Source: Gemmatimonadota bacterium (GTDB lineage: Bacteria > Gemmatimonadota > Gemmatimonadetes > Gemmatimonadales > GWC2-71-9). Taken from it: DNA of 64,000 bases. Each line of letters opens with the position of its first letter. The stretch's first letter is position 1. The translations under genes and the position numbers were made by a program. The stretch spans positions 1 through 64,000 of the forward strand of contig VGVQ01000018.1 in the NCBI GenBank assembly GCA_016874005.1. Direction: 5' to 3'. The notes beneath the pieces were generated by a model. That model did no database searches. It had not been told where the DNA came from and saw only the letters and a program-made list of their open reading frames with translations. Shown in pieces: positions 1 through 64,000 of this stretch.

Positions 1-160
1 GCTCCAACACCGCCGCCGCTGCCCACTGCCGCCTGGATCAATCCGCCCGTGCCAGCGATCAGGTCACCGGCCGATGCGCAGTAAACTCGAACCCCCTCGT
101 GTCTCGAACTCGTTGACAGGTTCCGTTCGATGGTGGCCGGACAGACGGTCACGCATACTA
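1..160. other. left margin, no gene assigned
   Basis: I see no gene here that I can defend. A minus-strand reading frame is open from a GTG at 152 to the window edge (about 50 codons, Gly/Ala-rich near the edge), and a plus-strand frame open from base 1 stops at 84. Neither has a recognisable motif. The stretch ends at the integron core site at 161, so it may be an attI region or the tail of an earlier cassette. No integron integrase is visible. Confidence 0.3.
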
Positions 161-167
161 GTTAGGC
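161..167 (+). other. integron core recombination site (GTTAGGC)
   Basis: The heptamer GTTAGGC fits the integron core consensus GTTRRRY and is identical to the right-hand core of the attC site at 1024-1030. Integron integrases cut between the G and the first T, so this site and the downstream attC would delimit one cassette of 162-1024. No GCCTAAC partner occurs within the 160 bases upstream. This copy is therefore either an attI site or the end of an attC that starts outside the window. Confidence 0.6.
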
Positions 168-212
168 CGCTGCACAATTGGTCCTAGTAGAGGTCATATT
201 CGGAGGCATGCC

Positions 213-890
213 ATGGAGCCCGACCTACTATCTCGTCTAGCTACACTTGAGCGCTCCAATCGCCGGCTCAGGACATCAGTCGTTCTCATTGGGTTGGCCC
301 TGTCGCCCTTGGCGCTCCTTGCTCTTTACCGATCACCCAACCTCCAGCCTACGTCTCTTCAGGCCGCTGACTCTCTCCGCGTCCGGCAGCTCATTGTGGT
401 CGACACCATGGGTGTCGTCCGTGCCCGGCTAGGCGCCCATTTGCCAGATGCTGTCATTGATGGCAGACGGCTTCGCCGTGGCGAGGATATCGCAGGGATC
501 CTGCTTTATGACGACGGAGGGCGCGAGCGGGGTGGCTATGTCACGTTTTCGCCCTCTCGCAATGTCGCTCTGACGTTGGACACGCGCGAGCGCCAGGTAG
601 CTCTGTTCGCCGCAGACCCCGATGATGGAGTGGCGGCACGAGTGTGGGGCGGCACTAACTGGGTCGAAATGCGAGCTAGCACCAAAGGAGCTCATCTCAA
701 TCTCGGCCAATCGAACGAACTTGTCGTTCAGCAGCCTCCCCTCAGCGAGGCTGAGGTTGGCGCCTTTTGTTCCGGCCTCAAGGACGCCCTGCGTCGGATT
801 ACACCGCCGCCCCCACAGGAAAAGCTTTTAGCGGAGTGCAAACAACGTATGCCAGACGCTGCCTGTCGGAGATGCCTCAGTTCTCAATGA
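213..890 (+). CDS. membrane-anchored hypothetical protein, integron cassette cargo
   Basis: This 225-residue protein has no function that I recognise. A hydrophobic segment at about residues 22-41 suggests a single N-terminal membrane anchor with the rest outside the cytoplasm. After it comes a soluble domain that starts with a beta-strand-rich stretch (LRVRQLIVVD, residues 56-65). The C-terminal end holds four cysteines within about 35 residues (one near 187, three near 208-220). The start is set by a GGAGG six bases before the ATG. The gene fills the cassette between the core site at 161 and the attC at 908, the usual layout for a promoterless integron cassette. Codon use is less GC-biased than in the chromosomal genes further right, in line with transfer. 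Confidence 0.7.
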   Translation: MEPDLLSRLATLERSNRRLRTSVVLIGLALSPLALLALYRSPNLQPTSLQAADSLRVRQLIVVDTMGVVRARLGAHLPDAVIDGRRLRRGEDIAGILLYDDGGRERGGYVTFSPSRNVALTLDTRERQVALFAADPDDGVAARVWGGTNWVEMRASTKGAHLNLGQSNELVVQQPPLSEAEVGAFCSGLKDALRRITPPPPQEKLLAECKQRMPDAACRRCLSSQ

Positions 891-907
891 ACCCAGTTAA
901 GGCAGCG

Positions 908-1030
908 GCCTAACCCGCATTTGCAGCTGACGAGCGCCTGAGCGCCTCAGCCGCCGCGCGATATATTCTTGTTGCCTGGCTGCGCGGCGGCTTCGGCAGG
1001 CGCTCGCAGCTGAAATGCAGTGCGTTAGGC
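908..1030 (+). other. attC recombination site (59-base element)
   Basis: The outer cores GCCTAAC (908-914) and GTTAGGC (1024-1030) are perfect inverted complements. Inside, GCATTT (917-922) pairs with 1013-1018, CAGCTG (924-929) with 1007-1012, CGAGCGCCTG (931-940) with 997-1006, and an 11-base arm (949-959) with 982-992. G923 and A930 have no partner and match the extrahelical bases that direct strand choice in attC sites. Unpaired spacers next to the cores (915-916 and 1019-1023) and a 22-base apical loop complete the fold. Its length of 123 bp is within the usual attC range. Confidence 0.88.
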
Positions 1031-1046
1031 CGCAACGGATACCGAA

Positions 1047-1391
1047 TCAGGCGGTTCGACCAGGGCACCAGATGAAACTCCGATTCGCAGCATCCAGCAT
1101 CAATAACCGGTACTTGAGGATCGCTTCAGCGCCACGAACCCATTCGAGCACTGGGCCTTGGAGCGAGATGGGCTCCGGGCACTCTGGCGACCGCTCCTCG
1201 AAACCCACGCCAGCGATGACTCGCTGGGCATCGGCGCGGGTGGCGGCGAATCTGGTTGGACTCGGGCCTCCGCCAAGCGAAGTCTGAGCACGCTCAATGA
1301 ATGGGGCCGAACGCTGCCGCGTTTCGGGCACCCCGGAGAGCGCGTGCTGGACCACCTCCATTGTACTCAGTGTGACAGGAAACTCAGGCAT
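1047..1391 (-). CDS. hypothetical protein coupled to an Xre-type regulator
   Basis: This 114-residue protein is not recognisable. It has no signal peptide or membrane segment. Its ATG lies inside the last codons of the regulator gene at 1384-1920 and the two overlap by eight bases, so translation is probably coupled. A longer open frame runs upstream to 1544, but that part overlaps the regulator, and the internal ATG at 1391 is the natural start. A DNA-binding gene followed by a small coupled gene next to an integron cassette suggests a toxin-antitoxin or accessory regulatory pair. No toxin motif is visible, so that remains a guess. Confidence 0.5.
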   Translation of the reverse strand: MPEFPVTLSTMEVVQHALSGVPETRQRSAPFIERAQTSLGGGPSPTRFAATRADAQRVIAGVGFEERSPECPEPISLQGPVLEWVRGAEAILKYRLLMLDAANRSFIWCPGRTA

Positions 1392-1920
1392 CGGGCGGCG
1401 GCCAGTCGAACGATGATAGATCCGGCACGGACGCCTGCGGGCCTGCGGTGAAGTAGGTTGGTGGCGAGGGACGGTGCTTGTCGCGATCGTCTTTCCGCAA
1501 TTCCAAAGTTCGCTCGAAGAAATGCATCTCGTGTCGCAGTACATGGATCGACGAGAACCCCAAGTCTTCCTTGACCGCTTCTACAGTCCGGCCTGGATCA
1601 CGGGCGGCGACGGCCTGGCAGAGGGCTTCAAAGAAGACTCGCGCTGCGTCGGCGAGCGGCTCGCTAATTGGCACATTGAACACCTCCATGAGCCCGCTCG
1701 ACGTGATGACATTCTTCTCAACAAGCCGGCTCAGCGTTTCAATGGTCGCCGCGCTCTTGCCGGACCGGTAGTCTGTGAGTAGACCGCGATCGACCCCCGA
1801 TCGACGGCTCTGACTCGTCACCGATTCCCCTGAACTCCTCAGCACCCTCGCAAGTCGCTGGGCAGCCGTAGCCCCGCGCCCCCGTTTCCGACCCTTCGAC
1901 TTCGCGTTGCTCCGTGTCAT
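1384..1920 (-). CDS. Xre/Cro-like HTH transcriptional regulator
   Basis: This 178-residue protein has a very basic N-terminus (residues 1-20, rich in Lys, Arg and Ser). A helix-turn-helix region follows at about 22-72, in which SQSRRSGVDRGLLTDYRSGK has the spacing of a Cro/C1-type recognition unit. The remainder is helical and ends in a Pro-rich tail. An in-frame extension upstream to 2055 exists, but the ATG at 1920 better fits a divergent arrangement with the AlpA-like gene at 2041, leaving 120 bp for two promoters. It probably controls itself, the coupled downstream gene and perhaps the element. The family assignment rests on the HTH pattern only. Confidence 0.6.
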   Translation of the reverse strand: MTRSNAKSKGRKRGRGATAAQRLARVLRSSGESVTSQSRRSGVDRGLLTDYRSGKSAATIETLSRLVEKNVITSSGLMEVFNVPISEPLADAARVFFEALCQAVAARDPGRTVEAVKEDLGFSSIHVLRHEMHFFERTLELRKDDRDKHRPSPPTYFTAGPQASVPDLSSFDWPPPDA

Positions 1921-2040
1921 CGTGCCCCCCTTAGCTGACCGATGGGGCAATGTCACCCCACCTGGGGCGAGTTTGCCGCCTTCCCCGAACAAGTCTAATA
2001 ACCTTTCGTTCCCTCTGGTCCTTCTCGGAGAAAACGGGGC

Positions 2041-2238
2041 ATGGCTACGAGGCAACTACTCAAGATCAGTGAAGTCGAGGAGATGACCGGCCTGCGCCGG
2101 GAAACGATCTGGCGCAAAGTTCGCGAGGGGAAGTTCCCGGGTGCGCTCCGACTTCCAGGCTCGAACGCGGTTCGCTTTCAGCGATCTGCGGTCGAGCGGT
2201 TCGTTGGCATTGCCGCTCACTCAGACGCCGCGGCTTAG
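2041..2238 (+). CDS. AlpA-family transcriptional regulator / excisionase-like protein
   Basis: This 65-residue protein is almost entirely a winged helix-turn-helix of the AlpA/MerR-like class. LLKISEVEEMTGLRRETIWR forms the HTH, followed by the typical wing (REGKFPGALRLPGSNAVRF) and a closing helix (AVERFV). AlpA proteins activate integrase or excision genes in prophages and in Gram-negative phage satellites. The gene lies just ahead of the primase-helicase. A purine-rich GGAGAAAA sequence precedes the ATG. As the first plus-strand gene of the replication module it is a likely switch for induction of the island. Confidence 0.82.
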   Translation: MATRQLLKISEVEEMTGLRRETIWRKVREGKFPGALRLPGSNAVRFQRSAVERFVGIAAHSDAAA

Positions 2239-2305
2239 CGACGGTGGCCTCGTTCCCGCTCTCCCCGACCCTCCGGCTCGCGGTTCAGCAGCTCGAGGTG
2301 TCGCA

Positions 2306-4141
2306 GTGACGGCGGCCGACCTGGCGATGCGCCTCCACGCCAAGCGGAACGGGCGGGGCTGGAGGGCCCAATGTCCAGCGCACAAGGACGACACGCCGTC
2401 GCTGACCATCGACGGGGGCGTGGATGGCCGGATTCTCGTTCATTGTCACGCCGGTTGCTCTCATGAAGCGATCCTGGCCGCCGTGGGCCTCCGATCGGGG
2501 GACCTCTTTCCCGCCTCAGCACCTCGCGCTGGTCGGCCAGAACTGTTGGCAACCTACGAATACCGGACGGCTGAGGGACAGCCCGCTTTTGAGGTGCGGA
2601 AGTTTCTCGACGTTGCATCGGGTGGTGGGCGAACGAAGACCTTCCGCCCGTTTCTGCCCGGCCGCGACCGACCCGGCCTCGACGGCCATCCGCTGGTCCT
2701 GTATCGACTTCCGGAGCTCCTGCAGCGCCCGGAGGGGGCGGTGGTTTTCGTGGTCGAGGGTGAGAAAGACGTCGATCGGTTGGTCGATCAGGGGCTCACT
2801 GCGACGACGAATCCTTTCGGGGCCGAGAAGTGGCGTCCGGAGTTCAGTGCCTGCCTTCGCGGCGCCGATGTCATCATCCTCCCCGACAACGATGACCCCG
2901 GCCGACGCCACGCGGACCAGGTCGCGCGGGCGCTATGGGGAACGGCGGCGCGGGTTCGGGTTGTGGAGCTGCCTGGCCTCGCCCCGAAGGGGGACGTCAG
3001 CGACTGGCTCGACGCGGGACACTCGATCGACGACCTCCAGAGGTTCGCAGACCTCGCGCCCGACTGGAACCCTGCTGCGGGTCCGGTCGTGTTGGCGGGT
3101 GGGCCGGAGAGCCATCCGGACGAGACAGCGCTACCGGATCCAGTCAGGTTGGCCGACGTGACTGCTACCCCGCTCGAGTTCGCCATCGACGGCCTGCTCG
3201 TGCAGCGCGAAGTGAATGCCATCGTCGGCGACGGTGGGTCGTTCAAATCGACGCTGCAGCTCGCGGCGGCGACCTTCGTGGCGGGTCATGCCCTCGCCTT
3301 CGACACCTTCGGGCTCACCCCTGGCCCGGTCCTGATCGTAAGCGGGGAGGACGGTCGCGACGTCATCAAGAACCGAATCGAGGCCATCGCACGCGGCCAT
3401 CGTCTCGACGTCGAGGCGGTGCTCGCCAACATGTACGTCTACGACGAAGGCCCCGACATCGACGACCCCCGTTGGCAGCTGCGGCTCGAGCAGGCCGCGA
3501 ACGACGTCCACGCAGTGCTCGCCTGCTTCGATCCCTTGGTCGACCTCTGCGGGCACGGGGTGGAGGAGAACAGCAACAGCGACGCCAAGCGCGTCACCCG
3601 TTGGCTCCGGCGCTTCATCCGAGAGACCGGGGCCACACCTTGGCTCTCGCACCACGTGACTAAGCCATCCGAAGGCCGCACCGATCGGAAACATCGGGTC
3701 CGGGGGGCCTCGGCCTGGAAAAACGCCACCCGGGCCTGTTGGTGGGCCGAGCCCTGCGACGGAGGCGTCGAGCTCGATCCGATCAAGGCCAATCGACTCG
3801 CCCGACCCGAGATACTCCGCCTCAAGACCACGATCGTCAGCGACGCCAACAAACCGCTGATGTGGAAATCGGCCCACTTCGGGATCGATCGCGACGGCGA
3901 GCTCGTGCACCGATCCGTGGTTGCCATTCTGAGGCACGTCGGAGCGGCCAAGGCCCCGCCGTCCCTTCGGGAAATAGAGGGCGCCTCGGACATTCACGGG
4001 CTCAGCCGTGACGCGGCTCGCGACGCCGTGGCGGTGGGCAAGGCCAAGGGCTGGCTCACGACGACACCCGGTCCGCGGCGGTCGCTCCTGCATTCGATCA
4101 CCGAGAGCGGGCGAGTCCGGTTGGTGCTCGGGAATGACTAG
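2306..4141 (+). CDS. fused primase (zinc finger-TOPRIM) and RepA-type replicative helicase
   Basis: This 611-residue protein would start and drive replication of the element. Near residue 25 a CHC2-like zinc-binding pattern is visible (CPAHKDDTPSL, then HCHAGCS). A TOPRIM-like domain follows at about 155-235 (VVFVVEGEKDVDRL, then ILPDNDDPG with acidic residues). The C-terminal half is a RecA-fold helicase with Walker A GDGGSFKST and a Walker B-like ACFDPLVDL. The start at GTG 2306 is chosen for an AGGTG five bases upstream. An in-frame extension to 2141 overlaps the alpA gene and looks non-coding. Directly downstream lies a cluster of short repeats that may be its origin. Confidence 0.85.
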   Translation: MTAADLAMRLHAKRNGRGWRAQCPAHKDDTPSLTIDGGVDGRILVHCHAGCSHEAILAAVGLRSGDLFPASAPRAGRPELLATYEYRTAEGQPAFEVRKFLDVASGGGRTKTFRPFLPGRDRPGLDGHPLVLYRLPELLQRPEGAVVFVVEGEKDVDRLVDQGLTATTNPFGAEKWRPEFSACLRGADVIILPDNDDPGRRHADQVARALWGTAARVRVVELPGLAPKGDVSDWLDAGHSIDDLQRFADLAPDWNPAAGPVVLAGGPESHPDETALPDPVRLADVTATPLEFAIDGLLVQREVNAIVGDGGSFKSTLQLAAATFVAGHALAFDTFGLTPGPVLIVSGEDGRDVIKNRIEAIARGHRLDVEAVLANMYVYDEGPDIDDPRWQLRLEQAANDVHAVLACFDPLVDLCGHGVEENSNSDAKRVTRWLRRFIRETGATPWLSHHVTKPSEGRTDRKHRVRGASAWKNATRACWWAEPCDGGVELDPIKANRLARPEILRLKTTIVSDANKPLMWKSAHFGIDRDGELVHRSVVAILRHVGAAKAPPSLREIEGASDIHGLSRDAARDAVAVGKAKGWLTTTPGPRRSLLHSITESGRVRLVLGND

Positions 4142-4150
4142 TCCTTTGGC

Positions 4151-4326
4151 AGTGCGCGAGTGCGCGGGTAGTGCGCGGGCGCTCACTGGCACTACCCGCA
4201 GCGCCCCTCAGAGCGCGCGAGTGCGCGGTTCTTATAACGGCCCGCGCACTCAATCGCCCCCGAATCCGGCCTCGGTTCTCGGTCGAGAACGCCGAAAACC
4301 AGCTCAGTGCGCGGGCCAGTGTGCGG
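4151..4326 (+). repeat. iteron-like repeat cluster, candidate replication origin
   Basis: The nonamer AGTGCGCGG recurs with at most one change at 4151, 4159, 4170, 4220, 4306 and 4318 in direct orientation, and once inverted at about 4241-4249. An A+T-rich patch (TTCTTATAA) lies between the copies at about 4229. Short repeats beside a TOPRIM primase-helicase gene are the usual layout of origins in plasmids and phage satellites. The function is inferred from this layout; the repeats themselves are directly visible. Confidence 0.6.
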
Positions 4327-4505
4327 TTCCAATCCGGAGGCCAGCCTTCCGAAACGGTCGGCGGAGGTGGGGCCATGAACCATCCCCGGACAGGCCAAAG
4401 GCCAACGGTGGCCCGTGGCCTAACGGCTCGGGGGTCCCCGCCCCCCCTGTTGGGTCCTTGCTGGGGAGCCGGGCCGGTCCGCGAAGCGGCGCATTCAGGT
4501 TCTAT

Positions 4506-4522
4506 ATACCCCCGTGGGGTAT
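4506..4522 (+). other. perfect 7-bp hairpin ahead of the terminase-like gene
   Basis: ATACCCC (4506-4512) is followed by a CGT loop and GGGGTAT (4516-4522). It lies 32 bases before the ATG of the terminase-like gene. It has no T tract. It could be a repressor site or an RNA hairpin that controls packaging-gene expression. No function can be assigned from sequence. Confidence 0.35.
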
Positions 4523-4554
4523 CGAGTTCTTCTTCGAGGGAGGCGGCCCCGATC

Positions 4555-5367
4555 ATGAATCGCCGAAAACTGACGCGGCATGACTTGGGCCGGGTCTGGA
4601 ACGTCTCGACCCGGACCCTTGCCGAGTACGAGAAGTTCGGCTTGCCCGTGGAGCGGGCCGGCCAACGGGTGGTCTACGACGCGGTGACGGCGGAGCGGTG
4701 GCTGGCGACCTTCCGGTGGCGGCGGTCGAGGACGCCCCGGAATCAGCGGGTGGGGTGGGTCCCGCCGATGACGGAACGGCAGCGAGCGGCGGTGGATGCT
4801 CGCGAGGCTCGTGAGCGGATGGCGGTTTCGGCTCGGTTCCACGAGGCCCAGCGGGAGCGGCTGGCTCGGCTAAGGGAGGAGTTGGCGCGCAACCGGGCTC
4901 TGCTCGAGGGCCTCGGCCTCCGGTCGGATGGGCAGCAGGACGCCCCCGTCACGCTTCGATCGTTGCCTCGGAGGGGTGGTGGATCGGGTACGCCGAGGCC
5001 TCTGGCGGCGCCAGGACCGGCGATCCCTCTGTCCGGTCGCTGTGGCAATGAGCCGAAAACCGTCAGTCGGGCGGGCGGCACGGCAGCGGAGGCCTCGCCG
5101 AGCCCTGACGTTGCCGTAGGAACGACGATCGGCGAGCGAGCCGATACCGGACCCGCTCCCACTCGCTGGATCGTCCGGGATCGGGCGGGGGATGTGTTAG
5201 GCCAGGTGGCGGCGACTCGGTGTGCCTGGGCCCGGTCGCTGGCGAGGAGGCGCTTTGGGCGAGGGGCGCGAACGGTCCAGCCGGCGGCCGAGGACGAGGC
5301 CCCGCCACGGTCGGCGGGATGCTCGGGCCCCGTCACTAGAGCTGCTGACCGTCAGCTAGGCCGCTGA
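4555..5367 (+). CDS. Nu1-like terminase small subunit / HTH protein
   Basis: In this 270-residue protein, residues 1-52 form a winged HTH that resembles lambda terminase small subunit Nu1: a helix-turn-helix ending in STRT, then GLPV, a basic wing with VVYD, and a closing helix with a Trp. A charged helical stretch (about residues 70-120, Arg/Glu/Ala-rich) could be a dimerising coiled coil, also as in Nu1. A Pro/Gly-rich linker leads to a small C-terminal domain around RWIVRDRAGDVLGQVAATR. The start at ATG 4555 follows GGGAGG by ten bases. In an island with integrase and primase, this gene would redirect a helper phage's packaging machinery. A plain HTH regulator is the main alternative. Confidence 0.55.
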   Translation: MNRRKLTRHDLGRVWNVSTRTLAEYEKFGLPVERAGQRVVYDAVTAERWLATFRWRRSRTPRNQRVGWVPPMTERQRAAVDAREARERMAVSARFHEAQRERLARLREELARNRALLEGLGLRSDGQQDAPVTLRSLPRRGGGSGTPRPLAAPGPAIPLSGRCGNEPKTVSRAGGTAAEASPSPDVAVGTTIGERADTGPAPTRWIVRDRAGDVLGQVAATRCAWARSLARRRFGRGARTVQPAAEDEAPPRSAGCSGPVTRAADRQLGR

Positions 5368-5405
5368 CTATGTCAGACGTCCACGGTCAAACAGGCCCCC
5401 GTGGC

Positions 5406-5625
5406 ATGAGCGAGAGCGGGAGCTCGGTTCGCTGGTTGGTGTTCGCCCTGGCGCCGGTTGGCGAGGTGGTGGCCGCCGACCGAACCGCGGCCTGGGGCGA
5501 AGCCCGCCGGAATCTTCCGGCTCCGGGTCGAGCGGGTCCAGTCGGTTGCGTCCGCCGCGGTCGCGGCCGAGGAGTCCGCGGCGATCGCTCGCACCAGGCG
5601 GCTCCGCGAGGACGATGACGAGTGA
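5406..5625 (+). pseudogene. small hypothetical gene with a frameshift
   Basis: Reading from ATG 5406 gives a segment (RWLVFALAPVGEVVAADRTA) that resembles the C-terminal domain of the preceding protein (RWIVRDRAGDVLGQVAATR). The good frame breaks near 5510. Moving by one base there continues as a plausible helical tail (FRLRVERVQSVASAAVAAEE) that ends at a TGA at 5623. The open continuation in the first frame is Arg/Gly/Pro-rich and looks spurious. The gene is thus a partial paralogue of its neighbour's C-terminus that is broken by a single-base indel, miscalled, or read by frameshifting. Confidence 0.5.
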
Positions 5626-5725
5626 GCCAGTTACCGGAGGCTAAGAACCCAGGCGTTCCGCTCGGCCTGAGTGCCGGCATGGGTCGAGATTTTCCACCAT
5701 GGAGAACTCGATCGGGTGAGCCGGT

Positions 5726-5959
5726 TTACCGGCGTGGGTATCGGTCGGTCTCCTGCTGGTCAAGCCGAGCGTCTACGATCACGCCGAGCAGCTCGCGCAA
5801 CGTGGCGCCGGCATCCCGCGCTCGGATGATCACCCCGGTCTCGGTCGCGGTCAGGTCGGGGTGGTACATCTCCAGCGCGCCGGCGATCTCCTGATGCGGG
5901 ACAGCATCGAGCACGGTGTCGAGGTTGGCGATGTGGGCGGTGATGTTCTTGGCGGTCAT
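5726..5959 (-). CDS. small hypothetical protein of the island
   Basis: This 77-residue soluble protein is predicted to be mostly helical and is acidic in the middle; I do not recognise its family. It lies three bases downstream of the two-HTH repressor gene on the same strand, so the two are probably co-transcribed. It might be a partner or anti-repressor of that regulator, but nothing in the sequence shows this. Confidence 0.5.
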   Translation of the reverse strand: MTAKNITAHIANLDTVLDAVPHQEIAGALEMYHPDLTATETGVIIRARDAGATLRELLGVIVDARLDQQETDRYPRR

Positions 5960-5962
5960 CGG

Positions 5963-6466
5963 TCAGCCTCCGCCGCGCCGCAGGTCGCCCGGGGTAACAC
6001 CGAGGGCGACGGCCAACTTGGCCAACTTGGCGATGTCCCTCGGCGTGACTCGGGCGGCGCTTGTGGAGGCGAGGCGGCTAACCGTCCGTGGGTTGAGGCC
6101 GGCCCGCTGGAGCAACTCGGCAAACGTGATGTCCCGCTGGCGACAAAGCGACCAGAGCCGGTCGCTGCTGACCCAGGGCCCCTGTGCGATGGGGGCCGCG
6201 GATTCTATCTGGACCCGAGCAACATCGCCGGCGGCGTCGGCCGGTTTCACGGTCGGGTCCCGGGCCTCGATGAGGTCGCCCGGCGCCACCTGCAACACCG
6301 CGGCGAGCTTGTCGAGGGTCACGAGGGACACTTGCGTGGTCGCATTGGTGCACAGGCGGTTCACTGTGGCCATGCTAAGGCCAGAGCGGCGGGCCAGCTC
6401 GCTTTGGCTCAGGCCGCGCCGCCCGACAACCTCGCGGAGGCAGAACCGAGTAGGCATCGGCTCCAC
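5963..6466 (-). CDS. repressor with two Xre-type HTH domains
   Basis: This 167-residue protein carries two Cro/C1-type HTH units. The first (about residues 8-65) contains LSQSELARRSGLSMATVNRL and ends PGDL. The second (about 100-160) contains ITFAELLQRAGLNPRTVSRL and also ends in a PGDL motif. A linker of about 35 residues joins them, and no peptidase or ligand domain is present. A tandem repressor would bind paired sites within one chain. The gene is divergent from the integrase, and the 101-bp gap holds two near-identical 12-mers that are good operator candidates. It is probably the maintenance repressor of the island. ATG codons at 6466 and 6457 are both possible starts. Confidence 0.75.
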   Translation of the reverse strand: MEPMPTRFCLREVVGRRGLSQSELARRSGLSMATVNRLCTNATTQVSLVTLDKLAAVLQVAPGDLIEARDPTVKPADAAGDVARVQIESAAPIAQGPWVSSDRLWSLCRQRDITFAELLQRAGLNPRTVSRLASTSAARVTPRDIAKLAKLAVALGVTPGDLRRGGG

Positions 6467-6476
6467 AATAGCCTAC

Positions 6477-6517
6477 GCACATGTGCCTTGACAAGGCTTC
6501 GCAGATGTGCCTAAGAT
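6477..6517 (+). promoter_or_regulatory. integrase promoter with paired operator-like repeats
   Basis: GCACATGTGCCT (6477-6488) and GCAGATGTGCCT (6501-6512) are direct repeats 24 bp apart, and the first contains a perfect palindrome (GCACATGTGC). Between and across them lie TTGACA at 6488-6493 and TAAGAT at 6512-6517, 18 bp apart, a good sigma-70 promoter that reads toward the integrase. A protein bound at both repeats would block it. The divergent two-HTH repressor is the obvious candidate. Confidence 0.65.
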
Positions 6518-6567
6518 GCTTCCCGACGCACCCCACAACCGTTTGACGGGATAGGAGGCCGCCCCCC

Positions 6568-7848
6568 ATGGCACGACAGGACCGCCGCGGCAGCATCGAA
6601 CCCCGAGGGCCGGACCGCTGGCGGGTTCGGGTCTCGCTCGGCCGCGACCTCATCACCGGGAAGTGGATTCGCACCAGCCGGCTCATCGAGGGCACCAAAC
6701 GGGACGCCGAGCGGGCGCTCACCGTGGCCCTGCAGCAGCAGGACCGCGGACCCGTGGTCCCCCGGGCGCGGCTCACGCTCGGCGCCTGGCTCGACGAGTA
6801 CGCCAAGACCTGGAGCGGCCACCTTTCCGGCCGGACCCGCGAGGCAGCCGGCATGATCCTCCCGCGGTATCTGCCCCCGGCCCTCTTGGAGGCGCCCCTT
6901 GGCCGACTCACCGCCCGGGCGTTCCAGGACCTCTACAACCATCTCGCCGGGCGGGAGACTCCGCTCGCGCCCAGCACCATCAACTACCTGCATCGGGTGC
7001 TCCGCGTCCGACTCAACAAGGCGGTCGTGCTCGGGTACCTCGGGCAGAATCCACTTGCCGCGGTCCGGGCCCCGATCGCTCGGCATCGGGAGTATCGGGT
7101 CTTCTCGCCCGAGGAAGCACGGCTCTTCCTGGCCGAGGCCGAGGGCGATCGGTTCGGGGCGCTGTGGATTCTCCTGCTCCTGACCGGGATCCGACCCGAG
7201 GAAGCGCTCGGCCTGAAGTGGGAAGACCTCGACGGCGCCAAGATCCGGGTCCGTCGGGCCTTGGTGCGCCTCGCCAAAGGGCGATGGGATCTCACCGCGA
7301 CCAAGACCCGCCGGGAGCGCTCGGTGACCCTGCCCGGCCCCGTCGTGCGGGCCCTGCAACGCCACAAGGCGAAGCAAGCGGAGCTTCGCTTGCTTCTCGG
7401 GACCGACTACGCCGATCACGGGCTGGTGTTTGCGGCGACCTTCGGCCAGCCGCTCCGGTGGGAGACGATTACGAAGCGCCACTTCTGGCCGGTGGTCGAA
7501 CGGCTCGCCTTCCGCCTCCAAGGACGGGCCCCGGTGACGGTCACCCGGAAGGGGCTCAAGCCCTCGCAGCTCGCCCCGGCCTTCAAGGCTGCCCAGGAAG
7601 CCGCCACGGCGGCCCTGGCCAAGACTGGCCTGGATCGGCTCCGGCCCTACGACCTCAGGCATTCGGCCGCTACCCTGCTCTTGGCCGCCGGGGAGCATCC
7701 GAAGGTGGTCGCCGAGCGGCTGGGGCACGTCCGGGTGACCTTGACGCTCGACACCTACAGCCACGTCTTGCCTGGCCTCGAGGAGCGGGCGGCCGAGCGA
7801 CTGGAAACCGTCATCTTCGGAGCCCCGGCGCAGCGGGTTGGGATCTGA
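6568..7848 (+). CDS. int: tyrosine recombinase, island integrase
   Basis: This 426-residue site-specific recombinase has an N-terminal SAM-like domain of Arg-rich type (about 1-165), then the catalytic domain. The catalytic residues are visible: Arg in LLTGIRPEEALGLKW, Lys in TKTRRERSV, the DLRHSAAT box, the LGH box, and nucleophile Tyr in LDTYSHVL. About 45 extra residues sit between the Lys region and the DLRH box, which is longer than usual. It would integrate and excise the island at the adjacent tRNA-Arg gene, whose 3' end is 109 bp downstream. It is driven by the promoter at 6488-6517 and followed by a strong terminator. Confidence 0.92.
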   Translation: MARQDRRGSIEPRGPDRWRVRVSLGRDLITGKWIRTSRLIEGTKRDAERALTVALQQQDRGPVVPRARLTLGAWLDEYAKTWSGHLSGRTREAAGMILPRYLPPALLEAPLGRLTARAFQDLYNHLAGRETPLAPSTINYLHRVLRVRLNKAVVLGYLGQNPLAAVRAPIARHREYRVFSPEEARLFLAEAEGDRFGALWILLLLTGIRPEEALGLKWEDLDGAKIRVRRALVRLAKGRWDLTATKTRRERSVTLPGPVVRALQRHKAKQAELRLLLGTDYADHGLVFAATFGQPLRWETITKRHFWPVVERLAFRLQGRAPVTVTRKGLKPSQLAPAFKAAQEAATAALAKTGLDRLRPYDLRHSAATLLLAAGEHPKVVAERLGHVRVTLTLDTYSHVLPGLEERAAERLETVIFGAPAQRVGI

Positions 7849-7858
7849 TCCCGGCGCC

Positions 7859-7880
7859 GATTGCCCCCGGATTGCCCCCG
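7859..7880 (+). repeat. tandem 11-bp repeat near the island end
   Basis: GATTGCCCCCG occurs twice head to tail between the integrase stop codon and the terminator, close to the tRNA-Arg attachment target. It could be an arm-type integrase binding site. This is inference from position only. Confidence 0.35.
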
Positions 7881-7900
7881 AAGGGCCGGAGAGTCACGAA

Positions 7901-7930
7901 GGGCCCCCGAGTCCCGGGGGCCCTTTCTTC
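7901..7930 (+). terminator. rho-independent terminator after the integrase
   Basis: GGGCCCCCG (7901-7909) pairs perfectly with CGGGGGCCC (7915-7923) across a five-base loop, followed by TTTCTTC. It ends plus-strand transcription from the integrase and keeps it out of the convergent tRNA-Arg gene. Confidence 0.85.
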
Positions 7931-7956
7931 TGATCGCATAATGGGTTAGGGAGAGG

Positions 7957-8030
7957 CGCGCCCGGCAGGAATCGAACCTGCGACCCACAGCTTAGAAGGC
8001 TGTTGCTCTATCCAACTGAGCTACGGGCGC
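7957..8030 (-). tRNA. tRNA-Arg (anticodon TCT)
   Basis: The cloverleaf is complete on the minus strand: a seven-base acceptor GCGCCCG (8030-8024) pairs with 7958-7964, the D-loop region reads AGCTCAGTTGG, the anticodon TCT is at 7996-7994, and the T-arm contains GGTTCGATTCC. CCA is not encoded. Its 3' end faces the integrative element and is the probable attachment site. Confidence 0.96.
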
Positions 8031-8095
8031 GTGAGCTGCAATCTCCACTGCTCCCGGTGGCTGAGTCAAACCCAGGCCCTTCGGGGGAAAGATCG

Positions 8096-8908
8096 ATGTA
8101 CATGAATGCCTGGCTTCCGAGTCGAACTCCGGCCGCCGTGGCGATCCGCGGGGCGGGATCCGCACTGTTCGCGGCTACGCTCGCGTCGCTCCTTGGCCTT
8201 GATGATCTGATCGGAGCCGGCGGCCTGGGCTGGTTCCCACCGGTCTTGGCCGTCGGAGCTGTTGCGGGGTTGATCGGGGTAGCAGGGGCGCTGACCGCCC
8301 TAGCTGGGACGCTCGCCGCCTTGGCCCTGCTTGTGGCCACGGTGCCTTCGATCAGCCGGGCGGCGGACGGGTACATCCGGTCCGATTCTGTGCCAGGATC
8401 GGTCGACGCTGTTCTGGTACTCTCGGCGTCCGTCTCGCCCGACGGCCGTCTTGGCCCGGCGGCCGTCGACCGGCTTCTCGAAGGTGCCACCCTCACCAAA
8501 CGTGGGGCCAGTCGTAACTTGGTTGTCTCCCGAGTCTGGGCCGGGGGTGAACCATGGCCGGTGAGTTCGGATCGCGATCAAAAGGAGCTGATTGCCGCGA
8601 TCGACCCAACCGCGACGATCACGATCCTCGATTCGGTCGGATCGACGCGGCTGGAGGCGGAACGACTGGCGGCGGTAGCGCAACGGACGGGCTGGAGGCG
8701 GGTCGTGGTGGTGACATCACCCATTCACTCATCTCGGGCCTGCGCGACGGTCGAGAAAGTCGGCTTCGAGGTGTTCTGCCATCCGAGCCCCGACCGCACC
8801 GCGGCCGTTCGCACCCAACGCCGGGCTAGTGATCGGTTCCGGGTGTTCGGGCAGGGGCTCTACGAATGGGCGGGCTGGCGGAAGTATCGCTGGATGGGGT
8901 GGCTGTAG
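8096..8908 (+). CDS. YdcF/ElyC-like DUF218 membrane protein
   Basis: This 270-residue protein has two or three hydrophobic segments in residues 15-90 followed by a DUF218-type domain. That domain contains a Rossmann-like strand DAVLVLSASV near 105, RLEGAT-like and GGEPWPVSS stretches, and later STRLEAERLAAVAQRTGW then VVVVTSPIHSSRA. Family members include ElyC and SanA, membrane proteins linked to envelope and peptidoglycan homeostasis. The start at ATG 8096 has a GGGGGAAAG five bases upstream. The hydrophobic N-terminus is longer than in YdcF and resembles ElyC. It stands alone between the tRNA and the M55 peptidase gene. Confidence 0.75.
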   Translation: MYMNAWLPSRTPAAVAIRGAGSALFAATLASLLGLDDLIGAGGLGWFPPVLAVGAVAGLIGVAGALTALAGTLAALALLVATVPSISRAADGYIRSDSVPGSVDAVLVLSASVSPDGRLGPAAVDRLLEGATLTKRGASRNLVVSRVWAGGEPWPVSSDRDQKELIAAIDPTATITILDSVGSTRLEAERLAAVAQRTGWRRVVVVTSPIHSSRACATVEKVGFEVFCHPSPDRTAAVRTQRRASDRFRVFGQGLYEWAGWRKYRWMGWL

Positions 8909-8970
8909 ATCCTGGCGCGCCGGGGTAGCAGGAGCGATGTTGTCGAAGTCCCCTTCCCCGAGCACCACCG

Positions 8971-10095
8971 ATGACTCGCTCGACCTCCTTCGGACTCTGC
9001 GCCGCGTTGCTGGTGACGGTGGGCTGCGGCACCGGCGGCGGGCCCGGATCGACGTCGGCGCGAGGCAGCGTCGGCACGGGAACCCCCCGGGCCGCGAGCG
9101 GTGACGGCCCTCGGGTGTTGGTCTATCACGACATGGAGGGCCTCGCCGGCCAGAACGACCCCACCACCTATCGCTTCAGTCACCGCGATCGCTACCGCGT
9201 CGGACAGGAGATGCTGATCGCCGATCTCAATGCCGTGATCGGCGGCCTGTTCGACGGTGGGGCCAAGGTCGTGCACGTGGTCGATGCCCACGGCAGCGGC
9301 AACACCGATCCTGACGTGGTGACCGCCAAACTGGACCCGCGGGCCAGTCAGGTCATCCGGGACAGTGCCTTCATGCCGTACGTCGGGATCGTCGAGCCGG
9401 GCATCTACGACGCCATCGTCGCGGTCGGGATGCACGCCAAGACCGGGAGCCGCGGCTTCGCGTCCCACACCTACACGTTAGGCATCGACCTGCAGGTCGC
9501 CGGGACCTCGATCACCGAATCCGAGCTGGTCGGCTATTCCTGGGGGCGGGTTGGCGTTCCGGTCATCATGGTCACCGGGGACGACCGGCTCGCGGCTGAC
9601 CTCGCCACCATGCCATGGATCGAGTTCGTCGTCACCAAACGGGCGACCGCCGCCGATTCCGCCGAGCTCCGCCCGACCGCGGAGGTACACGCCGAGATGG
9701 CGGCGGCGGCCAAACGGGCCCTCGGCAAGCTCGCCGAAGCGAAGACCCTCACCTTCGTCGGGCCGGTGACGGTTGGACTCCGGGCGGTCCCCCCGGCGAG
9801 CCTGGCATTCCTGGAAGGGGTCCCCGGGATCCGATATCGCGACAACACGGTCGAGTTCGAGGCGGCTGACTTCGGTGCTGCGTTTGCCGGATGGGAGGCC
9901 CTGATCGGGACCGCTCGGCAAGCCTACGGGCAGGTTCTGACCGAGATGATCCGAGGCCGGCCGGACGGCCCCGCCCTGCTCGGCGAATACTCCGATCGGC
10001 TGTTTCAGCGCTGGATGGACGTCGAATCGGGCCGTTGGGTTCCGCCCGAGCGACCGGCCCCGGTGCCGGGCAAGCGCTACCACGGCGCCAACTAG
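8971..10095 (+). CDS. M55 family D-aminopeptidase-like lipoprotein (DppA-like)
   Basis: This 374-residue protein has a signal peptide with a lipobox (LVTVGC) near residue 20 and a Gly/Ser/Thr-rich linker, so it is exported and lipid-anchored. The rest matches the M55 zinc aminopeptidase family: YHDMEGLAG (about 52), VVDAHGSGN (about 109), the GMHAKTG stretch, SHTYT, and VTGDDRLAADL. These carry the Asp, Glu and His residues that hold two zinc ions in DppA, which removes N-terminal D-amino acids from peptides. A periplasmic role in recovering D-amino-acid peptides from cell-wall turnover is likely. Its location differs from DppA, which is cytoplasmic in Bacillus. Confidence 0.85.
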   Translation: MTRSTSFGLCAALLVTVGCGTGGGPGSTSARGSVGTGTPRAASGDGPRVLVYHDMEGLAGQNDPTTYRFSHRDRYRVGQEMLIADLNAVIGGLFDGGAKVVHVVDAHGSGNTDPDVVTAKLDPRASQVIRDSAFMPYVGIVEPGIYDAIVAVGMHAKTGSRGFASHTYTLGIDLQVAGTSITESELVGYSWGRVGVPVIMVTGDDRLAADLATMPWIEFVVTKRATAADSAELRPTAEVHAEMAAAAKRALGKLAEAKTLTFVGPVTVGLRAVPPASLAFLEGVPGIRYRDNTVEFEAADFGAAFAGWEALIGTARQAYGQVLTEMIRGRPDGPALLGEYSDRLFQRWMDVESGRWVPPERPAPVPGKRYHGAN

Positions 10096-10159
10096 CCAGA
10101 GGCGCGGCGGCGACGTCCGGGGGTGCTGCGGGGTTTCCTTCGAGTGATCGACCGCGACA

Positions 10160-10233
10160 TCGGGGCGCCGGGATTTGAACCCGGGACCTCCTGCGCCCAA
10201 GGCAGGCGCGCTACCGGGCTGCGCTACGCCCCG
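10160..10233 (-). tRNA. tRNA-Pro (anticodon TGG)
   Basis: The acceptor stem CGGGGCG (10233-10227) pairs with 10161-10167. Anticodon TGG is at 10199-10197 and the T-arm contains GGTTCAAATCC. CCA is not encoded. The extra G-C-rich D stem and loop are typical of tRNA-Pro. Confidence 0.96.
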
Positions 10234-10279
10234 TCAACCGGCGCCCGAATATAACCGCGGCTCGAGCGCGCTCCCACGG

Positions 10280-10897
10280 TCACCGTCGAGCCGCCCGGGG
10301 TGTCTGGATCCCGAGCCTCGAGGCCAAATAGCCGCTGACGATCGCCCATTGGCGCTCGGCGTGATACACCTTGGGCCGAAGCACGTGACTCAAGCCAATC
10401 CCATCCGACAGCGCCACCAGTCCGTCGGCCTCCTGGCGAGCGTCGAGACGCGAATCCACCAAGCCCGCGGCCTGGAGCGACCGAATCTCCGCCTCGAAGC
10501 GGCTATTGAGGAGCTCGAGCCGCTTCTGGTGCTCCTCCCGCAGCCGCCGGTCGCTCATCGCCAATCCGACGAACGACAGCCACAGCCGCCATCCCGACGC
10601 CTGTCGTTGCCCGTGCGGAAGGGTGGCCCGAAGAATCGCCCGGAGCCGGTCGGTTCCTCTGGCCTGGGCCAGGGCGAGATCCATGTCACGAAGAATCGCG
10701 GCGCCGAGGCGGTCGAGAGCGAACAGCAACAGCTCCGCCTTGTCGCGGAAATGGTAGGTGACGACTCCGGTCGTGGCCCCCAGCTCGGCGGCGATCGCCC
10801 GAATGCTGGCCTGGTGGAGGCCGTCTCGGAGGATCACCCGCCAGGCCGCCTCGGCGACCTGTGCCTTCGTCAGACTGCGGCCAGCGACACGTGCCAT
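10280..10897 (-). CDS. TetR/AcrR family regulator (BetI-like)
   Basis: This 205-residue repressor has an HTH at about residues 10-55 (IRAIAAELGATTGVVTYHF, with the YHF-DK signature of TetR proteins) and a helical ligand-binding C-terminal domain resembling BetI. The ATG at 10897 is preferred to a TTG at 10921 because the TTG start would read through a palindrome that looks like the operator. It is divergent from the beta-lactamase-like gene at 11143. Ligand and targets cannot be read from the sequence. Confidence 0.85.
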   Translation of the reverse strand: MARVAGRSLTKAQVAEAAWRVILRDGLHQASIRAIAAELGATTGVVTYHFRDKAELLLFALDRLGAAILRDMDLALAQARGTDRLRAILRATLPHGQRQASGWRLWLSFVGLAMSDRRLREEHQKRLELLNSRFEAEIRSLQAAGLVDSRLDARQEADGLVALSDGIGLSHVLRPKVYHAERQWAIVSGYLASRLGIQTPRAARR

Positions 10898-10916
10898 CGG
10901 GGTTCTCGCGGCAGAA

Positions 10917-10929
10917 AACAACGCTTGTT
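10917..10929. promoter_or_regulatory. candidate TetR operator
   Basis: AACAA-CGC-TTGTT is a perfect inverted repeat with a three-base centre, 19 bases upstream of the TetR-family start. It is followed by an A+T-rich TATATT. Position and symmetry suggest autoregulation. Confidence 0.5.
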
Positions 10930-11142
10930 ATATTCGTCACACGATCGGATCGACCAGGCGTCCGTCGCCAGGCGCGATCCAAGGTACGACCGGGCGGCCG
11001 GCGTTCACCAGGGTGCCCCGCCCAACGGCCGACTGGGAGCCGCGCCAGCCGCTCGCCAACGGTCCCGAGTCATCGCCTTGCCGGCGTTGGTGCGGTCCGA
11101 TCATCCCGATTTCGCGATCTCGTTTCTCGAGGGGTGGCAGCC

Positions 11143-12588
11143 ATGATCCGGGTCCGTGGGCATTTCCCCTGGTATCTCATCAGCTTGGCCCTCGGCTGCT
11201 CGGGCGCGCGGGAGCGGCCGGCCGAGCTCGATCCGGGCGTCCTGGCACGGGTCGATTCCGCGGTCGGGGACGCGCTGGCCAAGCGCGAGATCCCGGGGGC
11301 GGCCCTGGTTCTGGTCCAGGATGACCGGGTGGTCTATGCCAAGGGCTTCGGCCGAGCCTCCCTCGAAGAGGGGATCGCCGTGACCGACAGCACCCCGTTC
11401 GTGATCGGCTCGACCTCGAAACCACTCACGGCGCTCGGGGTGCTGCGGCTGGTTCAGTTGGGTCGAGTCGCGCTCGACACGCCAATCGCGCGGTACACAC
11501 CGGAACTGGTGTGGTCGGACCCGCGGGCCGCGGCCATCACCCTCCGGCACCTACTGACCAACCGGGCCGGCCTGGTCGTGGGGCACTCAGGGGACTCCTA
11601 CCGGCGACCGGCGATCGTCGACGACTCCGCGCTGGGCCGCCTGGCCCGACGGGCGGCCGCGATGCCGCTCCCGTTCGCGCCCGGTACCGACTACGCCTAC
11701 TCCAACCGGGGATGGGCCCTGGCTGGTTACCTCATCGAGCGGGTGGCTGGACGACCGGTCGAGGAGTTCATGCGCGAGGAGGTCCTGATCCCCCTCGGAA
11801 TGACCCAGTCCACCCTGGCCTTCTGGGAGGTCCCCAACATCGCCCAGGGGTACGTCGAGGGTCGGGAGGTCCGCAATCACCCTCAGAATGCCTCGCTGAC
11901 CCGGGAGTATGGCCCGGCCGGGATGTTCGTATCGACGCCCCGCGACATGGGGCGGCTCCTGGTCGCGCTGCTGAACCGCGGGCGCACCCACGACGGCGGC
12001 CAGTTCCTCACCCCCGCGCTGGTCGACGAGGCGCTTCGGCCGCAAGCCGCCGCCGCCAGCGAGTTGGGTGGCCCGACCCGCTATTCATTGGGCTGGGAAG
12101 TCGACTCGATGCTCGGAACGACCACCATCCGGAAGGCGGGCTCGGTCCACACCCTGGTGTCGCTCTGGGTGTTGTTGCCCGAGCGGCGGCAGGCCATGGC
12201 CTTCGCGTTCAACCGCGAGGACTATCAGGTGCTGCCGCTGGTTGCGAACGTCGCCTCGATTCTCGCGGGCGGGCGGGCCCAGCCGCTGGCGGCCTGGACC
12301 CCGCCGCCAGAGACTCCGGCGCCGGCCGAGGCCACCCTTCCGCCAGGCGCCACGACCCGCTGGCTGGGCCGCTACGACACCAGGACCGGAGACGCGGTGG
12401 TATCGCTTCGGGAGTCGGCCCTGACGATCGTCATCGACGGTGGGAGCGCCCGACTGGTGCCGACCAGCGACTCGACCGCGGCTGCGGTGAGCGACCTCGT
12501 CAGCGACGCCGGCAAGGTCTACAGCTTCCGTCGGAACGGTACCCTCTGGGTGGGCAGCGACTCCCTCGGGATTCGGATCGCCCACTGA
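11143..12588 (+). CDS. serine beta-lactamase-like hydrolase, lipoprotein
   Basis: This 481-residue protein belongs to the class C beta-lactamase / penicillin-binding family (Beta-lactamase Pfam family). A lipobox LALGC sits near residue 19. The catalytic Ser-x-x-Lys is STSK (about residue 91), the Tyr-x-Asn motif is YSN near 186, and a KAG triad-like stretch at about 331 may stand for the third motif. Beyond about residue 400 a separate beta-rich domain follows, as is common in this family. Members include esterases, D-aminopeptidases and peptidoglycan hydrolases, so substrate and any antibiotic resistance cannot be inferred. The start at ATG 11143 has GAGGGG upstream. Confidence 0.85.
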   Translation: MIRVRGHFPWYLISLALGCSGARERPAELDPGVLARVDSAVGDALAKREIPGAALVLVQDDRVVYAKGFGRASLEEGIAVTDSTPFVIGSTSKPLTALGVLRLVQLGRVALDTPIARYTPELVWSDPRAAAITLRHLLTNRAGLVVGHSGDSYRRPAIVDDSALGRLARRAAAMPLPFAPGTDYAYSNRGWALAGYLIERVAGRPVEEFMREEVLIPLGMTQSTLAFWEVPNIAQGYVEGREVRNHPQNASLTREYGPAGMFVSTPRDMGRLLVALLNRGRTHDGGQFLTPALVDEALRPQAAAASELGGPTRYSLGWEVDSMLGTTTIRKAGSVHTLVSLWVLLPERRQAMAFAFNREDYQVLPLVANVASILAGGRAQPLAAWTPPPETPAPAEATLPPGATTRWLGRYDTRTGDAVVSLRESALTIVIDGGSARLVPTSDSTAAAVSDLVSDAGKVYSFRRNGTLWVGSDSLGIRIAH

Positions 12589-12601
12589 GCCCGACCTGAC
12601 G

Positions 12602-12620
12602 GGGCGGCGGGGTGCCGCCC
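12602..12620. terminator. GC hairpin between convergent genes
   Basis: GGGCGGC (12602-12608) pairs with GCCGCCC (12614-12620) over a five-base loop, between the convergent hydrolase and aldolase genes. There is no T tract, so the termination efficiency is uncertain. Confidence 0.5.
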
Positions 12621-12628
12621 GACAGTGG

Positions 12629-13405
12629 TCAGCCGCGGATCTGAGCGATCGCCTCCTGGCCGGCTTTCTGGAGAAGGCCCATTTCCGAGGAGATGCTGAC
12701 CAGGCGCATTCCGCGCCGGGCCCACTCCCCGGTGAGGGCGACGTCGTTGGTGTGAATGGCGGGGTACTTGCCCGCGGCCTGGCAGGCCGCGACCGTCCGC
12801 TCGATGGCCGCCTCGAGGATGGGGTCGCGGGAACGGCCCGCGACGCCGAGGGCGATACTCAGGTCGTTCGGCCCGATCAGCGCGGCGTCGACCCCGGGCA
12901 CCGCGACGATCTGTTCCACCGCGTCGACCGCTTCCTTGGTCTCGATCTGGACCACCACCATCGTCTCGCGATTGGAGTCCGCCATCATCGCGGTCACGTC
13001 GCCGCTCTTGAACTCGGTGTGCCCCCTGCCCGTGGCGCTTCCCCTTGCCCCGACCGGGGGATACTTGACCGCCGCCACGGCGGCCCGCACCTGGTCCACC
13101 GAGGTGACCCGGGGTAGCATGACACCTTGAGCCCCGCCGTCGAGCGCCTGAGTGATGAATTCATACGACAGAGCCGGCACCCTGACGATCGGCGTGACAC
13201 CGACCCACCGCCCGGCCCGGCCCAGCTCGGCGATGGTTTCGTTCGAGAAGACGCCGTGTTCGTTGTCGATGATCGCCCAGTCGAAGCCGGCGTTGCGGAG
13301 CGCCTGCATGATCGACGGCTGGCGGACTTCGGCGATCATGGTGCCGACCGCCAGCCGGCCTTCGGCCAGGCGCTGGCGGAGCATGTTGGGAGGAATGATG
13401 GACAC
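12629..13405 (-). CDS. HpcH/HpaI family aldolase
   Basis: This 258-residue class II pyruvate aldolase cleaves 2-keto-3-deoxy acids such as 4-hydroxy-2-oxoheptanedioate or 2-keto-3-deoxyrhamnonate. Visible motifs are DNEHGVFSNE (general base His), RVPA (substrate Arg), QIETKEAV (metal-binding Glu) and GPNDLSIALG (metal-binding Asp). Two starts are possible: GTG 13405, which gives a short N-terminal tail, and ATG 13384. It is the last gene of the minus-strand run that begins with the thioesterase and lies 11 bases after rdgB. The exact substrate cannot be told. Confidence 0.85.
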   Translation of the reverse strand: MSIIPPNMLRQRLAEGRLAVGTMIAEVRQPSIMQALRNAGFDWAIIDNEHGVFSNETIAELGRAGRWVGVTPIVRVPALSYEFITQALDGGAQGVMLPRVTSVDQVRAAVAAVKYPPVGARGSATGRGHTEFKSGDVTAMMADSNRETMVVVQIETKEAVDAVEQIVAVPGVDAALIGPNDLSIALGVAGRSRDPILEAAIERTVAACQAAGKYPAIHTNDVALTGEWARRGMRLVSISSEMGLLQKAGQEAIAQIRG

Positions 13406-13416
13406 GGGTCTCGGAC

Positions 13417-14040
13417 TCAGGTGAGTGGATGGACGTGAAGCGCCTCGAGCAGCGCCCGGACTGCCCGGCCCCGGTGACTGACACCGTCTTTCTCGACGTC
13501 GGTGGCGTCGCCGAAAGTCTTCTCGAGGTCGTCGCTGCGAAAGTAGGGATCGTACCCGAAGCCGCCCGCGCCCGACGGCTCGAGTTGAATCAGGCCGCTG
13601 CAGCTGGCGTCGAAAGTCTCCGGCACGGCGCTGGGCCTCCGGAGCAATACCAGGACGCACCGGTACCGGGCCCGCCGGCGCGCCTCGGCGGCACCGGCGA
13701 GACGGCGGACCAAGAGGGCATTGTTCGCCTGGTCCACGGTTGCCGCGCTGCCCGCGACTTGAGCCCACCGCTTGGATCGCACCCCTGGTTCTCCGCCAAG
13801 GCTGAACACTTCGAGGCCGCTATCGTCGGCGACGGTGGGCAGCCCAGTGCGGCGGCAGAAGTACTCGGCCTTGGCGCGGGCGTTGGCCTGAAAGCTGTCG
13901 TGGAGCTCGAGAGCGTCCTCCGCGGTCGACTCGGCGACGCCCGCGTCGTCGGGGAAGACCAGATCGAAGCCCGTCTCACCGATCAGCCGGCGGAACTCCC
14001 GCTGCTTCCCGGCGCTTCGGGTCGCGACCAAGAGCTTCAC
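13417..14040 (-). CDS. rdgB: XTP/dITP diphosphatase (Ham1/RdgB)
   Basis: This 207-residue house-cleaning pyrophosphatase hydrolyses XTP, ITP and dITP and so prevents their incorporation. The family signatures are all present: the N-terminal ATRSAGKQREF, VADDSGLEV, GYDPYF and SHRGRA. The start overlaps the last four bases of rph (ATGA type), the classic rph-rdgB coupling seen in many bacteria. Confidence 0.95.
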   Translation of the reverse strand: MKLLVATRSAGKQREFRRLIGETGFDLVFPDDAGVAESTAEDALELHDSFQANARAKAEYFCRRTGLPTVADDSGLEVFSLGGEPGVRSKRWAQVAGSAATVDQANNALLVRRLAGAAEARRRARYRCVLVLLRRPSAVPETFDASCSGLIQLEPSGAGGFGYDPYFRSDDLEKTFGDATDVEKDGVSHRGRAVRALLEALHVHPLT

Positions 14041-14747
14041 CAGCCGAGCGCCTGCCGCTGGGCGTCGAACAGGGCCCGAATGCCTCGCTCGCCGTAGTCG
14101 AGCATCTGGAGGAACTGGGCTCGGCTGAAAACGCCATTTTCACCGGTGCCCTGCAACTCGACCAGGTCGCCCGGCGAGCGCATCACGAAGTTGGCGTCGA
14201 CCCCGGCGTCGCGATCCTCGACATAGGCCAGATCGAGGAGCACCTCATCGCCGAGGACGCCGACACTCACCGCGGCGACGAGCTGGCCGAACGGCGTGGC
14301 CTGGCCTGTCTTGGCCGCGAGGTAGGCACAGGCATCCGCGAGCGCGACGCAGCCGCCGGTAATGCTGGCGGTGCGGGTTCCGCCGTCGGCCTGGAGCACG
14401 TCGCAATCGATCTTGATGGTATGCTCGCCGAAGTCCCAGCGACCCATCGCGGCCCGGAGCGAACGGCCGATCAGCCGCTGGATTTCCTGGCTCCGGCCCC
14501 CGGGGCCATTGCGCTCCCGGTTGGTCCGCTCGACCGTGGCCCGCGGCAGCATGGCGTATTCGGCGGTGACCCAGCCGAGGCCGGTTCCCTTCTTGAAAGG
14601 CGGCACGCCGACCTCGACCGAGGCGGTGCAATGCACCAGGGTCCCGCCGAACCGGACCAGGCAAGAGCCCTCGGCGTAGGGATTGGCATTGCGTTCCAAC
14701 ACCACGGGGCGCAGTTGGTCCGGCGCCCGACCGTCAGCGCGTGCCAC
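14037..14747 (-). CDS. rph: ribonuclease PH
   Basis: This 236-residue phosphorolytic 3' exoribonuclease trims tRNA 3' ends. That is relevant here because the tRNA genes in the window mostly lack encoded CCA. Diagnostic features are the N-terminal RADGRAPDQLRPV, the GGTRTASITGG segment that binds phosphate, and DLAYVEDRDAGVDANFV. Length is normal. It overlaps the end of the rfaE2-like gene by 14 bases. Confidence 0.96.
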   Translation of the reverse strand: MARADGRAPDQLRPVVLERNANPYAEGSCLVRFGGTLVHCTASVEVGVPPFKKGTGLGWVTAEYAMLPRATVERTNRERNGPGGRSQEIQRLIGRSLRAAMGRWDFGEHTIKIDCDVLQADGGTRTASITGGCVALADACAYLAAKTGQATPFGQLVAAVSVGVLGDEVLLDLAYVEDRDAGVDANFVMRSPGDLVELQGTGENGVFSRAQFLQMLDYGERGIRALFDAQRQALGW

Positions 14748-15225
14748 GAATCCGCTCCACGAGAGAGGTAGTCGAACAGTTCGGAACGAGGGGTACGACG
14801 ACGACCCGGCCGCCCCAGGTTTCGACCCGATCGGCCCCGACGATGGTCGCCGCGGTGTAGTCGCCCCCCTTGACGAGGATATCGGGTCGCAGGACGTCGA
14901 TCAGCTGGAACGGCGTTGGCTCGTCGAAGACGACCACCCGATCGACGGCCAGGAGGGCGGCGAGCAGTCTCGCCCGGTCGGCTTCCGGGATCAGGGGCCG
15001 GTCGGGGCCCTTCCCGAGCTGGCGGGCCGATCGATCGGAGTTGACCGCGACCAGCAGGCCGGCGCCGAGCCCCCGAGCCGCCTCGAGGTACTCCACATGG
15101 CCGCGGTGGAGCAGATCGAAGACCCCGTTGGTGAAGACCATTGGGCCCGGCAGGCTTTGGCGCCAGGTGACCGCGCCGGCGAGGGGAACGACCTTCGATC
15201 GGGTGGTGAACTCGGGCGCAGCCAC
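14734..15225 (-). CDS. rfaE2: D-glycero-beta-D-manno-heptose 1-phosphate adenylyltransferase (RfaE2)
   Basis: This 163-residue nucleotidyltransferase activates heptose 1-phosphate with ATP to make ADP-heptose for the LPS core. The cytidylyltransferase-like signature is FTNGVFDLLHRGHVEYL (HxGH at about 41). Further motifs are VNSDRSAR, RPLIPEADRARLLAALLAVD and DILVKGGDY. It is the adenylyltransferase half only; the kinase half (RfaE1) is not in the window. It sits directly behind the LptE and small membrane protein genes, consistent with a role in the outer membrane. Confidence 0.92.
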   Translation of the reverse strand: MAAPEFTTRSKVVPLAGAVTWRQSLPGPMVFTNGVFDLLHRGHVEYLEAARGLGAGLLVAVNSDRSARQLGKGPDRPLIPEADRARLLAALLAVDRVVVFDEPTPFQLIDVLRPDILVKGGDYTAATIVGADRVETWGGRVVVVPLVPNCSTTSLVERIRGTR

Positions 15226-15226
15226 T

Positions 15227-15586
15227 CTAGAAGCGCTGGCTGACCGACGGTGCGAACTCGACGCTCCGATGGACGAAGGGCAGCTCGATCTTCTCGCTGT
15301 ACCTGATCGAGATGGTCATCCCGGCGGGGCCCCTGGAGCGCTGGATCCGGAATTGGCGCGCGGCAGGAGGGAGACCGATCTCGTCGGCGTCGGCCTGCAA
15401 TCGGCTGAGGATCGCGGCGTCGGTTTGGTTTTGGGCAAACCGAGCGGCGGATTTCATCCGATCGAGAATCTCGTAGTACCGCCACCAGACCCGGCCGACG
15501 TTCATCCCGTAATAGAGCACCACCAGAGTGATCAAGAGCGAGAAGAGGCACCCTAACGTGCTGGCCCCGCGGCGGCGCGTCACCAT
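15227..15586 (-). CDS. single-pass membrane protein, unknown function
   Basis: This 119-residue protein has a strongly hydrophobic segment at about residues 10-29 after a basic start, then a soluble alpha-beta domain (about 35-119). It has no family motif that I recognise. Its ATG overlaps the end of the lptE gene by seven bases, so translation is coupled. It could be a DUF4845-like envelope protein, but the match is weak. Confidence 0.6.
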   Translation of the reverse strand: MVTRRRGASTLGCLFSLLITLVVLYYGMNVGRVWWRYYEILDRMKSAARFAQNQTDAAILSRLQADADEIGLPPAARQFRIQRSRGPAGMTISIRYSEKIELPFVHRSVEFAPSVSQRF

Positions 15587-16098
15587 TGGCTTTGGGCTCC
15601 GTCGACGATCTCCGTTTTGAGGCGATCGATGGCCTTCTCCCGCCCTTCCCGTTCGTTGGAGCCGGAGTAATCGCCTTCGACCGACAAGCCGTTGCGTTCC
15701 CAAAGAACTTTGTTGTTGCGTTGATCGAGAATCTGGACGTTGACGACGATCTGGAGCTTCCGCCGGCTGACTTCGACGTTCTGGTTCTCACCGCCGGCAA
15801 AGGCCACCGGGATATCGGGCTCGTAACGCTGAATGGTCCCGGTGACGATCGCGTCGGCCTGAGTCTCGCCGGCCTGGCGCAACCCGAGCCGGCCCTGAAC
15901 CGCGTCGCGAACCGCCCGGTTGATCTCGCTGGTCAGGGTCGGTTCCGGGGTGAGATTCTCGAACGGGAGCACCGCCACCGTCTTGATGTGGGGCGGGAAC
16001 CCCGTTCCGCCGCCGAAGCCGTAGAGGCAGCCACTCAGGGCCGCGCTAAGGCTGAGGGCGATTCCAGGTATCAGGCGCAAACGGCTTGGCCAGTTCAT
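15580..16098 (-). CDS. lptE: LptE-like LPS assembly lipoprotein
   Basis: This 172-residue protein has a signal peptide with lipobox ALSGC at residue 24. The mature part shows the LptE pattern: PHIKTVAVLPFENLTPEPTL near the start, then an alternating helix-strand region with ADAIVTGTI and VVNVQILDQRNNKVLWE. In diderms LptE plugs the LptD barrel that delivers LPS to the outer leaflet. LptD is not in the window. The gene overlaps the preceding lipoprotein gene by 53 bases. Confidence 0.8.
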   Translation of the reverse strand: MNWPSRLRLIPGIALSLSAALSGCLYGFGGGTGFPPHIKTVAVLPFENLTPEPTLTSEINRAVRDAVQGRLGLRQAGETQADAIVTGTIQRYEPDIPVAFAGGENQNVEVSRRKLQIVVNVQILDQRNNKVLWERNGLSVEGDYSGSNEREGREKAIDRLKTEIVDGAQSQW

Positions 16099-16771
16099 TC
16101 GAGGAAAATGTAATGTCGAGGCGGGCCGGGACGCTCGGAACGACCAGCCGGGCGGTTCGGGGCCGCCCGTCGGGACCCAGGACGGTCAGCACGGTCCCGA
16201 CGGTCTTTCCGCCCTGGCGGACCTCGGCGAACAGCTGGTCGACCTCGCCCCGCCGGCGCACGTAGTCGACCGTATCTTCGCCCCGCTGGAACTGCCAGGC
16301 GGTCAGCTGCCCGTTGAGGTAGCGCCGAACGCTGGCATCATCCGGGGGCCGGCGCACCACCCCAAGCAGGGCCCAGAAGAGCGGGTAGTTGGGGACCAGG
16401 CGCTTGATGTCGCCCTCGGGTTCCGCCCAGAGCGCCGTGTCACCGAAGACGAATGCCGCCGCCCGGCCGGAGCCCAAGGGGCCGCGGACGTCCAGCCGAG
16501 CCGAATCCGGTCGGGCGAGCCGGACCCTTCCCTGACCCCCGGCCGCACCCTGATCGTCGCGAAACTGCCATCGGATCCTGATGTCGCGGGACTCGGCCGG
16601 GGTGGTGGCTTCGGCGAAAGCGATCGCGGAGTCGATGGGGGCCGCGGCCAGCGTGGCGGGCCGGGGTACCGAGATCGCCGACCCCCCGCCGCAGCCCAGC
16701 AGGCCAAGGGCCAGTAGTCCGGGCGCCGCTCTCATCGAAGCGGATGATAGCCGTTCCCGGTCTCTTGTCAT
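16046..16771 (-). CDS. LolA/LolB-like or DUF4292-type lipoprotein
   Basis: This 241-residue protein has a lipobox LGLLGC near residue 27. The beta-rich remainder (VRLARPDSARLDVRGPLG, FVFGDTALW, about 60-230) resembles the LolA/LolB lipoprotein-carrier fold. Outer-membrane lipoprotein sorting is the likely role, but no diagnostic residue makes it certain. The start at ATG 16771 overlaps the thioesterase stop (ATGA); ATG 16735 is an alternative that shortens only the signal peptide. Confidence 0.6.
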   Translation of the reverse strand: MTRDRERLSSASMRAAPGLLALGLLGCGGGSAISVPRPATLAAAPIDSAIAFAEATTPAESRDIRIRWQFRDDQGAAGGQGRVRLARPDSARLDVRGPLGSGRAAAFVFGDTALWAEPEGDIKRLVPNYPLFWALLGVVRRPPDDASVRRYLNGQLTAWQFQRGEDTVDYVRRRGEVDQLFAEVRQGGKTVGTVLTVLGPDGRPRTARLVVPSVPARLDITFSSNELAKPFAPDTWNRPQP

Positions 16772-17205
16772 AGGCGGACCGGGTCCGGAATGGGTCGGAG
16801 CCGGTCGGTTACGGCCGCCGGCAGTCTCGTCCACCGGAACGCCGAGTCGAGCACCATGAGACTGGTTTCGGCGGTCGCCAGCAAGGTGTCGTCCCCAGGC
16901 CGGGTCACGGCGTAGCCGAACACGATCCGGCGCGAGGCCAGGTCGCGCACCCAGCACCGGATGGTGACGAGGTCGTCGTACTTGGCCGGCTGCCGATACC
17001 GGACTCTGGCTTCGCCGACGGCGAGCCGATAGCCAAGGCGCTCGAGTTCGGCGTAGCTCAGGCCGGTTGACCGGAGGTGCTCGGTGCGAGCCCGGTCGAA
17101 CCAGACCAGGTACCGGGCATGATAGACCACCCCCATTTGGTCGGTCTCGCTGTAATTGACGCGCCACTCGGTGATCGAGATGCCGTTCGCTTCCTCCACC
17201 GCCAT
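16768..17205 (-). CDS. YbgC/FadM-family acyl-CoA thioesterase
   Basis: This 145-residue hotdog-fold enzyme carries the 4-hydroxybenzoyl-CoA thioesterase signature (YSETDQMGVVYHARYLVWF) with the catalytic Asp in ETDQMG. The start at ATG 17205 follows GGGAGG closely; an upstream ATG at 17229 would overlap the divergent lpxH-like start. It heads a minus-strand run of envelope genes. YbgC proteins often work on acyl chains near phospholipid and LPS synthesis, which fits the neighbourhood. Confidence 0.88.
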   Translation of the reverse strand: MAVEEANGISITEWRVNYSETDQMGVVYHARYLVWFDRARTEHLRSTGLSYAELERLGYRLAVGEARVRYRQPAKYDDLVTIRCWVRDLASRRIVFGYAVTRPGDDTLLATAETSLMVLDSAFRWTRLPAAVTDRLRPIPDPVRL

Positions 17206-17227
17206 CGCCTCCCTTATCTTCGCGCCC

Positions 17228-17953
17228 ATGCTCGGCGATCAACTGGTCGTGGTCTCTGACGCCCACGTTCGGGCCACCTCGGAGGTCGAGCCGCTCCTGG
17301 CCTTCTTCGACCGAGTGCCGTCACTGGGCGATTGTCTCCTCGTCAACGGCGACCTGTTCGAGTTCTGGTACAGCTATCGGCGTGCGGTGCCCCGGGCGGG
17401 GTTCCAGGTTGCCGCGGCGCTGGCGTCCCTCAGGCGCCGACTCCCGATCGTGATGACCGGGGGCAACCACGATCGCTGGGGCGACTCGTTCTGGCCCCGC
17501 GAGGCGAATATCCCCTTCACGGCCGGTGCGGCCAGATTGGCGATTCGCGGCCGCCAGATCCTCGCAATCCACGGCGACGGCATCGGCGAGTCGAGCCGGT
17601 CCGCGGCAACCACCCACGCGATCATCACCCATCCGATCACCGCCCGGGTGTTCGGGTGGCTCCACCCCGACCTCGGACTGTGGGCAGTCGACCGCCTCGG
17701 CCGCTACCTGGCCGACAACAACTCCAATCCGACGGCCCTCGACCGCGCCGAGGAGCGGCAACGGGCCTGGGCCTCGGCCCGGTTGGCCGAAGAACCGGAG
17801 CTCGACACGGTGGTGATCTCCCATACCCACCGTCCCTACCGCCACGACCTCGACTCCCGACGGCTGGTGTTGAATCCCGGAGCGTGGATCGAGGGTCTTC
17901 GTTATGCGGTCGTCTCCGCGACCGATGTGACGCTCACCAGTTTCACCGGATAG
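17228..17953 (+). CDS. LpxH-like UDP-2,3-diacylglucosamine hydrolase / metallophosphoesterase
   Basis: This 241-residue calcineurin-fold hydrolase has the full metal-binding set: VVSDAHV, NGDLFEFWYSY, TGGNHDRWGD, AIHGDGI and VISHTHRPY. The GDLFEFW motif is characteristic of LpxH, which makes lipid X in lipid A synthesis. The closely related UDP-2,3-diacylglucosamine hydrolases of other diderms are alternatives. The gene is divergent from the thioesterase with almost no gap. No Shine-Dalgarno is visible, only a TTATCTT about eight bases before the ATG, so it may be leaderless. Confidence 0.82.
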   Translation: MLGDQLVVVSDAHVRATSEVEPLLAFFDRVPSLGDCLLVNGDLFEFWYSYRRAVPRAGFQVAAALASLRRRLPIVMTGGNHDRWGDSFWPREANIPFTAGAARLAIRGRQILAIHGDGIGESSRSAATTHAIITHPITARVFGWLHPDLGLWAVDRLGRYLADNNSNPTALDRAEERQRAWASARLAEEPELDTVVISHTHRPYRHDLDSRRLVLNPGAWIEGLRYAVVSATDVTLTSFTG

Positions 17954-17958
17954 CTCCC

Positions 17959-18417
17959 TCAACGAATGCGAAACGGGATGGCCACCTCGGTACCGAAGCC
18001 GCCGGGGAGGACCCGGAACCGGACGTCGGCCGGGAACTGATGCAGCTCGGTGGCCACGAACGACTCCAATCCGGCGAACAGGTGATTGAAGCCGAGGAAG
18101 ATCAGCCAGTCCTGCCGCTGGGCCCGTTTGCTCTCGACCCGAGCGCTGTCGGCGCCGATCCGGGAGAGGTACTTGAGTTCGCGGATGGTCTTGACGGTCA
18201 TCCCGATCGACAGGCCTTCGAGGGTCACGAAGATGGCGCCGGTGAGCTTCCGATCGAGCCGGGCCTGCCCCCATCCTGGAACGGCGAGCGACATGAAGAA
18301 GGCGGCGATCGGCTTCACGGGCCCCACCAGGGGACTCGCGCTGTCGGCCGCCAGCGGCCGGACCGTGGTGGAATCCTGGGCGGCCAACGGCCCCCCGATA
18401 ACCAGGCCGAGCACCAA
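17959..18417 (-). CDS. secreted DUF5683-like membrane protein
   Basis: This protein of about 152 residues starts with a signal peptide (LVLGLVIGGPLAAQ) and has a hydrophobic GKLTGAIFV-like region near the middle, followed by a typical FNHLFAGLESFVA stretch. It resembles DUF5683-type membrane proteins of unknown role. No ATG is available. A TTG at 18417, GTG at 18414 or CTG at 18429 could start it, because the frame further upstream runs through the tRNA-Sec gene and cannot be coding. Confidence 0.55.
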   Translation of the reverse strand: MVLGLVIGGPLAAQDSTTVRPLAADSASPLVGPVKPIAAFFMSLAVPGWGQARLDRKLTGAIFVTLEGLSIGMTVKTIRELKYLSRIGADSARVESKRAQRQDWLIFLGFNHLFAGLESFVATELHQFPADVRFRVLPGGFGTEVAIPFRIR

Positions 18418-18436
18418 TAGGCACCACAGGGTGCGG

Positions 18437-18534
18437 TGGCGGGGGCGTGTGGGAATCGAACCCACCAGAGCCGCCAGAAGCGTCTCCGTCGCGGTTTTGA
18501 AGACCGGCCAAGCCACCAGGCCCGATCCGCCCCC
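18437..18534 (-). tRNA. selC: selenocysteine tRNA (anticodon TCA)
   Basis: On the minus strand this 98-base tRNA has an acceptor stem longer than usual (GGGGGCGG at 18534-18527 opposite ACGCCCCC at 18448-18441), the anticodon loop CTTCAAA with TCA at 18500-18498, a long variable arm, a five-base T stem around GGTTCGATT, discriminator G and encoded CCA. These traits are specific to tRNA-Sec. It means the cell recodes some UGA codons. selA, selB and selD are not in the window. An open frame that runs through it is an artefact. Confidence 0.93.
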
Positions 18535-18548
18535 CCGGATGCGCCGCC

Positions 18549-18932
18549 TCAGCGAACGGCCACGCACTCGATCTCGACCCGCACCCCGCGCGGCAGACCC
18601 AGGACCGCCACCGTGCTTCGGGCCGGCCGATGGTTCCCGAACGACTTGGCGTAGACCTCGTTCATGGCCGAAAAATCCGCCATGTCGGCCAGGAAGACGG
18701 TGGTCTTGACGACCCGTCCGAAGTCGGAGCCAGCCGCCGCGAGCACCGCCGAGAGGTTCTTCATCACCTGGACGGTCTGGGCGGCGACGTCGCCCGGCAC
18801 CACGTCCATGGTGGCCGGATCGAGGGCGATCTGGCCCGCGGTGTACACCATGTTTCCGACGATCGTCGCCTGGGCATAGGGGCCGATCGCCTTGGGCGCC
18901 TGATCGGTGCTGACGATATCGATGTTTGCCAT
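18549..18932 (-). CDS. ridA: RidA family reactive enamine/imine deaminase
   Basis: This 127-residue trimeric enzyme hydrolyses 2-aminoacrylate and related enamines released by PLP enzymes. The sequence follows the family closely: APKAIGPYAQATIVGNMVYTAGQ near the N-terminus, and a C-terminal LPRGVRVEIECVAV with the conserved Arg and Glu. It is 18 bases downstream of fhs in the long minus-strand operon and 15 bases before tRNA-Sec. Confidence 0.95.
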   Translation of the reverse strand: MANIDIVSTDQAPKAIGPYAQATIVGNMVYTAGQIALDPATMDVVPGDVAAQTVQVMKNLSAVLAAAGSDFGRVVKTTVFLADMADFSAMNEVYAKSFGNHRPARSTVAVLGLPRGVRVEIECVAVR

Positions 18933-18950
18933 CTGTCCTGGGTTTCTCCT

Positions 18951-20624
18951 CTAGAAAAGGCCCTCGATCCGACCGTCCGCGTGGACCCTGATCGCCTCGG
19001 CACTCGGCGTCTTGGACAGTCCGGGCATGGTCATGATTTCGCCCGCGAGCGCCACCACGAACCCGGCGCCAGCGGAAGGATAGACGTCACGGATGGCGAT
19101 CCGGAAGCCGGTGGGCCGCCCGAGCTTGCTGGGGTCGTCGGAAAACGAGTACTGGGTCTTGGCGATGCAGACAGGCGTTCCGCCGAGGCCGAGGGCATCG
19201 CACTGGGCGATACTCCGCTCGGCCGCGGCCGCATACTCGACCCCGTCCGCCCCATAGATCTCCCGAGCGATGGTCTCGATCTTGGCCTTGATCGGCAACC
19301 CGGTGTCGTAGAGCGGCCGGAAATCCGCCTTGCCCTCGTCGAGCACGGCCAAGATCTCTTTGGCGACGGCCTCCCCGCCCTCGCCGCCTTTGGCCCACAC
19401 GTCGGAGAGCGCCGCCCGGACGCCCCATCCGGTGGCCCGGTCGAGCACCAGGGCGAGCTCTTCGGGAGAATCCGAGACGAATCGGTTGAGCGCTACCACG
19501 ACGGGGAGCCCATACTTGCCGAGGTTCTTGACGTGCGCCTCGAGGTTGACCAAGCCCTTCTCGAGCGCGGCCAGGTTCGGGGTCCCCAAGGCGTCCTTCT
19601 TGACCCCGCCGTGCATCTTGAGCGCTCGGACCGTCGCGACGATCACCGCGGCCTCGGGGTTGAGCCCACCGACCCGGCACTTGATGTCGAGGAACTTCTC
19701 GGCGCCCAGGTCCGCTCCGAATCCGGCCTCGGTCATCACGATGTCACCCAACGAGAGCCCCAGCTTGGTCGCCACGATCGTGTTGCAGCCGTGGGCGATG
19801 TTGCCAAACGGCCCGCCGTGCACCAGGGCTGGGCCGCCCTCCAGGGTCTGGACCAGGTTGGGGATGATGGCGTCTTTGAGCAAGAGGGTCATCGCGCCCG
19901 ACGCCTTGAGGTCGGCGGCGGTCACCGGCTTCCGGTCTCGGGTCAAGCCAACGACGATCCGGCCCAGTCGCGCCTCGAGGTCGGCAAGGTCGCTGGCCAG
20001 GCAAAGGATGGCCATCACCTCGCTGCCGGGCACGATGACGAACCGCTCCTCCCGTGACGGGCCACCGTTGAGACCGCCGAGCCCCACGACGATCTGCCGG
20101 AGCGCTCGATCGTTCATGTCGATCGTTCGGGGCCAGGTGATCCGTCGACTGTCGATCCCCAGGGCGTTGCCATGGTGGATGTGGTTGTCGAGCATCGCCG
20201 AGAGGAGGTTGTGCGCCGAGGTGATGGCGTGAAAGTCTCCGGTGAAGTGGAGGTTGATCTCGTCCATCGGGACGACTTGGGCGTAGCCACCACCGGCCGC
20301 CCCACCCTTGACCCCGAACACCGGGCCGAGCGAGGGCTCCCGGATGCAGACGACCACCTTCTTTCCGAGCCGGCGGAGGGCCTGGCTGACCCCGACGGTC
20401 ACGGTGGACTTCCCTTCCCCTGCCGGCGTCGGGTTGATGCCCGTCACCAGGACCAGGCGCCCTCGCGGTTTCCGAGCGGCAATCGCCCCTGGAGCGATCT
20501 TGGCCTTGTGGCGGCCGTAGGGAATCAGGTCGTCTGCCGTGAGCCCCAGCTCCGCCGCCACGTCGACGATGGGCCGCATGGCGGCAGCCTGGGCTATTTC
20601 GATATCGGACGGGACTCCACTCAC
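18951..20624 (-). CDS. fhs: formate-tetrahydrofolate ligase
   Basis: This 557-residue enzyme makes 10-formyl-tetrahydrofolate from formate, THF and ATP and feeds purine and formyl-methionine synthesis. Motifs are the P-loop [13 protein letters not shown] (about 62-74), [35 protein letters not shown]-type segments, and [11 protein letters not shown]. The start at GTG 20624 is supported by AGGAGG six bases upstream; the open frame continues upstream but lacks conservation. It sits ten bases after tatD. The nearby formyl-dependent initiation genes (infB) make its place in this operon sensible. Confidence 0.95.
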
Positions 20625-20634
20625 GAGCTGCCTC

Positions 20635-21417
20635 CTAGTTGATCGGATGACCCGCCAGTCGCGGTCCGAAGACTCGGACGGCATTGGCGGTGGTACTCTC
20701 GGCCAATTCCTCGATCGAGACACCCATGACCTGGCTCAGCCGGCGGGCCGTCTCGACGAGGTATGCGGGTTCGTTGCGCTTGCCCCGATGCGGTACCGGG
20801 GCGAGGTAGGGGCCGTCGGTCTCGACCAAGAGCCGGTCGAGCGGGACCGACCGAAGCACCGGATCGAGGGACCACGACTTGAAGGTGATCATTCCACTCA
20901 AGGACAGATAGGCACCGCGGCCCACGGTGGATCGCAGCAGATCGGGTCCGCTGGAATAGGAGTGCATCACCACGACACAGGTTGGGTGGTCCCTGAGCAG
21001 GTCGTCCACGTCGGCGTCGGCATTCCGGGCGTGAATGACCGCCGGTTTGCCCACGCTGGCGGCGATCGCCAACTGTCGTCCGAAGACCGCCCGCTGGGTT
21101 GTTCGGGGCGAGTGGTCGTAGTGGTAGTCCAGGCCCATCTCGCCGACGGCCACCACTCGGGGATCGCGAACGGCGGCTTCGAGCCAGGTCTGGGTCTCCG
21201 GCGTCCAGTCCTTGGCGACGTGCGGATGGACCCCTGCCGTGGCCGAGAGCCCGGGAAAGCGATCGACCAGTGCCAGGGCCCGCTCGGCTTGCGCCGGCGA
21301 TTCGCCGATCACGATGGTGTGATCGACCCCGGCCTGCCTGGCGCGAAAAACCACCTCGCCGACGTCCGTTTCGTACCCGGAATCGGCGAGGTGGCAGTGG
21401 GTGTCGACGAGCCTCAC
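20635..21417 (-). CDS. tatD: TatD family metal-dependent DNase
   Basis: This 260-residue TIM-barrel hydrolase has VDTHCHLAD (metal-binding His-x-His), [10 protein letters not shown], the HARNAD strand, and the C-terminal [19 protein letters not shown]. TatD enzymes are 3'-5' exonucleases or deoxyribonucleases involved in DNA repair and quality control. The start at GTG 21417 overlaps the secDF stop as GTGA. Frames upstream of it are antisense noise. Confidence 0.93.
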
Positions 21418-24014
21418 CCGACCGTTTGCGGTCGGTTGGTCGCGGCCGGGGCCGCCTTGCCGGCGGTCCGCACACCTCTCGCGTCCGCTCCCGGCCAGCG
21501 CTGCTCGATCAGGAGCAGCACCGGCGCGGCGATGAAGATCGATGAGAACGTTCCGGTGAAGACCCCGAAGAACATCACCAGCGAGAAGGGCCGAATGACC
21601 TCGCCCCCGAAGATTGCCAGCGCGAGGAGGGAGCCCAGGGTCGTCCCGTGGGTGAGGATGCTTCGCGGCAGCGTCTGGTTGATCGACCGGTTGAGAATGG
21701 CGACGAAATCGTCCCGGCGATACTTGTGGAGGTTCTCGCGGACCCGATCGAAGATGATGATGGTGTCGTTGAGCGAGTACCCCACCATGGTGAGGAAGGC
21801 CGCGACCACCACCAGGCTCACCTCGATATGCATCACCGAAAGGAAGGCGATCGTCATCAAGACGTCGTGAGCCGTGGCGATCACGGCGGCGAGGCCGAAG
21901 CGCCACTCGAACCGGTAGGCGAGATACGCCAGCACCGCGAAGAACGAGAAGAAGATCGCCATGAAGGCCTGGGTCTTGAGCTCAGCGCCGACCTTGGCGC
22001 CCACCGATTCCGTCCGCACGATGCTGAATTCGCCCTCGATCGCCGCGTCCAGCGCCTGCGACACCCGGGCCGCCGCGGCCTGGGTGTTGTCGACGTCGGT
22101 CGCGGTCTCGCCGATCCGAGCCCGGATGAGGTACTCCCCGGGCGCCCCGAACGGCTGGACTTCGGCATTGGTGATTCCCTGAGCGCTGAGGCCGGCGCGG
22201 AGCTGATCGTCCGAGACGGAGACCGGGGTCTTGATCTGAAGCAGGGTCCCGCCGGTAAACTCGACGCTGTAGGTGATCCCTCGAACCAGGAGGAAGACCA
22301 GGCCGAGGGCGAGGAGTGCGCCGGTCACACCGTAGGCCATCCGCCGCATGGCGATGAAATCGTAGTTGGCGTCGTGGAACAGGCGCAGCTTGCCCAGTGA
22401 AAGCGTGGTGGCGTCGGGGTTCCGCCTCACCCACCAGAGATAGAAAGTCCGGGTGATGAAGACGGCGGTCATCATCGAGGCCAGAATGCCGACGATGAGC
22501 GTCACCGCGAACCCTTGCACCGGTCCGGTACCGAACTGGAACAGAAACAATGCCGTGAGCACCGTACTCAAGTTGGAGTCGATGATCGCCGGCATCGCGT
22601 GGCGGAAGCCCTCGTCGACCGTGAGCCTGGTGGTCTTACCGAGGTCGAGCTCTTCGCGCATCCGCTCGAAAATCAGGACGTTGGCGTCGACCGCGATGCC
22701 GATCGAGAGGATGAAACCCGCCAGACCCGGCAGGGTCAGGGTGGCCTCGAAGAGCGACAGGGTCCCGAAGGTAAACAACGCGTACAGCACCAGCGCCCCG
22801 CAGGCGATCATCCCTGCCATGGAGTAGTAACCGACCATGATCAGCACCACGAGCGCGGTCCCGACCAACGCCGCCACGACCCCGCTTCGGATCGAGTCCT
22901 TGCCCAGGCTCGGACCGACCTCGCGCCGCTCGACGATCTTGAGCGGCGTCGGCAACGCGCCGGCCCGAAGGGTGAGCGCCAGGTCTTGGGCCTCCTGAAG
23001 CGAGCGGCCCGAGAGCTGAATTCGGCCCTGCCGATCGATCCGGCTCTGGATGATCGGGGGCCGCCCCTGGACCTGGCCGTCGAGCACGATGGCCATGTAG
23101 TCGCCCACGTGCCGGCCCGTCTCTTGACCGAACCGGCGACCGCCGGCCCGATCGAGCTCGAAGTTGACCTCGGCCCCGTTGGTCAGCGGATCGACTTGGG
23201 CCACCGCGTTGACCAGGCTCGCGCCCGTGACGATCGGGGTGTCCTCCAAGGCGTAGAGGAGTCGGTATTGCTCGAGACCGGCGGCCACCGAGTCCTCGGA
23301 CCATTTGAAATCGACGCCGCGGGGCCAGAGCCGGCGAATTTCCGGAAGCTTGAGCAAGCTGTCCGCTCGCCTCCAGGCGCCGAGTTTGACGGCATACTCG
23401 CCGGGCATCGCGGTCACCCCCGAGGCCCCGGCCCCCTCGATCAGGGTCGAGAGCGCGCCGCCTTTCACGGGGCCCAGCGAATCGGCGGTCTCAGCCTTGG
23501 TGGTGTCGCCACCGAGGAGCTCCTGCACCGCGGACGGCTTCTCGGCTCCCCCGACCGCGACGGCCGTGATCCCCATGGCGCGGAGCGCTCGGTCCATCGA
23601 CGGGAGGGCTTTGTCGAGTGCCTGGCTCTTGTCGGTGATTCGGAATTCGAGGAAGGCGTTTCGTTGCACGATCGCCATCGCGCGCTCCGGGTCCTTGAGG
23701 CCCGGCAACTCGACCACGATTCGATCGTCGCCGACCTTTTGAATCAAGGGCTCGAGCACTCCGAATTCGTCAATCCGCTTTCGGAGCACCGTGAGGGCCA
23801 GGTCGATTTCCTTGGCGGGATCCGCCGAGGGCCGCTCGGACTGATCCAGCTCGACGCCAAGATGCATTCCGCCCTGGAGATCGAGGCCGAGGTTGACGAT
23901 CGACCCTTCCTGGGTCGGGCTCGTGGTCCGCCTCTTGTTCTGCCAGAGCGACAGGCCAGCGGCCACGATCAGAACCGCGATGACGATGAAGCGGTTGCGC
24001 AAGTTGGTGAACAT
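21414..24014 (-). CDS. secDF: fused protein translocase subunit SecDF
   Basis: This 866-residue fusion of SecD (about 1-540) and SecF (about 550-850) uses the proton gradient to pull secreted proteins out of the SecYEG channel. Visible are the first membrane helix, GLDLQGGMHLGVELD, the SecD signature IGIAVDANVLIFERMREE, the SecF FTGGTLLQIKTP and the SecF signature VGYSLNDTIIIFDRVREN. Twelve membrane segments are expected. The central insert (about 150-260) is long and low in similarity. It lies between ribF and tatD in the nusA-infB operon. The short C-terminal tail is Arg/Ala-rich. Confidence 0.95.
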   Translation of the reverse strand: MFTNLRNRFIVIAVLIVAAGLSLWQNKRRTTSPTQEGSIVNLGLDLQGGMHLGVELDQSERPSADPAKEIDLALTVLRKRIDEFGVLEPLIQKVGDDRIVVELPGLKDPERAMAIVQRNAFLEFRITDKSQALDKALPSMDRALRAMGITAVAVGGAEKPSAVQELLGGDTTKAETADSLGPVKGGALSTLIEGAGASGVTAMPGEYAVKLGAWRRADSLLKLPEIRRLWPRGVDFKWSEDSVAAGLEQYRLLYALEDTPIVTGASLVNAVAQVDPLTNGAEVNFELDRAGGRRFGQETGRHVGDYMAIVLDGQVQGRPPIIQSRIDRQGRIQLSGRSLQEAQDLALTLRAGALPTPLKIVERREVGPSLGKDSIRSGVVAALVGTALVVLIMVGYYSMAGMIACGALVLYALFTFGTLSLFEATLTLPGLAGFILSIGIAVDANVLIFERMREELDLGKTTRLTVDEGFRHAMPAIIDSNLSTVLTALFLFQFGTGPVQGFAVTLIVGILASMMTAVFITRTFYLWWVRRNPDATTLSLGKLRLFHDANYDFIAMRRMAYGVTGALLALGLVFLLVRGITYSVEFTGGTLLQIKTPVSVSDDQLRAGLSAQGITNAEVQPFGAPGEYLIRARIGETATDVDNTQAAAARVSQALDAAIEGEFSIVRTESVGAKVGAELKTQAFMAIFFSFFAVLAYLAYRFEWRFGLAAVIATAHDVLMTIAFLSVMHIEVSLVVVAAFLTMVGYSLNDTIIIFDRVRENLHKYRRDDFVAILNRSINQTLPRSILTHGTTLGSLLALAIFGGEVIRPFSLVMFFGVFTGTFSSIFIAAPVLLLIEQRWPGADARGVRTAGKAAPAATNRPQTVG

Positions 24015-24040
24015 CGTTCCCTACACCGCGTTAGAGGTAC

Positions 24041-24946
24041 TCACCCGAATGCGGCCCGCGCCGCCCGGGCATCCACTGCCAATTGATCCTGCAACTGCGC
24101 CAGCGAATCGAACCGGCGAATGTCACGAAGCCGTCGGACCCACTCGATCCGCAAGACCCGGCCATAGAGATCACCGGCGAAATCGAACAGGTGCGCCTCC
24201 AGCAACCGGCGGCCATCGCCAATGGTCGGTCGAGTGCCCTGATTGAGCATCCCCAGCGCGACCCCGCCGCCCCATTCGATCTTCGCCGCGTACACCCCGT
24301 CCGGCGGCAGCAACTTCTGATCGGGCGGGACGATGTTCGCGGTCGGCACCCCGATGGCGCGCCCCCGCCGATCGCCCGCAACCACGGTCCCGCTGACCCG
24401 GTATGGCCGTCCCAGCAGCCGGGCCGCCTCGGCCAGATTCCCGAGCCGGACCGCGGCCCGAATCGCACTGCTCGAAATCACTCCGTCCGGACCCGCGACA
24501 GGTTCCACCAGATCGACCGAAAACCCGTGGCGATCGCCCAGGCTACGGAGGGTCGCCAAGTTCCCGGCCCGTCCCCGGCCAAAATGGTGGTCATGCCCGA
24601 CGACCAGCTCGCGGACGCGGCACCGCTCCACCAGGATCCGCTCGACGAACTCCTCGGCCGACAGGGCGGCCAGGCTCCGGTCGAATGGTAGCACGACCAG
24701 GTAGTCGAGCGCCGTCTCCGCCAGGGCGGCCGACCGTTCTTCGGCCACCGTGAGCCGACCGGGAGCCCGGTCCGGCGCGACGACCGCCAACGGATGCGGC
24801 TCGAACGTCACCAGAACGGACGCTCGCCCAGCAGCCCGAGCCCGGGCAACCAACTCTCCCAAAACCGCCCGATGGCCGCGGTGCACCCCATCGAACGTGC
24901 CGACCGTGGCCACCGCGCCGTTGGGCACTGGCAACCAGCCGGTCAT
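24041..24946 (-). CDS. ribF: bifunctional riboflavin kinase / FAD synthetase
   Basis: This 301-residue protein makes FMN and FAD. The N-terminal FAD synthetase half has GTFDGVHRGHRAVL (nucleotidyltransferase HxGH near 24) and the GRGRAGN motif. The C-terminal riboflavin kinase half begins at YRVSGTVVAGDRRGRAIGVPTANI. The start overlaps the truB stop by four bases. Placement after truB is the common bacterial order. No FMN riboswitch is seen, as expected within an operon. Confidence 0.95.
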   Translation of the reverse strand: MTGWLPVPNGAVATVGTFDGVHRGHRAVLGELVARARAAGRASVLVTFEPHPLAVVAPDRAPGRLTVAEERSAALAETALDYLVVLPFDRSLAALSAEEFVERILVERCRVRELVVGHDHHFGRGRAGNLATLRSLGDRHGFSVDLVEPVAGPDGVISSSAIRAAVRLGNLAEAARLLGRPYRVSGTVVAGDRRGRAIGVPTANIVPPDQKLLPPDGVYAAKIEWGGGVALGMLNQGTRPTIGDGRRLLEAHLFDFAGDLYGRVLRIEWVRRLRDIRRFDSLAQLQDQLAVDARAARAAFG

Positions 24947-25797
24947 CGGGCCCCGCCGAGCACGACCACCGGCTGCCAGCGGCCCTCGCGCGGCTCGGCC
25001 ACCGCGATCAGCTCGCCGCCGGCTACCAGGGCAGACGGACCGCTGGCGCCCCCCGTTTCGCCCACCTGGCGCCCTTGCCGCACCGCGGCCGCCTCCTCGA
25101 GCCTGAGGTCGACCCTCATCATCTCGCCGAGCAGCCTGAGCGGCGAGAGCACCGACGCTGCCACGACTTCATCCGGCTGACACCCGTCCTTGGCACGGAA
25201 GCCGCCCACAACCGTTCGCCGCAGTTCGGTCAGGTGGGCTCCGGTCCCGAGCAAGCGACCGAGGTCGCGGGCCAAGGCCCGAACGTACGTTCCCGACCCG
25301 ACCTCCACCGAGAACCGAAGGACCGGTGGCCGATACTCGACCAGGTCGAAGCGGTTCACGACCAACGCCACCGGCGCCAGCGGCTCGTCGGTTCCGGCGC
25401 GGGCCCGCCGGTAACTTCGAACCCCGGCGACCGACTTGGCGCTATACCCGGGCGGCACCTGCTCGATCCGGCCGGTCAGCTTGCCAATGGCCCGCACCAC
25501 TTCCTCGCGGCTCGGCCACTCGCCAGCCCAGGGAAGCCCGATCGGCTCGCCGGTTCGGTCGTCGGTCGTCGTCGCGACGCCAAGGCGCGCCTCGGCGTGG
25601 TACTCCTTGGCGGCCGCGCTGACAAACCGGGCCAGTCGGGTCGCCGCCCCGACCACCAGCACCAGGAGACCGGTCGCGAACGGATCGAGGGTCCCGGTGT
25701 GCCCCACGGCGCGGGTCGCGAGCCGTCGCCGAACGATGGCAACGACGTCATGCGAGGTCATCCCTGCCGGCTTGTCGACCAGGACGCCGCCGTTCAG
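24943..25797 (-). CDS. truB: tRNA pseudouridine-55 synthase TruB (CTG start)
   Basis: This enzyme makes pseudouridine 55 in the T-loop of tRNAs. The catalytic motif GHTGTLDPFATGLL holds the Asp nucleophile. The first ATG (25761) would cut off the conserved GGVLVDKPAGMTSHDV N-terminus. The full motif is read from a CTG at 25797, preceded by GAGGAGG and overlapping the rbfA stop as CTGA. In-frame stop codons leave no ATG, GTG or TTG alternative upstream. With this start the protein is 284 residues, a normal length. Confidence 0.92.
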   Translation of the reverse strand: MNGGVLVDKPAGMTSHDVVAIVRRRLATRAVGHTGTLDPFATGLLVLVVGAATRLARFVSAAAKEYHAEARLGVATTTDDRTGEPIGLPWAGEWPSREEVVRAIGKLTGRIEQVPPGYSAKSVAGVRSYRRARAGTDEPLAPVALVVNRFDLVEYRPPVLRFSVEVGSGTYVRALARDLGRLLGTGAHLTELRRTVVGGFRAKDGCQPDEVVAASVLSPLRLLGEMMRVDLRLEEAAAVRQGRQVGETGGASGPSALVAGGELIAVAEPREGRWQPVVVLGGAR

Positions 25798-26171
25798 CTC
25801 TCCGCCTCCTCGTCAGGCTCCGACCGGCGGATGTCAGCCAGCAGGGCGTCGATCCTGGCGGCGTGCTCGGCCCCCCGATCCGCGACGAAGCGAAGCTCGG
25901 GCGTCAAGCGGGTGGCCAGCGCCTTGGCCACCCGGCTCCGGAGAAACCCGGCCGCTCGGCCGAGTCTTTCGAGGGCCGCCTCCCGCTCGCTTTCCTCGCC
26001 GTGGACCACCACCGACACCGTGGCGTGCGAGAGGTCGGGACTGACCCGCACCCCGGTGACGGTGACCAGCTTGATCCGCGGGTCCCGCACCTCGGTCAGC
26101 AGGGCTTCCGCGATCACCTGACGGACGACCTCGCCGACTTGGTCGGGTCGCCGCCGCCCCTGAGTTGCCAC
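25794..26171 (-). CDS. rbfA: ribosome-binding factor A
   Basis: This 125-residue KH-fold protein assists maturation of the 16S rRNA 5' end. The family pattern is clear: RRPDQVGEVVRQVIAEALL, DPRIKLVTVTGVRVSPDLSHATV and the C-terminal TPELRFVADRG. It starts ten bases after infB and its stop overlaps the CTG start of truB. Confidence 0.95.
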   Translation of the reverse strand: MATQGRRRPDQVGEVVRQVIAEALLTEVRDPRIKLVTVTGVRVSPDLSHATVSVVVHGEESEREAALERLGRAAGFLRSRVAKALATRLTPELRFVADRGAEHAARIDALLADIRRSEPDEEAES

Positions 26172-26181
26172 CGGTCCTCCG

Positions 26182-29064
26182 TTAGGCGCCCGGCGTCGCC
26201 GCCGAACCAGCCAGCGACCGCTTCACCTCGTCGACCCGGAAGGCCTCGATCCGGTCGCCGACCTTGACGTCGTTGAAGTTCTCGATCCCGATGCCGCACT
26301 CGAGCCCTTCCTTCACTTCCTTGACGTCGTCCTTGAAGCGCTTGAGGCTCGAGAGGCTGCCGGTGTAGACCGTCTTGCCGTCTCGGACCACCCGAGCCTT
26401 CGCGGTCCGAACGATGGTGCCCGCTCGGACCGTGCAGCCCGCGATCGTCCCCACCTTGCTGACCTTGAAGGTCTCGAGCACCTCGGCTTCGCCCAGGATG
26501 GTTTCTTTCTCCTCGGGCTTGAGCAACCCTTCGAGGGCGTTCTTGACGTCCTCGACGGCCTCGTAAATGATCCGGTAGGTGCGGACATCCACCTGCTCCC
26601 GATCGGCCGTTGCCCGGGCGTTGGCGTCCGGACGGACGTGGAAGCCGAGGATGATCGCTCCCGATGCCTTGGCCAGCAGCACGTCGCTCTCGGTGATCGC
26701 GCCGACCCCGCGGTGAACCACCTCGACCCGCACCTCGGCGGTGCTGAGTTGGGCCAGCGCGTCGGCGAGCGCCTCGGCCGGACCACCCTGGTCCGCCTTG
26801 ATGATGATCTTGAGCTGGGTGGCCTGACCGGCTTGCAGCTGCCGGCTGATATCCTCGAGGGAGGCGCCCCGCATGCTGCGGCGGTTCTGTGCCTCCCGCT
26901 CGAGCCGTTGTCGTTTCTGGGCGATTTCCCGCGCCTCGATGGCATCGGCGACGCTCAAGAACGCGTCGCCGGCGTCAGGCACGCCGCTGAACCCGAGGAC
27001 CCGAACCGGCGTCGACGGACCGGCCTCCTTGACCGCCTTGCCCCGCTCGTCGGTCATCGCCCGGACCCGGCCGGAGAACTTGCCGCAAATGAAGTTGTCG
27101 CCCACCCGAAGGGTGCCCCGCTGCACCAGCACGGTCGCGAGGGGACCCTTCCCGGCGTCGAGGGTGGCCTCGAGCACGGTGCCGTTCCCGGGCGCCCCGG
27201 GATTGGCCTTGAGGTCGAGGATCTCGGCCTGGAGGAGGACCTGGTCGAGCAGGGCGTCGATCCCGGTCCCCTTCTTGGCGGAAATCGGGGCCGCGAGCAC
27301 CTTGCCACCGAACTCCTCGAGGACCACTTGGTGCTGGAGGAGGTCCTGTTTGACCTTCGCCACGTTCGCGGTGGGCAGGTCGATCTTGTTGATCGCGACG
27401 ATGATCGGGACGCCGGCATTCTTCGCGTGGCTGATCGCCTCGATCGTCTGCGGCATGATCTGGTCGTCGGCGGCAATCACCAGCACCACGATGTCGGTGA
27501 CCTGCGCCCCACGGGCCCGCATGGCCGTGAAGGCCTGGTGACCGGGGGTATCGAGGAAGGTGATGTCGCGATCGCCCGGCAAGGATACGTGATAGGCACC
27601 GATGTGCTGAGTGATCCCACCGGCCTCGCCCGCCACGACGTTGGCCTTCCGGATGTAGTCCAGAAGCGACGTCTTGCCGTGGTCGACGTGACCCATGATG
27701 GTGACGACCGGGGGACGGGACCGCAGATCGGCCACGTCGTCCGCGGCCGGGGTGGCCACTTCGGCCGCGTACTCCTCCTCCTTGACGGCCTGGAAACCGA
27801 ACTCGGATGCGATCAACTCGATCTGATCGAAGTCGAGACGTTGATTGACGGTGACCATCATCCCCAGTTCCTTGAACGCAAACTGGACGATCTGAGTCGC
27901 CGGGATCTTCATCGCTTCGGCGAGTTCCGAGACCGACACGAACTCGTTCACCCGAATCCGGGTCTTCTCACGCTCCCGCTCCTCGGCGGTCCGGCTGGCC
28001 AGCAGATCGCGATAGCTGGGCTCGTCGGCGCGCCGCTTTCGGGGCCCGCCCTTCATGCCGGCGAGGGTCTTCAGGATGTTCGCCTGCACGGCATCCTGGT
28101 CGACGTAATTCTTCCGACTCTTCTTGCCCTTCTTTCGACCCCCAGCCGCCCGGGAGGGCGCGTCCGGCCCAAAGACCCTGGTCGGAGCGGCGGCACCCGG
28201 TGCCCCGGGCCGATTGAACCCAGGTCGGCCAGGAGGCCCGCCGGGGCGCTGACCGCCCCAGCCTTGCCCCGGACGCGGAGGGCCGCCGGTGCGGTTGGGA
28301 GGACCGCCGCGGCTTCCGGGGGGCCCGCCAGGCCGGGGGCCGCCCGGCCGGGGACCGCCGGGCCGGTCGCCCGGACGATCACGGCTCGGCTGGCCCGCCG
28401 CCGAACTGAACACCGGCCGGGGACCGACCGGTGTCCGGGGAACCCTGGGCGGAATGAACGGCGTCCGGCGGACCTGCGGCCCGGTTTGGCCTTCGGCCGC
28501 GGCGGGCAAGGTCGGCCGCGGAGGAATGGGCCGGAGCGGCGGCGGCGGCGGCGGTGGCTCCGCTGCCGGCGGCTCTTCGGCGACGGGTTCCTCGACTGGC
28601 AGGGGCGGGAGGTCCTTGAACAGCGCCCTGGCGCGTTCCTCGATGGTCGGCATCGGGGTCCCGGGCGCCGTGGGCGCTTCGGCCTTCTCGAACAGGGGCT
28701 TGTCGAGATCGAACGCGGGCGCTTCGGCAGCGGCCTTCTGGGCCTCGGCCTCGGCGGCGAGCGCTTCCGACTCGGCGACCTCGGCCGCGGTGCGCCGGCG
28801 CTTGGTCGGACGGGCCTCTTCCGTCGGCGCCGGGGCAGGCTCGGCCTTGGCGGCCCGCCGCTTGGTCTTCTTTGGTTCGGCTTCCGCCGCCGCGTGTTTG
28901 CGTTTCTCACGCTCCCAGCGGAGCCGAACCGCGGCGACCTGCGCGTCCTCGAGCGGGGACTGAGCACCCCGCACCGTCAGGTGCATGTCCTTGAGCAAAC
29001 TCAAGAGTTGTTCGGTCGCAACGCCGAACTCGGTCGCCAACTCGTGCACTCTAGTCTTGACCAC
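26182..29064 (-). CDS. infB: translation initiation factor IF-2
   Basis: This 960-residue GTPase brings initiator fMet-tRNA to the 30S subunit. An N-terminal IF2N helix (about 1-50) is followed by an unusually long Pro/Gly/Arg/Ala-rich linker (about 60-335), a second IF2N domain, then the G domain with [19 protein letters not shown] near 459, [16 protein letters not shown] and SAK motifs, and the C-terminal initiator-tRNA-binding domain. The linker is low-complexity and basic, common in high-GC phyla. The start codon is GTG at 29064 and overlaps ylxQ. Confidence 0.97.
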
Positions 29065-29383
29065 TCACCCCTCCATCCGACCCTGCTTCGCGCGCGGTTC
29101 GGAGGGCTCCCTCCGCCAGCGCCTGATCCTTGATACCGACCACCATCACCGGCGGTTTGCCCAGCCGAGCCCCGAGTTCCTGGGCCGTCGGGCCGGCCAA
29201 CCGCGGGACCTTCCTGGCCGTAGCGAGGCGAACCGTCTTTTCGATGGCCCGTTGGCTGGCATCGCGCGCGACCACGACCGCGCGGCACTCATCCGCCTGG
29301 AGCGCTCGCCGGACGGCTTCGACGCCGATGATCACATGGCCGGCCCGCAGGCCGAGGCCGAGAAGGCCAATGAGGCCGGTCAT
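29051..29383 (-). CDS. ylxQ: YlxQ-like L7Ae-family RNA-binding protein
   Basis: This 110-residue protein resembles the ribosomal L7Ae/L30e/Gadd45 fold proteins often encoded between nusA and infB. Supporting features are the GLRAGHVIIGVEAVRRAL start, VVVARDASQRAIEKTVRLA, and the VGIKDQALAEG loop. It probably binds a kink-turn RNA. It starts five bases after nusA and ends inside the start of infB, so it is part of the same transcript. The usual partner YlxR is not seen as a separate gene. Confidence 0.82.
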   Translation of the reverse strand: MTGLIGLLGLGLRAGHVIIGVEAVRRALQADECRAVVVARDASQRAIEKTVRLATARKVPRLAGPTAQELGARLGKPPVMVVGIKDQALAEGALRTAREAGSDGGVSGQD

Positions 29384-29388
29384 CAGGG

Positions 29389-30702
29389 TCAGGCCGCGTC
29401 CTCACCCGGGTTGTCAGCCGTCAGGTCCGCCAAGAAGGCAAGCAATTCTTCGGTCGACTCCGGCGTCATCCCGGCGATCTTGACCACGTCCTCGCGCTCG
29501 AGATCCAGGATGTCGTTCAGGGTCTTGAACCCCGCGTTGCCTAACGCGGCGACGACCTCCGGGGACAGTCCCTTGAGTTCCGAGAGCTGCACGTGGCTCA
29601 CGATCTCGTCCTCGAGCGGGGGCGGCGCGAAGAGGGGGCCCTCGCCGCCTCGTTCCATCCACTCCCGGCTCGAGTACAGATCGATCTTCCATCCGGTCAA
29701 TTCTGACGCCAGTCGGACGTTTTGGCCGTTCTTTCCGATGGCCAAGGAGAGCTGGTCCTCGTCGACGACCGCCTGAATGGTCTTGGACTCCGGGTCCGAG
29801 AAGACCTTGGCGACCCGGGCGGGCGCCAGGGCCAGCCGGGCAAACCGTTCCGGGTCCGGCGACCACGGGACGATATCGATTCGTTCACCAGACAGCTCGT
29901 TGACGACGGCCTGGACCCGGGAACCCTTGAGCCCGACGCAGGCCCCGACGGGGTCGACCGCATCGTCCTTGGAAATCACCGCGACTTTGGTGCGGCTCCC
30001 GACCTCGCGGGCGATCGCCCGAATCTCGACCACGTCCTGGGCGATTTCAGGCACCTCGAGCCGGAACAGCGCCGCGACGAACATCGGATCGCCCCGAGAA
30101 AGCACCAGCCGAGGCCCCTTGGGGGTTTCCTCGAGCCGCTTCAAGACGGCCCGAATGGTGTCGCCTTGGTGGAAATGCTCCCGGTGGTTCTGCTCCCGGT
30201 AGGGGATGATCGCCTCGGCCTCTTTGAACTTGGCCAGCATCAGAACCAGCTTGCCGCGCTCGATCTGCTGTACTTCGCCGGAGAGCAGTTCGCCGACTTT
30301 GTCGCCGAATTCTTCCCGGATCTTGGTGCGCTCGCCCTCTCTGACCCGCTGGATGATCCGCTGTTTCGCCGCCTGCACCGCGAGCCGTCCGAAGTCGCTG
30401 AAGGGAACCTCTTCCTCGAGCACGTCGCCCGCCTGGAAATCGGGGTCTTCGTACTGGGCGTCCTCGATCGAGATCTGACAACTCGAGTCATCGACTGCCT
30501 CGACCACCGTCCGCAGCCGCGACACCTTGATGGTACCCTGCAGCTCGTCGACGGACAGCTCGAACTTGACGTTGGGGCCGAACTTCCGGACCAGGGCCGC
30601 GTGAATACCATCTTTGAGCAGGTCGAGCAGATCGGAGCGGTCCAACTGCTTCGAGTTGGTCAACTCGCGAAACGCGGCCAACATCTCCGGTGAACCCGCC
30701 AT
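29389..30702 (-). CDS. nusA: transcription termination/antitermination factor NusA
   Basis: This 437-residue protein modulates RNA polymerase pausing, termination and rRNA antitermination. An N-terminal polymerase-binding domain (about 1-130) leads to an S1 domain (SGEVQQIERGKLVLML), two KH domains (DPVGACVGLKGSRVQAVVNEL near 255, SLAIGKNGQNVRLA near 325) and a C-terminal helix-hairpin-helix region (LKGLSPEVVAALGNAGF, about 380). The start at ATG 30702 is backed by AGGAGGG eight bases upstream. It is the first gene of the operon; the usual leading gene rimP is absent. Confidence 0.96.
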   Translation of the reverse strand: MAGSPEMLAAFRELTNSKQLDRSDLLDLLKDGIHAALVRKFGPNVKFELSVDELQGTIKVSRLRTVVEAVDDSSCQISIEDAQYEDPDFQAGDVLEEEVPFSDFGRLAVQAAKQRIIQRVREGERTKIREEFGDKVGELLSGEVQQIERGKLVLMLAKFKEAEAIIPYREQNHREHFHQGDTIRAVLKRLEETPKGPRLVLSRGDPMFVAALFRLEVPEIAQDVVEIRAIAREVGSRTKVAVISKDDAVDPVGACVGLKGSRVQAVVNELSGERIDIVPWSPDPERFARLALAPARVAKVFSDPESKTIQAVVDEDQLSLAIGKNGQNVRLASELTGWKIDLYSSREWMERGGEGPLFAPPPLEDEIVSHVQLSELKGLSPEVVAALGNAGFKTLNDILDLEREDVVKIAGMTPESTEELLAFLADLTADNPGEDAA

Positions 30703-30879
30703 ACACCTATCCCTCCTGACACGGTGCCGCGTCCTTCGCGCCACCCGAGACCGCCCCGTCCGGGGCCATTCGATTGGGGTTGGATTGAGGATTGCGGGGC
30801 CAACGAACGCCAACCCCAGTGTTAGGAGGTCCGGCCGACGCGTCCCCAGCGGAGGGGACGTCCAACCTGCCGGCACCGA
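30703..30879 (-). promoter_or_regulatory. leader of the nusA-infB operon
   Basis: This stretch has no gene. It contains a perfect 7-bp hairpin (CGTCCCC at 30841-30847 with GGGGACG at 30854-30860), a second G-C-rich stem-like region near 30755-30775 and the nusA ribosome site. As it sits between a terminator and the first ATG it must hold the operon promoter, although no clear -35/-10 pair stands out. NusA autoregulates through its leader in other bacteria; that it does so here is only a suggestion. Confidence 0.4.
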
Positions 30880-30908
30880 AAACAAAAATGTGGGGGAGCG
30901 CCCCACAT
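30880..30908 (-). terminator. rho-independent terminator ahead of the nusA operon
   Basis: Read on the minus strand, an 8-bp perfect stem (30908-30901 with 30895-30888) and a five-base loop are followed by TTTTTGTTTT. It ends transcription of the Ig-domain lipoprotein gene and insulates nusA. The 135 bp from here to the lipoprotein stop codon show nothing else. Confidence 0.88.
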
Positions 30909-31043
30909 CGCCGAACTACCGCCCCACCGCTCCGAATGGCCAAAGCTACCCCAGGCAAGCCGGAAGGTCAATCCAGGCCCCGCCTTACCGGCCCCCGGGC
31001 CGGCTCTCCGACTACCCCCTCAAAAAGGACCCTCCGCCGCCGC

Positions 31044-31415
31044 TCAGTTGCGGCCCGAGGCAACGACGACGACGATGGACTCGGTCGAGGTGTTACCGGC
31101 GAGGTCCTTCGCCTCGGCCCGCAGCACGTGCGGCCCGTCAGCGACGGACGCCGTGTTCCACACAGTCTGGTAGGGGGGCACGAAGTCGTTGAGCAACAGG
31201 GTCCCGTCGGCGAATAACTTCACCACGTCGATGCCTCCGGCGTCTTGAGCCACCGCCTGGAAGGGGACCAGGCCGAACACGGTATCCCCTTGTCTTGGAG
31301 AAGTGATCCGGAGAATCGGACTGTCGAGGTCCGATTGCTCGTTGACATCGCCGAAGCACCCCGCGGCTCCGGTCGCCACTGCGGCCAACCAAAGCCACGC
31401 CGATCGCCCTCTCAT
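31044..31415 (-). CDS. lipoprotein with bacterial Ig-like domain
   Basis: This 123-residue protein has a signal peptide with lipobox TGAAGC near residue 20. The mature part is a single Ig-like beta-sandwich: ITSPRQGDTVFG, then VKLFADGTLL, then GPHVLRAEAKDLAGNTST. Such domains are adhesion or scaffold modules on the cell surface. One domain alone with no enzyme attached gives no specific function. It begins 17 bases after pgeF and is followed by a terminator. Confidence 0.72.
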   Translation of the reverse strand: MRGRSAWLWLAAVATGAAGCFGDVNEQSDLDSPILRITSPRQGDTVFGLVPFQAVAQDAGGIDVVKLFADGTLLLNDFVPPYQTVWNTASVADGPHVLRAEAKDLAGNTSTESIVVVVASGRN

Positions 31416-31431
31416 ACCGCCGCCTCCCCTA

Positions 31432-32178
31432 TCACGCTGCCAATCCGAGAAAAGCTAGCATCCTGCCGTCCGTTCCGCCCGAGCCGCGGTGGCTCATGAA
31501 GCGCTCTCGCATGTGAGCGCTGCAATGGGAAGACACGGTGACGGTCCTGACCCCCGCCCGGGTGGCCTGGTCGGCCAGCACCTGGCGGAGATCGACGAAC
31601 AGTGGGCCGGCTCCCGTCACCGGCTGGCCGCAGGCAGCGACCACCTCGGCTCCCACCTGATAGCAGGCGCCGCAGATACCCACCCCACAGTGGAGGAGGA
31701 GGTCGGCTGGGCGGCTGCCGCGGGACCGAAGCAGGTCGAGGCCGGCACTCAGGATCCCCGCGGCGGTGCCGCGCCACCCAGCGTGCAGCAACGCCACGGC
31801 CCGGCGAACGGGGTCGAAAAGGTATACCGGAACGCAGTCCGCCGAGGACACCCCGAGCAGCAGCCCACTGGTGGCCGCGGCGTGGCCATCGATCGCGGGC
31901 ACGATCCGCAGGCCCGCGGCCGCTTGGTGCCACTCCACCACGGTCCCGTGGACCTGGCGCCCGACCACGAGTCCGGAACATCCGGTGGCCTCGAGCAGCC
32001 GCTGATATCGCTCGAGGGTCGGACCGACGGGCTGCAAACCGCCGAGGCCCAGGTCGAACGGCTTGGTGGCCTCTCCGCGAGTCGTAATCCCGGCGACGAC
32101 CCCGTGGCTGTCCCACCCCGGAACGACCAGCGAGGGAACGTCGAACGGACCCGCGACCTCGTCGAGCGCCTCAATCAT
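31432..32178 (-). CDS. pgeF: PgeF/YfiH multicopper-oxidase-like protein
   Basis: This 248-residue protein of the DUF152 (laccase-domain) family edits peptidoglycan precursors or acts as a purine-nucleoside oxidoreductase in homologues. The metal-binding residues are visible: GRQVHGTVV, SSADCVPVYLF and LLHAGWRGTAAG, then CGVGICGACYQVG and the C-terminal HCSAHMRERF-SHR. Its ATG overlaps the end of murA by eight bases. The coupling to murA fits the peptidoglycan-editing role assigned to PgeF. Confidence 0.88.
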   Translation of the reverse strand: MIEALDEVAGPFDVPSLVVPGWDSHGVVAGITTRGEATKPFDLGLGGLQPVGPTLERYQRLLEATGCSGLVVGRQVHGTVVEWHQAAAGLRIVPAIDGHAAATSGLLLGVSSADCVPVYLFDPVRRAVALLHAGWRGTAAGILSAGLDLLRSRGSRPADLLLHCGVGICGACYQVGAEVVAACGQPVTGAGPLFVDLRQVLADQATRAGVRTVTVSSHCSAHMRERFMSHRGSGGTDGRMLAFLGLAA

Positions 32179-33454
32179 CGACTCGTTCGACCTGGGCTCC
32201 CAGGGCACGCAGTCGGGTGTCGATTCGTTCGTATCCCCGCTCGATTTGACCGACGTTGTGGATGGTACTCTGGCCCTCGGCGGCGAGGGCCGCCAGGAGC
32301 ATGGCCATCCCGGCCCTGATATCCGGCGACTCGACGACCCCGCCGCGGAGCGGCGACGGACCGGCAATGACGGCCCGGTGGGGGTCGCAGAGGACGATCC
32401 GAGCCCCCATTCCGATCAGCTTGTCGACGAAGTACAGCCGCGACTCGAACATCTTTTCGAACACGAGGAGCATGCCGTGACATTGGGTGGCCGCGACCAC
32501 CACGATCGACATGACGTCGGCCGGGAACGCCGGCCAGGGACCATCTTCGAGCTTCGGCACGTGTCCGCCCAGATCGGGTCGGATCCGGCGCTCTTGATCC
32601 CGATCCACCACCAGCTTGGTCCCGTCGAGACGCGGTCGGATCCCCAAGCGGTCGAACCCGATCAGGGTGGCACGAAGATCGTCCGCCCGGACGCCGTCGA
32701 TGACGAGGTGGCCATTGGTGACCGCCGCCAGGCCGATGAAACTGCCGATCTCGATGTGGTCGGGCCCGATCTCGTAGCGGCACCCCCGCAACGGCCGACC
32801 GCCCCGAACGGTGTAGGTATTCGACCCGATCCCTTCGATCTCGGCACCCATGGCCACCAGGAACCGCGCCAGATCTTGGACATGCGGTTCGGCGGCGGCA
32901 TTGCGGAGGATCGTGGTTCCGGTGGCCCGGACGGCCGCCATGAGCGCGTTTTCGGTCGCGGTGACACTCGGCTCGTCGAGGAAGACGTCGGCGCCCTGGA
33001 GCCGCTTTCCCTCGATCTCGTACCGGTCCCCGGCCATGACCGTCGCACCTAACGCTTCGAGGGCGAGAAAATGGGTGTCGACCCGCCGGCGCCCGATCAC
33101 GTCGCCACCGGGCGGCGGCAGCTTGACCTCTCCGAATCGGGCCAGGAGGGGGGCCGCCAGCAGGATCGACGCCCGGATCTTGGCGCACAGCCCGGGGTCG
33201 AGCGGTTTCGAGGCGGCGGGCCTGGCGTCGATCGTCACGGTGTTCGGCTCGGTCCAGGCGGCCTCGGCGCCGAGATCGCAGAGCAGGGCGATCAGCATCT
33301 CGACGTCGCGGATCCGGGGCACATTGGCGAGCACCACCGGTCCATCGGCCAACAGGCTCGCGGCGAGGATCGGAAGGGCGGCGTTCTTGTTGCCCGCGGG
33401 TCGCACGATGCCGTCCAGGGGACGGCCCCCTTGAACGATGAATCGCGGTGGCAT
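32171..33454 (-). CDS. murA: UDP-N-acetylglucosamine 1-carboxyvinyltransferase MurA, fosfomycin-insensitive type
   Basis: This 427-residue enzyme transfers enolpyruvate from PEP to UDP-GlcNAc, the first committed step of peptidoglycan synthesis. It shows the two-lobed EPSP-synthase fold signatures GNKNAALPILAASLL (about 22-36) and a C-terminal GYERIDTRLRALGA. The active-site loop reads LPPPGGDVIGRRRVD, where Asp 118 occupies the place of E. coli Cys 115. In other bacteria the Cys-to-Asp change makes MurA resistant to fosfomycin. All else looks normal. Confidence 0.95.
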   Translation of the reverse strand: MPPRFIVQGGRPLDGIVRPAGNKNAALPILAASLLADGPVVLANVPRIRDVEMLIALLCDLGAEAAWTEPNTVTIDARPAASKPLDPGLCAKIRASILLAAPLLARFGEVKLPPPGGDVIGRRRVDTHFLALEALGATVMAGDRYEIEGKRLQGADVFLDEPSVTATENALMAAVRATGTTILRNAAAEPHVQDLARFLVAMGAEIEGIGSNTYTVRGGRPLRGCRYEIGPDHIEIGSFIGLAAVTNGHLVIDGVRADDLRATLIGFDRLGIRPRLDGTKLVVDRDQERRIRPDLGGHVPKLEDGPWPAFPADVMSIVVVAATQCHGMLLVFEKMFESRLYFVDKLIGMGARIVLCDPHRAVIAGPSPLRGGVVESPDIRAGMAMLLAALAAEGQSTIHNVGQIERGYERIDTRLRALGAQVERVDD

Positions 33455-33516
33455 GGCGCAAAACCTCGCCGCGACCGGTGCGGCACGTCAAGGCGAAGTC
33501 GTTATCTTTGGATCTG

Positions 33517-33975
33517 ATGACTCCGATTCCCGGTTGGGTCGGCCCCACGGTGGCCATCGCGCTGGTCTTCATCGCGCTGGCGTTCGTGGCGATCGCGGCC
33601 ACCGCGTTCCTACTCGCCAAACGGGCCACCGATCGAAGCCGTGACCTGGCCAAGGAACTCGCCGAGTTCCGCCAAGATCTCCGCCCGACCATCGACGCCT
33701 TGAACCGCCTGGCCGCCACCGGGACCGATGTCGGCGGTCGGCTCAAGGAGGAGGCCCTGGCCGTGATCGACACCAGTCGGAGACTGCGGCGGGGCGTCAT
33801 CAGCGGGGCCAGACGGGTCCAGGGCCGCCTCCGCGACCTCGACGCCCTCTACGAGGTGGTCCACGACGAAATCGAGGATACCGCGCTCGATGTCGCCGCG
33901 ACCCTCCGCACCGTCCGGACCGGGGCCTCCGCCCTGGGGAGGATCAAACGTCTCCTCACCCGAGGGCGCCGGTGA
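33517..33975 (+). CDS. single-pass membrane protein with helical domain
   Basis: This 152-residue protein has a long hydrophobic stretch at about 12-33, then amphipathic helices with heptad-like spacing (about 40-110) as in DUF948-type proteins. I assign no function. The gene is divergent from murA across 62 bp. A TTATCTT lies about ten bases before the ATG at 33517, as at the lpxH-like gene, and no Shine-Dalgarno is visible. A longer in-frame start at 33448 overlaps the promoter region and is unlikely. Confidence 0.6.
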   Translation: MTPIPGWVGPTVAIALVFIALAFVAIAATAFLLAKRATDRSRDLAKELAEFRQDLRPTIDALNRLAATGTDVGGRLKEEALAVIDTSRRLRRGVISGARRVQGRLRDLDALYEVVHDEIEDTALDVAATLRTVRTGASALGRIKRLLTRGRR

Positions 33976-34949
33976 GCCGAGGCCAGGTCGTGGCTGTCGG
34001 TATCATCGGGGCGGTCGCGGCGCTATTCCTCACGCCGGGCGACCTCCATGCCTGGACCCACGGGACCCACATCTACCTGAGCGAGACGATCCTCGCCAAC
34101 GCCCGGCTGCTACCGCGGCCGATCGCCGAGTTGCTGCACGCTTTCCCCTATGATTTTCTCTACGGATCGATCGCCCCCGACACCTCGATCGCCAAGAAGT
34201 ACGTCCCCAAGGGCCGGCACTCCCATTTCTGGAACGTCGGCCAGGAGACCTACGATTTCGCCGCGACGGATGCCCTGCGGGCCTTCGGCCTCGGCTACCT
34301 GACGCACCTCGCGGCCGATACCATCGCCCACAACTATTTCGTGCCTCGTCAGCTCCTCTTGACGAGCAGCACCAGAACCATGGGCCACGGGTATTGGGAA
34401 CTCCGAGTCGAGACCCACCTCACCGACCACTACGCTCGGCGGGCCCGAGACCTGATTCGGCTCGACCACTCGGTCGCTGACCTGCATTTGGAGCGGATCA
34501 TCTCGCCAACGCTGTTCAGCGTCCGGACCAATCGCCGGATTTTTCGGGGCATCGTTCATCTCTCGGACACCAAGAGCTGGCAGGTGGCCATGCGGGCCGC
34601 GCGGGACCGCAGCCGGTGGCTTTTGACCGACGAGGACGTCGAACGCCATCTCGCGGTGGCCTACGAGTTCGTGATGGAGACCCTCGCGGAGCTCGGCGAT
34701 CGTGCCGGTCGGGCTCGGCAACTCGATCCGTCCGGCGATGCGGCGCTGCGCCGAGCCAAGCGATGGCGTCGGGAGGCGCTTTGGAAGGGCGGGCTCTGGG
34801 TGCCCGAACGCATGGTCGACGAGGCGGAATCCCGATTCGGGCTGCCGCGCGTTGATCTGGCCTTTTGGCGAGCCTCGGCGACCCAGCGCCCTTGGCTCAT
34901 CGACCCCAACATCGGCTCGAACCTCACCGTCAGCCAAGGAGCAAACTGA
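33972..34949 (+). CDS. zinc-dependent phospholipase C-like protein
   Basis: This 325-residue protein carries the zinc-dependent phospholipase C (Zn_dep_PLPC) pattern: AWTHGTHIYLSE near 28, IAPDTS, RHSHFWN, and YLTHLAADTIAHNYF. Repeated His and Asp residues can hold three zinc ions. A hydrophobic N-terminus (about 5-27) suggests export or membrane anchoring. The GTG start overlaps the previous gene's stop (GTGA). Substrate is unknown. Confidence 0.75.
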   Translation: MSRGQVVAVGIIGAVAALFLTPGDLHAWTHGTHIYLSETILANARLLPRPIAELLHAFPYDFLYGSIAPDTSIAKKYVPKGRHSHFWNVGQETYDFAATDALRAFGLGYLTHLAADTIAHNYFVPRQLLLTSSTRTMGHGYWELRVETHLTDHYARRARDLIRLDHSVADLHLERIISPTLFSVRTNRRIFRGIVHLSDTKSWQVAMRAARDRSRWLLTDEDVERHLAVAYEFVMETLAELGDRAGRARQLDPSGDAALRRAKRWRREALWKGGLWVPERMVDEAESRFGLPRVDLAFWRASATQRPWLIDPNIGSNLTVSQGAN

Positions 34950-34950
34950 G

Positions 34951-35055
34951 ATGGGCAAAGGAGATCGTCGGACCCGCAAAGGCAAGATCTTTCGGGGCAC
35001 CACCGGGAAGAAACGCGCCAAGGGCAAGAAGCGCCCGGCGGCCAGCAAGAAATAG
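34951..35055 (+). CDS. 30S ribosomal protein bTHX
   Basis: This is a 34-residue, extremely basic protein that begins MGKGDRRTRKGKIFRGTTGK, the signature of the small bTHX (S31) protein that sits at the top of the 30S head. It lies one base after the phospholipase-like gene on the same strand and is followed by a strong hairpin. Its small size means it is often missed in annotation. Confidence 0.9.
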   Translation: MGKGDRRTRKGKIFRGTTGKKRAKGKKRPAASKK

Positions 35056-35056
35056 T

Positions 35057-35082
35057 CGAAGGGGCTTCGCTCTGCCCCTTCG
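35057..35082. terminator. terminator between convergent genes
   Basis: CGAAGGGGC (35057-35065) pairs perfectly with GCCCCTTCG (35074-35082) over an eight-base loop. It stands directly after the bTHX stop codon and just before the stop of the convergent gene. There is no strong T tract on either side. Confidence 0.7.
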
Positions 35083-35086
35083 TGGT

Positions 35087-36316
35087 TCAAGACGGCAGCG
35101 ACGCCACGCCGGCGATGAGTCGATCGACCTCGTCGGCCGTGGTGTAGCAGGCGCAACCGGCCCGGACCAATCCCTGCGGGCCGAGGCCAAGACGCTCGAC
35201 CACGGTCTTCGCATAGAAGTCTCCATGACTCAGGAACAGGCCCTTCTCGGCCAACCGAGCCGCCACATCGGTTGACCGGATGCCCTTCACCACGAACGCC
35301 ACGGTCGGCGTTCGCGGAGCCGCGGGGGGCGGGCCGAACAGGGCAACACCGGGCAACGCGGCGAGCCCTCGCCAGAGCCGCTCCTGCAGGGCGGTTCCCC
35401 GTTCGTGGAGGATCCGGTAGGCCGCTTCGAGGGCGGTGCGGCGATCGGCTCCCTGGGCCAGCCCCGCGAGGAAATCGATCGCCGCTCGACACCCGACGAT
35501 GGCCTCGTGGCTCTGGGTGCCCGTTTCGATTCGCTCGGGAATGGTATCCGGTGCCGGACGGACCTTGGGCACCTCGACGGCGAGCAGCGCGGCGGCCCGT
35601 CCGTAGAGGATGCCGAGGTGAGGGCCATAGAACTTGTAGGCGGAGCAGGCCAGGAAATCGCAACCCAGGCGCCGCACGTCTGGCAGAACATGGGGCACCG
35701 CGTGGACCGCATCCACGAAGGTGGTGATCCCCCGCCCCGCCGCCGCGGCCACCACCGTCCCGACATCCGACACCGTCCCGAGGGCATTGGAGGCCCAGCC
35801 GATCGCGACGAGGCGCGTTCTCGGGCCGAATGCCCCGATGACCTGGTCCACGTCGAGAGTGCCCTCGTCGACCCGAAACGGGACTCGCCGCACCACCAAG
35901 CCGCGATCGGCGGCCGCCGCTTCCCACGGCGCGATGTTGCCGTGGTGCTCCAGTTCGGTGAGGACGATCTCGTCGCCGGCGTCCCAGCCTCGGACGAGTC
36001 CGCGAGCCAGGTGAAAGGTCAGCGACGTCATGTTCAGGCCAAAGGCCACCTCGTCCGCCCCGGCGCCGAGCAGGTCGGCGACAGCCAGACGGGCCTCGCC
36101 GATCAGGCGATCGGTCTCTTGGCTGGTGGGATAGGCCCAGTGGGTATTGGCGTTGTGGCGGGCGAGGTAGTCGCTCATCGCGTCGATGACTTGCTGGGGC
36201 ACCTGGGTACCACCGGGACCGTCGAAGAAGGCGACCGGTTGGTTCCGGTGGCACCGCCGCAGGGCCGGAAAATCCGCCCGAATCTCATCGACGGATCGGG
36301 GCGATTTCGCTGCCAT
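35087..36316 (-). CDS. class V aminotransferase, cysteine desulfurase-like
   Basis: This 409-residue PLP enzyme is close to the cysteine desulfurase-like family (TIGR01976). PLP is held through Lys in SAYKFYGPH, with TELEHHGNIAPW and FVDAVHAVPH in the expected places. A C-terminal RAGCACYT contains cysteines near where desulfurases carry their catalytic Cys. A role in sulfur transfer is plausible. It is the last gene of the serS-pcrA-gatCAB operon and begins with no gap after gatB. Confidence 0.82.
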   Translation of the reverse strand: MAAKSPRSVDEIRADFPALRRCHRNQPVAFFDGPGGTQVPQQVIDAMSDYLARHNANTHWAYPTSQETDRLIGEARLAVADLLGAGADEVAFGLNMTSLTFHLARGLVRGWDAGDEIVLTELEHHGNIAPWEAAAADRGLVVRRVPFRVDEGTLDVDQVIGAFGPRTRLVAIGWASNALGTVSDVGTVVAAAAGRGITTFVDAVHAVPHVLPDVRRLGCDFLACSAYKFYGPHLGILYGRAAALLAVEVPKVRPAPDTIPERIETGTQSHEAIVGCRAAIDFLAGLAQGADRRTALEAAYRILHERGTALQERLWRGLAALPGVALFGPPPAAPRTPTVAFVVKGIRSTDVAARLAEKGLFLSHGDFYAKTVVERLGLGPQGLVRAGCACYTTADEVDRLIAGVASLPS

Positions 36317-37732
36317 CTACAACCTCGCTTTGATGAGGGCTGCCACGGCCTTGGGGTCCGCGGTACCTCGGCTCGCTTTCATCACCTGCCCCACGAGGAA
36401 CCCCATCAGCTTCCCTTCTCCGGCGGCGAGCCTTTGGCGCTCGGCGGGGTGAGCGCCGAGCACCTCGTCGACCCAGACGGCGAGGGCTTGGTCGTCCCGC
36501 ACTTGGATCAGACCGAGGCGTCCGGCCACCGCGCGGGCCGACTCCCGTTCCGGGCCGAGCCGGGCGAACACGGTTCGAGCCGCCGCGCCGCTCACCGCCC
36601 CCTCGGCCACCATGGCGATCAGCTCCGCGACCAGGTCGGGTGGTACCGCCAGGTGGCCATCCTCTTTTCGACGCGCGAGCACTTCGCCCTGAACCCAGTT
36701 GGCAGCCGACTTGGCCGGTGCGCCGGCCGCGATCATCGCCTCGAAGTAGTCCGCGATGGCCGGATCAGCGGTCAGCACTTCGGCATCGTACCCGGAAAGA
36801 CCCAGGGCGGCCTCGAACCGCTCCCGCCGAGCCGCGGGGAGTTCCGGAAGGGCGGCACGTTGCCGCTCGAGCCATGACGGGTCCAACACGAGTGGGGGGA
36901 GATCCGGATCCGGGAAATAGCGATAGTCGTGGCTTTCCTCCTTCGACCGCATCGGCCGAACGGTGCCGGAATCGGCATCGAACGACAGCGTCACTTGCTC
37001 GACTCGATCTCCACGATCGAGCAGGGCGGTCTGGCGAGCGGCCTCGGCCGCGACGGCCCGCTCCACGTTCGCGAAGCTGTTCAGGTTCTTCACTTCGGTC
37101 TTGGTGCCCAAGCTGGACGCGCCGAGCGGACGAACCGAGATGTTGGCATCGACCCGCAGACTGCCCTCCTCCATGTTGCAGTCGCTCACCTCGAGGTACT
37201 CGAGGATTCGCTTCAGCCCGTTGAGGAAGGTCCTGGCCTCCGCGCCGGAGCGAAGGTGCGGCTCCGAAACGATCTCCGCCAACGGCACCCCGGCGCGGTT
37301 GAGATCGACCCCGGTGGCATCGGGAAAGCGGTCATGGACCAGCTTGCCGGCATCCTCCTCGAGGTGGAGCCTGGTGATGCCGACGGCCACCGCTCCGCGC
37401 TCGGTCGCGATCTGGAGCCGGCCGTGCCGGGCGAGGGGTTGGTCGAACTGGGAGATCTGGTAACCCTTGGGCAGGTCGGGATAGAAGTAGTTCTTCCGGG
37501 CGAACACCGACCGGGGATTCACGGTGCAACCGAGGCCCAGGCCGGCCCGAACCGCGAGGGCAACCGCCGCCTGGTTGGGCACCGGGAGCGCCCCGGGCAA
37601 TCCAAGGCAGACTGGGCACACCTGGCTGTTAGGCGGAGCGCCGAAGACGGTGGGGCATCCGCAGAACAGCTTGCTCGCCGTGGCGAGCTGTACGTGGATC
37701 TCCAGTCCGATCACCGTTTCCCACCCGGTCAT
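36317..37732 (-). CDS. gatB: aspartyl/glutamyl-tRNA amidotransferase subunit B
   Basis: This 471-residue subunit binds misacylated Glu-tRNA(Gln) or Asp-tRNA(Asn) and phosphorylates its side chain. Motifs are VIGLEIHVQL, the zinc-like CGCP and CPVCLG cysteines near the N-terminus, RKNYFYPDLPKGYQIS, and the C-terminal YqeY-like tail ending in LIKARL. The start at ATG 37732 overlaps gatA (ATGA). Confidence 0.96.
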   Translation of the reverse strand: MTGWETVIGLEIHVQLATASKLFCGCPTVFGAPPNSQVCPVCLGLPGALPVPNQAAVALAVRAGLGLGCTVNPRSVFARKNYFYPDLPKGYQISQFDQPLARHGRLQIATERGAVAVGITRLHLEEDAGKLVHDRFPDATGVDLNRAGVPLAEIVSEPHLRSGAEARTFLNGLKRILEYLEVSDCNMEEGSLRVDANISVRPLGASSLGTKTEVKNLNSFANVERAVAAEAARQTALLDRGDRVEQVTLSFDADSGTVRPMRSKEESHDYRYFPDPDLPPLVLDPSWLERQRAALPELPAARRERFEAALGLSGYDAEVLTADPAIADYFEAMIAAGAPAKSAANWVQGEVLARRKEDGHLAVPPDLVAELIAMVAEGAVSGAAARTVFARLGPERESARAVAGRLGLIQVRDDQALAVWVDEVLGAHPAERQRLAAGEGKLMGFLVGQVMKASRGTADPKAVAALIKARL

Positions 37733-39099
37733 CGGAGTTCCGCCACGGGATCGACGACCCGTTCCAGCGCCGCCGCCACGGTTAGCACGCGTTCGTCGCC
37801 GGCGGCGGGCCCAATCAACTGGACCCCGACCGGCAGTCCCTCGGTGCGGCCGATCGGGAGGCTGATGGCCGGGAGCCCGGCCAAGCTCACCGCGCAAACG
37901 AAGGTGTCCGCCAGATACATGGCGACGGGATCGGACACCTTTTCGCCGAGCCGAAAGGCCGGCGACGGGGTGGTCGGGGTGAGCAAGAGGTCGACCCCAT
38001 CGTTGAAGACCCGGTCGAAGTCGGCCGCGATCCTGCTCCGCGCGAGTTGCGCCTTGCCGTAGTAGGTGTCGTGGTACCCGGCGCTGAGCACGTACGTCCC
38101 GACCACGATTCGTCGGCGGACTTCGGGGCCGAAACCCTGGCCTCGGGTCGCCCGATAGAGGTCGTCGATCGTCGCGGTGGGGCTAACCCTCCGCTGACCG
38201 TACCTGACGCCGTCGAATCGGGCCAGATTGGCGGCCGCTTCGGCGGGGGCGAGGACGTAGTAGGTGGGAACGGCGTATCGGGTGTGGGGAAGCTCGACCC
38301 AGCGGACACGGGCGCCTAACGCCTCGAGACAGGCTTTGGCGCGTTCCACCCCGGCCGCGATCGCCGGATCGAGGTCCGCCGGCCAGTACTCCCGCGGTAA
38401 CCCGATGGTCATCTCGCCGAGGTCGGCCGGGATCGAGGCCAGATGAATGGGCGGCTCGGCGCGACTGGTGGCGTCGCGCGGATCCGGGCCCGAGATCGCC
38501 TCGAGCACCGTCGCCGCCGTCGCCACGTCCCGGCCGAAGACGGCCACGCAGTCGAGCGACGACCCGAACGCGACCAGGCCGTAGCGGCTGACTCGGCCGT
38601 AGGTCGGTTTCATCCCGACGACGCCGCAGAACGCCGCCGGCTGGCGAACCGAGCCACCAGTCTCCGATCCGAGGGCGGCCGGAACCACGCCCGCGCCGAC
38701 CAGCGCGGCCGAACCGCCCGAACTCCCGCCCGGCACCCGGCTCGAGTCGAGCGGGTGGAGCACCGGCCCATAGGCCGAAAACTCGGACGACGACCCCATG
38801 GCGAACTCGTCCATGTTTGTCTTGGCGGCGATCAGCGCGCCCGCGGCCCGAAGCCGTCGCACCACGGTAGCCTCGAACGGCGACCGATATCCCTCGAGAA
38901 TTCGCGAGGCGCAGGTGGTCGGCAGCGAGGCGGTGACCAAATTGTCCTTGACCGCGACCGCGGTCCCGGCGAGAGGCCCGCCGTGGGGTCTGAGCGCCTG
39001 GGCCAGGAGGTCGTCCTCGGACCAGGCAAGGGTGGCGTTGAGGTGGGCCGCTTGGCGCAATCGTTCCGCGGTGGCCCGGGCCAGGGCCTCGGGGGTCAC
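37729..39099 (-). CDS. gatA: aspartyl/glutamyl-tRNA amidotransferase subunit A
   Basis: This 456-residue amidase subunit releases ammonia from glutamine for transamidation. The amidase signature is intact: the catalytic Lys in AVKDNLV, SSRVPGGSSGGSAALVGAG for the cis-Ser, and GSETGGSVRQPAAFCGVVG with the Ser nucleophile. It lies between gatC and gatB with four-base overlaps on both sides. Confidence 0.96.
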   Translation of the reverse strand: MTPEALARATAERLRQAAHLNATLAWSEDDLLAQALRPHGGPLAGTAVAVKDNLVTASLPTTCASRILEGYRSPFEATVVRRLRAAGALIAAKTNMDEFAMGSSSEFSAYGPVLHPLDSSRVPGGSSGGSAALVGAGVVPAALGSETGGSVRQPAAFCGVVGMKPTYGRVSRYGLVAFGSSLDCVAVFGRDVATAATVLEAISGPDPRDATSRAEPPIHLASIPADLGEMTIGLPREYWPADLDPAIAAGVERAKACLEALGARVRWVELPHTRYAVPTYYVLAPAEAAANLARFDGVRYGQRRVSPTATIDDLYRATRGQGFGPEVRRRIVVGTYVLSAGYHDTYYGKAQLARSRIAADFDRVFNDGVDLLLTPTTPSPAFRLGEKVSDPVAMYLADTFVCAVSLAGLPAISLPIGRTEGLPVGVQLIGPAAGDERVLTVAAALERVVDPVAELR

Positions 39100-39389
39100 C
39101 GCCGGTCCCCAGCCGCTGGCCGCGGAACCACGAAGAAGCCATCGACGAACGCCGGGGCGAAGGCGGCCGGCGATCCGGCGAGGTCGGCCGGAGCGATCAC
39201 ATCTTCACGCAGCGAGCTGGGCGGCCAATCGGGTGCCTTCGGCGCCGGCTCGGCGTCGGGCAGGTTGGTGAGCTGCTCCACGTACGCCAGAATCGCGGAA
39301 ACGTCTCGGATCAGGGGCCCAAGATCGGCGTCGCTCACCTGGAGGCGGGCGAGCGCCGCCATCGCCCGGATCGGCGCCGGGTCGGTCAC
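39096..39389 (-). CDS. gatC: aspartyl/glutamyl-tRNA amidotransferase subunit C
   Basis: This 97-residue linker subunit stabilises GatA and GatB. The helical N-terminus (LARLQVSDADLGPLIRDVSA) and LREDV, followed by FVDGFFVVPRP at the end, are typical. The GTG start at 39389 overlaps the pcrA stop (GTGA) and has GGAGG five bases upstream. Presence of the full GatCAB indicates that at least one of GlnRS and AsnRS is bypassed. Confidence 0.92.
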   Translation of the reverse strand: MTDPAPIRAMAALARLQVSDADLGPLIRDVSAILAYVEQLTNLPDAEPAPKAPDWPPSSLREDVIAPADLAGSPAAFAPAFVDGFFVVPRPAAGDRR

Positions 39390-41668
39390 TGGTCCTCCCA
39401 ATCGCGTTCGAGGCCGGCGTAGGCGACCAGCAACTGTTTGAGACCATGCTCGCGGTCGTCGAACAAGACACTCACCTTGAGGTCCTTGCCGGTACCGCTG
39501 AGGCCCTGAATGGCGCCGGTGCCGAATCGTCGATGGCGGACCCGTTCCCCCTTGACGTACCGGGGCCGGTCCAGTGAGGTCCGGTCGGTGGACTCGGACT
39601 CGGGCTCGGACACTGGGGCCGGCCGCTCGGCCACGGGTCGTCGCTGCCAAGGGGCTGAGGCCCTGGCTGAGCCCGACCTGGCGAATCGGGAGCCGCCGCC
39701 GCCCCACGACGGCGCGAACAGCGACGAGGTCGTCTGATCCTCGACGATCCCCGGGGGAACGTCGTCGAGAAACCGGGAGGCGATCGAGGGAAGGATCTCG
39801 CCCCCCCGACGGCGGGACCGAGCCCAGCTCAAGTACAGCTTGTCCTTTGCCCTGGTCAGCGCCACGTAGAACAGCCGTCGTTCCTCCTCGAGGGCGTCGA
39901 GCGACTCGGTCGAACGCGAGAGCGGGAAGAGCCCGTCTTCGAGGCCGGCCACGGCGACTACCGGCCACTCCAGCCCCTTGGCGGTGTGCATGGTCATCAG
40001 GGTGACGCCAGCCTCGTTGCCCTCGGAGGTGTCATGCGCCGAGAGCAGCGCGGCCTCGGAGAGAAATCGCTGGAGCGGGGTTCCTTCGGCGGAGTCGTCG
40101 ACCACCTCCGACCAGCTCGCGGCGGCGGCCACCAGCTCGCGAACGTTGTCCCAGCGCTCCTTTCCCTCGGGCCCCTCATCGAGGAGCGCCCGCTCGTAGT
40201 CGATGGCCTCGATTACGGTGGTGATCGCTTCGATCGGCGGCGCCGAATGGAGTCGCTGGGTCCACTCGGCGATCAGCCCTCCAAATCGCCGAAATGCCTC
40301 CCGCACGTTTGGCCGCAACCCGTTGACGCGGTCGGCCACGGCGGCCACCTCGAGCAACGGCTTTTCCCACCCGGCCGCCGCCTGCCGGAGCAGGTCGATG
40401 CTGGTGTCGCCGATCCCCCGCTTCGGGGTGTTGACGGCGCGAAGGAAGGCCTCGTCGTCGGCGGGATTGACCAGGAGGCGGAGGTAGGCAAGCAGATCCT
40501 TCACCTCGCGGCGATCGTAGAAGCTCACCGATCCGACGATGCGATAGGGAACACCCGATCGCCGGAAGGCCTCTTCCATTGCCCGCGACTGGGCGTTGGT
40601 GCGATAGAGCACCGCCATTTCGCCGGTGGTCCAGTCCCCGGCCGCGCGCCGGGACGCGAACTCGCGGGCGAGCCATTCGGCTTCGTCCCGTTCGTCGGCG
40701 GCGCCCAATCTGGTGATCGCGGCTCCGCCCTTGCGCTTGGTCCGCAAGGTCTTGCCGATCCGGCCGGTGTTCGACGCGATGACCGCGTTGGCCGCATCGA
40801 GTACCACCTGGGTGCTTCGATAGTTCTCTTCCAGTCGCACCAGGCGGCAGCCGGCGAAATCGCGCTGGAAGTCGGCCATGTTACGGACTTCGGCCCCGCG
40901 CCAGGCGTAGATCGATTGATCGTCGTCCCCGACCACGAAGATGTTGCCATGGGCACCGATCGACCGGACCAGCTCGTATTGGGCCCGGTTGGTATCCTGG
41001 AATTCATCGACCAGCAGATACCGAAACCGTTCCTGATACCGAGCGAGTCGATCGGGATGATCGCGAAAGAGCGCCAGGGGATGGAGCATCAGGTCGTCGA
41101 AGTCCATCGCGTTCTGCTGGCGCAGCGCCACGGTCATGGCGCGGTAGATCTCCGCGGCCACGATCGAAAGCGGGTCCCCGGCCTGGGCGGCCATCGTTTC
41201 CGCCGACTGCATCCGGTTCTTGGCGGCGGAGATCAGATGTTGCACGGCCCTGGGGGGAAAGGTCTTGGCCGAATACTGCTTGGCATCGAGCAGCTTCTTG
41301 ATCAGCGAGAGGCGGTCGTCCTCGTCATAGATCGTGAACTGCCTCGAGAATCCAATCCGCTCGGCCTCCCGTCGGAGGAGCCGGGCCGACAAGCTGTGAA
41401 AAGTCCCGATCCACAGCCCGGTTGGATCGCGGTCGAGCAGCGCGCCGACTCGCGCCCGCATTTCGCCCGCCGCTCGGTTGGTAAAGGTCACCGCGAAAAG
41501 CTGGTTTGGCGAGACGCGGTGACGTTCGATCAGGAGCGCGATCCGGGTGGTGAGGACCCGGGTCTTCCCGGAGCCGGCCCCGGCGAGCACCAGCATCGGC
41601 CCGTCGCCATGCACGGCGGCCTCGCGCTGTTCGGGGTTGAGCGAGAGGGTCAGGTCGGAGTCGGACAC
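39386..41668 (-). CDS. pcrA: UvrD/PcrA family ATP-dependent DNA helicase
   Basis: This 760-residue superfamily 1A helicase acts in DNA repair and replication. Motifs are LNPEQREAAV (Q motif), Walker A AGAGSGKTRVLTTRI near 31-45, LVDEFQDTN (Walker B), GDDDQSIYAWRGA, the EENYRST box, and TMHTAKGLEWPVVAVAGLEDGLFP. The C-terminal RHRRFGTGAI is the Tudor-like PcrA tail that contacts RNA polymerase. GTG 41668 lies eight bases after serS and is preferred to TTG 41701, which overlaps serS. Confidence 0.94.
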   Translation of the reverse strand: MSDSDLTLSLNPEQREAAVHGDGPMLVLAGAGSGKTRVLTTRIALLIERHRVSPNQLFAVTFTNRAAGEMRARVGALLDRDPTGLWIGTFHSLSARLLRREAERIGFSRQFTIYDEDDRLSLIKKLLDAKQYSAKTFPPRAVQHLISAAKNRMQSAETMAAQAGDPLSIVAAEIYRAMTVALRQQNAMDFDDLMLHPLALFRDHPDRLARYQERFRYLLVDEFQDTNRAQYELVRSIGAHGNIFVVGDDDQSIYAWRGAEVRNMADFQRDFAGCRLVRLEENYRSTQVVLDAANAVIASNTGRIGKTLRTKRKGGAAITRLGAADERDEAEWLAREFASRRAAGDWTTGEMAVLYRTNAQSRAMEEAFRRSGVPYRIVGSVSFYDRREVKDLLAYLRLLVNPADDEAFLRAVNTPKRGIGDTSIDLLRQAAAGWEKPLLEVAAVADRVNGLRPNVREAFRRFGGLIAEWTQRLHSAPPIEAITTVIEAIDYERALLDEGPEGKERWDNVRELVAAAASWSEVVDDSAEGTPLQRFLSEAALLSAHDTSEGNEAGVTLMTMHTAKGLEWPVVAVAGLEDGLFPLSRSTESLDALEEERRLFYVALTRAKDKLYLSWARSRRRGGEILPSIASRFLDDVPPGIVEDQTTSSLFAPSWGGGGSRFARSGSARASAPWQRRPVAERPAPVSEPESESTDRTSLDRPRYVKGERVRHRRFGTGAIQGLSGTGKDLKVSVLFDDREHGLKQLLVAYAGLERDWEDQ

Positions 41669-41675
41669 GCCGCTG

Positions 41676-42950
41676 TCAGGGGGTGAAACGGTCGACGCCA
41701 AGATACTTGCGGAGCACCTCGGGCACGGTCACCGTCCCGTCGGCATTCTGGTAGTTCTCGAGGATGGCGATGATCGTGCGCGGGAACGCCAGGGCCGAGG
41801 CGTTGAGGGTGTGGACGAACTCCGGCTTCTCCCCCGCCGCGGGACGGTATCGGATGCCGGCACGGCGGGCCTGGAAGTCGGTGAAGGTGCTCGAGCTCGA
41901 CACCTCCAACCAGGCGCCCGTTCCCGGCGCCCAAACCTCCAAATCGAACGTTCGCGCCGACGCGAAGCCGGTATCCCCAGCGGCCAGTTCGAGAACCCGA
42001 TAGCTGAGGCCGAGGTGGCCAAGAACCGCCTCGGCGTGTCCGGTCATGAGCGCATGCTGGGCATCGCTGTCGGCGGGCGCCGAGAATCGGACCAGCTCAA
42101 CCTTGTCGAACTGGTGGACGCGGATCAGCCCTCGGGTGTCCTTGCCGTGCGAGAACGCCTCCCGTCGGAAGCAAGGGGTGTAGGCCACCAACCCGAACGG
42201 CAGGGCGCCCGGCGGAAGGATCTCGTCCCGGTAGATGTTGGTGACCGGCACCTCGGCGGTCGGAATCAGGAACAGGTCGTCGCTGGTGCGGTACATGTCC
42301 TCTTCGAACTTGGGCAGCTGACCGGTGCCGGTGAGGACCGGGCGAGACACCAGGTAGGGCGGCGCCACCTCGTGGTAGCCATGCTCGGCGGTGTGGAGGT
42401 CGAGCATGAAGTTGGCCAGGGCCCGCACCAACCGGGCCCCCTGCCCGCGAAACAAGGGGAAGCCCGAGCCGGTCAACTTGGCGCCACGGGGGAGGTCGAA
42501 GAGGCCTAACGACTCGCCGAGTTCCCAGTGGGGCTTCAGGCCGGCGTCCGCCGCCCGCTGGGTGCCGACCGTCCTGACGACCCGATTGGCCGCGGCGTCC
42601 CCATCCGGCACGGCGCGGTGCGGCAGGTTGGGGACCGTCAAGGCCACCCGTTCGAGTTCCGCTTCGAGTTGCTTGGCTTCGAGATCGAGCTGCTTGCCCT
42701 TTTCGCCCGACGCCTTGAGCTCGGCCAGGAGATCGTCGGCGGGCTCCCGCTGCTTCTTGCGGCGGGCGACCTCTTCGCTCTTGGCGTTTCGTTCGGCTTT
42801 GAGGGACTCGGCCTCGGTCACGGCCGCGCGCCAAGCCCGATCGAGGTCGACCAGCCGGTCGACCGGCTCCAGGGCACTTTGGTCGAGCCGACGAGCAATC
42901 GCCTGGCGGAACTGGGTCGGGTCGGCGCGGAGAAGCTTGAGGTCGATCAC
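41676..42950 (-). CDS. serS: serine-tRNA ligase
   Basis: This 424-residue class II synthetase has an N-terminal long coiled-coil arm (about 30-110) that grips the variable arm of tRNA-Ser and also of tRNA-Sec, which occurs in this window. The catalytic core shows TPCFRREAFSHGKDTRG (motif 2) and ASALAFPRTIIAILENYQ (motif 3). The GTG start at 42950 overlaps the upstream lipoprotein stop (GTGA). Confidence 0.96.
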   Translation of the reverse strand: MIDLKLLRADPTQFRQAIARRLDQSALEPVDRLVDLDRAWRAAVTEAESLKAERNAKSEEVARRKKQREPADDLLAELKASGEKGKQLDLEAKQLEAELERVALTVPNLPHRAVPDGDAAANRVVRTVGTQRAADAGLKPHWELGESLGLFDLPRGAKLTGSGFPLFRGQGARLVRALANFMLDLHTAEHGYHEVAPPYLVSRPVLTGTGQLPKFEEDMYRTSDDLFLIPTAEVPVTNIYRDEILPPGALPFGLVAYTPCFRREAFSHGKDTRGLIRVHQFDKVELVRFSAPADSDAQHALMTGHAEAVLGHLGLSYRVLELAAGDTGFASARTFDLEVWAPGTGAWLEVSSSSTFTDFQARRAGIRYRPAAGEKPEFVHTLNASALAFPRTIIAILENYQNADGTVTVPEVLRKYLGVDRFTP

Positions 42951-43564
42951 CGCTTGGGCAACCCGGGCAGCAACCCGCGGTAACCGCAGTTGGTGTTGGC
43001 GAGGATTCGGAATTTGACGGACCGAGCCGAGGCGTCGAACGCCAGGACCTCGATCTTGGCGTAGTAGGGGATTCCCAAGAAGCACCCATTGGGCAATGAC
43101 GATCGGGCGAACAACACCTGGCCGGCCCGAAGATTGGTCGGTTTGTCCACGATGTAGCCGACCTGCTGGGCTTCGTCGATCTCGTCGAAGGTCTCGGTCG
43201 AACCCTGCAAGCCCGCCCGTCCCGCGGAGGACTGATTGCGATCCGGCGGGGTTACCGCGGCAAAGGGGACGAACTGAGGGCCGTCGGTGGCGTTGATCCG
43301 GTAGAGGAAGTCGAACGGTGGGGCGTTGAGGATAGGCGGAGGGTCGAGTCCGAGGCGGACCACTCCCCGGGTCAGCTCATTGCTGTTGAGCGCGATGATA
43401 TATCCACTTGGCCGTTCGAGGGGCGTCCCATTGGCGGCGAACAGCTCCAGGGTATCGACCCGGTTTTCACGGGTAGCCGGCAGAATGGCGAAGGGGTCGT
43501 CGCAGGCCGCCAGGCCGAGGGCCGCCAATGCCCCGACCATCGCCGTTATCGTGCCGCGCGTCAT
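42947..43564 (-). CDS. hypothetical lipoprotein heading the serS operon
   Basis: This 205-residue protein has a signal peptide with lipobox LGLAAC at residue 21. The mature part is beta-rich with Asn/Pro-rich loops and two Cys near the C-terminus. I do not recognise it. It is the first gene in a tightly overlapping operon of translation genes, so it is probably carried along with them rather than functionally linked. Confidence 0.65.
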   Translation of the reverse strand: MTRGTITAMVGALAALGLAACDDPFAILPATRENRVDTLELFAANGTPLERPSGYIIALNSNELTRGVVRLGLDPPPILNAPPFDFLYRINATDGPQFVPFAAVTPPDRNQSSAGRAGLQGSTETFDEIDEAQQVGYIVDKPTNLRAGQVLFARSSLPNGCFLGIPYYAKIEVLAFDASARSVKFRILANTNCGYRGLLPGLPKR

Positions 43565-43613
43565 CCCGGAACGTTAAGAGCCGCGGGAATGTGGGTCAAC
43601 CCGCGTTCATTCC

Positions 43614-43643
43614 TTGACTTCCGCCGCGTGGCGCCGCTAGTCT
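43614..43643 (+). promoter_or_regulatory. sigma-70-like promoter for the roadblock gene
   Basis: TTGACT (43614-43619) and TAGTCT (43638-43643) are 18 bp apart. The ATG of the plus-strand roadblock gene follows 27 bases later. The promoter lies in the 105-bp gap shared with the divergent serS operon. Confidence 0.55.
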
Positions 43644-43669
43644 GCTCGCATCTTCGCGGCGGACATCGA

Positions 43670-44020
43670 ATGCGACTTCGGGAGACCATCGACGGTTGGC
43701 CGTCGCGGGGAGCGATCGCCTCCGCGGCGGTCGTCAGCGAGGACGGCCTGCTCATCCACGAGGCATTCACGGCGCCAGTCGATCGAGAAGCTGTCGCCGC
43801 TTTGGCGGTCACGGTCGTCCGGTCGGCCGCTCAACTCGGCGCGGCCGCCAATGGCGGCAACCTGGGCTCCGTGGTGGTCGAGCTGGCCGGCGGCCCCGCT
43901 ATCCTCTCGCCCCTGGACGGCGGCCACACCTTGGTGGTGATTGCCGCGGCCAATGAAGACATCGGGCCGGTACTCTTCGATGTCCGCCAGCACCGAGCCA
44001 CGCTCGCCAAGGGTGTCTAG
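43670..44020 (+). CDS. roadblock/LC7-domain protein
   Basis: This 116-residue protein is a single roadblock/LC7 fold: strands around GAIASAAVVSEDGLLIHEAF, a helix rich in Ala/Val with a VREA-like AAL stretch, then SVVVELAGGPAILSPL and TLVVIAAANEDIG. Such proteins are GTPase regulators or scaffolds. In bacteria they often partner MglA-like GTPases, none of which is in the window. It starts the plus-strand sugar-nucleotide cluster. Confidence 0.78.
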   Translation: MRLRETIDGWPSRGAIASAAVVSEDGLLIHEAFTAPVDREAVAALAVTVVRSAAQLGAAANGGNLGSVVVELAGGPAILSPLDGGHTLVVIAAANEDIGPVLFDVRQHRATLAKGV

Positions 44021-44023
44021 CCG

Positions 44024-45046
44024 ATGCGATGGGCGGTGATCCTGGCCGGCGGCTCCGGAACGCGGTTCTGGCCGTTGTCGACGCCACGGGTGCCCAAGCA
44101 GCTGCTCCCCCTGTGCGGCGCCGAGTCCACCGCCGAGGCCGCGGTCAGCCGCCTGACCGGGCTGGTCGATCGCAGCCGGATCCTCCTGGTGACCGGGCGA
44201 CACCTTGCCGGGCCCCTCGCGGCCCGCTTGGGTATCGAGACCGACAACGTCCTCGTCGAACCGGTCGCCAAGTCCACCGCCCCTGCCCTGGCCTGGGCCA
44301 CCCATGTGGCGACCCGTCGCGATCCGAAGGCCGCGGTGCTTTCACTCCACGCGGACTGGTACGTACCCGATGTCGCCGCGTTCCAACGGGTCGCGGCCGC
44401 GGCCCTCGAGGTGGCCGAACGGGAACCCTGCCTGGTGACGGTAGGCGTGGTACCGACCCGGCCGGAAACCGGCTATGGGTACCTGGTCCCCGGCGAACCA
44501 ACCGGCTCGGCCTTCCGGGTCGCCCGGTTCAAGGAGAAGCCCACTCCAACAGCCGCGGAGGAACTCATCGCGGGCGGAGCCCTCTGGAACTCGGGGCTCT
44601 TCGCCTGGCGGGGCTCCGTCTTGAGAACCCAACTGGAGCGCCACACCCCCGAGATCAGTCGGGGCCTCGGCGAACTCGATCACGGCAACGTCGCGGGATT
44701 CTTCGACGGGGCTCAGGAGATCTCGATCGATGTCGGATTACTCGAACGAAGCCCCGACGTGCTCACGGTCCGCGGGGACTTCGCTTGGGACGACGTCGGA
44801 ACCTGGGAGGCACTCGCCCGGGTTCGGCCCCCGGATTCGAGCGGCAACGTCCTGGTCGGTCCGGTCTCCGCCGTTTCGACAACCGATAGCATCGGCTGGA
44901 GCGAAGGTACCCCACTGGTCCTCGCCGGGATGAACGGTATCGTCGCCGTCGCGGCAAATGGCCGGCTGTTGGTCATGCCCCGCTCCAAGGCCGCTGAGTT
45001 GAAGCAGGTCCTGGACGCCTTGCCCCGCCCCGTTCGGGAGGTCTAG
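44024..45046 (+). CDS. manC: mannose-1-phosphate guanylyltransferase
   Basis: This 340-residue enzyme makes GDP-mannose for polysaccharide and glycan synthesis. The nucleotidyltransferase signature is VILAGGSGTRFWPLSTPRVP (residues 5-24), with the FKEKP motif near 167 and WNSGLFAWR downstream; FAWDDVGTWEAL is typical of this family. It lacks the isomerase domain of bifunctional ManC. It lies three bases after the roadblock gene. Confidence 0.9.
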   Translation: MRWAVILAGGSGTRFWPLSTPRVPKQLLPLCGAESTAEAAVSRLTGLVDRSRILLVTGRHLAGPLAARLGIETDNVLVEPVAKSTAPALAWATHVATRRDPKAAVLSLHADWYVPDVAAFQRVAAAALEVAEREPCLVTVGVVPTRPETGYGYLVPGEPTGSAFRVARFKEKPTPTAAEELIAGGALWNSGLFAWRGSVLRTQLERHTPEISRGLGELDHGNVAGFFDGAQEISIDVGLLERSPDVLTVRGDFAWDDVGTWEALARVRPPDSSGNVLVGPVSAVSTTDSIGWSEGTPLVLAGMNGIVAVAANGRLLVMPRSKAAELKQVLDALPRPVREV

Positions 45047-45047
45047 C

Positions 45048-46202
45048 GTGCGCCTGGTAATGCTCGACCCCACCGATCCCGGCCCCGAGTGGCAGCCCTT
45101 CACCGGCGTGCGCCCCGTGGGAGAGCTTCGGGTCGGTGCCCTCAAGGTATGGGAACGGTGGGCCCGAGTGCTCGGGGCGAGCTCGGTCCGGATGATCGCG
45201 CCGGCCAACCAGCACTTCGCCGACGTCGACTCGGTCGAGCCAGCGCCGCTGGATCTGGTCGGTCCAGCGGTCGTCGCGACGTCGGCCTTCGCCCCGGTCC
45301 TCGAGGATCTCCCCTTGCCGGCCGACAGCCGGGCGATCGTCGCCGGCGGGCACACGGTCGGCTGGTTCCTGCGGGACGGCGAGCGATGGAGCGGGCCTCT
45401 TCCGGAACGCGACGGCCTCGAGATCCGAGGCCTCCGCCTCGGCGGCGCGATCGACCTGCTCAACGGCTGCGAGCGCCTTCTCGAACGAGACTGTGCCGTT
45501 CTCGCGGCGGAGGGCTCGGATGCGGTACCCGCCGGAGCCGTGGTGCTCGGCGACCCTCAGGCGGTCGCGGTCCGGACCGCCTCGGTCGAGCCTCACGTGG
45601 TGTTCGACGTTCGCAAAGGTCCCATCGTTCTCGAACCCGACGTCGTGGTCCGGGCGGGGACTCGCCTCGAGGGCCCCCTGTACGTGGCGCCCCACACGGT
45701 GCTGCTCGGCGGCACCATCCGTCATTGCAGCATCGGTCCCCAATGCCGAGTCCACGGCGAGGTGGCCAACTCGGTCTTCCTGGGGTACGGGAACAAGAGT
45801 CACGACGGTTTCGTGGGTCACAGCGTGATCGGCCAATGGGTCAACCTTGGCGCGGGGACAATTACCTCGAACCTCAAGAACACCTACGGCGAGGTTCGGC
45901 TCGACCTCCCCACCGGTCGGCTGGCCACGGGACGCGCCAACGTCGGCACCCTGTTCGGCGATCACGCCAAGACCGCGATCGGCACCTTGCTGTCGACTGG
46001 CACCGTCGTCGGGGTCGGCGCCAATTCGGTCGCCACCCAGCCGCCCAAATATCTCCGGCCGTTCGCCTGGGGACTCCACGATCGACAGAGCCTCGACGGC
46101 TTCTTGACCGTCGCCCGCCGGGTCATGCCCAGGCGTGGAGTCGAGGTCACCGACGCCATCGCCAACTCTCTCAAGGCCATCTACCAACGACACGCTCGAT
46201 GA
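45048..46202 (+). CDS. alternative GlmU-family sugar nucleotidyltransferase / acetyltransferase
   Basis: This 384-residue protein combines an atypical N-terminal domain (about 1-170) with a C-terminal left-handed beta-helix (about 185-330, hexapeptide-like repeats such as VYVAPHTVLLGGTIRHCSIG and VNLGAGTITSNLKNTYGEV). This matches the alternative bacterial GlmU family (TIGR03991) proposed to make UDP-GlcNAc. No ordinary GlmU is in the window. It follows the guanylyltransferase gene by one base and overlaps the next gene's ATG. Confidence 0.8.
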   Translation: MRLVMLDPTDPGPEWQPFTGVRPVGELRVGALKVWERWARVLGASSVRMIAPANQHFADVDSVEPAPLDLVGPAVVATSAFAPVLEDLPLPADSRAIVAGGHTVGWFLRDGERWSGPLPERDGLEIRGLRLGGAIDLLNGCERLLERDCAVLAAEGSDAVPAGAVVLGDPQAVAVRTASVEPHVVFDVRKGPIVLEPDVVVRAGTRLEGPLYVAPHTVLLGGTIRHCSIGPQCRVHGEVANSVFLGYGNKSHDGFVGHSVIGQWVNLGAGTITSNLKNTYGEVRLDLPTGRLATGRANVGTLFGDHAKTAIGTLLSTGTVVGVGANSVATQPPKYLRPFAWGLHDRQSLDGFLTVARRVMPRRGVEVTDAIANSLKAIYQRHAR

Positions 46203-47020
46203 TCCGGCTGGTCGCGCTCGGTTCCGGGTCGCAGGGCAACGCCTTCGCGATCGACTCGGCGGATGGGGTGGTTTTGGTCGACGCCGGTTTCAGTGCCAAG
46301 GAACTGACTCGGCGCGCCGTTGCCGTCGGGGTCGACCTGACCAGGCTCCGGCTGGTGGCCCTGACCCACGAGCATGGCGATCACACCGCCGGGGCCCAAC
46401 GCCTGGCGAGGCGGCACGGCGCCCCGATCGCCGCGACCGAAGGCACCTTGCGGGCCATCGGGGCGTGGGGCGATTCGGCTCACCTCGTCCTTCGCTCCAG
46501 CTCGATCGTCGAGCACGGCGGGTATCAGATCGAATGCTGTCGCACGGTCCACGATGCCTTGGAGCCGGCCGCGCTCGTCATCGAAGCGGCCGAGGTGCGA
46601 GTCGGCTTCGGGTACGATTTCGGGCGGCCCACCGCCGGGTTGCGACATCTGCTTCGGGATTGCGACGCCCTGGTCGTGGAATCCAACTACGACGACGTCA
46701 TGCTCCGCACCAGCGGCTACCCCCCCTCGGTGCAGCACCGGATCGCCGGCTCGGGCGGCCACCTCTCCAATCGGTCAGCGGCCGAACTGGTCGCCGGGTT
46801 GTATCACGAGGGCCTCAGCGTCGTGGTGCTCGCTCACCTGAGCCAGCACTGCAACGCCCCCGACCTGGCCCGGGAGGCGGCCGACGGGCTGCTGCGGGCC
46901 CGAGGCTTTGCCGGGATCTTGGCCGTCGCCGCGCAACACACCCCCACCGGACCGTTCACGGTGAAGCCGAGCTTCGCGAAGCACCGGGTCGCCCCCCAGG
47001 TGGAACTGGAGTTTTCCTAA
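46199..47020 (+). CDS. metallo-beta-lactamase-fold hydrolase (YycJ/WalJ-like)
   Basis: This 273-residue protein begins with LVALGSGSQGNAFAIDS and has the zinc-binding LTHEHGDHTAGAQRL motif, VVESNYDD, and GGHLSNRSAAELVAGL with HLSQHCN at the end. YycJ-type members act as 5'-exonucleases or cell-wall-linked hydrolases. The start codon overlaps the previous stop (ATGA). The final TAA lies in a CCTAACG heptamer. Confidence 0.85.
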   Translation: MIRLVALGSGSQGNAFAIDSADGVVLVDAGFSAKELTRRAVAVGVDLTRLRLVALTHEHGDHTAGAQRLARRHGAPIAATEGTLRAIGAWGDSAHLVLRSSSIVEHGGYQIECCRTVHDALEPAALVIEAAEVRVGFGYDFGRPTAGLRHLLRDCDALVVESNYDDVMLRTSGYPPSVQHRIAGSGGHLSNRSAAELVAGLYHEGLSVVVLAHLSQHCNAPDLAREAADGLLRARGFAGILAVAAQHTPTGPFTVKPSFAKHRVAPQVELEFS

Positions 47021-47033
47021 CGCCGGAGGTTCG

Positions 47034-47537
47034 ATGAGCATCGCCGAGTCTGTCTTGCCTGAGTTCGATCACGAGATGGCCACCACCCGCCGGCTGCTCG
47101 AACGGGTTCCCGCCAACCTCGATTTCAAACCGCACCCCAAGTCGTTCTCGTTAGGCGACCTCGCCGCCCACATCGCCAACTTGCCTCATTGGGGCGTGGT
47201 CACCATGCAAGGAACGGAACTGGACGTCAATCCGCCGGGAGGACCGCCGTTCGTGTCGCCCAGTTATGGGAGTCGGAGCGACAATCTCGCGACCTTCGAC
47301 AAGAACACCGCCGCGGCGCGGGCCGCGTTGGCCGCGGCCTCCGATTCGGATTACCTGGTGAATTGGAGCTTGAAGAACGGCGGTGCCACCGTCTTCACGA
47401 TGCCGCGGGTGGTGGTGATCCGCTCGTTCGTCCTGAATCACCTGATTCACCACCGGGGCCAGCTCTCGGTGTACCTCCGAATGAACGAGGTGCCCGTGCC
47501 GTCGATCTATGGACCGACCGCCGACGAAGGCATGTGA
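47034..47537 (+). CDS. DinB-family protein
   Basis: This 167-residue four-helix DinB/YfiT-like protein has metal-ligand His at DLAAHIANLPHWG (about 42-54) and the LNHLIHHRGQLSVYLR helix (about 138-153). DinB proteins bind nickel or zinc; in some cases they act as thiol transferases that use mycothiol or bacillithiol. That fits with bshA in the same window, but here the link is only suggestive. It is followed by a coupled class V aminotransferase. Confidence 0.85.
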   Translation: MSIAESVLPEFDHEMATTRRLLERVPANLDFKPHPKSFSLGDLAAHIANLPHWGVVTMQGTELDVNPPGGPPFVSPSYGSRSDNLATFDKNTAAARAALAAASDSDYLVNWSLKNGGATVFTMPRVVVIRSFVLNHLIHHRGQLSVYLRMNEVPVPSIYGPTADEGM

Positions 47538-48727
47538 CCGAGCCAGCTCGCGATCGGCTCGCCGCCTGGCGAGCCGACACCCCCGGTACGGCGCAACGCA
47601 TTCATCTCAATAACGCCGGGGCGGCCCTGATGCCGCTGCCGGTCGTTCAGGCGGTGACCGAGCACCTGAACGCCGAGGTCGCCCTCGGCGGCTACGAGGC
47701 CGCCGACATCGCGGGCCCCGCGGTCGACGCGGCCTACGACGCGGTCGCCGGCCTGGTCGGCGCCCGGCGGCGCAACATCGCCGTCGTCGAGAACGCCACG
47801 GCCGCGATGGCGCAGGCCCTGGCGTCCTTCGACCTCGGCCCCGGCGACATCGTCGTCACCTCGAACGCCGACTACGTCTCCAATCAGCTGATGCTGATGG
47901 CGCTCCGCGACCGGAGGGGCGTGGCGATCGCCCGAGCCGCCGACCTGCCTCAGGGCGGTGTCGACGCCGCCGACGTCAGGCGCCTGCTTGGGGATGACCG
48001 GGTGAAGCTGGTGGTGATGTCGTGGATCCCGACGAACTCCGGAATGGTGCAGGACGTGGCCGCGGTCGGCGAGGCCTGCCTGGCCCGAGGAATTCCCTTC
48101 ATCCTCGACGGCTGCCAGGCCATCGGGCAGCTCTCGATCGACGCCCCAGCCCTTGGCTGCGACTTCCTGGCCGCCACCGGACGGAAGTTCCTTCGCGGCC
48201 CTCGCGGAGTCGGGTTCCTCTTCGTCTCGGATCGGGCTCTCGACGCGGGCTGGTATCCGCTCTCCATCGACCTTCGCGGGGCGACCTGGACCGACCCCGA
48301 TAGGTTCGAATTGGCCAGTGACGCGCGCCGGTTCGAGAACTGGGAGTTCGCCACCGGCCTGGTGCTGGGGTTGGGCGCGGCCGCCCGATACGCCTTGGAC
48401 GCGGGTGCCGAGGCGTTGACCCGAACGGCCTGGCTTGCCGATCGCCTTCGGGAGCGTTTGGGCGGCATCCCGGCGGTCCACCGCCTCGACCGCGGATCGA
48501 CCCAGAGTGGTATCGTGACCGTCGATCTCCGGCGCGACCCGTACCCGATCCTCCGGGCCCTTCGAGCGACCGGCATCAACACCAGCGCCTTCACTCGATC
48601 GGCTGCGGTGATCGACATGGACCGCAAAGGCGTTCGAGCCGGCCTCCGGCTGTCGCCCCATTACTACAACACCCTGGACGAGGTTGACCGCGCCGTCGAC
48701 ACCCTGGCCTCGCTCCTGGCGCAATAG
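47534..48727 (+). CDS. class V aminotransferase
   Basis: This 397-residue PLP enzyme has HLNNAGAALMP near the N-terminus, ILDGCQAIGQL and the PLP lysine in AATGRKFLRGPRG. It resembles EgtE/isopenicillin-N-epimerase-like and desulfurase-like members more than true transaminases. The GTG start at 47534 overlaps the DinB stop as GTGA, so the pair may act together. Substrate is unknown. Confidence 0.82.
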   Translation: MTEPARDRLAAWRADTPGTAQRIHLNNAGAALMPLPVVQAVTEHLNAEVALGGYEAADIAGPAVDAAYDAVAGLVGARRRNIAVVENATAAMAQALASFDLGPGDIVVTSNADYVSNQLMLMALRDRRGVAIARAADLPQGGVDAADVRRLLGDDRVKLVVMSWIPTNSGMVQDVAAVGEACLARGIPFILDGCQAIGQLSIDAPALGCDFLAATGRKFLRGPRGVGFLFVSDRALDAGWYPLSIDLRGATWTDPDRFELASDARRFENWEFATGLVLGLGAAARYALDAGAEALTRTAWLADRLRERLGGIPAVHRLDRGSTQSGIVTVDLRRDPYPILRALRATGINTSAFTRSAAVIDMDRKGVRAGLRLSPHYYNTLDEVDRAVDTLASLLAQ

Positions 48728-48772
48728 CCAGGAACCTCGCGGGCCAGTGCCTCTCAACTACGGACCCATGCG

Positions 48773-50176
48773 ATGACGGAATCCGGCGCCCGGACCGAGC
48801 TGGTGGCAGGCATCTCCCGAGGCCAGGCAGTCGCCATGGTGATCGGCTCGATGATCGGATCGGGCATCTTCATCGTGCCGGCCGACATGGTCCGCCAGGT
48901 GCAACACCCCGGGCTGGTCCTGCTGGCCTGGGCCGTCGCAGGGGTGATCCTGGTCGCGGGTGGCCTGACCTACTCCGAGCTGGGAGCGATGTATCCCCGC
49001 GCGGGGGGGCTCTATGTCTATCTCCGCGAAGGCATCTCCCCACTGATCGGGTTTCTCTACGGGTGGACCCTCTTCGCGGTGATCTGGACCGGCGGGGTGG
49101 CGTCGACCGCCGTCGGCTTCGCTCGGTTCGCCGGGGTCGTCTTCCCCGCGATCTCGCCCGAGGTGTTCCTCGGGGGCGTGGTGAACCTGCCCACGGGGCC
49201 GATCACCGTGGGGCTCAGTCCGCAGCGACTGGTGGCGGTCGGCTGCATCGTCGTCGCGACGGTCATCAACCTTCGGGGCACGGCCACCACCGCTTGGGTG
49301 CAGACCCTGTTCACCATCATCAAGGTCGCGGCCATGCTCGCCATCCTGGGCCTCGGGCTGACGATCGGACGAAACCCCGCGGCTCTGGCGGCCAACTTCG
49401 GGACCGACTTCTGGCCGGTCGGCTCGCTGGCCCCGCTGCTTCCTGCCTTCGGTTTGGCGTTGATCGGTCCCCTCTTCACGATGGACGGCTGGTACGCGCT
49501 CTGCTTCGCGGCCTCCGAACTCAAGCAGGGGGCCAAGAATCTCCCCTTCGCGCTGACGGCCGGTACCGCCTTCACGGCCACCTTGTTCCTGCTCATCAAC
49601 GTCGCCTACCTCTCGGTGCTGCCGGCCGCGGCGATAGCCGGCGCCGCGGAAGACCGGGTCGCCTCGGCCGTGATGGAGGGGGTCTTCGGTCCGATTGGCG
49701 GCAAACTCATGGCCGGGGCCATCATGATATCCGCCTTCGGGCTGGTCATCGGCCTGGTGTTAGGCGGCGCCCGGGTGTTCTACGCCATGGCCGTCGACGG
49801 GGTGTTCCTCCGCGCCGCCGGCGCCATCGACCCGGTGCGGCGAGTCCCCCGGAACGCGCTGCTGCTCCAGGCCACCTGGATGTCGCTCCTCTGCCTCTCC
49901 GGCAGCTATGCCCAGTTGATCGACTACACGACGGCGGCCTCGCTGTTGTTCGCCCTGCTGATTCCGGTCGCGCTGTTCGTTCTCCGGCGGAGACAGCCCG
50001 GCCTGGCCCGGACGGCCCCGGTGCCCGGATACCCCCTGATACCCTTGTTTTACACCTTGGCATCGGCCTGGGTCCTGGTCGCCATGGTCTGGCAACGGCC
50101 GACCTACACCTGGCCTGGCCTGGTGATCGTCGGCCTCGGAATCCCGATCTACTACGCCTCGAAACGGCGCCGATGA
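48773..50176 (+). CDS. APC-family amino acid permease
   Basis: This 467-residue inner-membrane transporter has about twelve hydrophobic segments, a GSMIGSGIFIVPADM N-terminal motif typical of the amino acid-polyamine-organocation family, and GGLTYSELGAMYPRAGG in the next helix pair. Substrate specificity cannot be told from sequence. The gene starts 46 bases after the aminotransferase gene and overlaps the next transporter by four bases. Confidence 0.88.
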   Translation: MTESGARTELVAGISRGQAVAMVIGSMIGSGIFIVPADMVRQVQHPGLVLLAWAVAGVILVAGGLTYSELGAMYPRAGGLYVYLREGISPLIGFLYGWTLFAVIWTGGVASTAVGFARFAGVVFPAISPEVFLGGVVNLPTGPITVGLSPQRLVAVGCIVVATVINLRGTATTAWVQTLFTIIKVAAMLAILGLGLTIGRNPAALAANFGTDFWPVGSLAPLLPAFGLALIGPLFTMDGWYALCFAASELKQGAKNLPFALTAGTAFTATLFLLINVAYLSVLPAAAIAGAAEDRVASAVMEGVFGPIGGKLMAGAIMISAFGLVIGLVLGGARVFYAMAVDGVFLRAAGAIDPVRRVPRNALLLQATWMSLLCLSGSYAQLIDYTTAASLLFALLIPVALFVLRRRQPGLARTAPVPGYPLIPLFYTLASAWVLVAMVWQRPTYTWPGLVIVGLGIPIYYASKRRR

Positions 50177-51411
50177 CCGCCGGGTGGTGGTCGCTCGCCG
50201 CCCTGGTGGTCGCCATCGGTCTGTCGATGGCGACCCGGCTCAACATTGGGGTCGTCGCAATCGGGTTCGCGTGGCTCATCGGCACCTTTGTGGCCCAGTG
50301 GCCGGCGGACCAGATCGTCGCGGGGTTCCCCTCGTCCCTGTTCCTCACGCTGACCGGGGTAACCCTGCTCTTCGCGATCGCCGAAACGAACGGGACGCTA
50401 TCGGCCCTGAGCGTTCGGGCCCTCCGGCCGCTCGGGCGATCCCAGACCCTGTTTCCCTGGGCCCTGTTTCTCCTCGCCGGCCTGGTGTCGTCGCTCGGTC
50501 CGGGCGCCATCATTTCGGTCGCCCTGATCGTTCCGATGGCGATGGCGATGGGCGGCTCGATCGGAGCCCCGCCGTTTCTTACCGCGTTGATGGTGGCGAA
50601 TGGAGCCAACGCGGGCGCGATGTCGCCGCTCAGTTCGGTCGGAATCATCGCCAATAGCAGAATGGCCGAGGTCGGCCTGGGCGGTCACGAAGGGACCGTC
50701 TGGCTCGCCAACTTCGCCGCCCACTTGCTGGTTTCGATCGCCGGGTACGCCCTGTTTCGGCGACCCGCGGCGAACGCACCGGCGGACCCGCCGACTTCCG
50801 AGCCGTTATCCCGGGCCCAGTTGGTAACGATCGCGGGGATCCTGGCCTGGGTGATCGGGGCCGTCGGATTCAAGCTCAACGTCGGTCTCTCGGCCTTCGC
50901 CGCGGCCGGGATCCTGATCGCGTTTCGATCGGCCGACGAGGCGGCGGCACTGCGGCGAATACCGTGGGGCGTGATCGTGATGGTCACCGGGGTTTCGGTA
51001 CTGATCTCGGTGCTCGAGCGCACCGGAGGGATGGACCTCTTCTCCGCGGGGCTTTCCCGGTTGGCGACCGCCGAAACCATCAACGGGGTGGTGGCTTTCG
51101 TGACGGGGCTCGTCTCGAGCTACAGCAGCACATCGGGCGTCGTGCTGCCAGCCTTCCTGCCCACGGCCCCAGACCTGGTGGCCCGGCTCGGTGGCGGCGA
51201 TCCTCTGGCCGTGGCGCTTTCGATCAACGTCGGCTCGTCCCTGGTCGATGTCTCGCCGCTGTCCACCCTGGGCGCCCTCTGCGTGGCAACCCAGGCCGAC
51301 GCCACCGACGCCAGGCGCTTGTTCCGTCAGCTCCTGGCGTGGGGTCTTTCAATGACGGTCGCCGGGGCGGTCTTCAGCCAACTGCTGGCGGGGTGGCTGG
51401 CGCGCAGCTAG
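50173..51411 (+). CDS. MatC-like/ion transporter-superfamily membrane protein
   Basis: This 412-residue protein has 11-12 hydrophobic segments. It begins with WWSLAALVVAIGLSMATRLNIGVVAIG-like sequence and has the paired GAIISVALIVPM and SPLSSVGIIAN segments characteristic of the MatC N-terminal (DASS/ion transporter) family for dicarboxylates. The start overlaps the permease stop (ATGA). Regulation and substrate are not visible. Confidence 0.75.
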   Translation: MTAGWWSLAALVVAIGLSMATRLNIGVVAIGFAWLIGTFVAQWPADQIVAGFPSSLFLTLTGVTLLFAIAETNGTLSALSVRALRPLGRSQTLFPWALFLLAGLVSSLGPGAIISVALIVPMAMAMGGSIGAPPFLTALMVANGANAGAMSPLSSVGIIANSRMAEVGLGGHEGTVWLANFAAHLLVSIAGYALFRRPAANAPADPPTSEPLSRAQLVTIAGILAWVIGAVGFKLNVGLSAFAAAGILIAFRSADEAAALRRIPWGVIVMVTGVSVLISVLERTGGMDLFSAGLSRLATAETINGVVAFVTGLVSSYSSTSGVVLPAFLPTAPDLVARLGGGDPLAVALSINVGSSLVDVSPLSTLGALCVATQADATDARRLFRQLLAWGLSMTVAGAVFSQLLAGWLARS

Positions 51412-51421
51412 CGAGCCTGGC

Positions 51422-51811
51422 TCAGGTATCCGGATCAGCTGGGACGGGGATGGAATCTGGGCGTGGGGTTGGCGGCCCAGTTCGCCGAAGGGTGATGGGG
51501 TCGGTGAGATCTCCACCGGAGAGGGTCATCCGATCGCCCTTGAGCTTGAGTTTGTAGATCTCCCATTCGCCGCCGAGCGCGATCATGATTTGATCACTCT
51601 TGAGCCGCCACCGGACCGTCTCTTTTCCCCATGAAGCCGAGGAATCGGGACGAATGACGACCGTCTTGGGGCCGTCGGTGTTGACCTTGCCCTTCTCGAG
51701 CTGCCAGGTACCGGCCAGCCCCGCGGCCGGCTTCGACGGTCCCTTCTGGGCAGCCGCCGTGTCGAACGAGAATACAGTCAACAGGGCGACAGCAAATCCG
51801 GTCACTCGCAT
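51422..51811 (-). CDS. small secreted hypothetical protein
   Basis: This 129-residue protein has a signal peptide (VTGFAVALLTVFSFDTAAAQ). The mature chain is beta-rich with a GTWQLEKGKV start and a Pro-rich C-terminus. The pattern resembles lipocalin-like or DUF-type secreted proteins but no family is certain. It ends 10 bases before the stop of the convergent transporter gene. Confidence 0.6.
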   Translation of the reverse strand: MRVTGFAVALLTVFSFDTAAAQKGPSKPAAGLAGTWQLEKGKVNTDGPKTVVIRPDSSASWGKETVRWRLKSDQIMIALGGEWEIYKLKLKGDRMTLSGGDLTDPITLRRTGPPTPRPDSIPVPADPDT

Positions 51812-51936
51812 CCTCGTCCTCGTGCTTGAATCCGCAATGCCGCTCGAGTCATCCCGGCCGTTCGTGTCTGGGGGCCCTCGGGCCTCGGTAGACGTCCGGC
51901 GATCCCATCGCGCACACAGCGTCCCGCGACATCGAT

Positions 51937-52557
51937 CTACCGGCCGGAGCCGGTCCCCCCGAAGGGGATCCCGAATCCCAGCTTGAGGCGGACGTCGCGC
52001 TGGGTCGACTCCTGGCTGACCGCCTGCGATCCCTGGTAGTCCGCCCGGTAGCCCAAGAGATCCGCCCCAATCGTGACCCCAAGGGGCCCCAACCGCAACC
52101 CCGCGCCGAGCCCGACCACGCCACCGATGCTGGTGTTCTTCGCTTCGTTGGTGAAGGCCAACCCGCCCCGGCTGACGACCGCCACCCCGCCGCTGGCGAA
52201 GAGTGAGAGCAGGCCCGTGGGTGGAAGCAGGTAGAGCACTCCCTGGCCGGTACCCAGGAAGAGCTTGACGTCGCGCTGGGTGAGCGCCGACCCCCCCCCG
52301 AACGAAAACGTCGTCGGGACGTACCCGCCCCCGATCTCGATCGCGAACCGAGAGCCCAGCCCGACCGCGAGCCGGGCGCCGAAGGAGGGCCCCGCCTCGA
52401 TCTCGAATCCAGTGCTGGCCGTTTGCCCCGACGCCAAGGCGTAGAGCCGTTCCGTCGGAACGTAAATGCCGATCTCCGGCGTCAACCGGACCGCCTGACT
52501 GAATGCGGGCTTAAACCCGAAAACGGCTAGGACCACCATTGGCACGACGCGCATCAT
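51937..52557 (-). CDS. predicted outer-membrane beta-barrel protein
   Basis: This 206-residue protein has a signal peptide (MMRVVPMVVLAVFGFKPAFS) followed by alternating amphipathic strands with aromatic and Gly-rich turns (IEIGGGYVP, LFLGTGQGVLYLL, LGAGLRLGPLGVTIGADLL) and a terminal strand. This fits a small outer-membrane beta-barrel. Start codons ATG 52557 or 52554 follow GGGAG. It is the gene after groEL but separated from it by a strong terminator. Confidence 0.6.
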   Translation of the reverse strand: MMRVVPMVVLAVFGFKPAFSQAVRLTPEIGIYVPTERLYALASGQTASTGFEIEAGPSFGARLAVGLGSRFAIEIGGGYVPTTFSFGGGSALTQRDVKLFLGTGQGVLYLLPPTGLLSLFASGGVAVVSRGGLAFTNEAKNTSIGGVVGLGAGLRLGPLGVTIGADLLGYRADYQGSQAVSQESTQRDVRLKLGFGIPFGGTGSGR

Positions 52558-52634
52558 TCGCTCCCGGTTGGGTGACGACATCAAGCTGCGTCGAGGAGAT
52601 CATTTGGCGGTCACGCCGGGATCATCCGGCCCCC

Positions 52635-52671
52635 AGAAAACGGACAGGGCCGACTTTCGCCGGCCCTGTCC
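52635..52671 (-). terminator. rho-independent terminator after groEL
   Basis: Read on the minus strand, an 11-bp perfect stem (52671-52661 with 52652-52642) and an eight-base loop are followed by GTTTTCT. It ends the groES-groEL transcript 32 bases after the groEL stop codon. Confidence 0.88.
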
Positions 52672-52702
52672 CTCCAAACGCTCCTGGTTGGCCAGGAATT
52701 TC

Positions 52703-54337
52703 CTAGTACATCCCGCCCATGCCGCCACCGGGAGGACCACCGGCTGGGGCCGCCGGCTTGTCTTCCTTCTTCTCGACCACGACGCACTCCGTGGTCAGCA
52801 GCAGCCCCGAAATCGAGGCGGCGTTCTGCAGCGCGGTCCTGGCGACCTTGGTGGGGTCGATCACCCCAGCCTTGACCAGGTCCTCGTACTCGTCCGTCGC
52901 GGCGTTGTAGCCGTAGTTCCCCTTGCCCTCTTTCACCTTGGCCAGGACGATCGAGCCTTCGACCCCGGCGTTCCGGGCGATCATCCGGAGCGGCTCCTCG
53001 AGGGCGCGGCGGATGATGTCGACGCCGATCTTCTCGTCGTCGGTGCCCTTGACCTTGGCCAGGGCCTCCTGAGCCCGAAGCAGCGCCACGCCGCCGCCCG
53101 CCACGATGCCTTCCTCGACGGCCGCCCGGGTGGCGTGGAGAGCGTCCTCGACCCGAGCCTTCTTCTCCTTCATCTCGGTCTCGGTCGCGGCGCCCACGTG
53201 AATGACGGCCACCCCGCCCGACAGCTTGGCCAACCGCTCCTGGAGCTTCTCGCGGTCGTAATCGCTGGTCGACTTGTCGATCGCCACCTTGATCTCGGCG
53301 ATCCGGCCCTTGATGTCGTCCGCCTTGCCCTTGCCGTCGACGACCGTGGTGTTGTCCTTGTCGATCACGACCCGCTTGGCCTGGCCGAGGTCACTGAGCA
53401 CGGTGTTCTCGAGCTTGAAGCCGAGCTCTTCGGAAATGACCTTGCCGCCGGTCAGCTTGGCGATGTCGACCAGCATCTCCTTGCGGCGATCGCCGAACCC
53501 GGGCGCCTTGACGCCACAGACCTTGAGGGTCCCCCGGAGCTTGTTGACGACCAGCGTCGCCAGCGCCTCGCCCTCGATGTCTTCGGAGATCAGCAGCAAC
53601 GGCTTGCCGGTCTGGGCCACCTTCTCGAGCAACGGAAGGAGGTCCTTCATGGCGGAAATCTTCTTGTCGTGAATCAAGATGTAGGGGGTGTCGAGGACCG
53701 CCTCCATCTTCTCGGGATCGGTAATGAAGTACGGCGACAGGTAACCCCGGTCGAACTGCATCCCGTCGACGGTCTCCAGAGTGGTCTCGAGGCCACGAGC
53801 CTCTTCCACCGTGATGACGCCGTCCTTGCCGACCTTCTCCATCGCGTCGGCGATCAGATCGCCGATTTCCTTGTCGTTGTTCGCCGAGATGGTACCGACC
53901 TGGGCGATCTCCTTCTTGCCACCCGTCGTCGTCGAGAGCCTCTTGAGCTCGTCGACCACGGCCTCGACCGCTTTGTCGATGCCCCGCTTGAGCTCCATCG
54001 GGTTGGCACCGGCGGTGACGTTCTTGAGGCCCTCGCGATAAATCGCCTGGGCCAGGACCGTCGCGGTGGTGGTGCCGTCGCCGGCCAGGTCGGACGTCTT
54101 GGTGGCGACTTCCTTCACCATCTGGGCGCCCATGTTCTCGATCGGGTCGGCCAGCTCGACTTCCTTGGCCACGGTCACGCCGTCCTTGGTGACCGTCGGC
54201 GAGCCGAATTTCTTGTCGATAACCACGTTCCGGCCCTTGGGGCCGAGGGTGACCTTCACCGCTTCGGCCAGCGCGTCGACGCCCTTCTTGAGCTTCGCCC
54301 GTGCGTCCGCGTCAAACAGCAATTCCTTGGCAGCCAT
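52703..54337 (-). CDS. groL: chaperonin GroEL
   Basis: This 544-residue protein forms the 14-mer folding chamber. It starts [19 protein letters not shown] and shows [14 protein letters not shown] with the ATP-binding Asp, and the C-terminal Gly/Met repeat tail (GGGMGGMY). The length is standard. It follows groES in one transcript. Only one groEL copy is seen in the window. Confidence 0.98.
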
Positions 54338-54363
54338 GTTTCCCAGTCTCCTAGTGACGTCGC

Positions 54364-54663
54364 TTAGCCGATCTTGGCGAGAATGTCGGAGGCCTTGATG
54401 ATGACGACCTCTTCGCCCTCGAGAGTGATATTGGTCCCACTGTACTTACCGTAGAGCACCTTGTCTCCGACCTTCACGTCCATGGGCACCCGCTCGCCCT
54501 TCTCGACTCGGCCCGGACCCACCGCGATCACTTGACCTTGCGTTGGCTTCTCCTTCGCGGTGTCCGGGATGTAGAGACCTCCGCGCATCGTCTCGGTCTC
54601 CTCGTCCGGCGTGACCACGACTCGATCCTCGAGCGGCGTGATCTTGATCTTCGACTTCGCCAT
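54364..54663 (-). CDS. groS: co-chaperonin GroES
   Basis: This 99-residue lid of the chaperonin has [10 protein letters not shown] at the N-terminus, a mobile loop ([19 protein letters not shown]) and the typical [15 protein letters not shown]. It lies 26 bases before groEL. The upstream 170 bases carry a CIRCE-like element and the likely heat-shock promoter. Confidence 0.97.
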
Positions 54664-54709
54664 GCAGCCTCCACCAAGTTGTTGTTTGGTAACTACTTAG
54701 AGAAAATTG

Positions 54710-54736
54710 TTAGCAGTCGACCAGGCAGACTGCCAA
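54710..54736 (-). promoter_or_regulatory. CIRCE-like operator at the groESL promoter
   Basis: TTAGCAGTC, nine bases, GACTGCCAA form an inverted repeat with one mismatch (eight of nine pairs). It has the CIRCE architecture (consensus TTAGCACTC-N9-GAGTGCTAA) with matching changes in both arms. Its distal end includes TTGGCA on the minus strand, which with a CTAACA 17 bases later would make a -35/-10 pair overlapping the operator. HrcA is not in the window. Confidence 0.7.
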
Positions 54737-54838
54737 AGCCGGCCGATAAGATAAGCCGCTGCCTCTATGGGTCAAGCGGCTCGTCGACTGCGCCCTTCGG
54801 CAACGCCCGTACCGAGGAAATATGTCGTTCTGGCAGAC

Positions 54839-55650
54839 CTATAGATCGAACCGCAGCTCCAAACCGACGTGGCGGCTCTTGACCCCGAAAAACTGCCGCT
54901 GAGATGACAGTCCGTTGAGATAGATCAACCCGACGCCGAGGCGCCCGGAGGCGCCCACGACGTCGATGCCGGCCCGGGCCGAGGTGGTGAATTTCCAGCC
55001 GGCCTCCTGCTGCGCCTCGGTAAACACGCCGATCTCCGGCACCAGGGTCGGACCCGGGGGACCCCGATAGGTCAGCCCGAATCCGGCCGAGCCGGGAGCC
55101 ACGCCGCGGGCGCCCAGAATGGTGTAGGTCGCCAGGCCCGTCACGCTGAATCGGCCCATCTGGTGGCGGATCCATCCAGCCAGTGCCTCCCGACTCCAAT
55201 CGGACCGGGTGGCGGCAAACCGCTCGAGGTACTCGTCCCCCAGATGACTGCTCTCGTGAAAGAGTTCTGCGACCAGTCGGGTTCGGCCGCGGTCGGCCAC
55301 GGCGTGGGCGCCCACCACCCAATCGTTTGAGATCAACGCGGACTTGGGATCGTCCAGGCTGAAACGCCCGGTGACCCGAATGGTGAGCCCGAGGAACGAC
55401 GGCGCCTCGCCGCCGCCGAGTCGGAGCACCGGGATGTTCTCCCCGATCGCCACGTCACCCTCCTGCTCCGGACCGAAACGGGTTTCGGGCCGACGGACCC
55501 AGATGACTCGTCCGACGATGCCACTTGGCGCTGGGGCCGCGGAGGGATACTCGAATGGTCGACTTCCGGGAACCAGCGACTCGTTCCCTGAGCCGCCGCG
55601 GGACCCGGCAGGGCTGCCGCCACCGCGACCGGGACCAGGTACCGTTTCAT
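54839..55650 (-). pseudogene. DUF1207-like exported protein gene with frameshift
   Basis: The downstream frame (from about 55600 to 54839) encodes a DUF1207-like protein with DVAIGENIPVLRLGG, WVVGAHAVADRGRTRL and HESSHLGDEYLER, then a barrel-like C-terminus. The signal peptide (MKRYLVPVAVAAALPGPAAA, ATG at 55650) lies in a different frame. The two frames switch somewhere near 55540-55600. Alone, the downstream frame has no good start or export signal. A one-base sequence error, a recent mutation or a recoded site would each explain it. DUF1207 proteins are outer-membrane-associated and of unknown function. Confidence 0.6.
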
Positions 55651-55781
55651 GACGACAACTTGGCGGGGCCCGACATGCCCGGGCAATCCCCCACCGGTTG
55701 AATGCTCCCCGGTAATCCTGGTACCTTCTTCCCGCCCCCGGGACGGCACTTCCGTGGAGGCGTCACGTTACGGAGGTCGTT

Positions 55782-56825
55782 ATGTGGATGACGGCGGTCG
55801 CAGTCCTTTCCGCGAGCCTGTTCGAATCCGGTCGGGCCGATGATCCCCGGGCCAAGGTCACGGTCGATTCGGCGAAGAAAGAGGTCACGGTGACCGCCGG
55901 CCCGTTCCATGTCGAGGCGATGCCGCCCGGCGTGAAGCACGAGGACATGGACATGATGGAGGGCCACAATACCCCGTTGATCCGGTTCGAATGGCCGGTC
56001 GACGGATGGTTGCGGGGCTTTCGGCTCGAGGTCGTCGACGGAAGCGGTAAGCCGCTCGACCGGCGGATCGTTCACCACCTGATCGGCGTGAACTTCGATC
56101 GACGGCAACTGCTCTACCCGGCGGTGGAACGGATCTTCGGCGCTGGCCGAGAAACCGAAGACATGTTCGTCCCTCGCACCATCGGCGTCCCGATGAAATC
56201 CGGCTACCGGTTGGGGATGTACATGGCCTGGCAGAACGAAACCGGCCAGGACCTCCACGACGTTCAGGTCAAGGTGCACCTGTCGTATAGCCCGACCAAC
56301 CTCAATCCGCGCCCGGTCGACGCCCTCCCGCTGTACATGGACGTGAACCTCACCGTCGGCAAGTCCAACACCTACGACATTACCACGGCAGGCAAACACG
56401 AGAAGTCATGGGAGTTCACGATGCCTGTCGATGGGCGTCTGTTGGGCTACAGCGGCCACCTCCACGACCACGGCGTCGCAGTCCGCCTGGAGGACGTGGC
56501 ATCCAGCCGGGTCCTGGCGACCGTCAAGGCCACGCTCGCCCGGGACGGGAAGATCACCAAGATCTCGCGCTCGCTCCCTGGGGTCGGCGGTGACGGAATT
56601 CGGCTCCGAGCGGGCCGGAAGTACCGGGTGGTCGGAGTCTACCACAACCCGTCACCCGAAACCCTTCCCGGCGCGATGGCTCACATCACCGGCATTTTCG
56701 CTCCGGACGATGTCCCCAAGTGGCCCGCCGTCGATCTCTCCGACGAGCTGATGCAGGACGACCTCGCATCGCTGAACGAGATGGGTGGATCCCACAAACA
56801 CGGCGGGACTGAAGGCAAGCACTGA
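55782..56825 (+). CDS. secreted His/Met-rich protein, copper type II monooxygenase-like
   Basis: This 347-residue protein begins with a short hydrophobic signal. A Met/His-rich segment (VKHEDMDMMEGHN, about 53-65) follows. Then RRIVHHLIGVNF near 94 and GYSGHLHDHGVAVRL near 225, with VYHNPSPE later, have the spacing of His ligands in peptidylglycine-type copper monooxygenase folds. The tail is also His-rich (GGSHKHGGTEGKH). I infer metal binding, probably copper; the enzyme class is not certain. The start has GGAGG five bases upstream. Confidence 0.5.
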   Translation: MWMTAVAVLSASLFESGRADDPRAKVTVDSAKKEVTVTAGPFHVEAMPPGVKHEDMDMMEGHNTPLIRFEWPVDGWLRGFRLEVVDGSGKPLDRRIVHHLIGVNFDRRQLLYPAVERIFGAGRETEDMFVPRTIGVPMKSGYRLGMYMAWQNETGQDLHDVQVKVHLSYSPTNLNPRPVDALPLYMDVNLTVGKSNTYDITTAGKHEKSWEFTMPVDGRLLGYSGHLHDHGVAVRLEDVASSRVLATVKATLARDGKITKISRSLPGVGGDGIRLRAGRKYRVVGVYHNPSPETLPGAMAHITGIFAPDDVPKWPAVDLSDELMQDDLASLNEMGGSHKHGGTEGKH

Positions 56826-56864
56826 CCCGAGGCCCGCGGGCTGTCGGCAGGCAGCTAGCGATCA

Positions 56865-57524
56865 TTACCAGCCGGGACGCCGGTACGGCGTGAGGTACTC
56901 GGGACGCCGGAGGCCGGGGTCGAGCCCCGGCGCCTCGACCGGGTCGAGCGCCACGGTCCGCAGCGGTACCACTCCAGCCCAGACCGGTAGGCCCAGGTCC
57001 GCTTCGTCGTCGATCGGCGGCCCCGAGCGGACCTTGGCCGACACCTCCTCCATCGGCACCGCGATGACCCTGGTGACCTTCGATTCGGTTTCGTTGGGCT
57101 GACGGGCATCGGCCCAGCGCCCTGGAGCCACCTGGTCCACCAACGCCTCGAGGGACCTCGCCTTTTCGACCGGATCCGTCACCTCGCGCGGCCGGCCCAA
57201 CACCACGACCGATCGATAGTTCGCCGAGTGATTGTAGTGGGATCGCGCCATGACCAGTCCGTCGAGCAGCGTCACGGTGACGCAGACCGGAGCCCCCTCC
57301 GCCAAGGCATCGAGCATCCGGTTTGCCAAGGCGCCGTGGAAGTAGATGGTATCGTCGATCCGGGCGTACAGCGTCGGGATCACGAAGGGCTGCCCCTGCC
57401 ACAGATAGCCAACGTGGGCGACCAGCCCTTCGGCGAGAATGGCATCGACCGTATCGCGGTCGTACCGGCCCCGTTCGCCATGACGTTTGACCGTGACGCG
57501 CGCCGTCTTCTTCCGCGGTTCCAT
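56865..57524 (-). CDS. pyridoxamine 5'-phosphate oxidase family flavoprotein
   Basis: This 219-residue protein has the split-barrel FMN-binding fold: VAHVGYLWQGQPFVIPTLYA near 38, DTIYFHGALANRMLDAL, and CVTVTLLDGLVMARSHYNHSANY. It resembles the NimA/PNPOx-like group that includes nitroimidazole reductases. Its substrate is unknown. It stands alone on the minus strand between the secreted protein gene and the NlpC gene, ten bases after the latter's neighbour. Confidence 0.8.
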   Translation of the reverse strand: MEPRKKTARVTVKRHGERGRYDRDTVDAILAEGLVAHVGYLWQGQPFVIPTLYARIDDTIYFHGALANRMLDALAEGAPVCVTVTLLDGLVMARSHYNHSANYRSVVVLGRPREVTDPVEKARSLEALVDQVAPGRWADARQPNETESKVTRVIAVPMEEVSAKVRSGPPIDDEADLGLPVWAGVVPLRTVALDPVEAPGLDPGLRRPEYLTPYRRPGW

Positions 57525-57533
57525 GATTCGTCC

Positions 57534-58490
57534 CTATTCGAGGATGCGCCGACTGCCGAGCCAGCGAGCGTGCCACCACCGTCCCCGCGGGTCGGCGGGA
57601 TCGAGTCGGCTTCGTTGCACTCCGCCCGAGGCACTGTGAATGAACTCCCCTTCACCGAGGTACAGCCCGACGTGGGACGCCGGCCCACCTGGCCGCGCCG
57701 CGAAGACCAGAATGTCGCCAGGGGCGAGGTCGGCCGGGTCGCGACCGCGAGCCGAGCCGAACGCCGCTTGCCCGCCGCTGGTCCGGGGGAGGTCCACGCC
57801 GATCGACCGATAGGCGAAGTGGATCAACCCGGAGCAGTCGAAGCCATTGGCGTCCGATCCGCCCCACCGATAGGGCGCCCCCATGGCCAGAACGGCCTGG
57901 TCGACCACGGCAGCTTGCCTGGAGGTCCAGCCCACGGTCGCGAGCCGCGGTCGGGGCTCCGGCGGCGACGGGTCGTCGGCCTGATCGCCGAGCCTCGACG
58001 TCGAGCGGGCCGGCGACCGGCGACCTAACGGCAGCTCCAGACGAAGGCCCAGCGACACCCCGCCAGCCGAGGCTCTCGAGAGCGCCTGGTAGCGGCCCTC
58101 GACGGCGACCCCGATCGGTCCGAGCCGGCCTAACGTGACGCCTCCCCCAGCCGACCAGGCATGCCAAAGCCCCAGCCCGAATCGATTGGCCAGGTCGACG
58201 AAGCCTCCGCTGACACCGGCCACGAGGTAGGGGTGCCGACTCCCAGTCCCCAATGCCACTCGACCCTCGACCCCGACACCGGCGAGAACCGCTCGGTCGG
58301 ACCTCGGCCCTTGAAACGCGAGATGGCCCGACGGGGCGAACTCCACCGGGCCCAACGCTCGGGTACCCAACGTCAAGCGGTAGTCGAAGACCGGTTCGGT
58401 GGTGAGCCCCCGAGCCGCCGTCACGCTCACGGCCTGACCCAAGCAGGGCACCGGAAGAACCGTGGCCGCCGCGACGAGCGCCGCCCTCAT
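57534..58490 (-). CDS. NlpC/P60 hydrolase with beta-barrel-like N-terminal region
   Basis: This 318-residue protein has a signal peptide (MRAALVAAATVLPVPCLG). Residues about 20-165 form Gly-rich alternating strands that resemble an outer-membrane barrel or a transthyretin-like sheet. The C-terminal NlpC/P60 domain (about 190-318) has the catalytic Cys in NGFDCSGLIHFAYR, His in ASHVGLYLGEGEF and a third polar residue in FIHSASG. Such enzymes cut D-Glu-mDAP bonds in peptidoglycan peptides. It overlaps the next lipoprotein gene by four bases. Confidence 0.8.
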   Translation of the reverse strand: MRAALVAAATVLPVPCLGQAVSVTAARGLTTEPVFDYRLTLGTRALGPVEFAPSGHLAFQGPRSDRAVLAGVGVEGRVALGTGSRHPYLVAGVSGGFVDLANRFGLGLWHAWSAGGGVTLGRLGPIGVAVEGRYQALSRASAGGVSLGLRLELPLGRRSPARSTSRLGDQADDPSPPEPRPRLATVGWTSRQAAVVDQAVLAMGAPYRWGGSDANGFDCSGLIHFAYRSIGVDLPRTSGGQAAFGSARGRDPADLAPGDILVFAARPGGPASHVGLYLGEGEFIHSASGGVQRSRLDPADPRGRWWHARWLGSRRILE

Positions 58491-58891
58491 TGACCCCGGA
58501 GCGGTGTCGGCCGGCCGGTGGCGACCTCGACGCGGTAGCGGGCCATTGGGGCGCAGTTCTTCCATAGCTCGGCCACCAGGGAGGCGGCATCGAGACGTTC
58601 GGGTGCTCGGCCGGTGTAGAGTAGCGGCACCAGAACCGACCCGCGCGGCGAGGTGATCTTCACGGTTCGCTCGTGGCAGGGTCGGCCCGCCGAATCCCGC
58701 GCGTCTCGCCCCACCGACAGCCAGATCTGCACGCTGTCCTCGAGTGTCAACACCAGTGAATCAGCCGGCGCGAGGGACCCCGTCGAAACTCCCGCCGGCG
58801 GCCGGGATTCGGCCGGGCGGCCGCAAGCAGCCACGACACCGACGGCGATCCAGCCGAACCGTTCAGTCGACCGCAGCAGTGGGCGTCCCAT
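58487..58891 (-). CDS. small hypothetical lipoprotein
   Basis: This 134-residue protein has a signal peptide and lipobox VVAACG near residue 23. Beyond that there is a Ser/Pro-rich linker and a beta-rich region (LVLTLEDSVQIWLSVGRD). I recognise no family. It begins within the end of the small membrane protein gene (29-base overlap) and ends inside the start of the NlpC gene. Confidence 0.55.
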   Translation of the reverse strand: MGRPLLRSTERFGWIAVGVVAACGRPAESRPPAGVSTGSLAPADSLVLTLEDSVQIWLSVGRDARDSAGRPCHERTVKITSPRGSVLVPLLYTGRAPERLDAASLVAELWKNCAPMARYRVEVATGRPTPLRGQ

Positions 58892-59135
58892 CGGCTTCGA
58901 CCTCGAGTGTCTCACGCAGCTGCGGCGATCGGCGCAACAACTTGAGCCAGCCCACCAGCCCCAGCGCCCCGGCGATGGCACCGCCAGCGACGGTGACGAT
59001 CAGTTGGCTGCGAGCCAGTCCCATCCCTGATGCCGCTCGGGCGGCCACCACCGCCCCCAGAAACGAAGCTGCCCACGCCACCAGCGGCGTGAGCAGCCAA
59101 CCGAAGAACCGCATCAGACCGCGGACGACCCTCAT
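58863..59135 (-). CDS. small two-helix membrane protein
   Basis: This 90-residue protein has hydrophobic segments at about 10-32 and 45-66 separated by a short basic loop; the rest is an acidic tail. No family is recognised. It overlaps the lipoprotein gene downstream by 29 bases and lies 18 bases after the six-helix membrane protein gene. Confidence 0.55.
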   Translation of the reverse strand: MRVVRGLMRFFGWLLTPLVAWAASFLGAVVAARAASGMGLARSQLIVTVAGGAIAGALGLVGWLKLLRRSPQLRETLEVEADGTPTAAVD

Positions 59136-59153
59136 GTCATCGCCGCGATCGGA

Positions 59154-59780
59154 TCAGCTCCGACGAACGCCCGCGGCGGTCACCACGGCCATCACCGCCA
59201 CGGCGGGGAGGACACTCACACCGAAGGTCCCCAGTCCGAAGCTCGCTCCGGGAAAGCCCGCCACCTTCGCCACCGCCATGATCGCCGCGGCACCGATCAG
59301 GGTGCCGATCACCAGGCCCCCCGGATTGGAGTGGCCCGACTTGGCGGTTTGATTGGCGAGGACCCAGGCGCCCATCCAGGGGAGAAACGTCCCGACCATC
59401 CACCACACCGGGTGGTACCACCAGTTGCTTCCACCGCCGATCTCGAGCCACCGGTTCGAATAGATCCCGAGGGGCTGAAACACGGCCACGTCGACCACCA
59501 GGAAGACCGCGGCCGCTCCGAGCCCGATACCCGCCGCACCGGCGATGCCTTCGATCGAGCGGGCATTGGTCCAGATCCCGGGCAGCGCGATCGTGGCCGC
59601 GACGCCCACCACGAGGATCAGCGCCAGCACGGCCAGTTCCAGCGGCCCGGCCAGGAACTTCGAAGCGATGGCGTATCCGCCAACCAGTGCGGACTGGAGC
59701 AGGCCCAACTGAACGGAAGCCCTGAGCAAGTGGCGCAAGTCGGTCTGGTCGGCGGTCGCTGCGGCCGCAACGGAGGTCAT
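59154..59780 (-). CDS. polytopic membrane protein, unknown function
   Basis: This 208-residue protein has about six hydrophobic segments (for example LLQSALVGGYAIASKFLAG, LAVLALILVVGVAATIALP and a Trp-rich WWYHPVWWMVG stretch). Nothing identifies its substrate or role. It lies 42 bases after birA. A stretch of 30-60 hydrophilic residues at the start suggests a cytoplasmic N-terminus. Confidence 0.6.
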   Translation of the reverse strand: MTSVAAAATADQTDLRHLLRASVQLGLLQSALVGGYAIASKFLAGPLELAVLALILVVGVAATIALPGIWTNARSIEGIAGAAGIGLGAAAVFLVVDVAVFQPLGIYSNRWLEIGGGSNWWYHPVWWMVGTFLPWMGAWVLANQTAKSGHSNPGGLVIGTLIGAAAIMAVAKVAGFPGASFGLGTFGVSVLPAVAVMAVVTAAGVRRS

Positions 59781-59822
59781 GGCTGCTCCAACAATGAGGG
59801 ATTGCCACCAATGCCCTGCAAT

Positions 59823-60530
59823 CTACGAGGGAGGCCCGGGCCCGGCCAAGTCCGTCCAGCCAATGGGGTTCCGCGTCGCGATCAAGGCTCCCGGTGCCTC
59901 CTCGACGAGCAAGCGACCTTCCTGGTCGATTCCTCGGCACCATCCCGCGGCGGGGCGGTCCAGAATCCGCCCGAGGAGCCAGTCGCGCTTCGCGAACCGA
60001 TTCAACTCAAGTTCGTCCAGCACAGCGCTCGGGCGCTCCGCCGCGGCCACGATGGCCCGAGCGACGATGGGCGCCAACGCCGCCAGGGCAACCCGTCGCT
60101 CGGGATCGAGCGCGGCCGCCCCATCGGGGACCCGGTTGTGAACGTTGAGGCCGACGCCCACGACGGCCCAATCGAGATCGTCGCCACGCCAGCGGGCTTC
60201 GACCAGGATGCCACCGGCCTTCCGGTCCGCGACGATGAGGTCGTTGGGCCACTTGACCATGATCTGCGGCAATCGCGGCACGGTGGCGAGCGATTCCGCG
60301 ATCGCGAGGCCGGCCCGCACGCTCAAGAGGGGTACCGCGGCGGCCGCCGGCCTCACGACGACGCTCAGCCAGAGGCCACCGGCGGCCGACTCCCACGATC
60401 GACCTCGACTGCCCCGCCCGCCAGTCTGTTCAGCGGCGATGAAAACGGTCCCGGTCGGGGCGCCTTTTTCGGCGGCCTGGTGAGCCAAGTCTTGGGTCGA
60501 GTCGACCCGGCCGACCTGGCAGATCTTCAG
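59823..60530 (-). CDS. birA: biotin-[acetyl-CoA-carboxylase] ligase (CTG start)
   Basis: This 235-residue enzyme attaches biotin to biotin-carboxyl carrier proteins. The catalytic domain shows RVDSTQDLAHQ, AAEQTGGRGSRGRSW (biotinyl-AMP binding) and VKWPNDLIVADRKAGGILVE. No ATG or GTG lies before the essential STQD motif. The candidate start is a CTG at 60530 that overlaps the uppP stop as CTGA; TTG codons upstream lie inside the uppP coding region. There is no N-terminal HTH, so it does not act as a repressor. Confidence 0.88.
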   Translation of the reverse strand: MKICQVGRVDSTQDLAHQAAEKGAPTGTVFIAAEQTGGRGSRGRSWESAAGGLWLSVVVRPAAAAVPLLSVRAGLAIAESLATVPRLPQIMVKWPNDLIVADRKAGGILVEARWRGDDLDWAVVGVGLNVHNRVPDGAAALDPERRVALAALAPIVARAIVAAAERPSAVLDELELNRFAKRDWLLGRILDRPAAGWCRGIDQEGRLLVEEAPGALIATRNPIGWTDLAGPGPPS

Positions 60531-61324
60531 CGCCCGAGCCAACCGAACCAGACCAGACAAAACACCCCGACCGCCGCGCAGTAGGGCGCGAAGAGGTGGA
60601 ACCGGCTGCTCCGCAGCAACGCGACGAGGAAACGAATCGCCACGATTCCGGAAATCAGGGCGGCCAGGAATGCCGCGATCAAGCCAGGAGCGAACGGGTC
60701 GACCCCGGGCGGGATATTGCCGAGTTCCATCACCCCGCTGCCCCCGATCACGATGATCGACATCAAGAACGAGAACTCCGCCGCGGCGATGGGTGAGACG
60801 CCGGTCCACAGGGCCGGCACGATCGTGGCGCCCGAGCGGGAGATGGCCGGCACGATCGCCAGGGCCTGTCCGAAACCGATGATCAGGCTCCGCCCCCAGG
60901 TAATCGGGGCCGGGGGCGCGGCGCGTCTGATGGCCCAGCGGGCGCTCCAGAGGAGGGCCGCGGTGAAGAGAAACTGCCAACCTAACGCCACCAGCGAGTG
61001 AAAGGTGCGCTCGAAGTAATCGCGGAAGAACGCCCCCGCGAGTGCCGCGGGGACGGAGGCGACCACGAGCAAGCCGAGGTATCGCCAGGCCTCGGGTCGG
61101 CCCCGCAACACGCCCACGGCCAGCTCGGCGATTCGGCTCCGATACGCCACCAGCACGGACAGCAGGGTGGCCAAGTGGACCACGATCTCGAAGAATAGCC
61201 CCGCCGGCTGGAAGCCGACGAACCGCTCCGCCAGGACGAGATGGCCGGAACTCGAGATAGGAAGGAATTCGGTGAGCCCCTGCACCAGCCCCAGCACGAC
61301 ACCCTGCCAGACATCGAGGTTCAT
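60527..61324 (-). CDS. uppP: undecaprenyl-diphosphatase UppP
   Basis: This 265-residue membrane phosphatase recycles undecaprenyl diphosphate to the lipid carrier used for peptidoglycan and glycan export, and its overproduction gives bacitracin resistance. Signatures are EFLPISSSGHLVLAE near residue 17 and the second GRSLIIG-PAISRSGATI near 155. Eight hydrophobic segments are expected. It overlaps both neighbours' stop or start by four bases. Confidence 0.93.
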   Translation of the reverse strand: MNLDVWQGVVLGLVQGLTEFLPISSSGHLVLAERFVGFQPAGLFFEIVVHLATLLSVLVAYRSRIAELAVGVLRGRPEAWRYLGLLVVASVPAALAGAFFRDYFERTFHSLVALGWQFLFTAALLWSARWAIRRAAPPAPITWGRSLIIGFGQALAIVPAISRSGATIVPALWTGVSPIAAAEFSFLMSIIVIGGSGVMELGNIPPGVDPFAPGLIAAFLAALISGIVAIRFLVALLRSSRFHLFAPYCAAVGVFCLVWFGWLGR

Positions 61325-62445
61325 CCCCGAGCCTCGGCGTACAAGGCCTCATACTGGGGCACGACCCGTTCCGTCGAGAAATCGGCGGCCCGATCGACTG
61401 CCGCTCGGCGCATCGCCTGAAACAGCTCCGGGTCGCGGAGCACGTCGACCGCTCGGCGCCCCATCGCTTCGACGGAACCGGGTGGCTCGAGCAGGCCCGA
61501 CACGCCGTCCTCGACGACCTCGGTCAACCCTCCGGTTCGGCTCCCAACCACCGGGGCGCCACACGCCATCGCTTCGAGCGCCGCCAAGCCGAAGGACTCG
61601 GTCTGCGACGGCAACAGGAACAAATCGGTGGCCCGAAGCAAGGTGACGACATTGCCAAGCTTCCCGAAGAACCGGACGTCGCCGTCGACCTTGAGATCGC
61701 GGGCTTCTCGCTCGGCGTCGTCACGCTCCGGGCCGTCGCCAATCATCAGGAGCGTGGCCGGCATGGCACGCCGTATCCGGGCAAAGACCCGAACGACATC
61801 GCGAACCCGTTTGACTTCTCGGAAATTGGAAACGTGGGTCACGATCTTGTGACCTTCCGGAGCCAGCCCGTCGCGACAATCGGCCTCGCCTGGGTGGTAC
61901 TCGGCCAGATTCACGAAATTGGGGATCACGCTGATGTGGCAGTTCGAGCACCCGAAGGTCCGCACCGTTTCGTCTTTGAGAAACTGGGACACCGCCGTGA
62001 CGCGGTCGGAGCGCTCGATCGAGAATTTGGTGATGGCGTAGAAACTGGCTTCCTGACCGACCAGGGTGATATCGGTGCCATGGAGCGTCGTGATCACCGG
62101 CAGCCGCTGCCGCTCCCCGAGCATCTCGCGGGCGAGCCAGGCGGTGGTCGCATGAGGCACCGCGTAGTGAACGTGGAGCACGTCGAGCCGTTCTCGCAAC
62201 GCCACGTCGTACTGTTTGCTCGCCAGCGCCAGGCTGTACGGATAGAACTCGAACAACGGATACCGACCGGTTGAGGTGTCGACCTCGTGAAAGTAGACCC
62301 GCTCGACGTACTCGCGGAGCCGAAACGGCATCGCGTAGGTAATGAAATGGACCTCATGTCCGCGTCGGGCCAAGTCCATCCCGAGTTCGGTTGCCAACGC
62401 CCCCGATCCTCCGTAGGTCGGATAACAGGTAATCCCGATCTTCAC
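61321..62445 (-). CDS. bshA: BshA-like N-acetyl-alpha-D-glucosaminyl L-malate synthase
   Basis: This 374-residue GT4-family glycosyltransferase starts KIGITCYPTYGGSGALATELG and has LHGTDITLVG, SHVSNFREVKRV and the sugar-nucleotide-binding ESFGLAALEAMACGAPV. This fits BshA, which makes the first intermediate of bacillithiol from UDP-GlcNAc and malate. BshB and BshC are not in the window. The start at GTG 62445 has AAAGGA six bases upstream and overlaps the miaA stop as GTGA. Confidence 0.85.
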   Translation of the reverse strand: MKIGITCYPTYGGSGALATELGMDLARRGHEVHFITYAMPFRLREYVERVYFHEVDTSTGRYPLFEFYPYSLALASKQYDVALRERLDVLHVHYAVPHATTAWLAREMLGERQRLPVITTLHGTDITLVGQEASFYAITKFSIERSDRVTAVSQFLKDETVRTFGCSNCHISVIPNFVNLAEYHPGEADCRDGLAPEGHKIVTHVSNFREVKRVRDVVRVFARIRRAMPATLLMIGDGPERDDAEREARDLKVDGDVRFFGKLGNVVTLLRATDLFLLPSQTESFGLAALEAMACGAPVVGSRTGGLTEVVEDGVSGLLEPPGSVEAMGRRAVDVLRDPELFQAMRRAAVDRAADFSTERVVPQYEALYAEARG

Positions 62446-63383
62446 TCGATGTCCTTTCGCACGGTTTCCGAACCCGACCACGCCTGTGCGATGGTCTCGG
62501 CGATGCGCTCCGGCGCTCCCGTGGCATCGAGCGTCAGAACCGGTCCCCTGAGTTGGTGACGGAACCAGGTCTCTTGCCGCTTCGCGTACTGCCGAGTGCT
62601 GATGGTGATCGCCTCGGCGACGGACGGGCGCGATCGAAGGCCCTGAAGGTACTCCACCGCTTCGCGGATTCCGACCCCGTCGAGGCCGGGCGCGCCCGGT
62701 GCCAGGCCGTCGGCGATCACGGCGGCCGCCTCCTCGATGATCCCACGCCGGACCATCTCGGCCGCCCGCACCGCGATCCGCCGATGGAGAACCGGTCGGG
62801 GCACGGTGAGCACCACGTACCACGGGTCGATCGCCCCGACCGTCCTGGCATGATCTTGCCAGTAGCTGAGCGGCCGGCCCGACAGCAGGGCGACTTCGAT
62901 CGCGCGGATGGCTCGTTGTCGGCCCCCGCCACCGAAGCGGCTGTCCAGGCGCGACGCCCACCGTACCAGCGAGTTGGTGCCCAGCCCCTCGACGAAACGC
63001 TGTACCTGGTCTCGTCGATCAGGGTCGAGCGGTGGCTCCACGAACAACCCGTCCGCCAGGGCCCGGACGTACAGCCCGGTGCCGCCAACGACCAGGGGCG
63101 TCTTTCCGGCGGCCCGGATCCGATCGATCCATCCCGGCGCGTCTTTGGCAAACCGCCCCGCGCCGTACCGCTGGCCGGGCGCGATCAGGTCCACCCCATG
63201 ATGCGGCACCCGGCGCAGCTCTCGAACCGTCGGCTTGGCGGTCCCGACGTCCAGCCGGCGGTAGATCTGCCGCGAGTCGGCCGAGACGACCTCGAGCGGA
63301 AGCAATTCGGCGAGGGCGAGCGCCACGGCGGTCTTGCCCACCGCCGTCGGACCGACCAACACCGGTACCCTAACGGCGGCCAA
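62442..63383 (-). CDS. miaA: tRNA dimethylallyltransferase
   Basis: This 313-residue enzyme modifies A37 of tRNAs that read UNN codons. Signatures are VLVGPTAVGKTAVALALAE (P-loop), SADSRQIYRRLDVGTAKP, GGTGLYVRALADG, and the C-terminal TRQYAKRQETWFR. The frame opens at a TTG (63383) that overlaps mutL; GTG 63362 is an alternative but would cut the first strand. It is followed by bshA with a four-base overlap. In many bacteria miaA is next to mutL and hfq. Confidence 0.93.
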   Translation of the reverse strand: MAAVRVPVLVGPTAVGKTAVALALAELLPLEVVSADSRQIYRRLDVGTAKPTVRELRRVPHHGVDLIAPGQRYGAGRFAKDAPGWIDRIRAAGKTPLVVGGTGLYVRALADGLFVEPPLDPDRRDQVQRFVEGLGTNSLVRWASRLDSRFGGGGRQRAIRAIEVALLSGRPLSYWQDHARTVGAIDPWYVVLTVPRPVLHRRIAVRAAEMVRRGIIEEAAAVIADGLAPGAPGLDGVGIREAVEYLQGLRSRPSVAEAITISTRQYAKRQETWFRHQLRGPVLTLDATGAPERIAETIAQAWSGSETVRKDIE

Positions 63384-64000
63384 AGCGGCGTTCCAATTCG
63401 TCGCGGCTCACCGTGACGATCGTCGATCGGCCGTGCACGTCGTGCGGGGCCAGTCGCGTCGCGAAGAGGTCCGTCAACAGCCGGCGCATCTCGGGTTCGG
63501 ACAGGCTCGTCCCCGCCTTGACGGCGGCTCGACAGGCGTACGTCGCCGCGAACCGCTCCAGTCGATTAGCCCACCCGCCGAACCGGCCCCTCGCCAGGTC
63601 GGCGATCATCTCGCGAAAACAGGCCGTGGCGTCGAACCTCGGATGCGGCGTCGGCACCGCCTGCAGCACGACGCTCCGCCCGCCGAACGCTTCAACTTCG
63701 AACCCTACCCTCGCAAGCTCGCCTCGAAACGTCTCGACGGCATCGAGCTCCTCGTCGACCAGGTCGACCGTGATCGGCAGCAGCAGCCGCTGACTGGCCA
63801 CCTCACCGCTTTCGAAGCCCTCCATCGTCCGTTCGTAGAGAACCCGTTCGTGGGCGGAGTGCTGGTCGACGAAGGTGACCCCGTCGGGCCCGTCGTAGAC
63901 CAGATAGGTAGCCTGGAGCTGCAGCACGGGAGCGCCGAATGTCTGGCCGGGTGCTTCGGGCGGCTCACCCTCGATGCCGGCCCAGAGCGATGCTGCCTCG
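63370..64000 (-). CDS. mutL: DNA mismatch repair protein MutL (C-terminal part)
   Basis: Only the C-terminal dimerisation/endonuclease domain is in the window; the gene continues past 64000. It contains VDQHSAHERVLYE (the metal-binding DQHA(X)2E(X)4E motif with Ser for Ala) and ACRAAVKAGTSLS, and ends APHDVHGRSTIV. These show an endonuclease-type MutL, the kind that nicks DNA in organisms without MutH. The usual C-terminal CPHGRP-like motif is altered by an insertion here. Confidence 0.9.
   Translation of the reverse strand, partial: EAASLWAGIEGEPPEAPGQTFGAPVLQLQATYLVYDGPDGVTFVDQHSAHERVLYERTMEGFESGEVASQRLLLPITVDLVDEELDAVETFRGELARVGFEVEAFGGRSVVLQAVPTPHPRFDATACFREMIADLARGRFGGWANRLERFAATYACRAAVKAGTSLSEPEMRRLLTDLFATRLAPHDVHGRSTIVTVSRDELERRFGRR

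Follow-up and report, generated by a model that had tools for sequence, protein, structure and literature searches.

The window analysed here is a stretch of 64,000 nucleotides of Gemmatimonadota DNA, which corresponds to bases 1-64000 of contig C18 (87,099 bp) in a 97% complete draft assembly of 49 contigs and 3.88 Mb. The initial annotation of this DNA had placed the host in the Gemmatimonadota from the sequence, and this placement holds; the family of the organism also includes the Gemmatimonadetes MAG AG3. Base 1 of the window is the first base of the contig, and the assembly contains no sequence to its left. At this end of the contig lie the right end of an insertion sequence (IS), a short stretch of DNA, a gene cassette that carries one gene and an attC site, and the genes of an element that adjoins the cassette, with a tRNA-Arg gene beyond them (Table 1). 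Farther to the right, a tRNA-Sec gene is found at 18441-18534, which points to an organism that probably uses selenocysteine.

Table 1. Features at the left end of the window
Feature	Position	Strand	Remarks
IS3-like (rve-domain) insertion sequence, right end	1-125	+	terminal repeat ends at 125 (..CTCGTTGACAGGTTCCG)
Stretch between IS end and cassette	126-160		35 bp; by inspection
Left R-type core GTTAGGC	161-167	+	cassette starts at T162
Gene cassette unit	162-1024	+	863 bp; homologous cassette in AG3 (L045) with same ends
Ribosome-binding sequence GGAGG	202-206	+	ahead of ATG 213
Cassette gene ORF	213-890	+	225 aa; single membrane segment at the N-terminus, soluble domain after it
attC site	908-1030	+	123 bp; fold and covariance-model matches
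attC R'' core GCCTAAC	908-914	+	7/7 complementary to R'
attC L'' arm	about 918-937	+	carries extrahelical G923 and A930
attC L' arm	about 1001-1019	+	pairs with L''
attC R' core GTTAGGC	1024-1030	+	7/7 complementary to R''
Right flank of attC	1031-1046		R' then CGC
AlpA	2041-2238		element adjoining cassette
Primase	2141-4141		element adjoining cassette
Phage-type tyrosine integrase	6568-7848	+	37 bits with TIGR02249, hence not IntI
tRNA-Arg(tct) gene	7955-8030	-	its 3' part is the attR core
attR core of element	7955-7999	-	3' part of tRNA-Arg(tct)

The DNA between 162 and 1024 is an integron gene cassette that is complete, as had been proposed from the GTTAGGC at 161 and the attC site at the other end, and intact in its structure; the pairing of its two ends and the existence of a homologous cassette in another genome bear this out. 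The ends pair over 12 bp, with positions 162-173 (TTAGGCCGCTGC) being the exact complement of 902-913 (GCAGCGGCCTAA). The window contains eight copies of GTTAGGC. CGCTGC, which is the exact complement of the six bases before R'', follows the copy at 161 alone, and the chance of finding this continuation among the eight is about 8 x 4^-6 = 0.002. Because the other seven copies continue differently, the left border at 161 is specific. The unit holds a single gene, which is preceded by this GTTRRRY border and runs in the same direction as the attC behind it. The gene is known as a cassette elsewhere, i.e. in the AG3 array, while distant homologs are carried by the arrays of genomes G255 and G145. 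The cassette has a GC content of 60.5% versus 67.7% for the surrounding DNA. On its right side, R' is followed by CGC, therefore the next unit once began GTTAGGCCGC, which is cassette-like; no further attC was found to the right of 1030 in the window or in the rest of C18.

The protein encoded by the cassette has a hydrophobic segment at about residues 22-43, preceded by arginines and followed by a domain with many short hydrophobic stretches. By the positive-inside rule its N-terminus would lie inside, and it is most likely a membrane-anchored accessory protein, predicted to face the periplasm. Searches against Pfam, NCBIfam and PADLOC returned no match, and a single-sequence structure prediction was set aside as poor (mean pLDDT 41.9). 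The protein family also occurs in other Gemmatimonadota, and is located inside cassette arrays in at least three other genomes. The AG3 array encodes a protein that is 84% identical over the best segment, and the distant homologs in G255 and G145 sit between attC sites, while most other distant homologs have no attC in the stretch examined.

The attC site

The R'' and R' cores of the site conform to the consensus sequences RYYYAAC and GTTRRRY, respectively, and the long hairpin formed by the pairing of the L'' and L' arms carries extrahelical bases on its L'' arm. When the bottom strand of 908-1030 is folded, a structure of -49 kcal/mol is obtained in which G923 and A930 are bulged (z -6.83, 0 of 200 shuffles); with the flanks included, z is -7.22. 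All the positions given for the left core, the attC and its two extrahelical bases in the initial annotation were reproduced. The site has 28-29 arm pairs, while the best simulated site has 24; none of the sites in 2.56 Mb of simulated sequence with the same dinucleotide make-up equals its arm pairing.

To describe the sites of the phylum, a covariance model (R1) with paired R and L arms was built from 23 other Gemmatimonadota attCs, which come from intI-linked or multi-site arrays, with the attC of the window left out. This model matches 908-1030 on the plus strand with 58.3 bits (E=2.6e-11) versus 18.7 bits on the opposite strand; it is the top R1 match of the whole 3.88 Mb genome, and no second significant match exists in the window. 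As the attCs of an array in a Gemmatirosa-like genome score 47-79 bits with R1, the attC of the window is a typical one. We also constructed a genus-only model (R2) from a single-type alignment (A3), which was used instead of a mixed genus alignment (A2) in which two attC types had their extrahelical bases out of register; R2 gives 68.1 bits for the site, so that it is matched by both of our own models. Furthermore, nearly all array attCs examined have single-base bulges on the L'' arm with a spacing of about 6 bp, and those of the window attC fall at the same two places. The only Rfam families found were tRNAs and tRNA-Sec, none of them attC-like. The exact pattern GCCTAAC...GTTAGGC with 40-100 bases between the cores does not occur in the genome; the spacer of the window attC is longer, and the other attCs of the genome have degenerate cores.

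As a strong palindrome 3' of a gene, the hairpin might act as an intrinsic terminator, or might be one copy of a palindromic repeat, dispersed in the genome, with a mere resemblance to attC. However, the hairpin has no T-run and received no terminator call, and the terminator reading was thus ruled out; its DNA occurs only once in the genome; it matches the attC model in the correct orientation (58 versus 19 bits on the other strand); and a gene homologous to the one in front of it sits in a cassette array in AG3. The probability that the site is a terminator or a repeat is hence negligible. The covariance-model search, the bottom-strand fold and the test for a terminator or recurring repeat, which the initial annotation had suggested as checks, all came out in favour of the textbook attC that it described. 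Judged from these features, 908-1030 is a real attC, for which recombination by IntI is predicted, and which may even now be a substrate for an IntI provided in trans.

Integrase, scattered attC sites and the borders of the locus

The observation that the window carries no integron integrase was correct, and extends to the whole 87-kb contig C18. TIGR02249, run against all contigs of the 97%-complete assembly, found no intact intI. The sole intI-like ORF of the genome lies on another contig (C14:46746-47444; L004 1156-2244), and scores 253.8 bits in an alignment that spans positions 2-234 of the 315 in the model. Over 235 residues it shares 60% identity with an intact relative, and the IntI-specific insert is retained; the C-terminal HTLRH...Y half was not found in the three following frames. 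This intI is 3'-truncated and, by its sequence, is predicted to be incapable of activity. There is no attC within about 18 kb on either side of it. The other attCs of the genome are scattered on C12 (at 1023 and 3439; 108.5 and 94.1 bits), C28 (at 7913; 61.2 bits), C26 (at 4624; 48.7 bits) and C13 (at both contig ends; 31.9 and 27.7 bits with R1). They are mostly worn, and several have broken R boxes or have lost arm pairing. On C26 (L203 2560-4751), four attC-like sites, mostly weak, follow one another at intervals of 500-950 bp, which are occupied by small codirectional genes; this run is likely a fossil cassette array, which we keep as a relic and do not call an array. The genus also has an attC type of its own, about 138 bp long, the inner loop of which has a conserved GTCGCGGCCGCG...GGCGCGGCCGC stem (L106 1023-1161, L107 1501-1639, L178, L160, L162, L164, L170-L173). 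Attention to the genus as a whole revealed attC-like sites in five same-genus genomes, four of them at E<=0.001, and none of the same-genus genomes in the phylum sample has an intI at E<=1e-70.

A complete integron, in which intI is linked to attI and attC, is thus not what the assembly contains, as its truncated intI lies on a different contig. Instead, the locus has an attC without a neighbouring intI, and resembles the CALIN class defined with IntegronFinder (PMC9024848, PMC8618304), in which an attC and a cassette gene are likewise found with no intI in range. It differs from this class in number, since IntegronFinder 2 by default needs two attCs and the contig has one, the others being on other contigs. 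Single-attC CALINs may be true positives, and CALIN counts are known to be inflated by draft contigs (PMC9024848).

At its left side the locus is bordered by the IS. The 3' end of a transposase gene occupies 1-84 and codes for its final 27 residues (...PTAAWINPPVPAIRSPADAQ, then the stop), and the same 99-127 bp are present at three contig ends of the genome, with the copies diverging directly after base 125. The same terminus is found in other Gemmatimonadota, where it adjoins a transposase whose last residues match the product of 1-84; this homologous transposase has the PF00665/PF13683 domains. We read bases 1-125 as the end of an IS3-like element, the IS family being assigned from the rve domains alone. 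The contig breaks at base 1 because this multicopy IS end sits there. The following 126-160 lack CGCAGCTGAA, and so are no L' arm of a local-type attC; there is a weak resemblance to the attI left flanks of relatives (..CTA/GTTAGGC), e.g. that of G225, in a comparison of 126-167 for which the relatives' attI sites are highly variable and 35 bp are left to compare.

These observations bear on whether the cassette might stand first in an integron that is still complete, with its attI and intI in the assembly gap to the left of base 1. Consistent with this, the contig begins within an IS that is present in three copies, the left junction ..ACTA/GTTAGGC is nearer to the attI of G225 (..AACTA/GTTAGGC) than to an attC arm, and in many relatives a contig break lies directly next to intI. 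On the other hand, the TIGR02249 search of the whole assembly yields only the truncated intI, the sampled same-genus genomes lack an intI at the threshold given above, and C18 has no second attC. We consider such a hidden integron unlikely, though it is the strongest of the alternatives. The initial annotation had left the choice between the left end of an array with an upstream integrase and a lone attC (CALIN); the latter is favoured, while an array with an intI hidden in the gap ranks lower.

On the right side, where the element with its integrase, AlpA and primase takes up 1031-8030, the 45-bp attR core at the tRNA-Arg gene has an identical copy on another contig (C33:12228-12272; L210), and no repeat of the tRNA 3' end of at least 12 bases was found between 1 and 7900. 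Because of these two results, the cassette probably lies inside a tRNA-Arg integrative element, the other end of which is on C33. On C33, the distal 45-bp tRNA repeat is followed by transposase fragments and an apparent other IS end. A join that would put C33 immediately to the left of C18 via the IS was considered and dropped, as C33 ends in a different sequence that resembles another IS.

Non-classical chromosomal sites of the attG type have the consensus GWT. A lone cassette might hence have been put by an IntI acting in trans into a site of this type within the tRNA-Arg island, which would fit the single attC, the absence of an integron integrase nearby and the position inside an apparent integrative element; attG sites have been listed among the substrates of IntI (PMC12901181). 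Such an insertion predicts, however, a right border in which only G/TT remains, joined to local sequence, and the observed border is a full GTTAGGC followed by CGC, as before a cassette or attI. This origin therefore appears improbable, more so than a hidden integron.

We thus favour the reading of the locus as a decayed chromosomal integron remnant, i.e. a CALIN with one attC that probably lies within a tRNA-Arg integrative element, with a probability of about 0.7, because the assembly holds only a 3'-truncated intI, and its attCs are scattered on four other contigs. Two observations stand against a relic: the contig stops at an IS that is repeated in the genome, and an assembly gap there could hold an array or an intact intI; and the attC shows no decay, so that a recent insertion is possible. 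If the remnant reading is right, the cassette would have been mobilised as a circle, with IntI recombining the folded bottom strand of the attC at G/TT (1024/1025) with a partner site, and would have entered a chromosomal integron array in a Gemmatimonadota ancestor. The array would then have decayed through truncation of the integrase gene, the fragment of which is now on C14, through loss or scattering of the neighbouring cassettes, and through insertion of the IS3-like element 35 bp to the left of the cassette. We infer both the past IntI-mediated integration and this order of decay.

Integrons across the Gemmatimonadota

Integron cassettes had been described in the initial annotation as poorly documented in this phylum, a view that received no support from the literature or from the genomes. 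Gemmatimonadota are listed among the integron carriers (PMC8618304), and a large integron has been published for Gemmatirosa kalamazoonesis (PMC9024848). Among the sampled genomes of the phylum, 101 of 298 have an intI above the curated cut-off, and attC matches at E<=0.001 are found in 78 of the 102 genomes of the family. Integrons are common in the phylum, and the single cassette is an ordinary, well-preserved example of them.

In all the 14 genomes in which the attC model found attCs near intI (G214, G225, G074, G029 (weak), G147, G022, G172, G104, G163, G169, G168, G202, G080 and G128), the intI is codirectional with the cassettes, i.e. the attCs are located 3' of intI on the same strand (loci L020, L024, L026, L028, L029, L031, L034-L036, L038, L040, L044, L091 and L101). 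An atypical same-direction arrangement of intI has been described for Treponema, in the chromosomal integrons of which intI points toward attI in the direction of the cassettes, as in the 14 Gemmatimonadota loci (PMC3607928). Integrons have also been lost from some Treponema species. Treponema belongs, however, to a different phylum, and the window itself is without intI. In the literature that we searched, no account of the codirectional orientation or of the frequency of intI in Gemmatimonadota was found, which in itself does not prove novelty.

The homologous cassette of AG3 (QHUK01000054.1, L045/L074) is part of a run of at least 14 attCs. It has the same outer ends as the cassette of the window, GTTAGGCCGCTGCA...TGCAGCGGCCTAAC, but the AG3 copy is damaged, with the central part of its gene and the distal attC half missing, whereas the copy in the window is intact. 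The AG3 copy (L045 3029-3266) is fused to a hydrolase-like gene. The two cassettes also differ in their attC arms, which are of the AG3 type (GCGCTTGAAGCTGGCGGG) in AG3, and in the window of a type (TTGCAGCTGACG) that also occurs in its genus and in the Gemmatirosa-like genome. The integron of the Gemmatirosa-like genome (G080:C3, on a 1.1 Mb replicon) has attC arms that are 84% like those of the window over both arms, among the most similar found, and that include TTGCAGCTGACG; unlike the locus in the window, it is complete, with intI and at least 18 attCs. A shared cassette gene is thus accompanied by a host-type attC tail in each of the two genomes.

A broader reading of these data would be that the Gemmatimonadota are a large, little-described reservoir of integrons, in which a codirectional intI is typical and attC tails are re-tailored or homogenised in each host while the gene is kept; we put this forward as a speculative and rather doubtful proposal. 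The cassette nevertheless serves as a doorway to the integrons of the phylum, which are frequent, with an intI in about a third of the sampled genomes, and in some genera the cassettes outlast the integrase. The presence of one cassette gene in two genera, each time with the attC tail typical of its host, provides a concrete case for studying how the uniform, host-specific attCs of chromosomal integrons arise.

Follow-up and report, generated by a model that had tools for sequence, protein, structure and literature searches.

The phage-inducible chromosomal islands (PICIs) of Gram-negative bacteria are defined by a conserved organisation of integrase, replication and regulator genes, an att site of their own that prophages never occupy, the lack of structural or lysis genes and a size of about 12-15 kb, and their replication origin consists of iterons around an AT-rich stretch located 3' of the replication gene (PMC6092414). 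Every Gram-negative PICI of that study belonged to the Gammaproteobacteria (PMC6092414). In E. coli PICIs, the Rpp protein combines a winged helix-turn-helix (HTH) of the type found in terminase small subunits (TerS) with a long helix, and lacks the domain which binds the terminase large subunit, TerL (PMC9026076, PMC6739421). No description of phage satellites in Gemmatimonadota was found in a literature search. The island analysed here lies in a 64-kb window, the whole stretch of DNA studied, at the start of contig C18 of a Gemmatimonadota genome bin. From its sequence, it is read as a phage-derived integrative element with the build of a PICI-like satellite, inserted in tRNA-Arg(TCT), with a probability of roughly one half (about 0.52), and this element is possibly decaying. 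Its status as a satellite is partly supported and not established, the remnant of a prophage deletion being a close rival. The insertion site comprises the following features:

7955-8030, minus strand: tRNA-Arg(TCT), the integration site, still intact after integration (ARAGORN, Rfam)
7953-7999, no strand assigned: att core of the right junction, a 47-bp stretch running from the tRNA-Arg anticodon loop to the tRNA 3' end
7859-7882, plus strand: arm-type repeat, two copies of GATTGCCC in an 11-bp step
6568-7848, plus strand: tyrosine integrase (Phage_integrase E 9e-17; PHROG_1 E 3e-63)
1-127, no strand assigned: contig-end repeat at an assembly break, matching exactly the end of contig C11 (99 bp also at the start of C11)

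The left junction is an exact 47-bp duplicate of the tRNA 3' half on contig C33 (C33:12226-12272), and a counterpart pair of arm repeats is situated at C33:12401/12412, on the far side of the att core, so that the arms flank the core on both sides. Using the tRNA-Arg itself as query, the empty site was located in the related genomes G001-G006, with the same neighbours wholly or partly kept (HGD, HPPD and MATE on one side of the tRNA-Arg, YdcF and an aminopeptidase on the other); the SGNH hydrolase to the left of the junction, used as query in the relatives, was located elsewhere in most of them and led to no empty site. In an RNA family search, the tRNA alone reached the gathering score. The three marks of a tRNA island of a tyrosine recombinase were thus all found, namely the terminal direct repeat, the integrase beside the tRNA, with the 3' end of its gene some 100 bp short of the att core, and the empty site in relatives. 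The original prediction had placed the island next to tRNA-Arg and had proposed a search for the empty site, both of which were borne out; its limits of 1384-7957 proved too small, the left end being on C33 and positions 1-1384 also belonging to the island. As the two junctions show, the integrase recombines attP with attB within the 47-bp tRNA 3' half; the new 3' half is supplied by the element and the old one stays at the far end.

The assembled part of the island amounts to at least 12.1 kb, compared with about 12-15 kb for PICIs, and its total size includes an unassembled interior gap (C33:16423 to C18:1), since the interior leftward of position 1 of C18 is missing through the assembly break. 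Closure of this gap with the small contigs C34-C49 was attempted, and the repeat contigs are absent from the bin. It is very improbable that the tRNA-half copy on C33 is unrelated to the island, an artefact of assembly or binning: the draft bin consists of 49 contigs and is interrupted on either side of the gap, which would allow it, but the 47-bp repeat is exact, arm repeats occur on both sides of the core, and the flanks of C33 and C18 are syntenic across tRNA-Arg in several relatives.

The putative regulatory genes and their neighbours lie partly beside the integrase and partly in the left part of the island:

6479-6517, plus strand: putative promoter of int (TTGACA-N18-TAAGAT) and, spaced 24 bp apart, two ASATGTGCCT repeats (putative operators)
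5963-6466, minus strand: repressor with two HTH domains of Cro/CI type, divergent from int (HTH_26, two stretches)
5726-5959, minus strand: small gene behind the repressor, 77 aa, coding-like composition, function unassigned
2041-2238, plus strand: AlpA-family regulator/excisionase (E 8e-9)
1384-1920, minus strand: second HTH regulator, divergent from alpA (HTH_3 at E 0.016 only)
1047-1391, minus strand: gene immediately behind the latter, predicted product without assigned function
213-890, plus strand: protein of 225 aa, function unassigned, flanked by a GTTAGGC core site (about 155-161) and by an attC-like site (about 905-1031)

The integrase, the divergent two-HTH repressor and AlpA were present with family matches where they had been predicted. 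The ASATGTGCCT repeat occurs twice in the window, both copies at the putative int promoter, and through these paired sites the two-HTH repressor would keep int off. The reading frame of the second HTH regulator opens at 2055, and the ATG at 1920 agrees with its codon signature; its product may keep alpA off, and AlpA, in turn, would trigger excision and expression. The 225-aa protein gave no significant match in family searches, and its gene is probably an integron cassette within the island. A search of the island for defence genes returned HTH and Toprim cross-matches only.

The replication module lies downstream of alpA:

2306-4141, plus strand: primase-helicase with CHC2 zinc finger, Toprim and AAA_25
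4151-4314, no strand assigned: iteron array of six exact copies of AGTGCGCG, a putative replication origin by analogy with the PICI layout

The reading frame of the primase-helicase runs from 2141 to 4141, GTG 2306 being the likelier start, and its profile matches include AAA_25 (E 1e-27) and PHROG primase families (E 1e-35 to 1e-37). Directly past its stop, the array holds all six exact copies of AGTGCGCG found in the window on both strands, in comparison with a mean of 0.03 and a maximum of 1 in order-1 simulations of the region, and the predicted association of primase-helicase and iteron-like repeats is thereby upheld. The copies surround TTCTTATAAC, so that the PICI arrangement of iterons flanking AT-rich DNA behind the replication gene is reproduced with modest AT richness. 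From this origin, the primase-helicase could replicate the excised circle. Its relatives span many phyla and mostly occur in integrase islands; for 49 of 80 in GTDB, an integrase gene lies within 10 kb, and TerL, portal or capsid genes were not detected over that distance.

These relatives bear on the close rival, in which a temperate phage integrated in tRNA-Arg lost the latter half of terS and everything up to and including the late genes to a deletion, which spared the early module, the repressor and the integrase, with IS elements and integron cassettes arriving later. We regard this history as a tentative but serious alternative. Since most primase relatives stand in integrase islands where late genes were not detected, the small size of the island need not imply a deletion. 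The region downstream of the iterons is more favourable to it:

4555-4914, plus strand: DNA-binding domain resembling the TerS of lambda-Nu1 type, plus a long helix; the reading frame is open to 5367 and its tail looks non-coding
4920-5720, no strand assigned: stretch without coding signature in six frames, at the position that TerL and the late genes occupy behind TerS in related phages

The TerS-like gene is cut where a deletion of the late operon would have cut it, and is followed by 800 bp without coding signature. In the assembled island and the small contigs, on the other hand, late-gene seeds found no remnants; within 4900-5960, TerL and late-gene seeds gave nothing credible (best E 0.09, a 17-residue capsid match).

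The likeness of the 4555 protein to Nu1 is weak and covers only about residues 1-110 in a frame of 270 codons; past about residue 115, neither similarity nor codon signature is observed, leaving a tail of about 145 codons. TerS families were matched, as the original prediction had proposed to check, at weak scores: PF07471 at E 0.06, and PHROG_57 at E 4e-4 with the full frame and not at E 0.01 with residues 1-124 alone. In a PDB sequence search, the top four matches were all lambda-type TerS, and the top Foldseek match was a TerS (probability 0.87; runner-up 0.16). Shuffle z values reached 9.4 against a Gemmatimonadota TerS adjoining a GpA TerL and about 7 against lambda TerS, compared with values between -1.3 and 0.5 for the tested AlpA proteins. 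The winged HTH followed by a long helix of lambda-type TerS is thus recognizable, with weak library matches, while the C-terminal TerL-binding domain is absent and no terL lies directly downstream. Of the predicted Nu1-like terminase small subunit, the DNA-binding domain stands and the TerL-binding region is missing. GTDB contigs, IMG/VR and phage records were searched for relatives of the protein and yielded none. Matches from the phylum (e.g. L143, L148, L157) were dropped as covering the Arg/Glu-rich helix only, L143 also as antisense to a glycosyltransferase gene. No use was made of a 17-bp palindrome ahead of the 4555 gene as a cos-like site, because the window holds 49 such inverted repeats.

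As the TerL-binding part is absent, the protein's one route of action would be to pair with the TerS of a helper, in the manner of Rpp in enterobacterial PICIs, or else it is a broken TerS. In the former case, it would direct the terminase of a helper phage to island DNA, or formerly did so. It shares with Rpp the winged HTH, the long helix and the absence of the TerL-binding domain, and differs in the extra tail of its reading frame; compared with the EcCICFT073 protein of RppA length, taken for RppA, it has a z of 0.5 and no sequence similarity. That a Gemmatimonadota satellite lineage cut a TerS-derived protein down to DNA-binding domain and long helix, independently of enterobacterial Rpp, and that this protein pairs with the TerS of a helper phage and redirects packaging to the island, is a reading that we consider unlikely.

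No phage structural or lysis genes were found in the assembled 12.1 kb, and the predicted lack of structural genes holds for that part. With no shell or packaging-motor genes found, the island may have travelled in the borrowed particles of another phage, or it may be what a broken phage left behind. No convincing TerL was found in the bin, nor was a helper prophage, for which the original prediction had suggested to look. The island could also be an element independent of phages, which excises and replicates by itself and is transferred through natural transformation or is mobilised by genes located in the gap. For an excisable replicon, int, the excisionase, the primase-helicase and the origin suffice, and an element of similar build between duplicated tRNA-Arg genes in Chloroflexi shows no TerS. 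This explanation is unlikely, since it gives no obvious use to a TerS-type protein and since the assembled 12.1 kb yielded no recognisable relaxase or transfer gene.

Compared with PICIs of the EcCICFT073 type, the island shares the integrase, AlpA, the primase(-helicase), a repeat-bearing origin 3' of the replication gene, a TerS-fold protein downstream and, in its assembled part, the absence of tail or lysis genes, and it may fall into the same size class of about 12-15 kb (PMC6092414); the conserved set of integrase, replication module and master regulator is present with AlpA and the primase. It differs in its phylum, in two further HTH regulators, in that no capsid genes were seen, and in the placement of int, which sits at the end bearing the tRNA and is read toward it; its packaging is hypothetical. 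The predicted gene set of Gram-negative PICIs (integrase, repressor, AlpA, primase-helicase with iterons and Nu1-type protein) was recovered. The module order is also that of Rhizobium phage RHph_Y3_1 (int-regulator-primase/helicase-TerS-TerL-late genes), which speaks for the prophage remnant, as does G305, where the closest integrase relative (56%) and a related repressor come after TerS, capsid protease and tail genes in a prophage-like element. This group also has a related AlpA, and its TerL, or capsid protease and tail genes, have no counterpart in the assembled island. Of the same build are int-primase-TerS islands of Gemmatimonadota (G095, G343) and Nitrospira, with a tRNA site, an integrase, a primase relative and a TerS, and no capsid or tail genes seen; their TerS genes are clear and belong to other PHROG families (PHROG_1482, PHROG_51), their tRNA sites are others, and G343 has a TerL too. 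Because elements of the same build are widespread in other phyla, the earlier label of an undescribed system was too strong.

Taken together, the satellite reading is favoured by the junctions, arm repeats and empty site, the gene set, the iterons, the TerS likeness, the primase relatives and the islands of the same build. It is weakened by a TerS-like gene which lacks the TerL-binding part and runs into non-coding-like DNA, by the prophage-like setting of the closest integrase, by the failure to find a helper prophage or a convincing TerL in the bin, by the interior gap and by a 4555 protein for which GTDB contigs, IMG/VR and phage records gave no relative.

Described satellites are known from few host groups. 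An island with mapped ends, together with TerS-bearing islands in two other Gemmatimonadota genomes, suggests that such parasitism of phages reaches little-studied bacteria, and makes available a clean assay of the empty site as well as a candidate protein for packaging specificity. If the island is instead a remnant, it would document the step that reduces a prophage to a satellite-like core.

Both the integration mechanism and the site of the island have been shown. The 47 bases at 7953-7999, running from the anticodon loop of tRNA-Arg(TCT) to just past its 3' end, are exactly repeated on a second contig of the draft (C33, 12226-12272), where no full-length tRNA surrounds the copy. On both sides this core is flanked, within island DNA, by a tandem pair GATTGCCC-N3-GATTGCCC (7859/7870 in the window, 12401/12412 on C33), and when the int-tail sequence was searched against the whole genome, it matched the C33 copy best, its own locus aside. 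The paired repeats on two contigs thus look like the two arms of one attP after integration. To the left of the C33 copy lie genes for homogentisate dioxygenase (HGD), HPPD, a MATE transporter and an SGNH hydrolase (HGD, HPPD and MATE being named from sequence resemblance), and to the right of the copy on C18, the contig of the window, lie a DUF218/YdcF gene, a D-aminopeptidase-like gene and tRNA-Pro. The empty tRNA-Arg site, proposed as a check in the original prediction, is present in six relatives (G001-G006), where an uninterrupted tRNA-Arg(TCT) has neighbour genes of the C33 side, the C18 side or both: the HGD-HPPD-MATE genes are a few kb away in G002, G004 and G006, the MATE gene in G005, and a YdcF-type gene follows the tRNA in G001, G002, G003, G005 and G006, two extra genes intervening in G002. 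In addition, an integrase C-terminal fragment very like the focal integrase was seen upstream of the SGNH hydrolase in G004 (L016), with no tRNA nearby; it would be a trace of an older related element.

From the mapped junctions, the island therefore comprises at least 4,151 bases on C33 and 7,952 on C18, plus an unassembled interior. The draft genome (49 contigs, 97% complete) has C18 as a contig of 87,099 bases which starts with the window. C33 ends in a repeat common to C3, C18 starts in a repeat common to both ends of C11, and the bin is without the repeat contigs that would bridge the two. Other contigs (C38, C39, C45; C34/C42; C35/C41; C37/C43) also have end repeats in common, about 100-400 bp long or longer, a usual sign that repeats have collapsed in a draft assembly. 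A tRNA-SeC gene was observed at 18437-18534 of the window, on the minus strand.

Every gene listed in the original prediction (integrase, two-HTH repressor, AlpA, primase-helicase and the ORF at 4555-5367) was found in place. The features on C18 are the following:

150-165: core of a second attC-like site
905-1031: attC-like site (GCCTAAC ... GTTAGGC), hairpin of about -86 kcal/mol with RNA parameters
1047-1391: gene of unknown function, behind the second HTH gene
1384-1920, minus strand: second HTH gene, facing alpA
2041-2238: AlpA
ending at 4141: primase-helicase (CHC2, Toprim, AAA_25)
4555-5367: ORF of the 4555 protein
5963-6466, minus strand: two-HTH repressor
6568-7848: integrase

The attC-like site and the second core enclose an ORF (213-890) which is probably an integron gene cassette within the tRNA island. 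Its source may be a resident integron, since the focal genome carries what is, from its sequence, a likely integron integrase (L336, C14 46746-47444; TIGR02249 positions 2-234 of 315, 254 bits, cut-off 265). Besides IS21-type remnants, the C33 portion carries an amidohydrolase and part of a radical-SAM-like gene.

We infer replication, switch and packaging roles for the island genes. In the interval between repressor and int, two ASATGTGCCT repeats, spaced by 24 bp and occurring nowhere else in the window, overlie TTGACA-N18-TAAGAT, and the two-HTH repressor would act over these paired sites. All six exact window copies of AGTGCGCG are located within 164 bp directly behind the primase-helicase gene, around TTCTTATAAC. 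PICI origins share a layout with an AT-rich stretch between iterons, placed 3' of the replication gene (PMC6092414); in the island the AT richness is modest. A perfect 7-bp inverted repeat (ATACCCC-CGT-GGGGTAT, 4506-4523), some 32 bp upstream of the start codon of the 4555 gene, may be an operator or a product of chance, since the window holds 49 such repeats.

The 4555 protein had been predicted to be a Nu1-like terminase small subunit (TerS), and comparison with family libraries gave weak matches only (Nu1 Pfam, E 0.06; PHROG_57, E 4e-4 for the complete ORF but no match at 0.01 for residues 1-124). In a PDB sequence search (177,635 sequences) its four best matches were all lambda-type TerS, with E values of 0.02-0.08 for residues 1-124 and 0.07-0.3 for the full ORF. 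An AlphaFold2 single-sequence model had a mean pLDDT of 65, confidence being high over most of the helix 74-120 and low for the HTH. Its top Foldseek match was a TerS, with a probability of 0.87 against at most 0.16 for the next, although significance was not reached by E value. Shuffle z was 9.4 against the TerS of G392, which adjoins a GpA-type TerL, 6.9 against lambda TerS, 4.6 against one excisionase-like protein and -1.3 to 0.5 against the AlpA proteins tested, the yardstick being 6.4 for RppA against lambda TerS, accepted fold relatives. Since the PDB matches, the Foldseek match and shuffle z agree, the protein likely consists of a Nu1-type DNA-binding domain and a long helix. However, the TerL-binding C-terminus present in lambda TerS (PMC9026076) is absent. 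Codon-position composition is gene-like only up to about residue 115, and by this measure 4920-5720 lacks a coding signature in every frame. The same cut-down build is known from the Rpp proteins that E. coli PICIs encode (PMC9026076, PMC6739421); no sequence similarity was found to RppA, picked in EcCICFT073 by length (144 residues) and position. The ORF runs on past its coding signature without a stop codon there, an argument for decay or fusion of the gene. Such a broken terS keeps close the reading of the island as a prophage reduced by a deletion starting inside terS, whereas most relatives of the island primase occur in satellite-like islands.

Strong primase relatives are few among 395 genomes of the phylum. 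The placement of the host in Gemmatimonadota follows the original prediction and a named Gemmatimonadetes contig that carries a distant relative of the primase. Across many phyla in GTDB, an integrase lies near 51 of 80 primase relatives; a tRNA gene is on the same stretch in 28 of these 51, and any TerL, portal or capsid gene was detected in 6 of the 80 and in 18 of 62 IMG/VR relatives, late-gene counts which are lower bounds, the late-gene seeds being few. Because most primase relatives sit in islands of this kind, an origin as a PICI-build satellite, perhaps decaying, is slightly ahead of the deletion-reduced prophage; both fit the island. Same-build islands with a clear TerS gene occur in G095, in G343 and in a Nitrospira genome. 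The 8.5-kb island in G095 (L104, 5684-14160), with int, an AlpA-like gene, TerS (PHROG_1482, E 2e-18), primase and endonuclease and ending at tRNA-Pro, makes a clearer case for a satellite than the focal island does. The island of G343 (L100, 6329-13150) combines tRNA-Ser, int, primase, TerS (PHROG_51) and TerL, and up to 13.5 kb no capsid or tail genes were recognised. The integrase nearest to the focal one (56%, G305) belongs to a prophage-like element, in which AlpA, replication initiator and TerS genes are accompanied by those for capsid protease, neck and tape measure and by a related repressor. Compact elements with an integrase and a replication-type gene were also seen beside tRNA-Gly in G244 (L331, 4632-18391, with an AlpA-like gene) and G346 (L329, 5637-18925); a tape-measure-like protein is the sole phage structural gene recognised in them by eye, and they are possibly an unusual satellite type.

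The search for prophages in the same genome, also suggested beforehand, yielded no helper: TerL families gave one marginal match in the focal genome (PHROG_2, E 1e-3, on C9) and none of GpA type, so that neither a helper prophage nor a hidden late operon was found in the bin. Formal assignment of the island to the PICI class is not justified, helper dependence being no more than a candidate property. Searches of an open-access library found no paper on satellites in Gemmatimonadota. Islands of this build are already known as a kind, against the proposal of an undescribed system, and it is plausible that the island works like a PICI.
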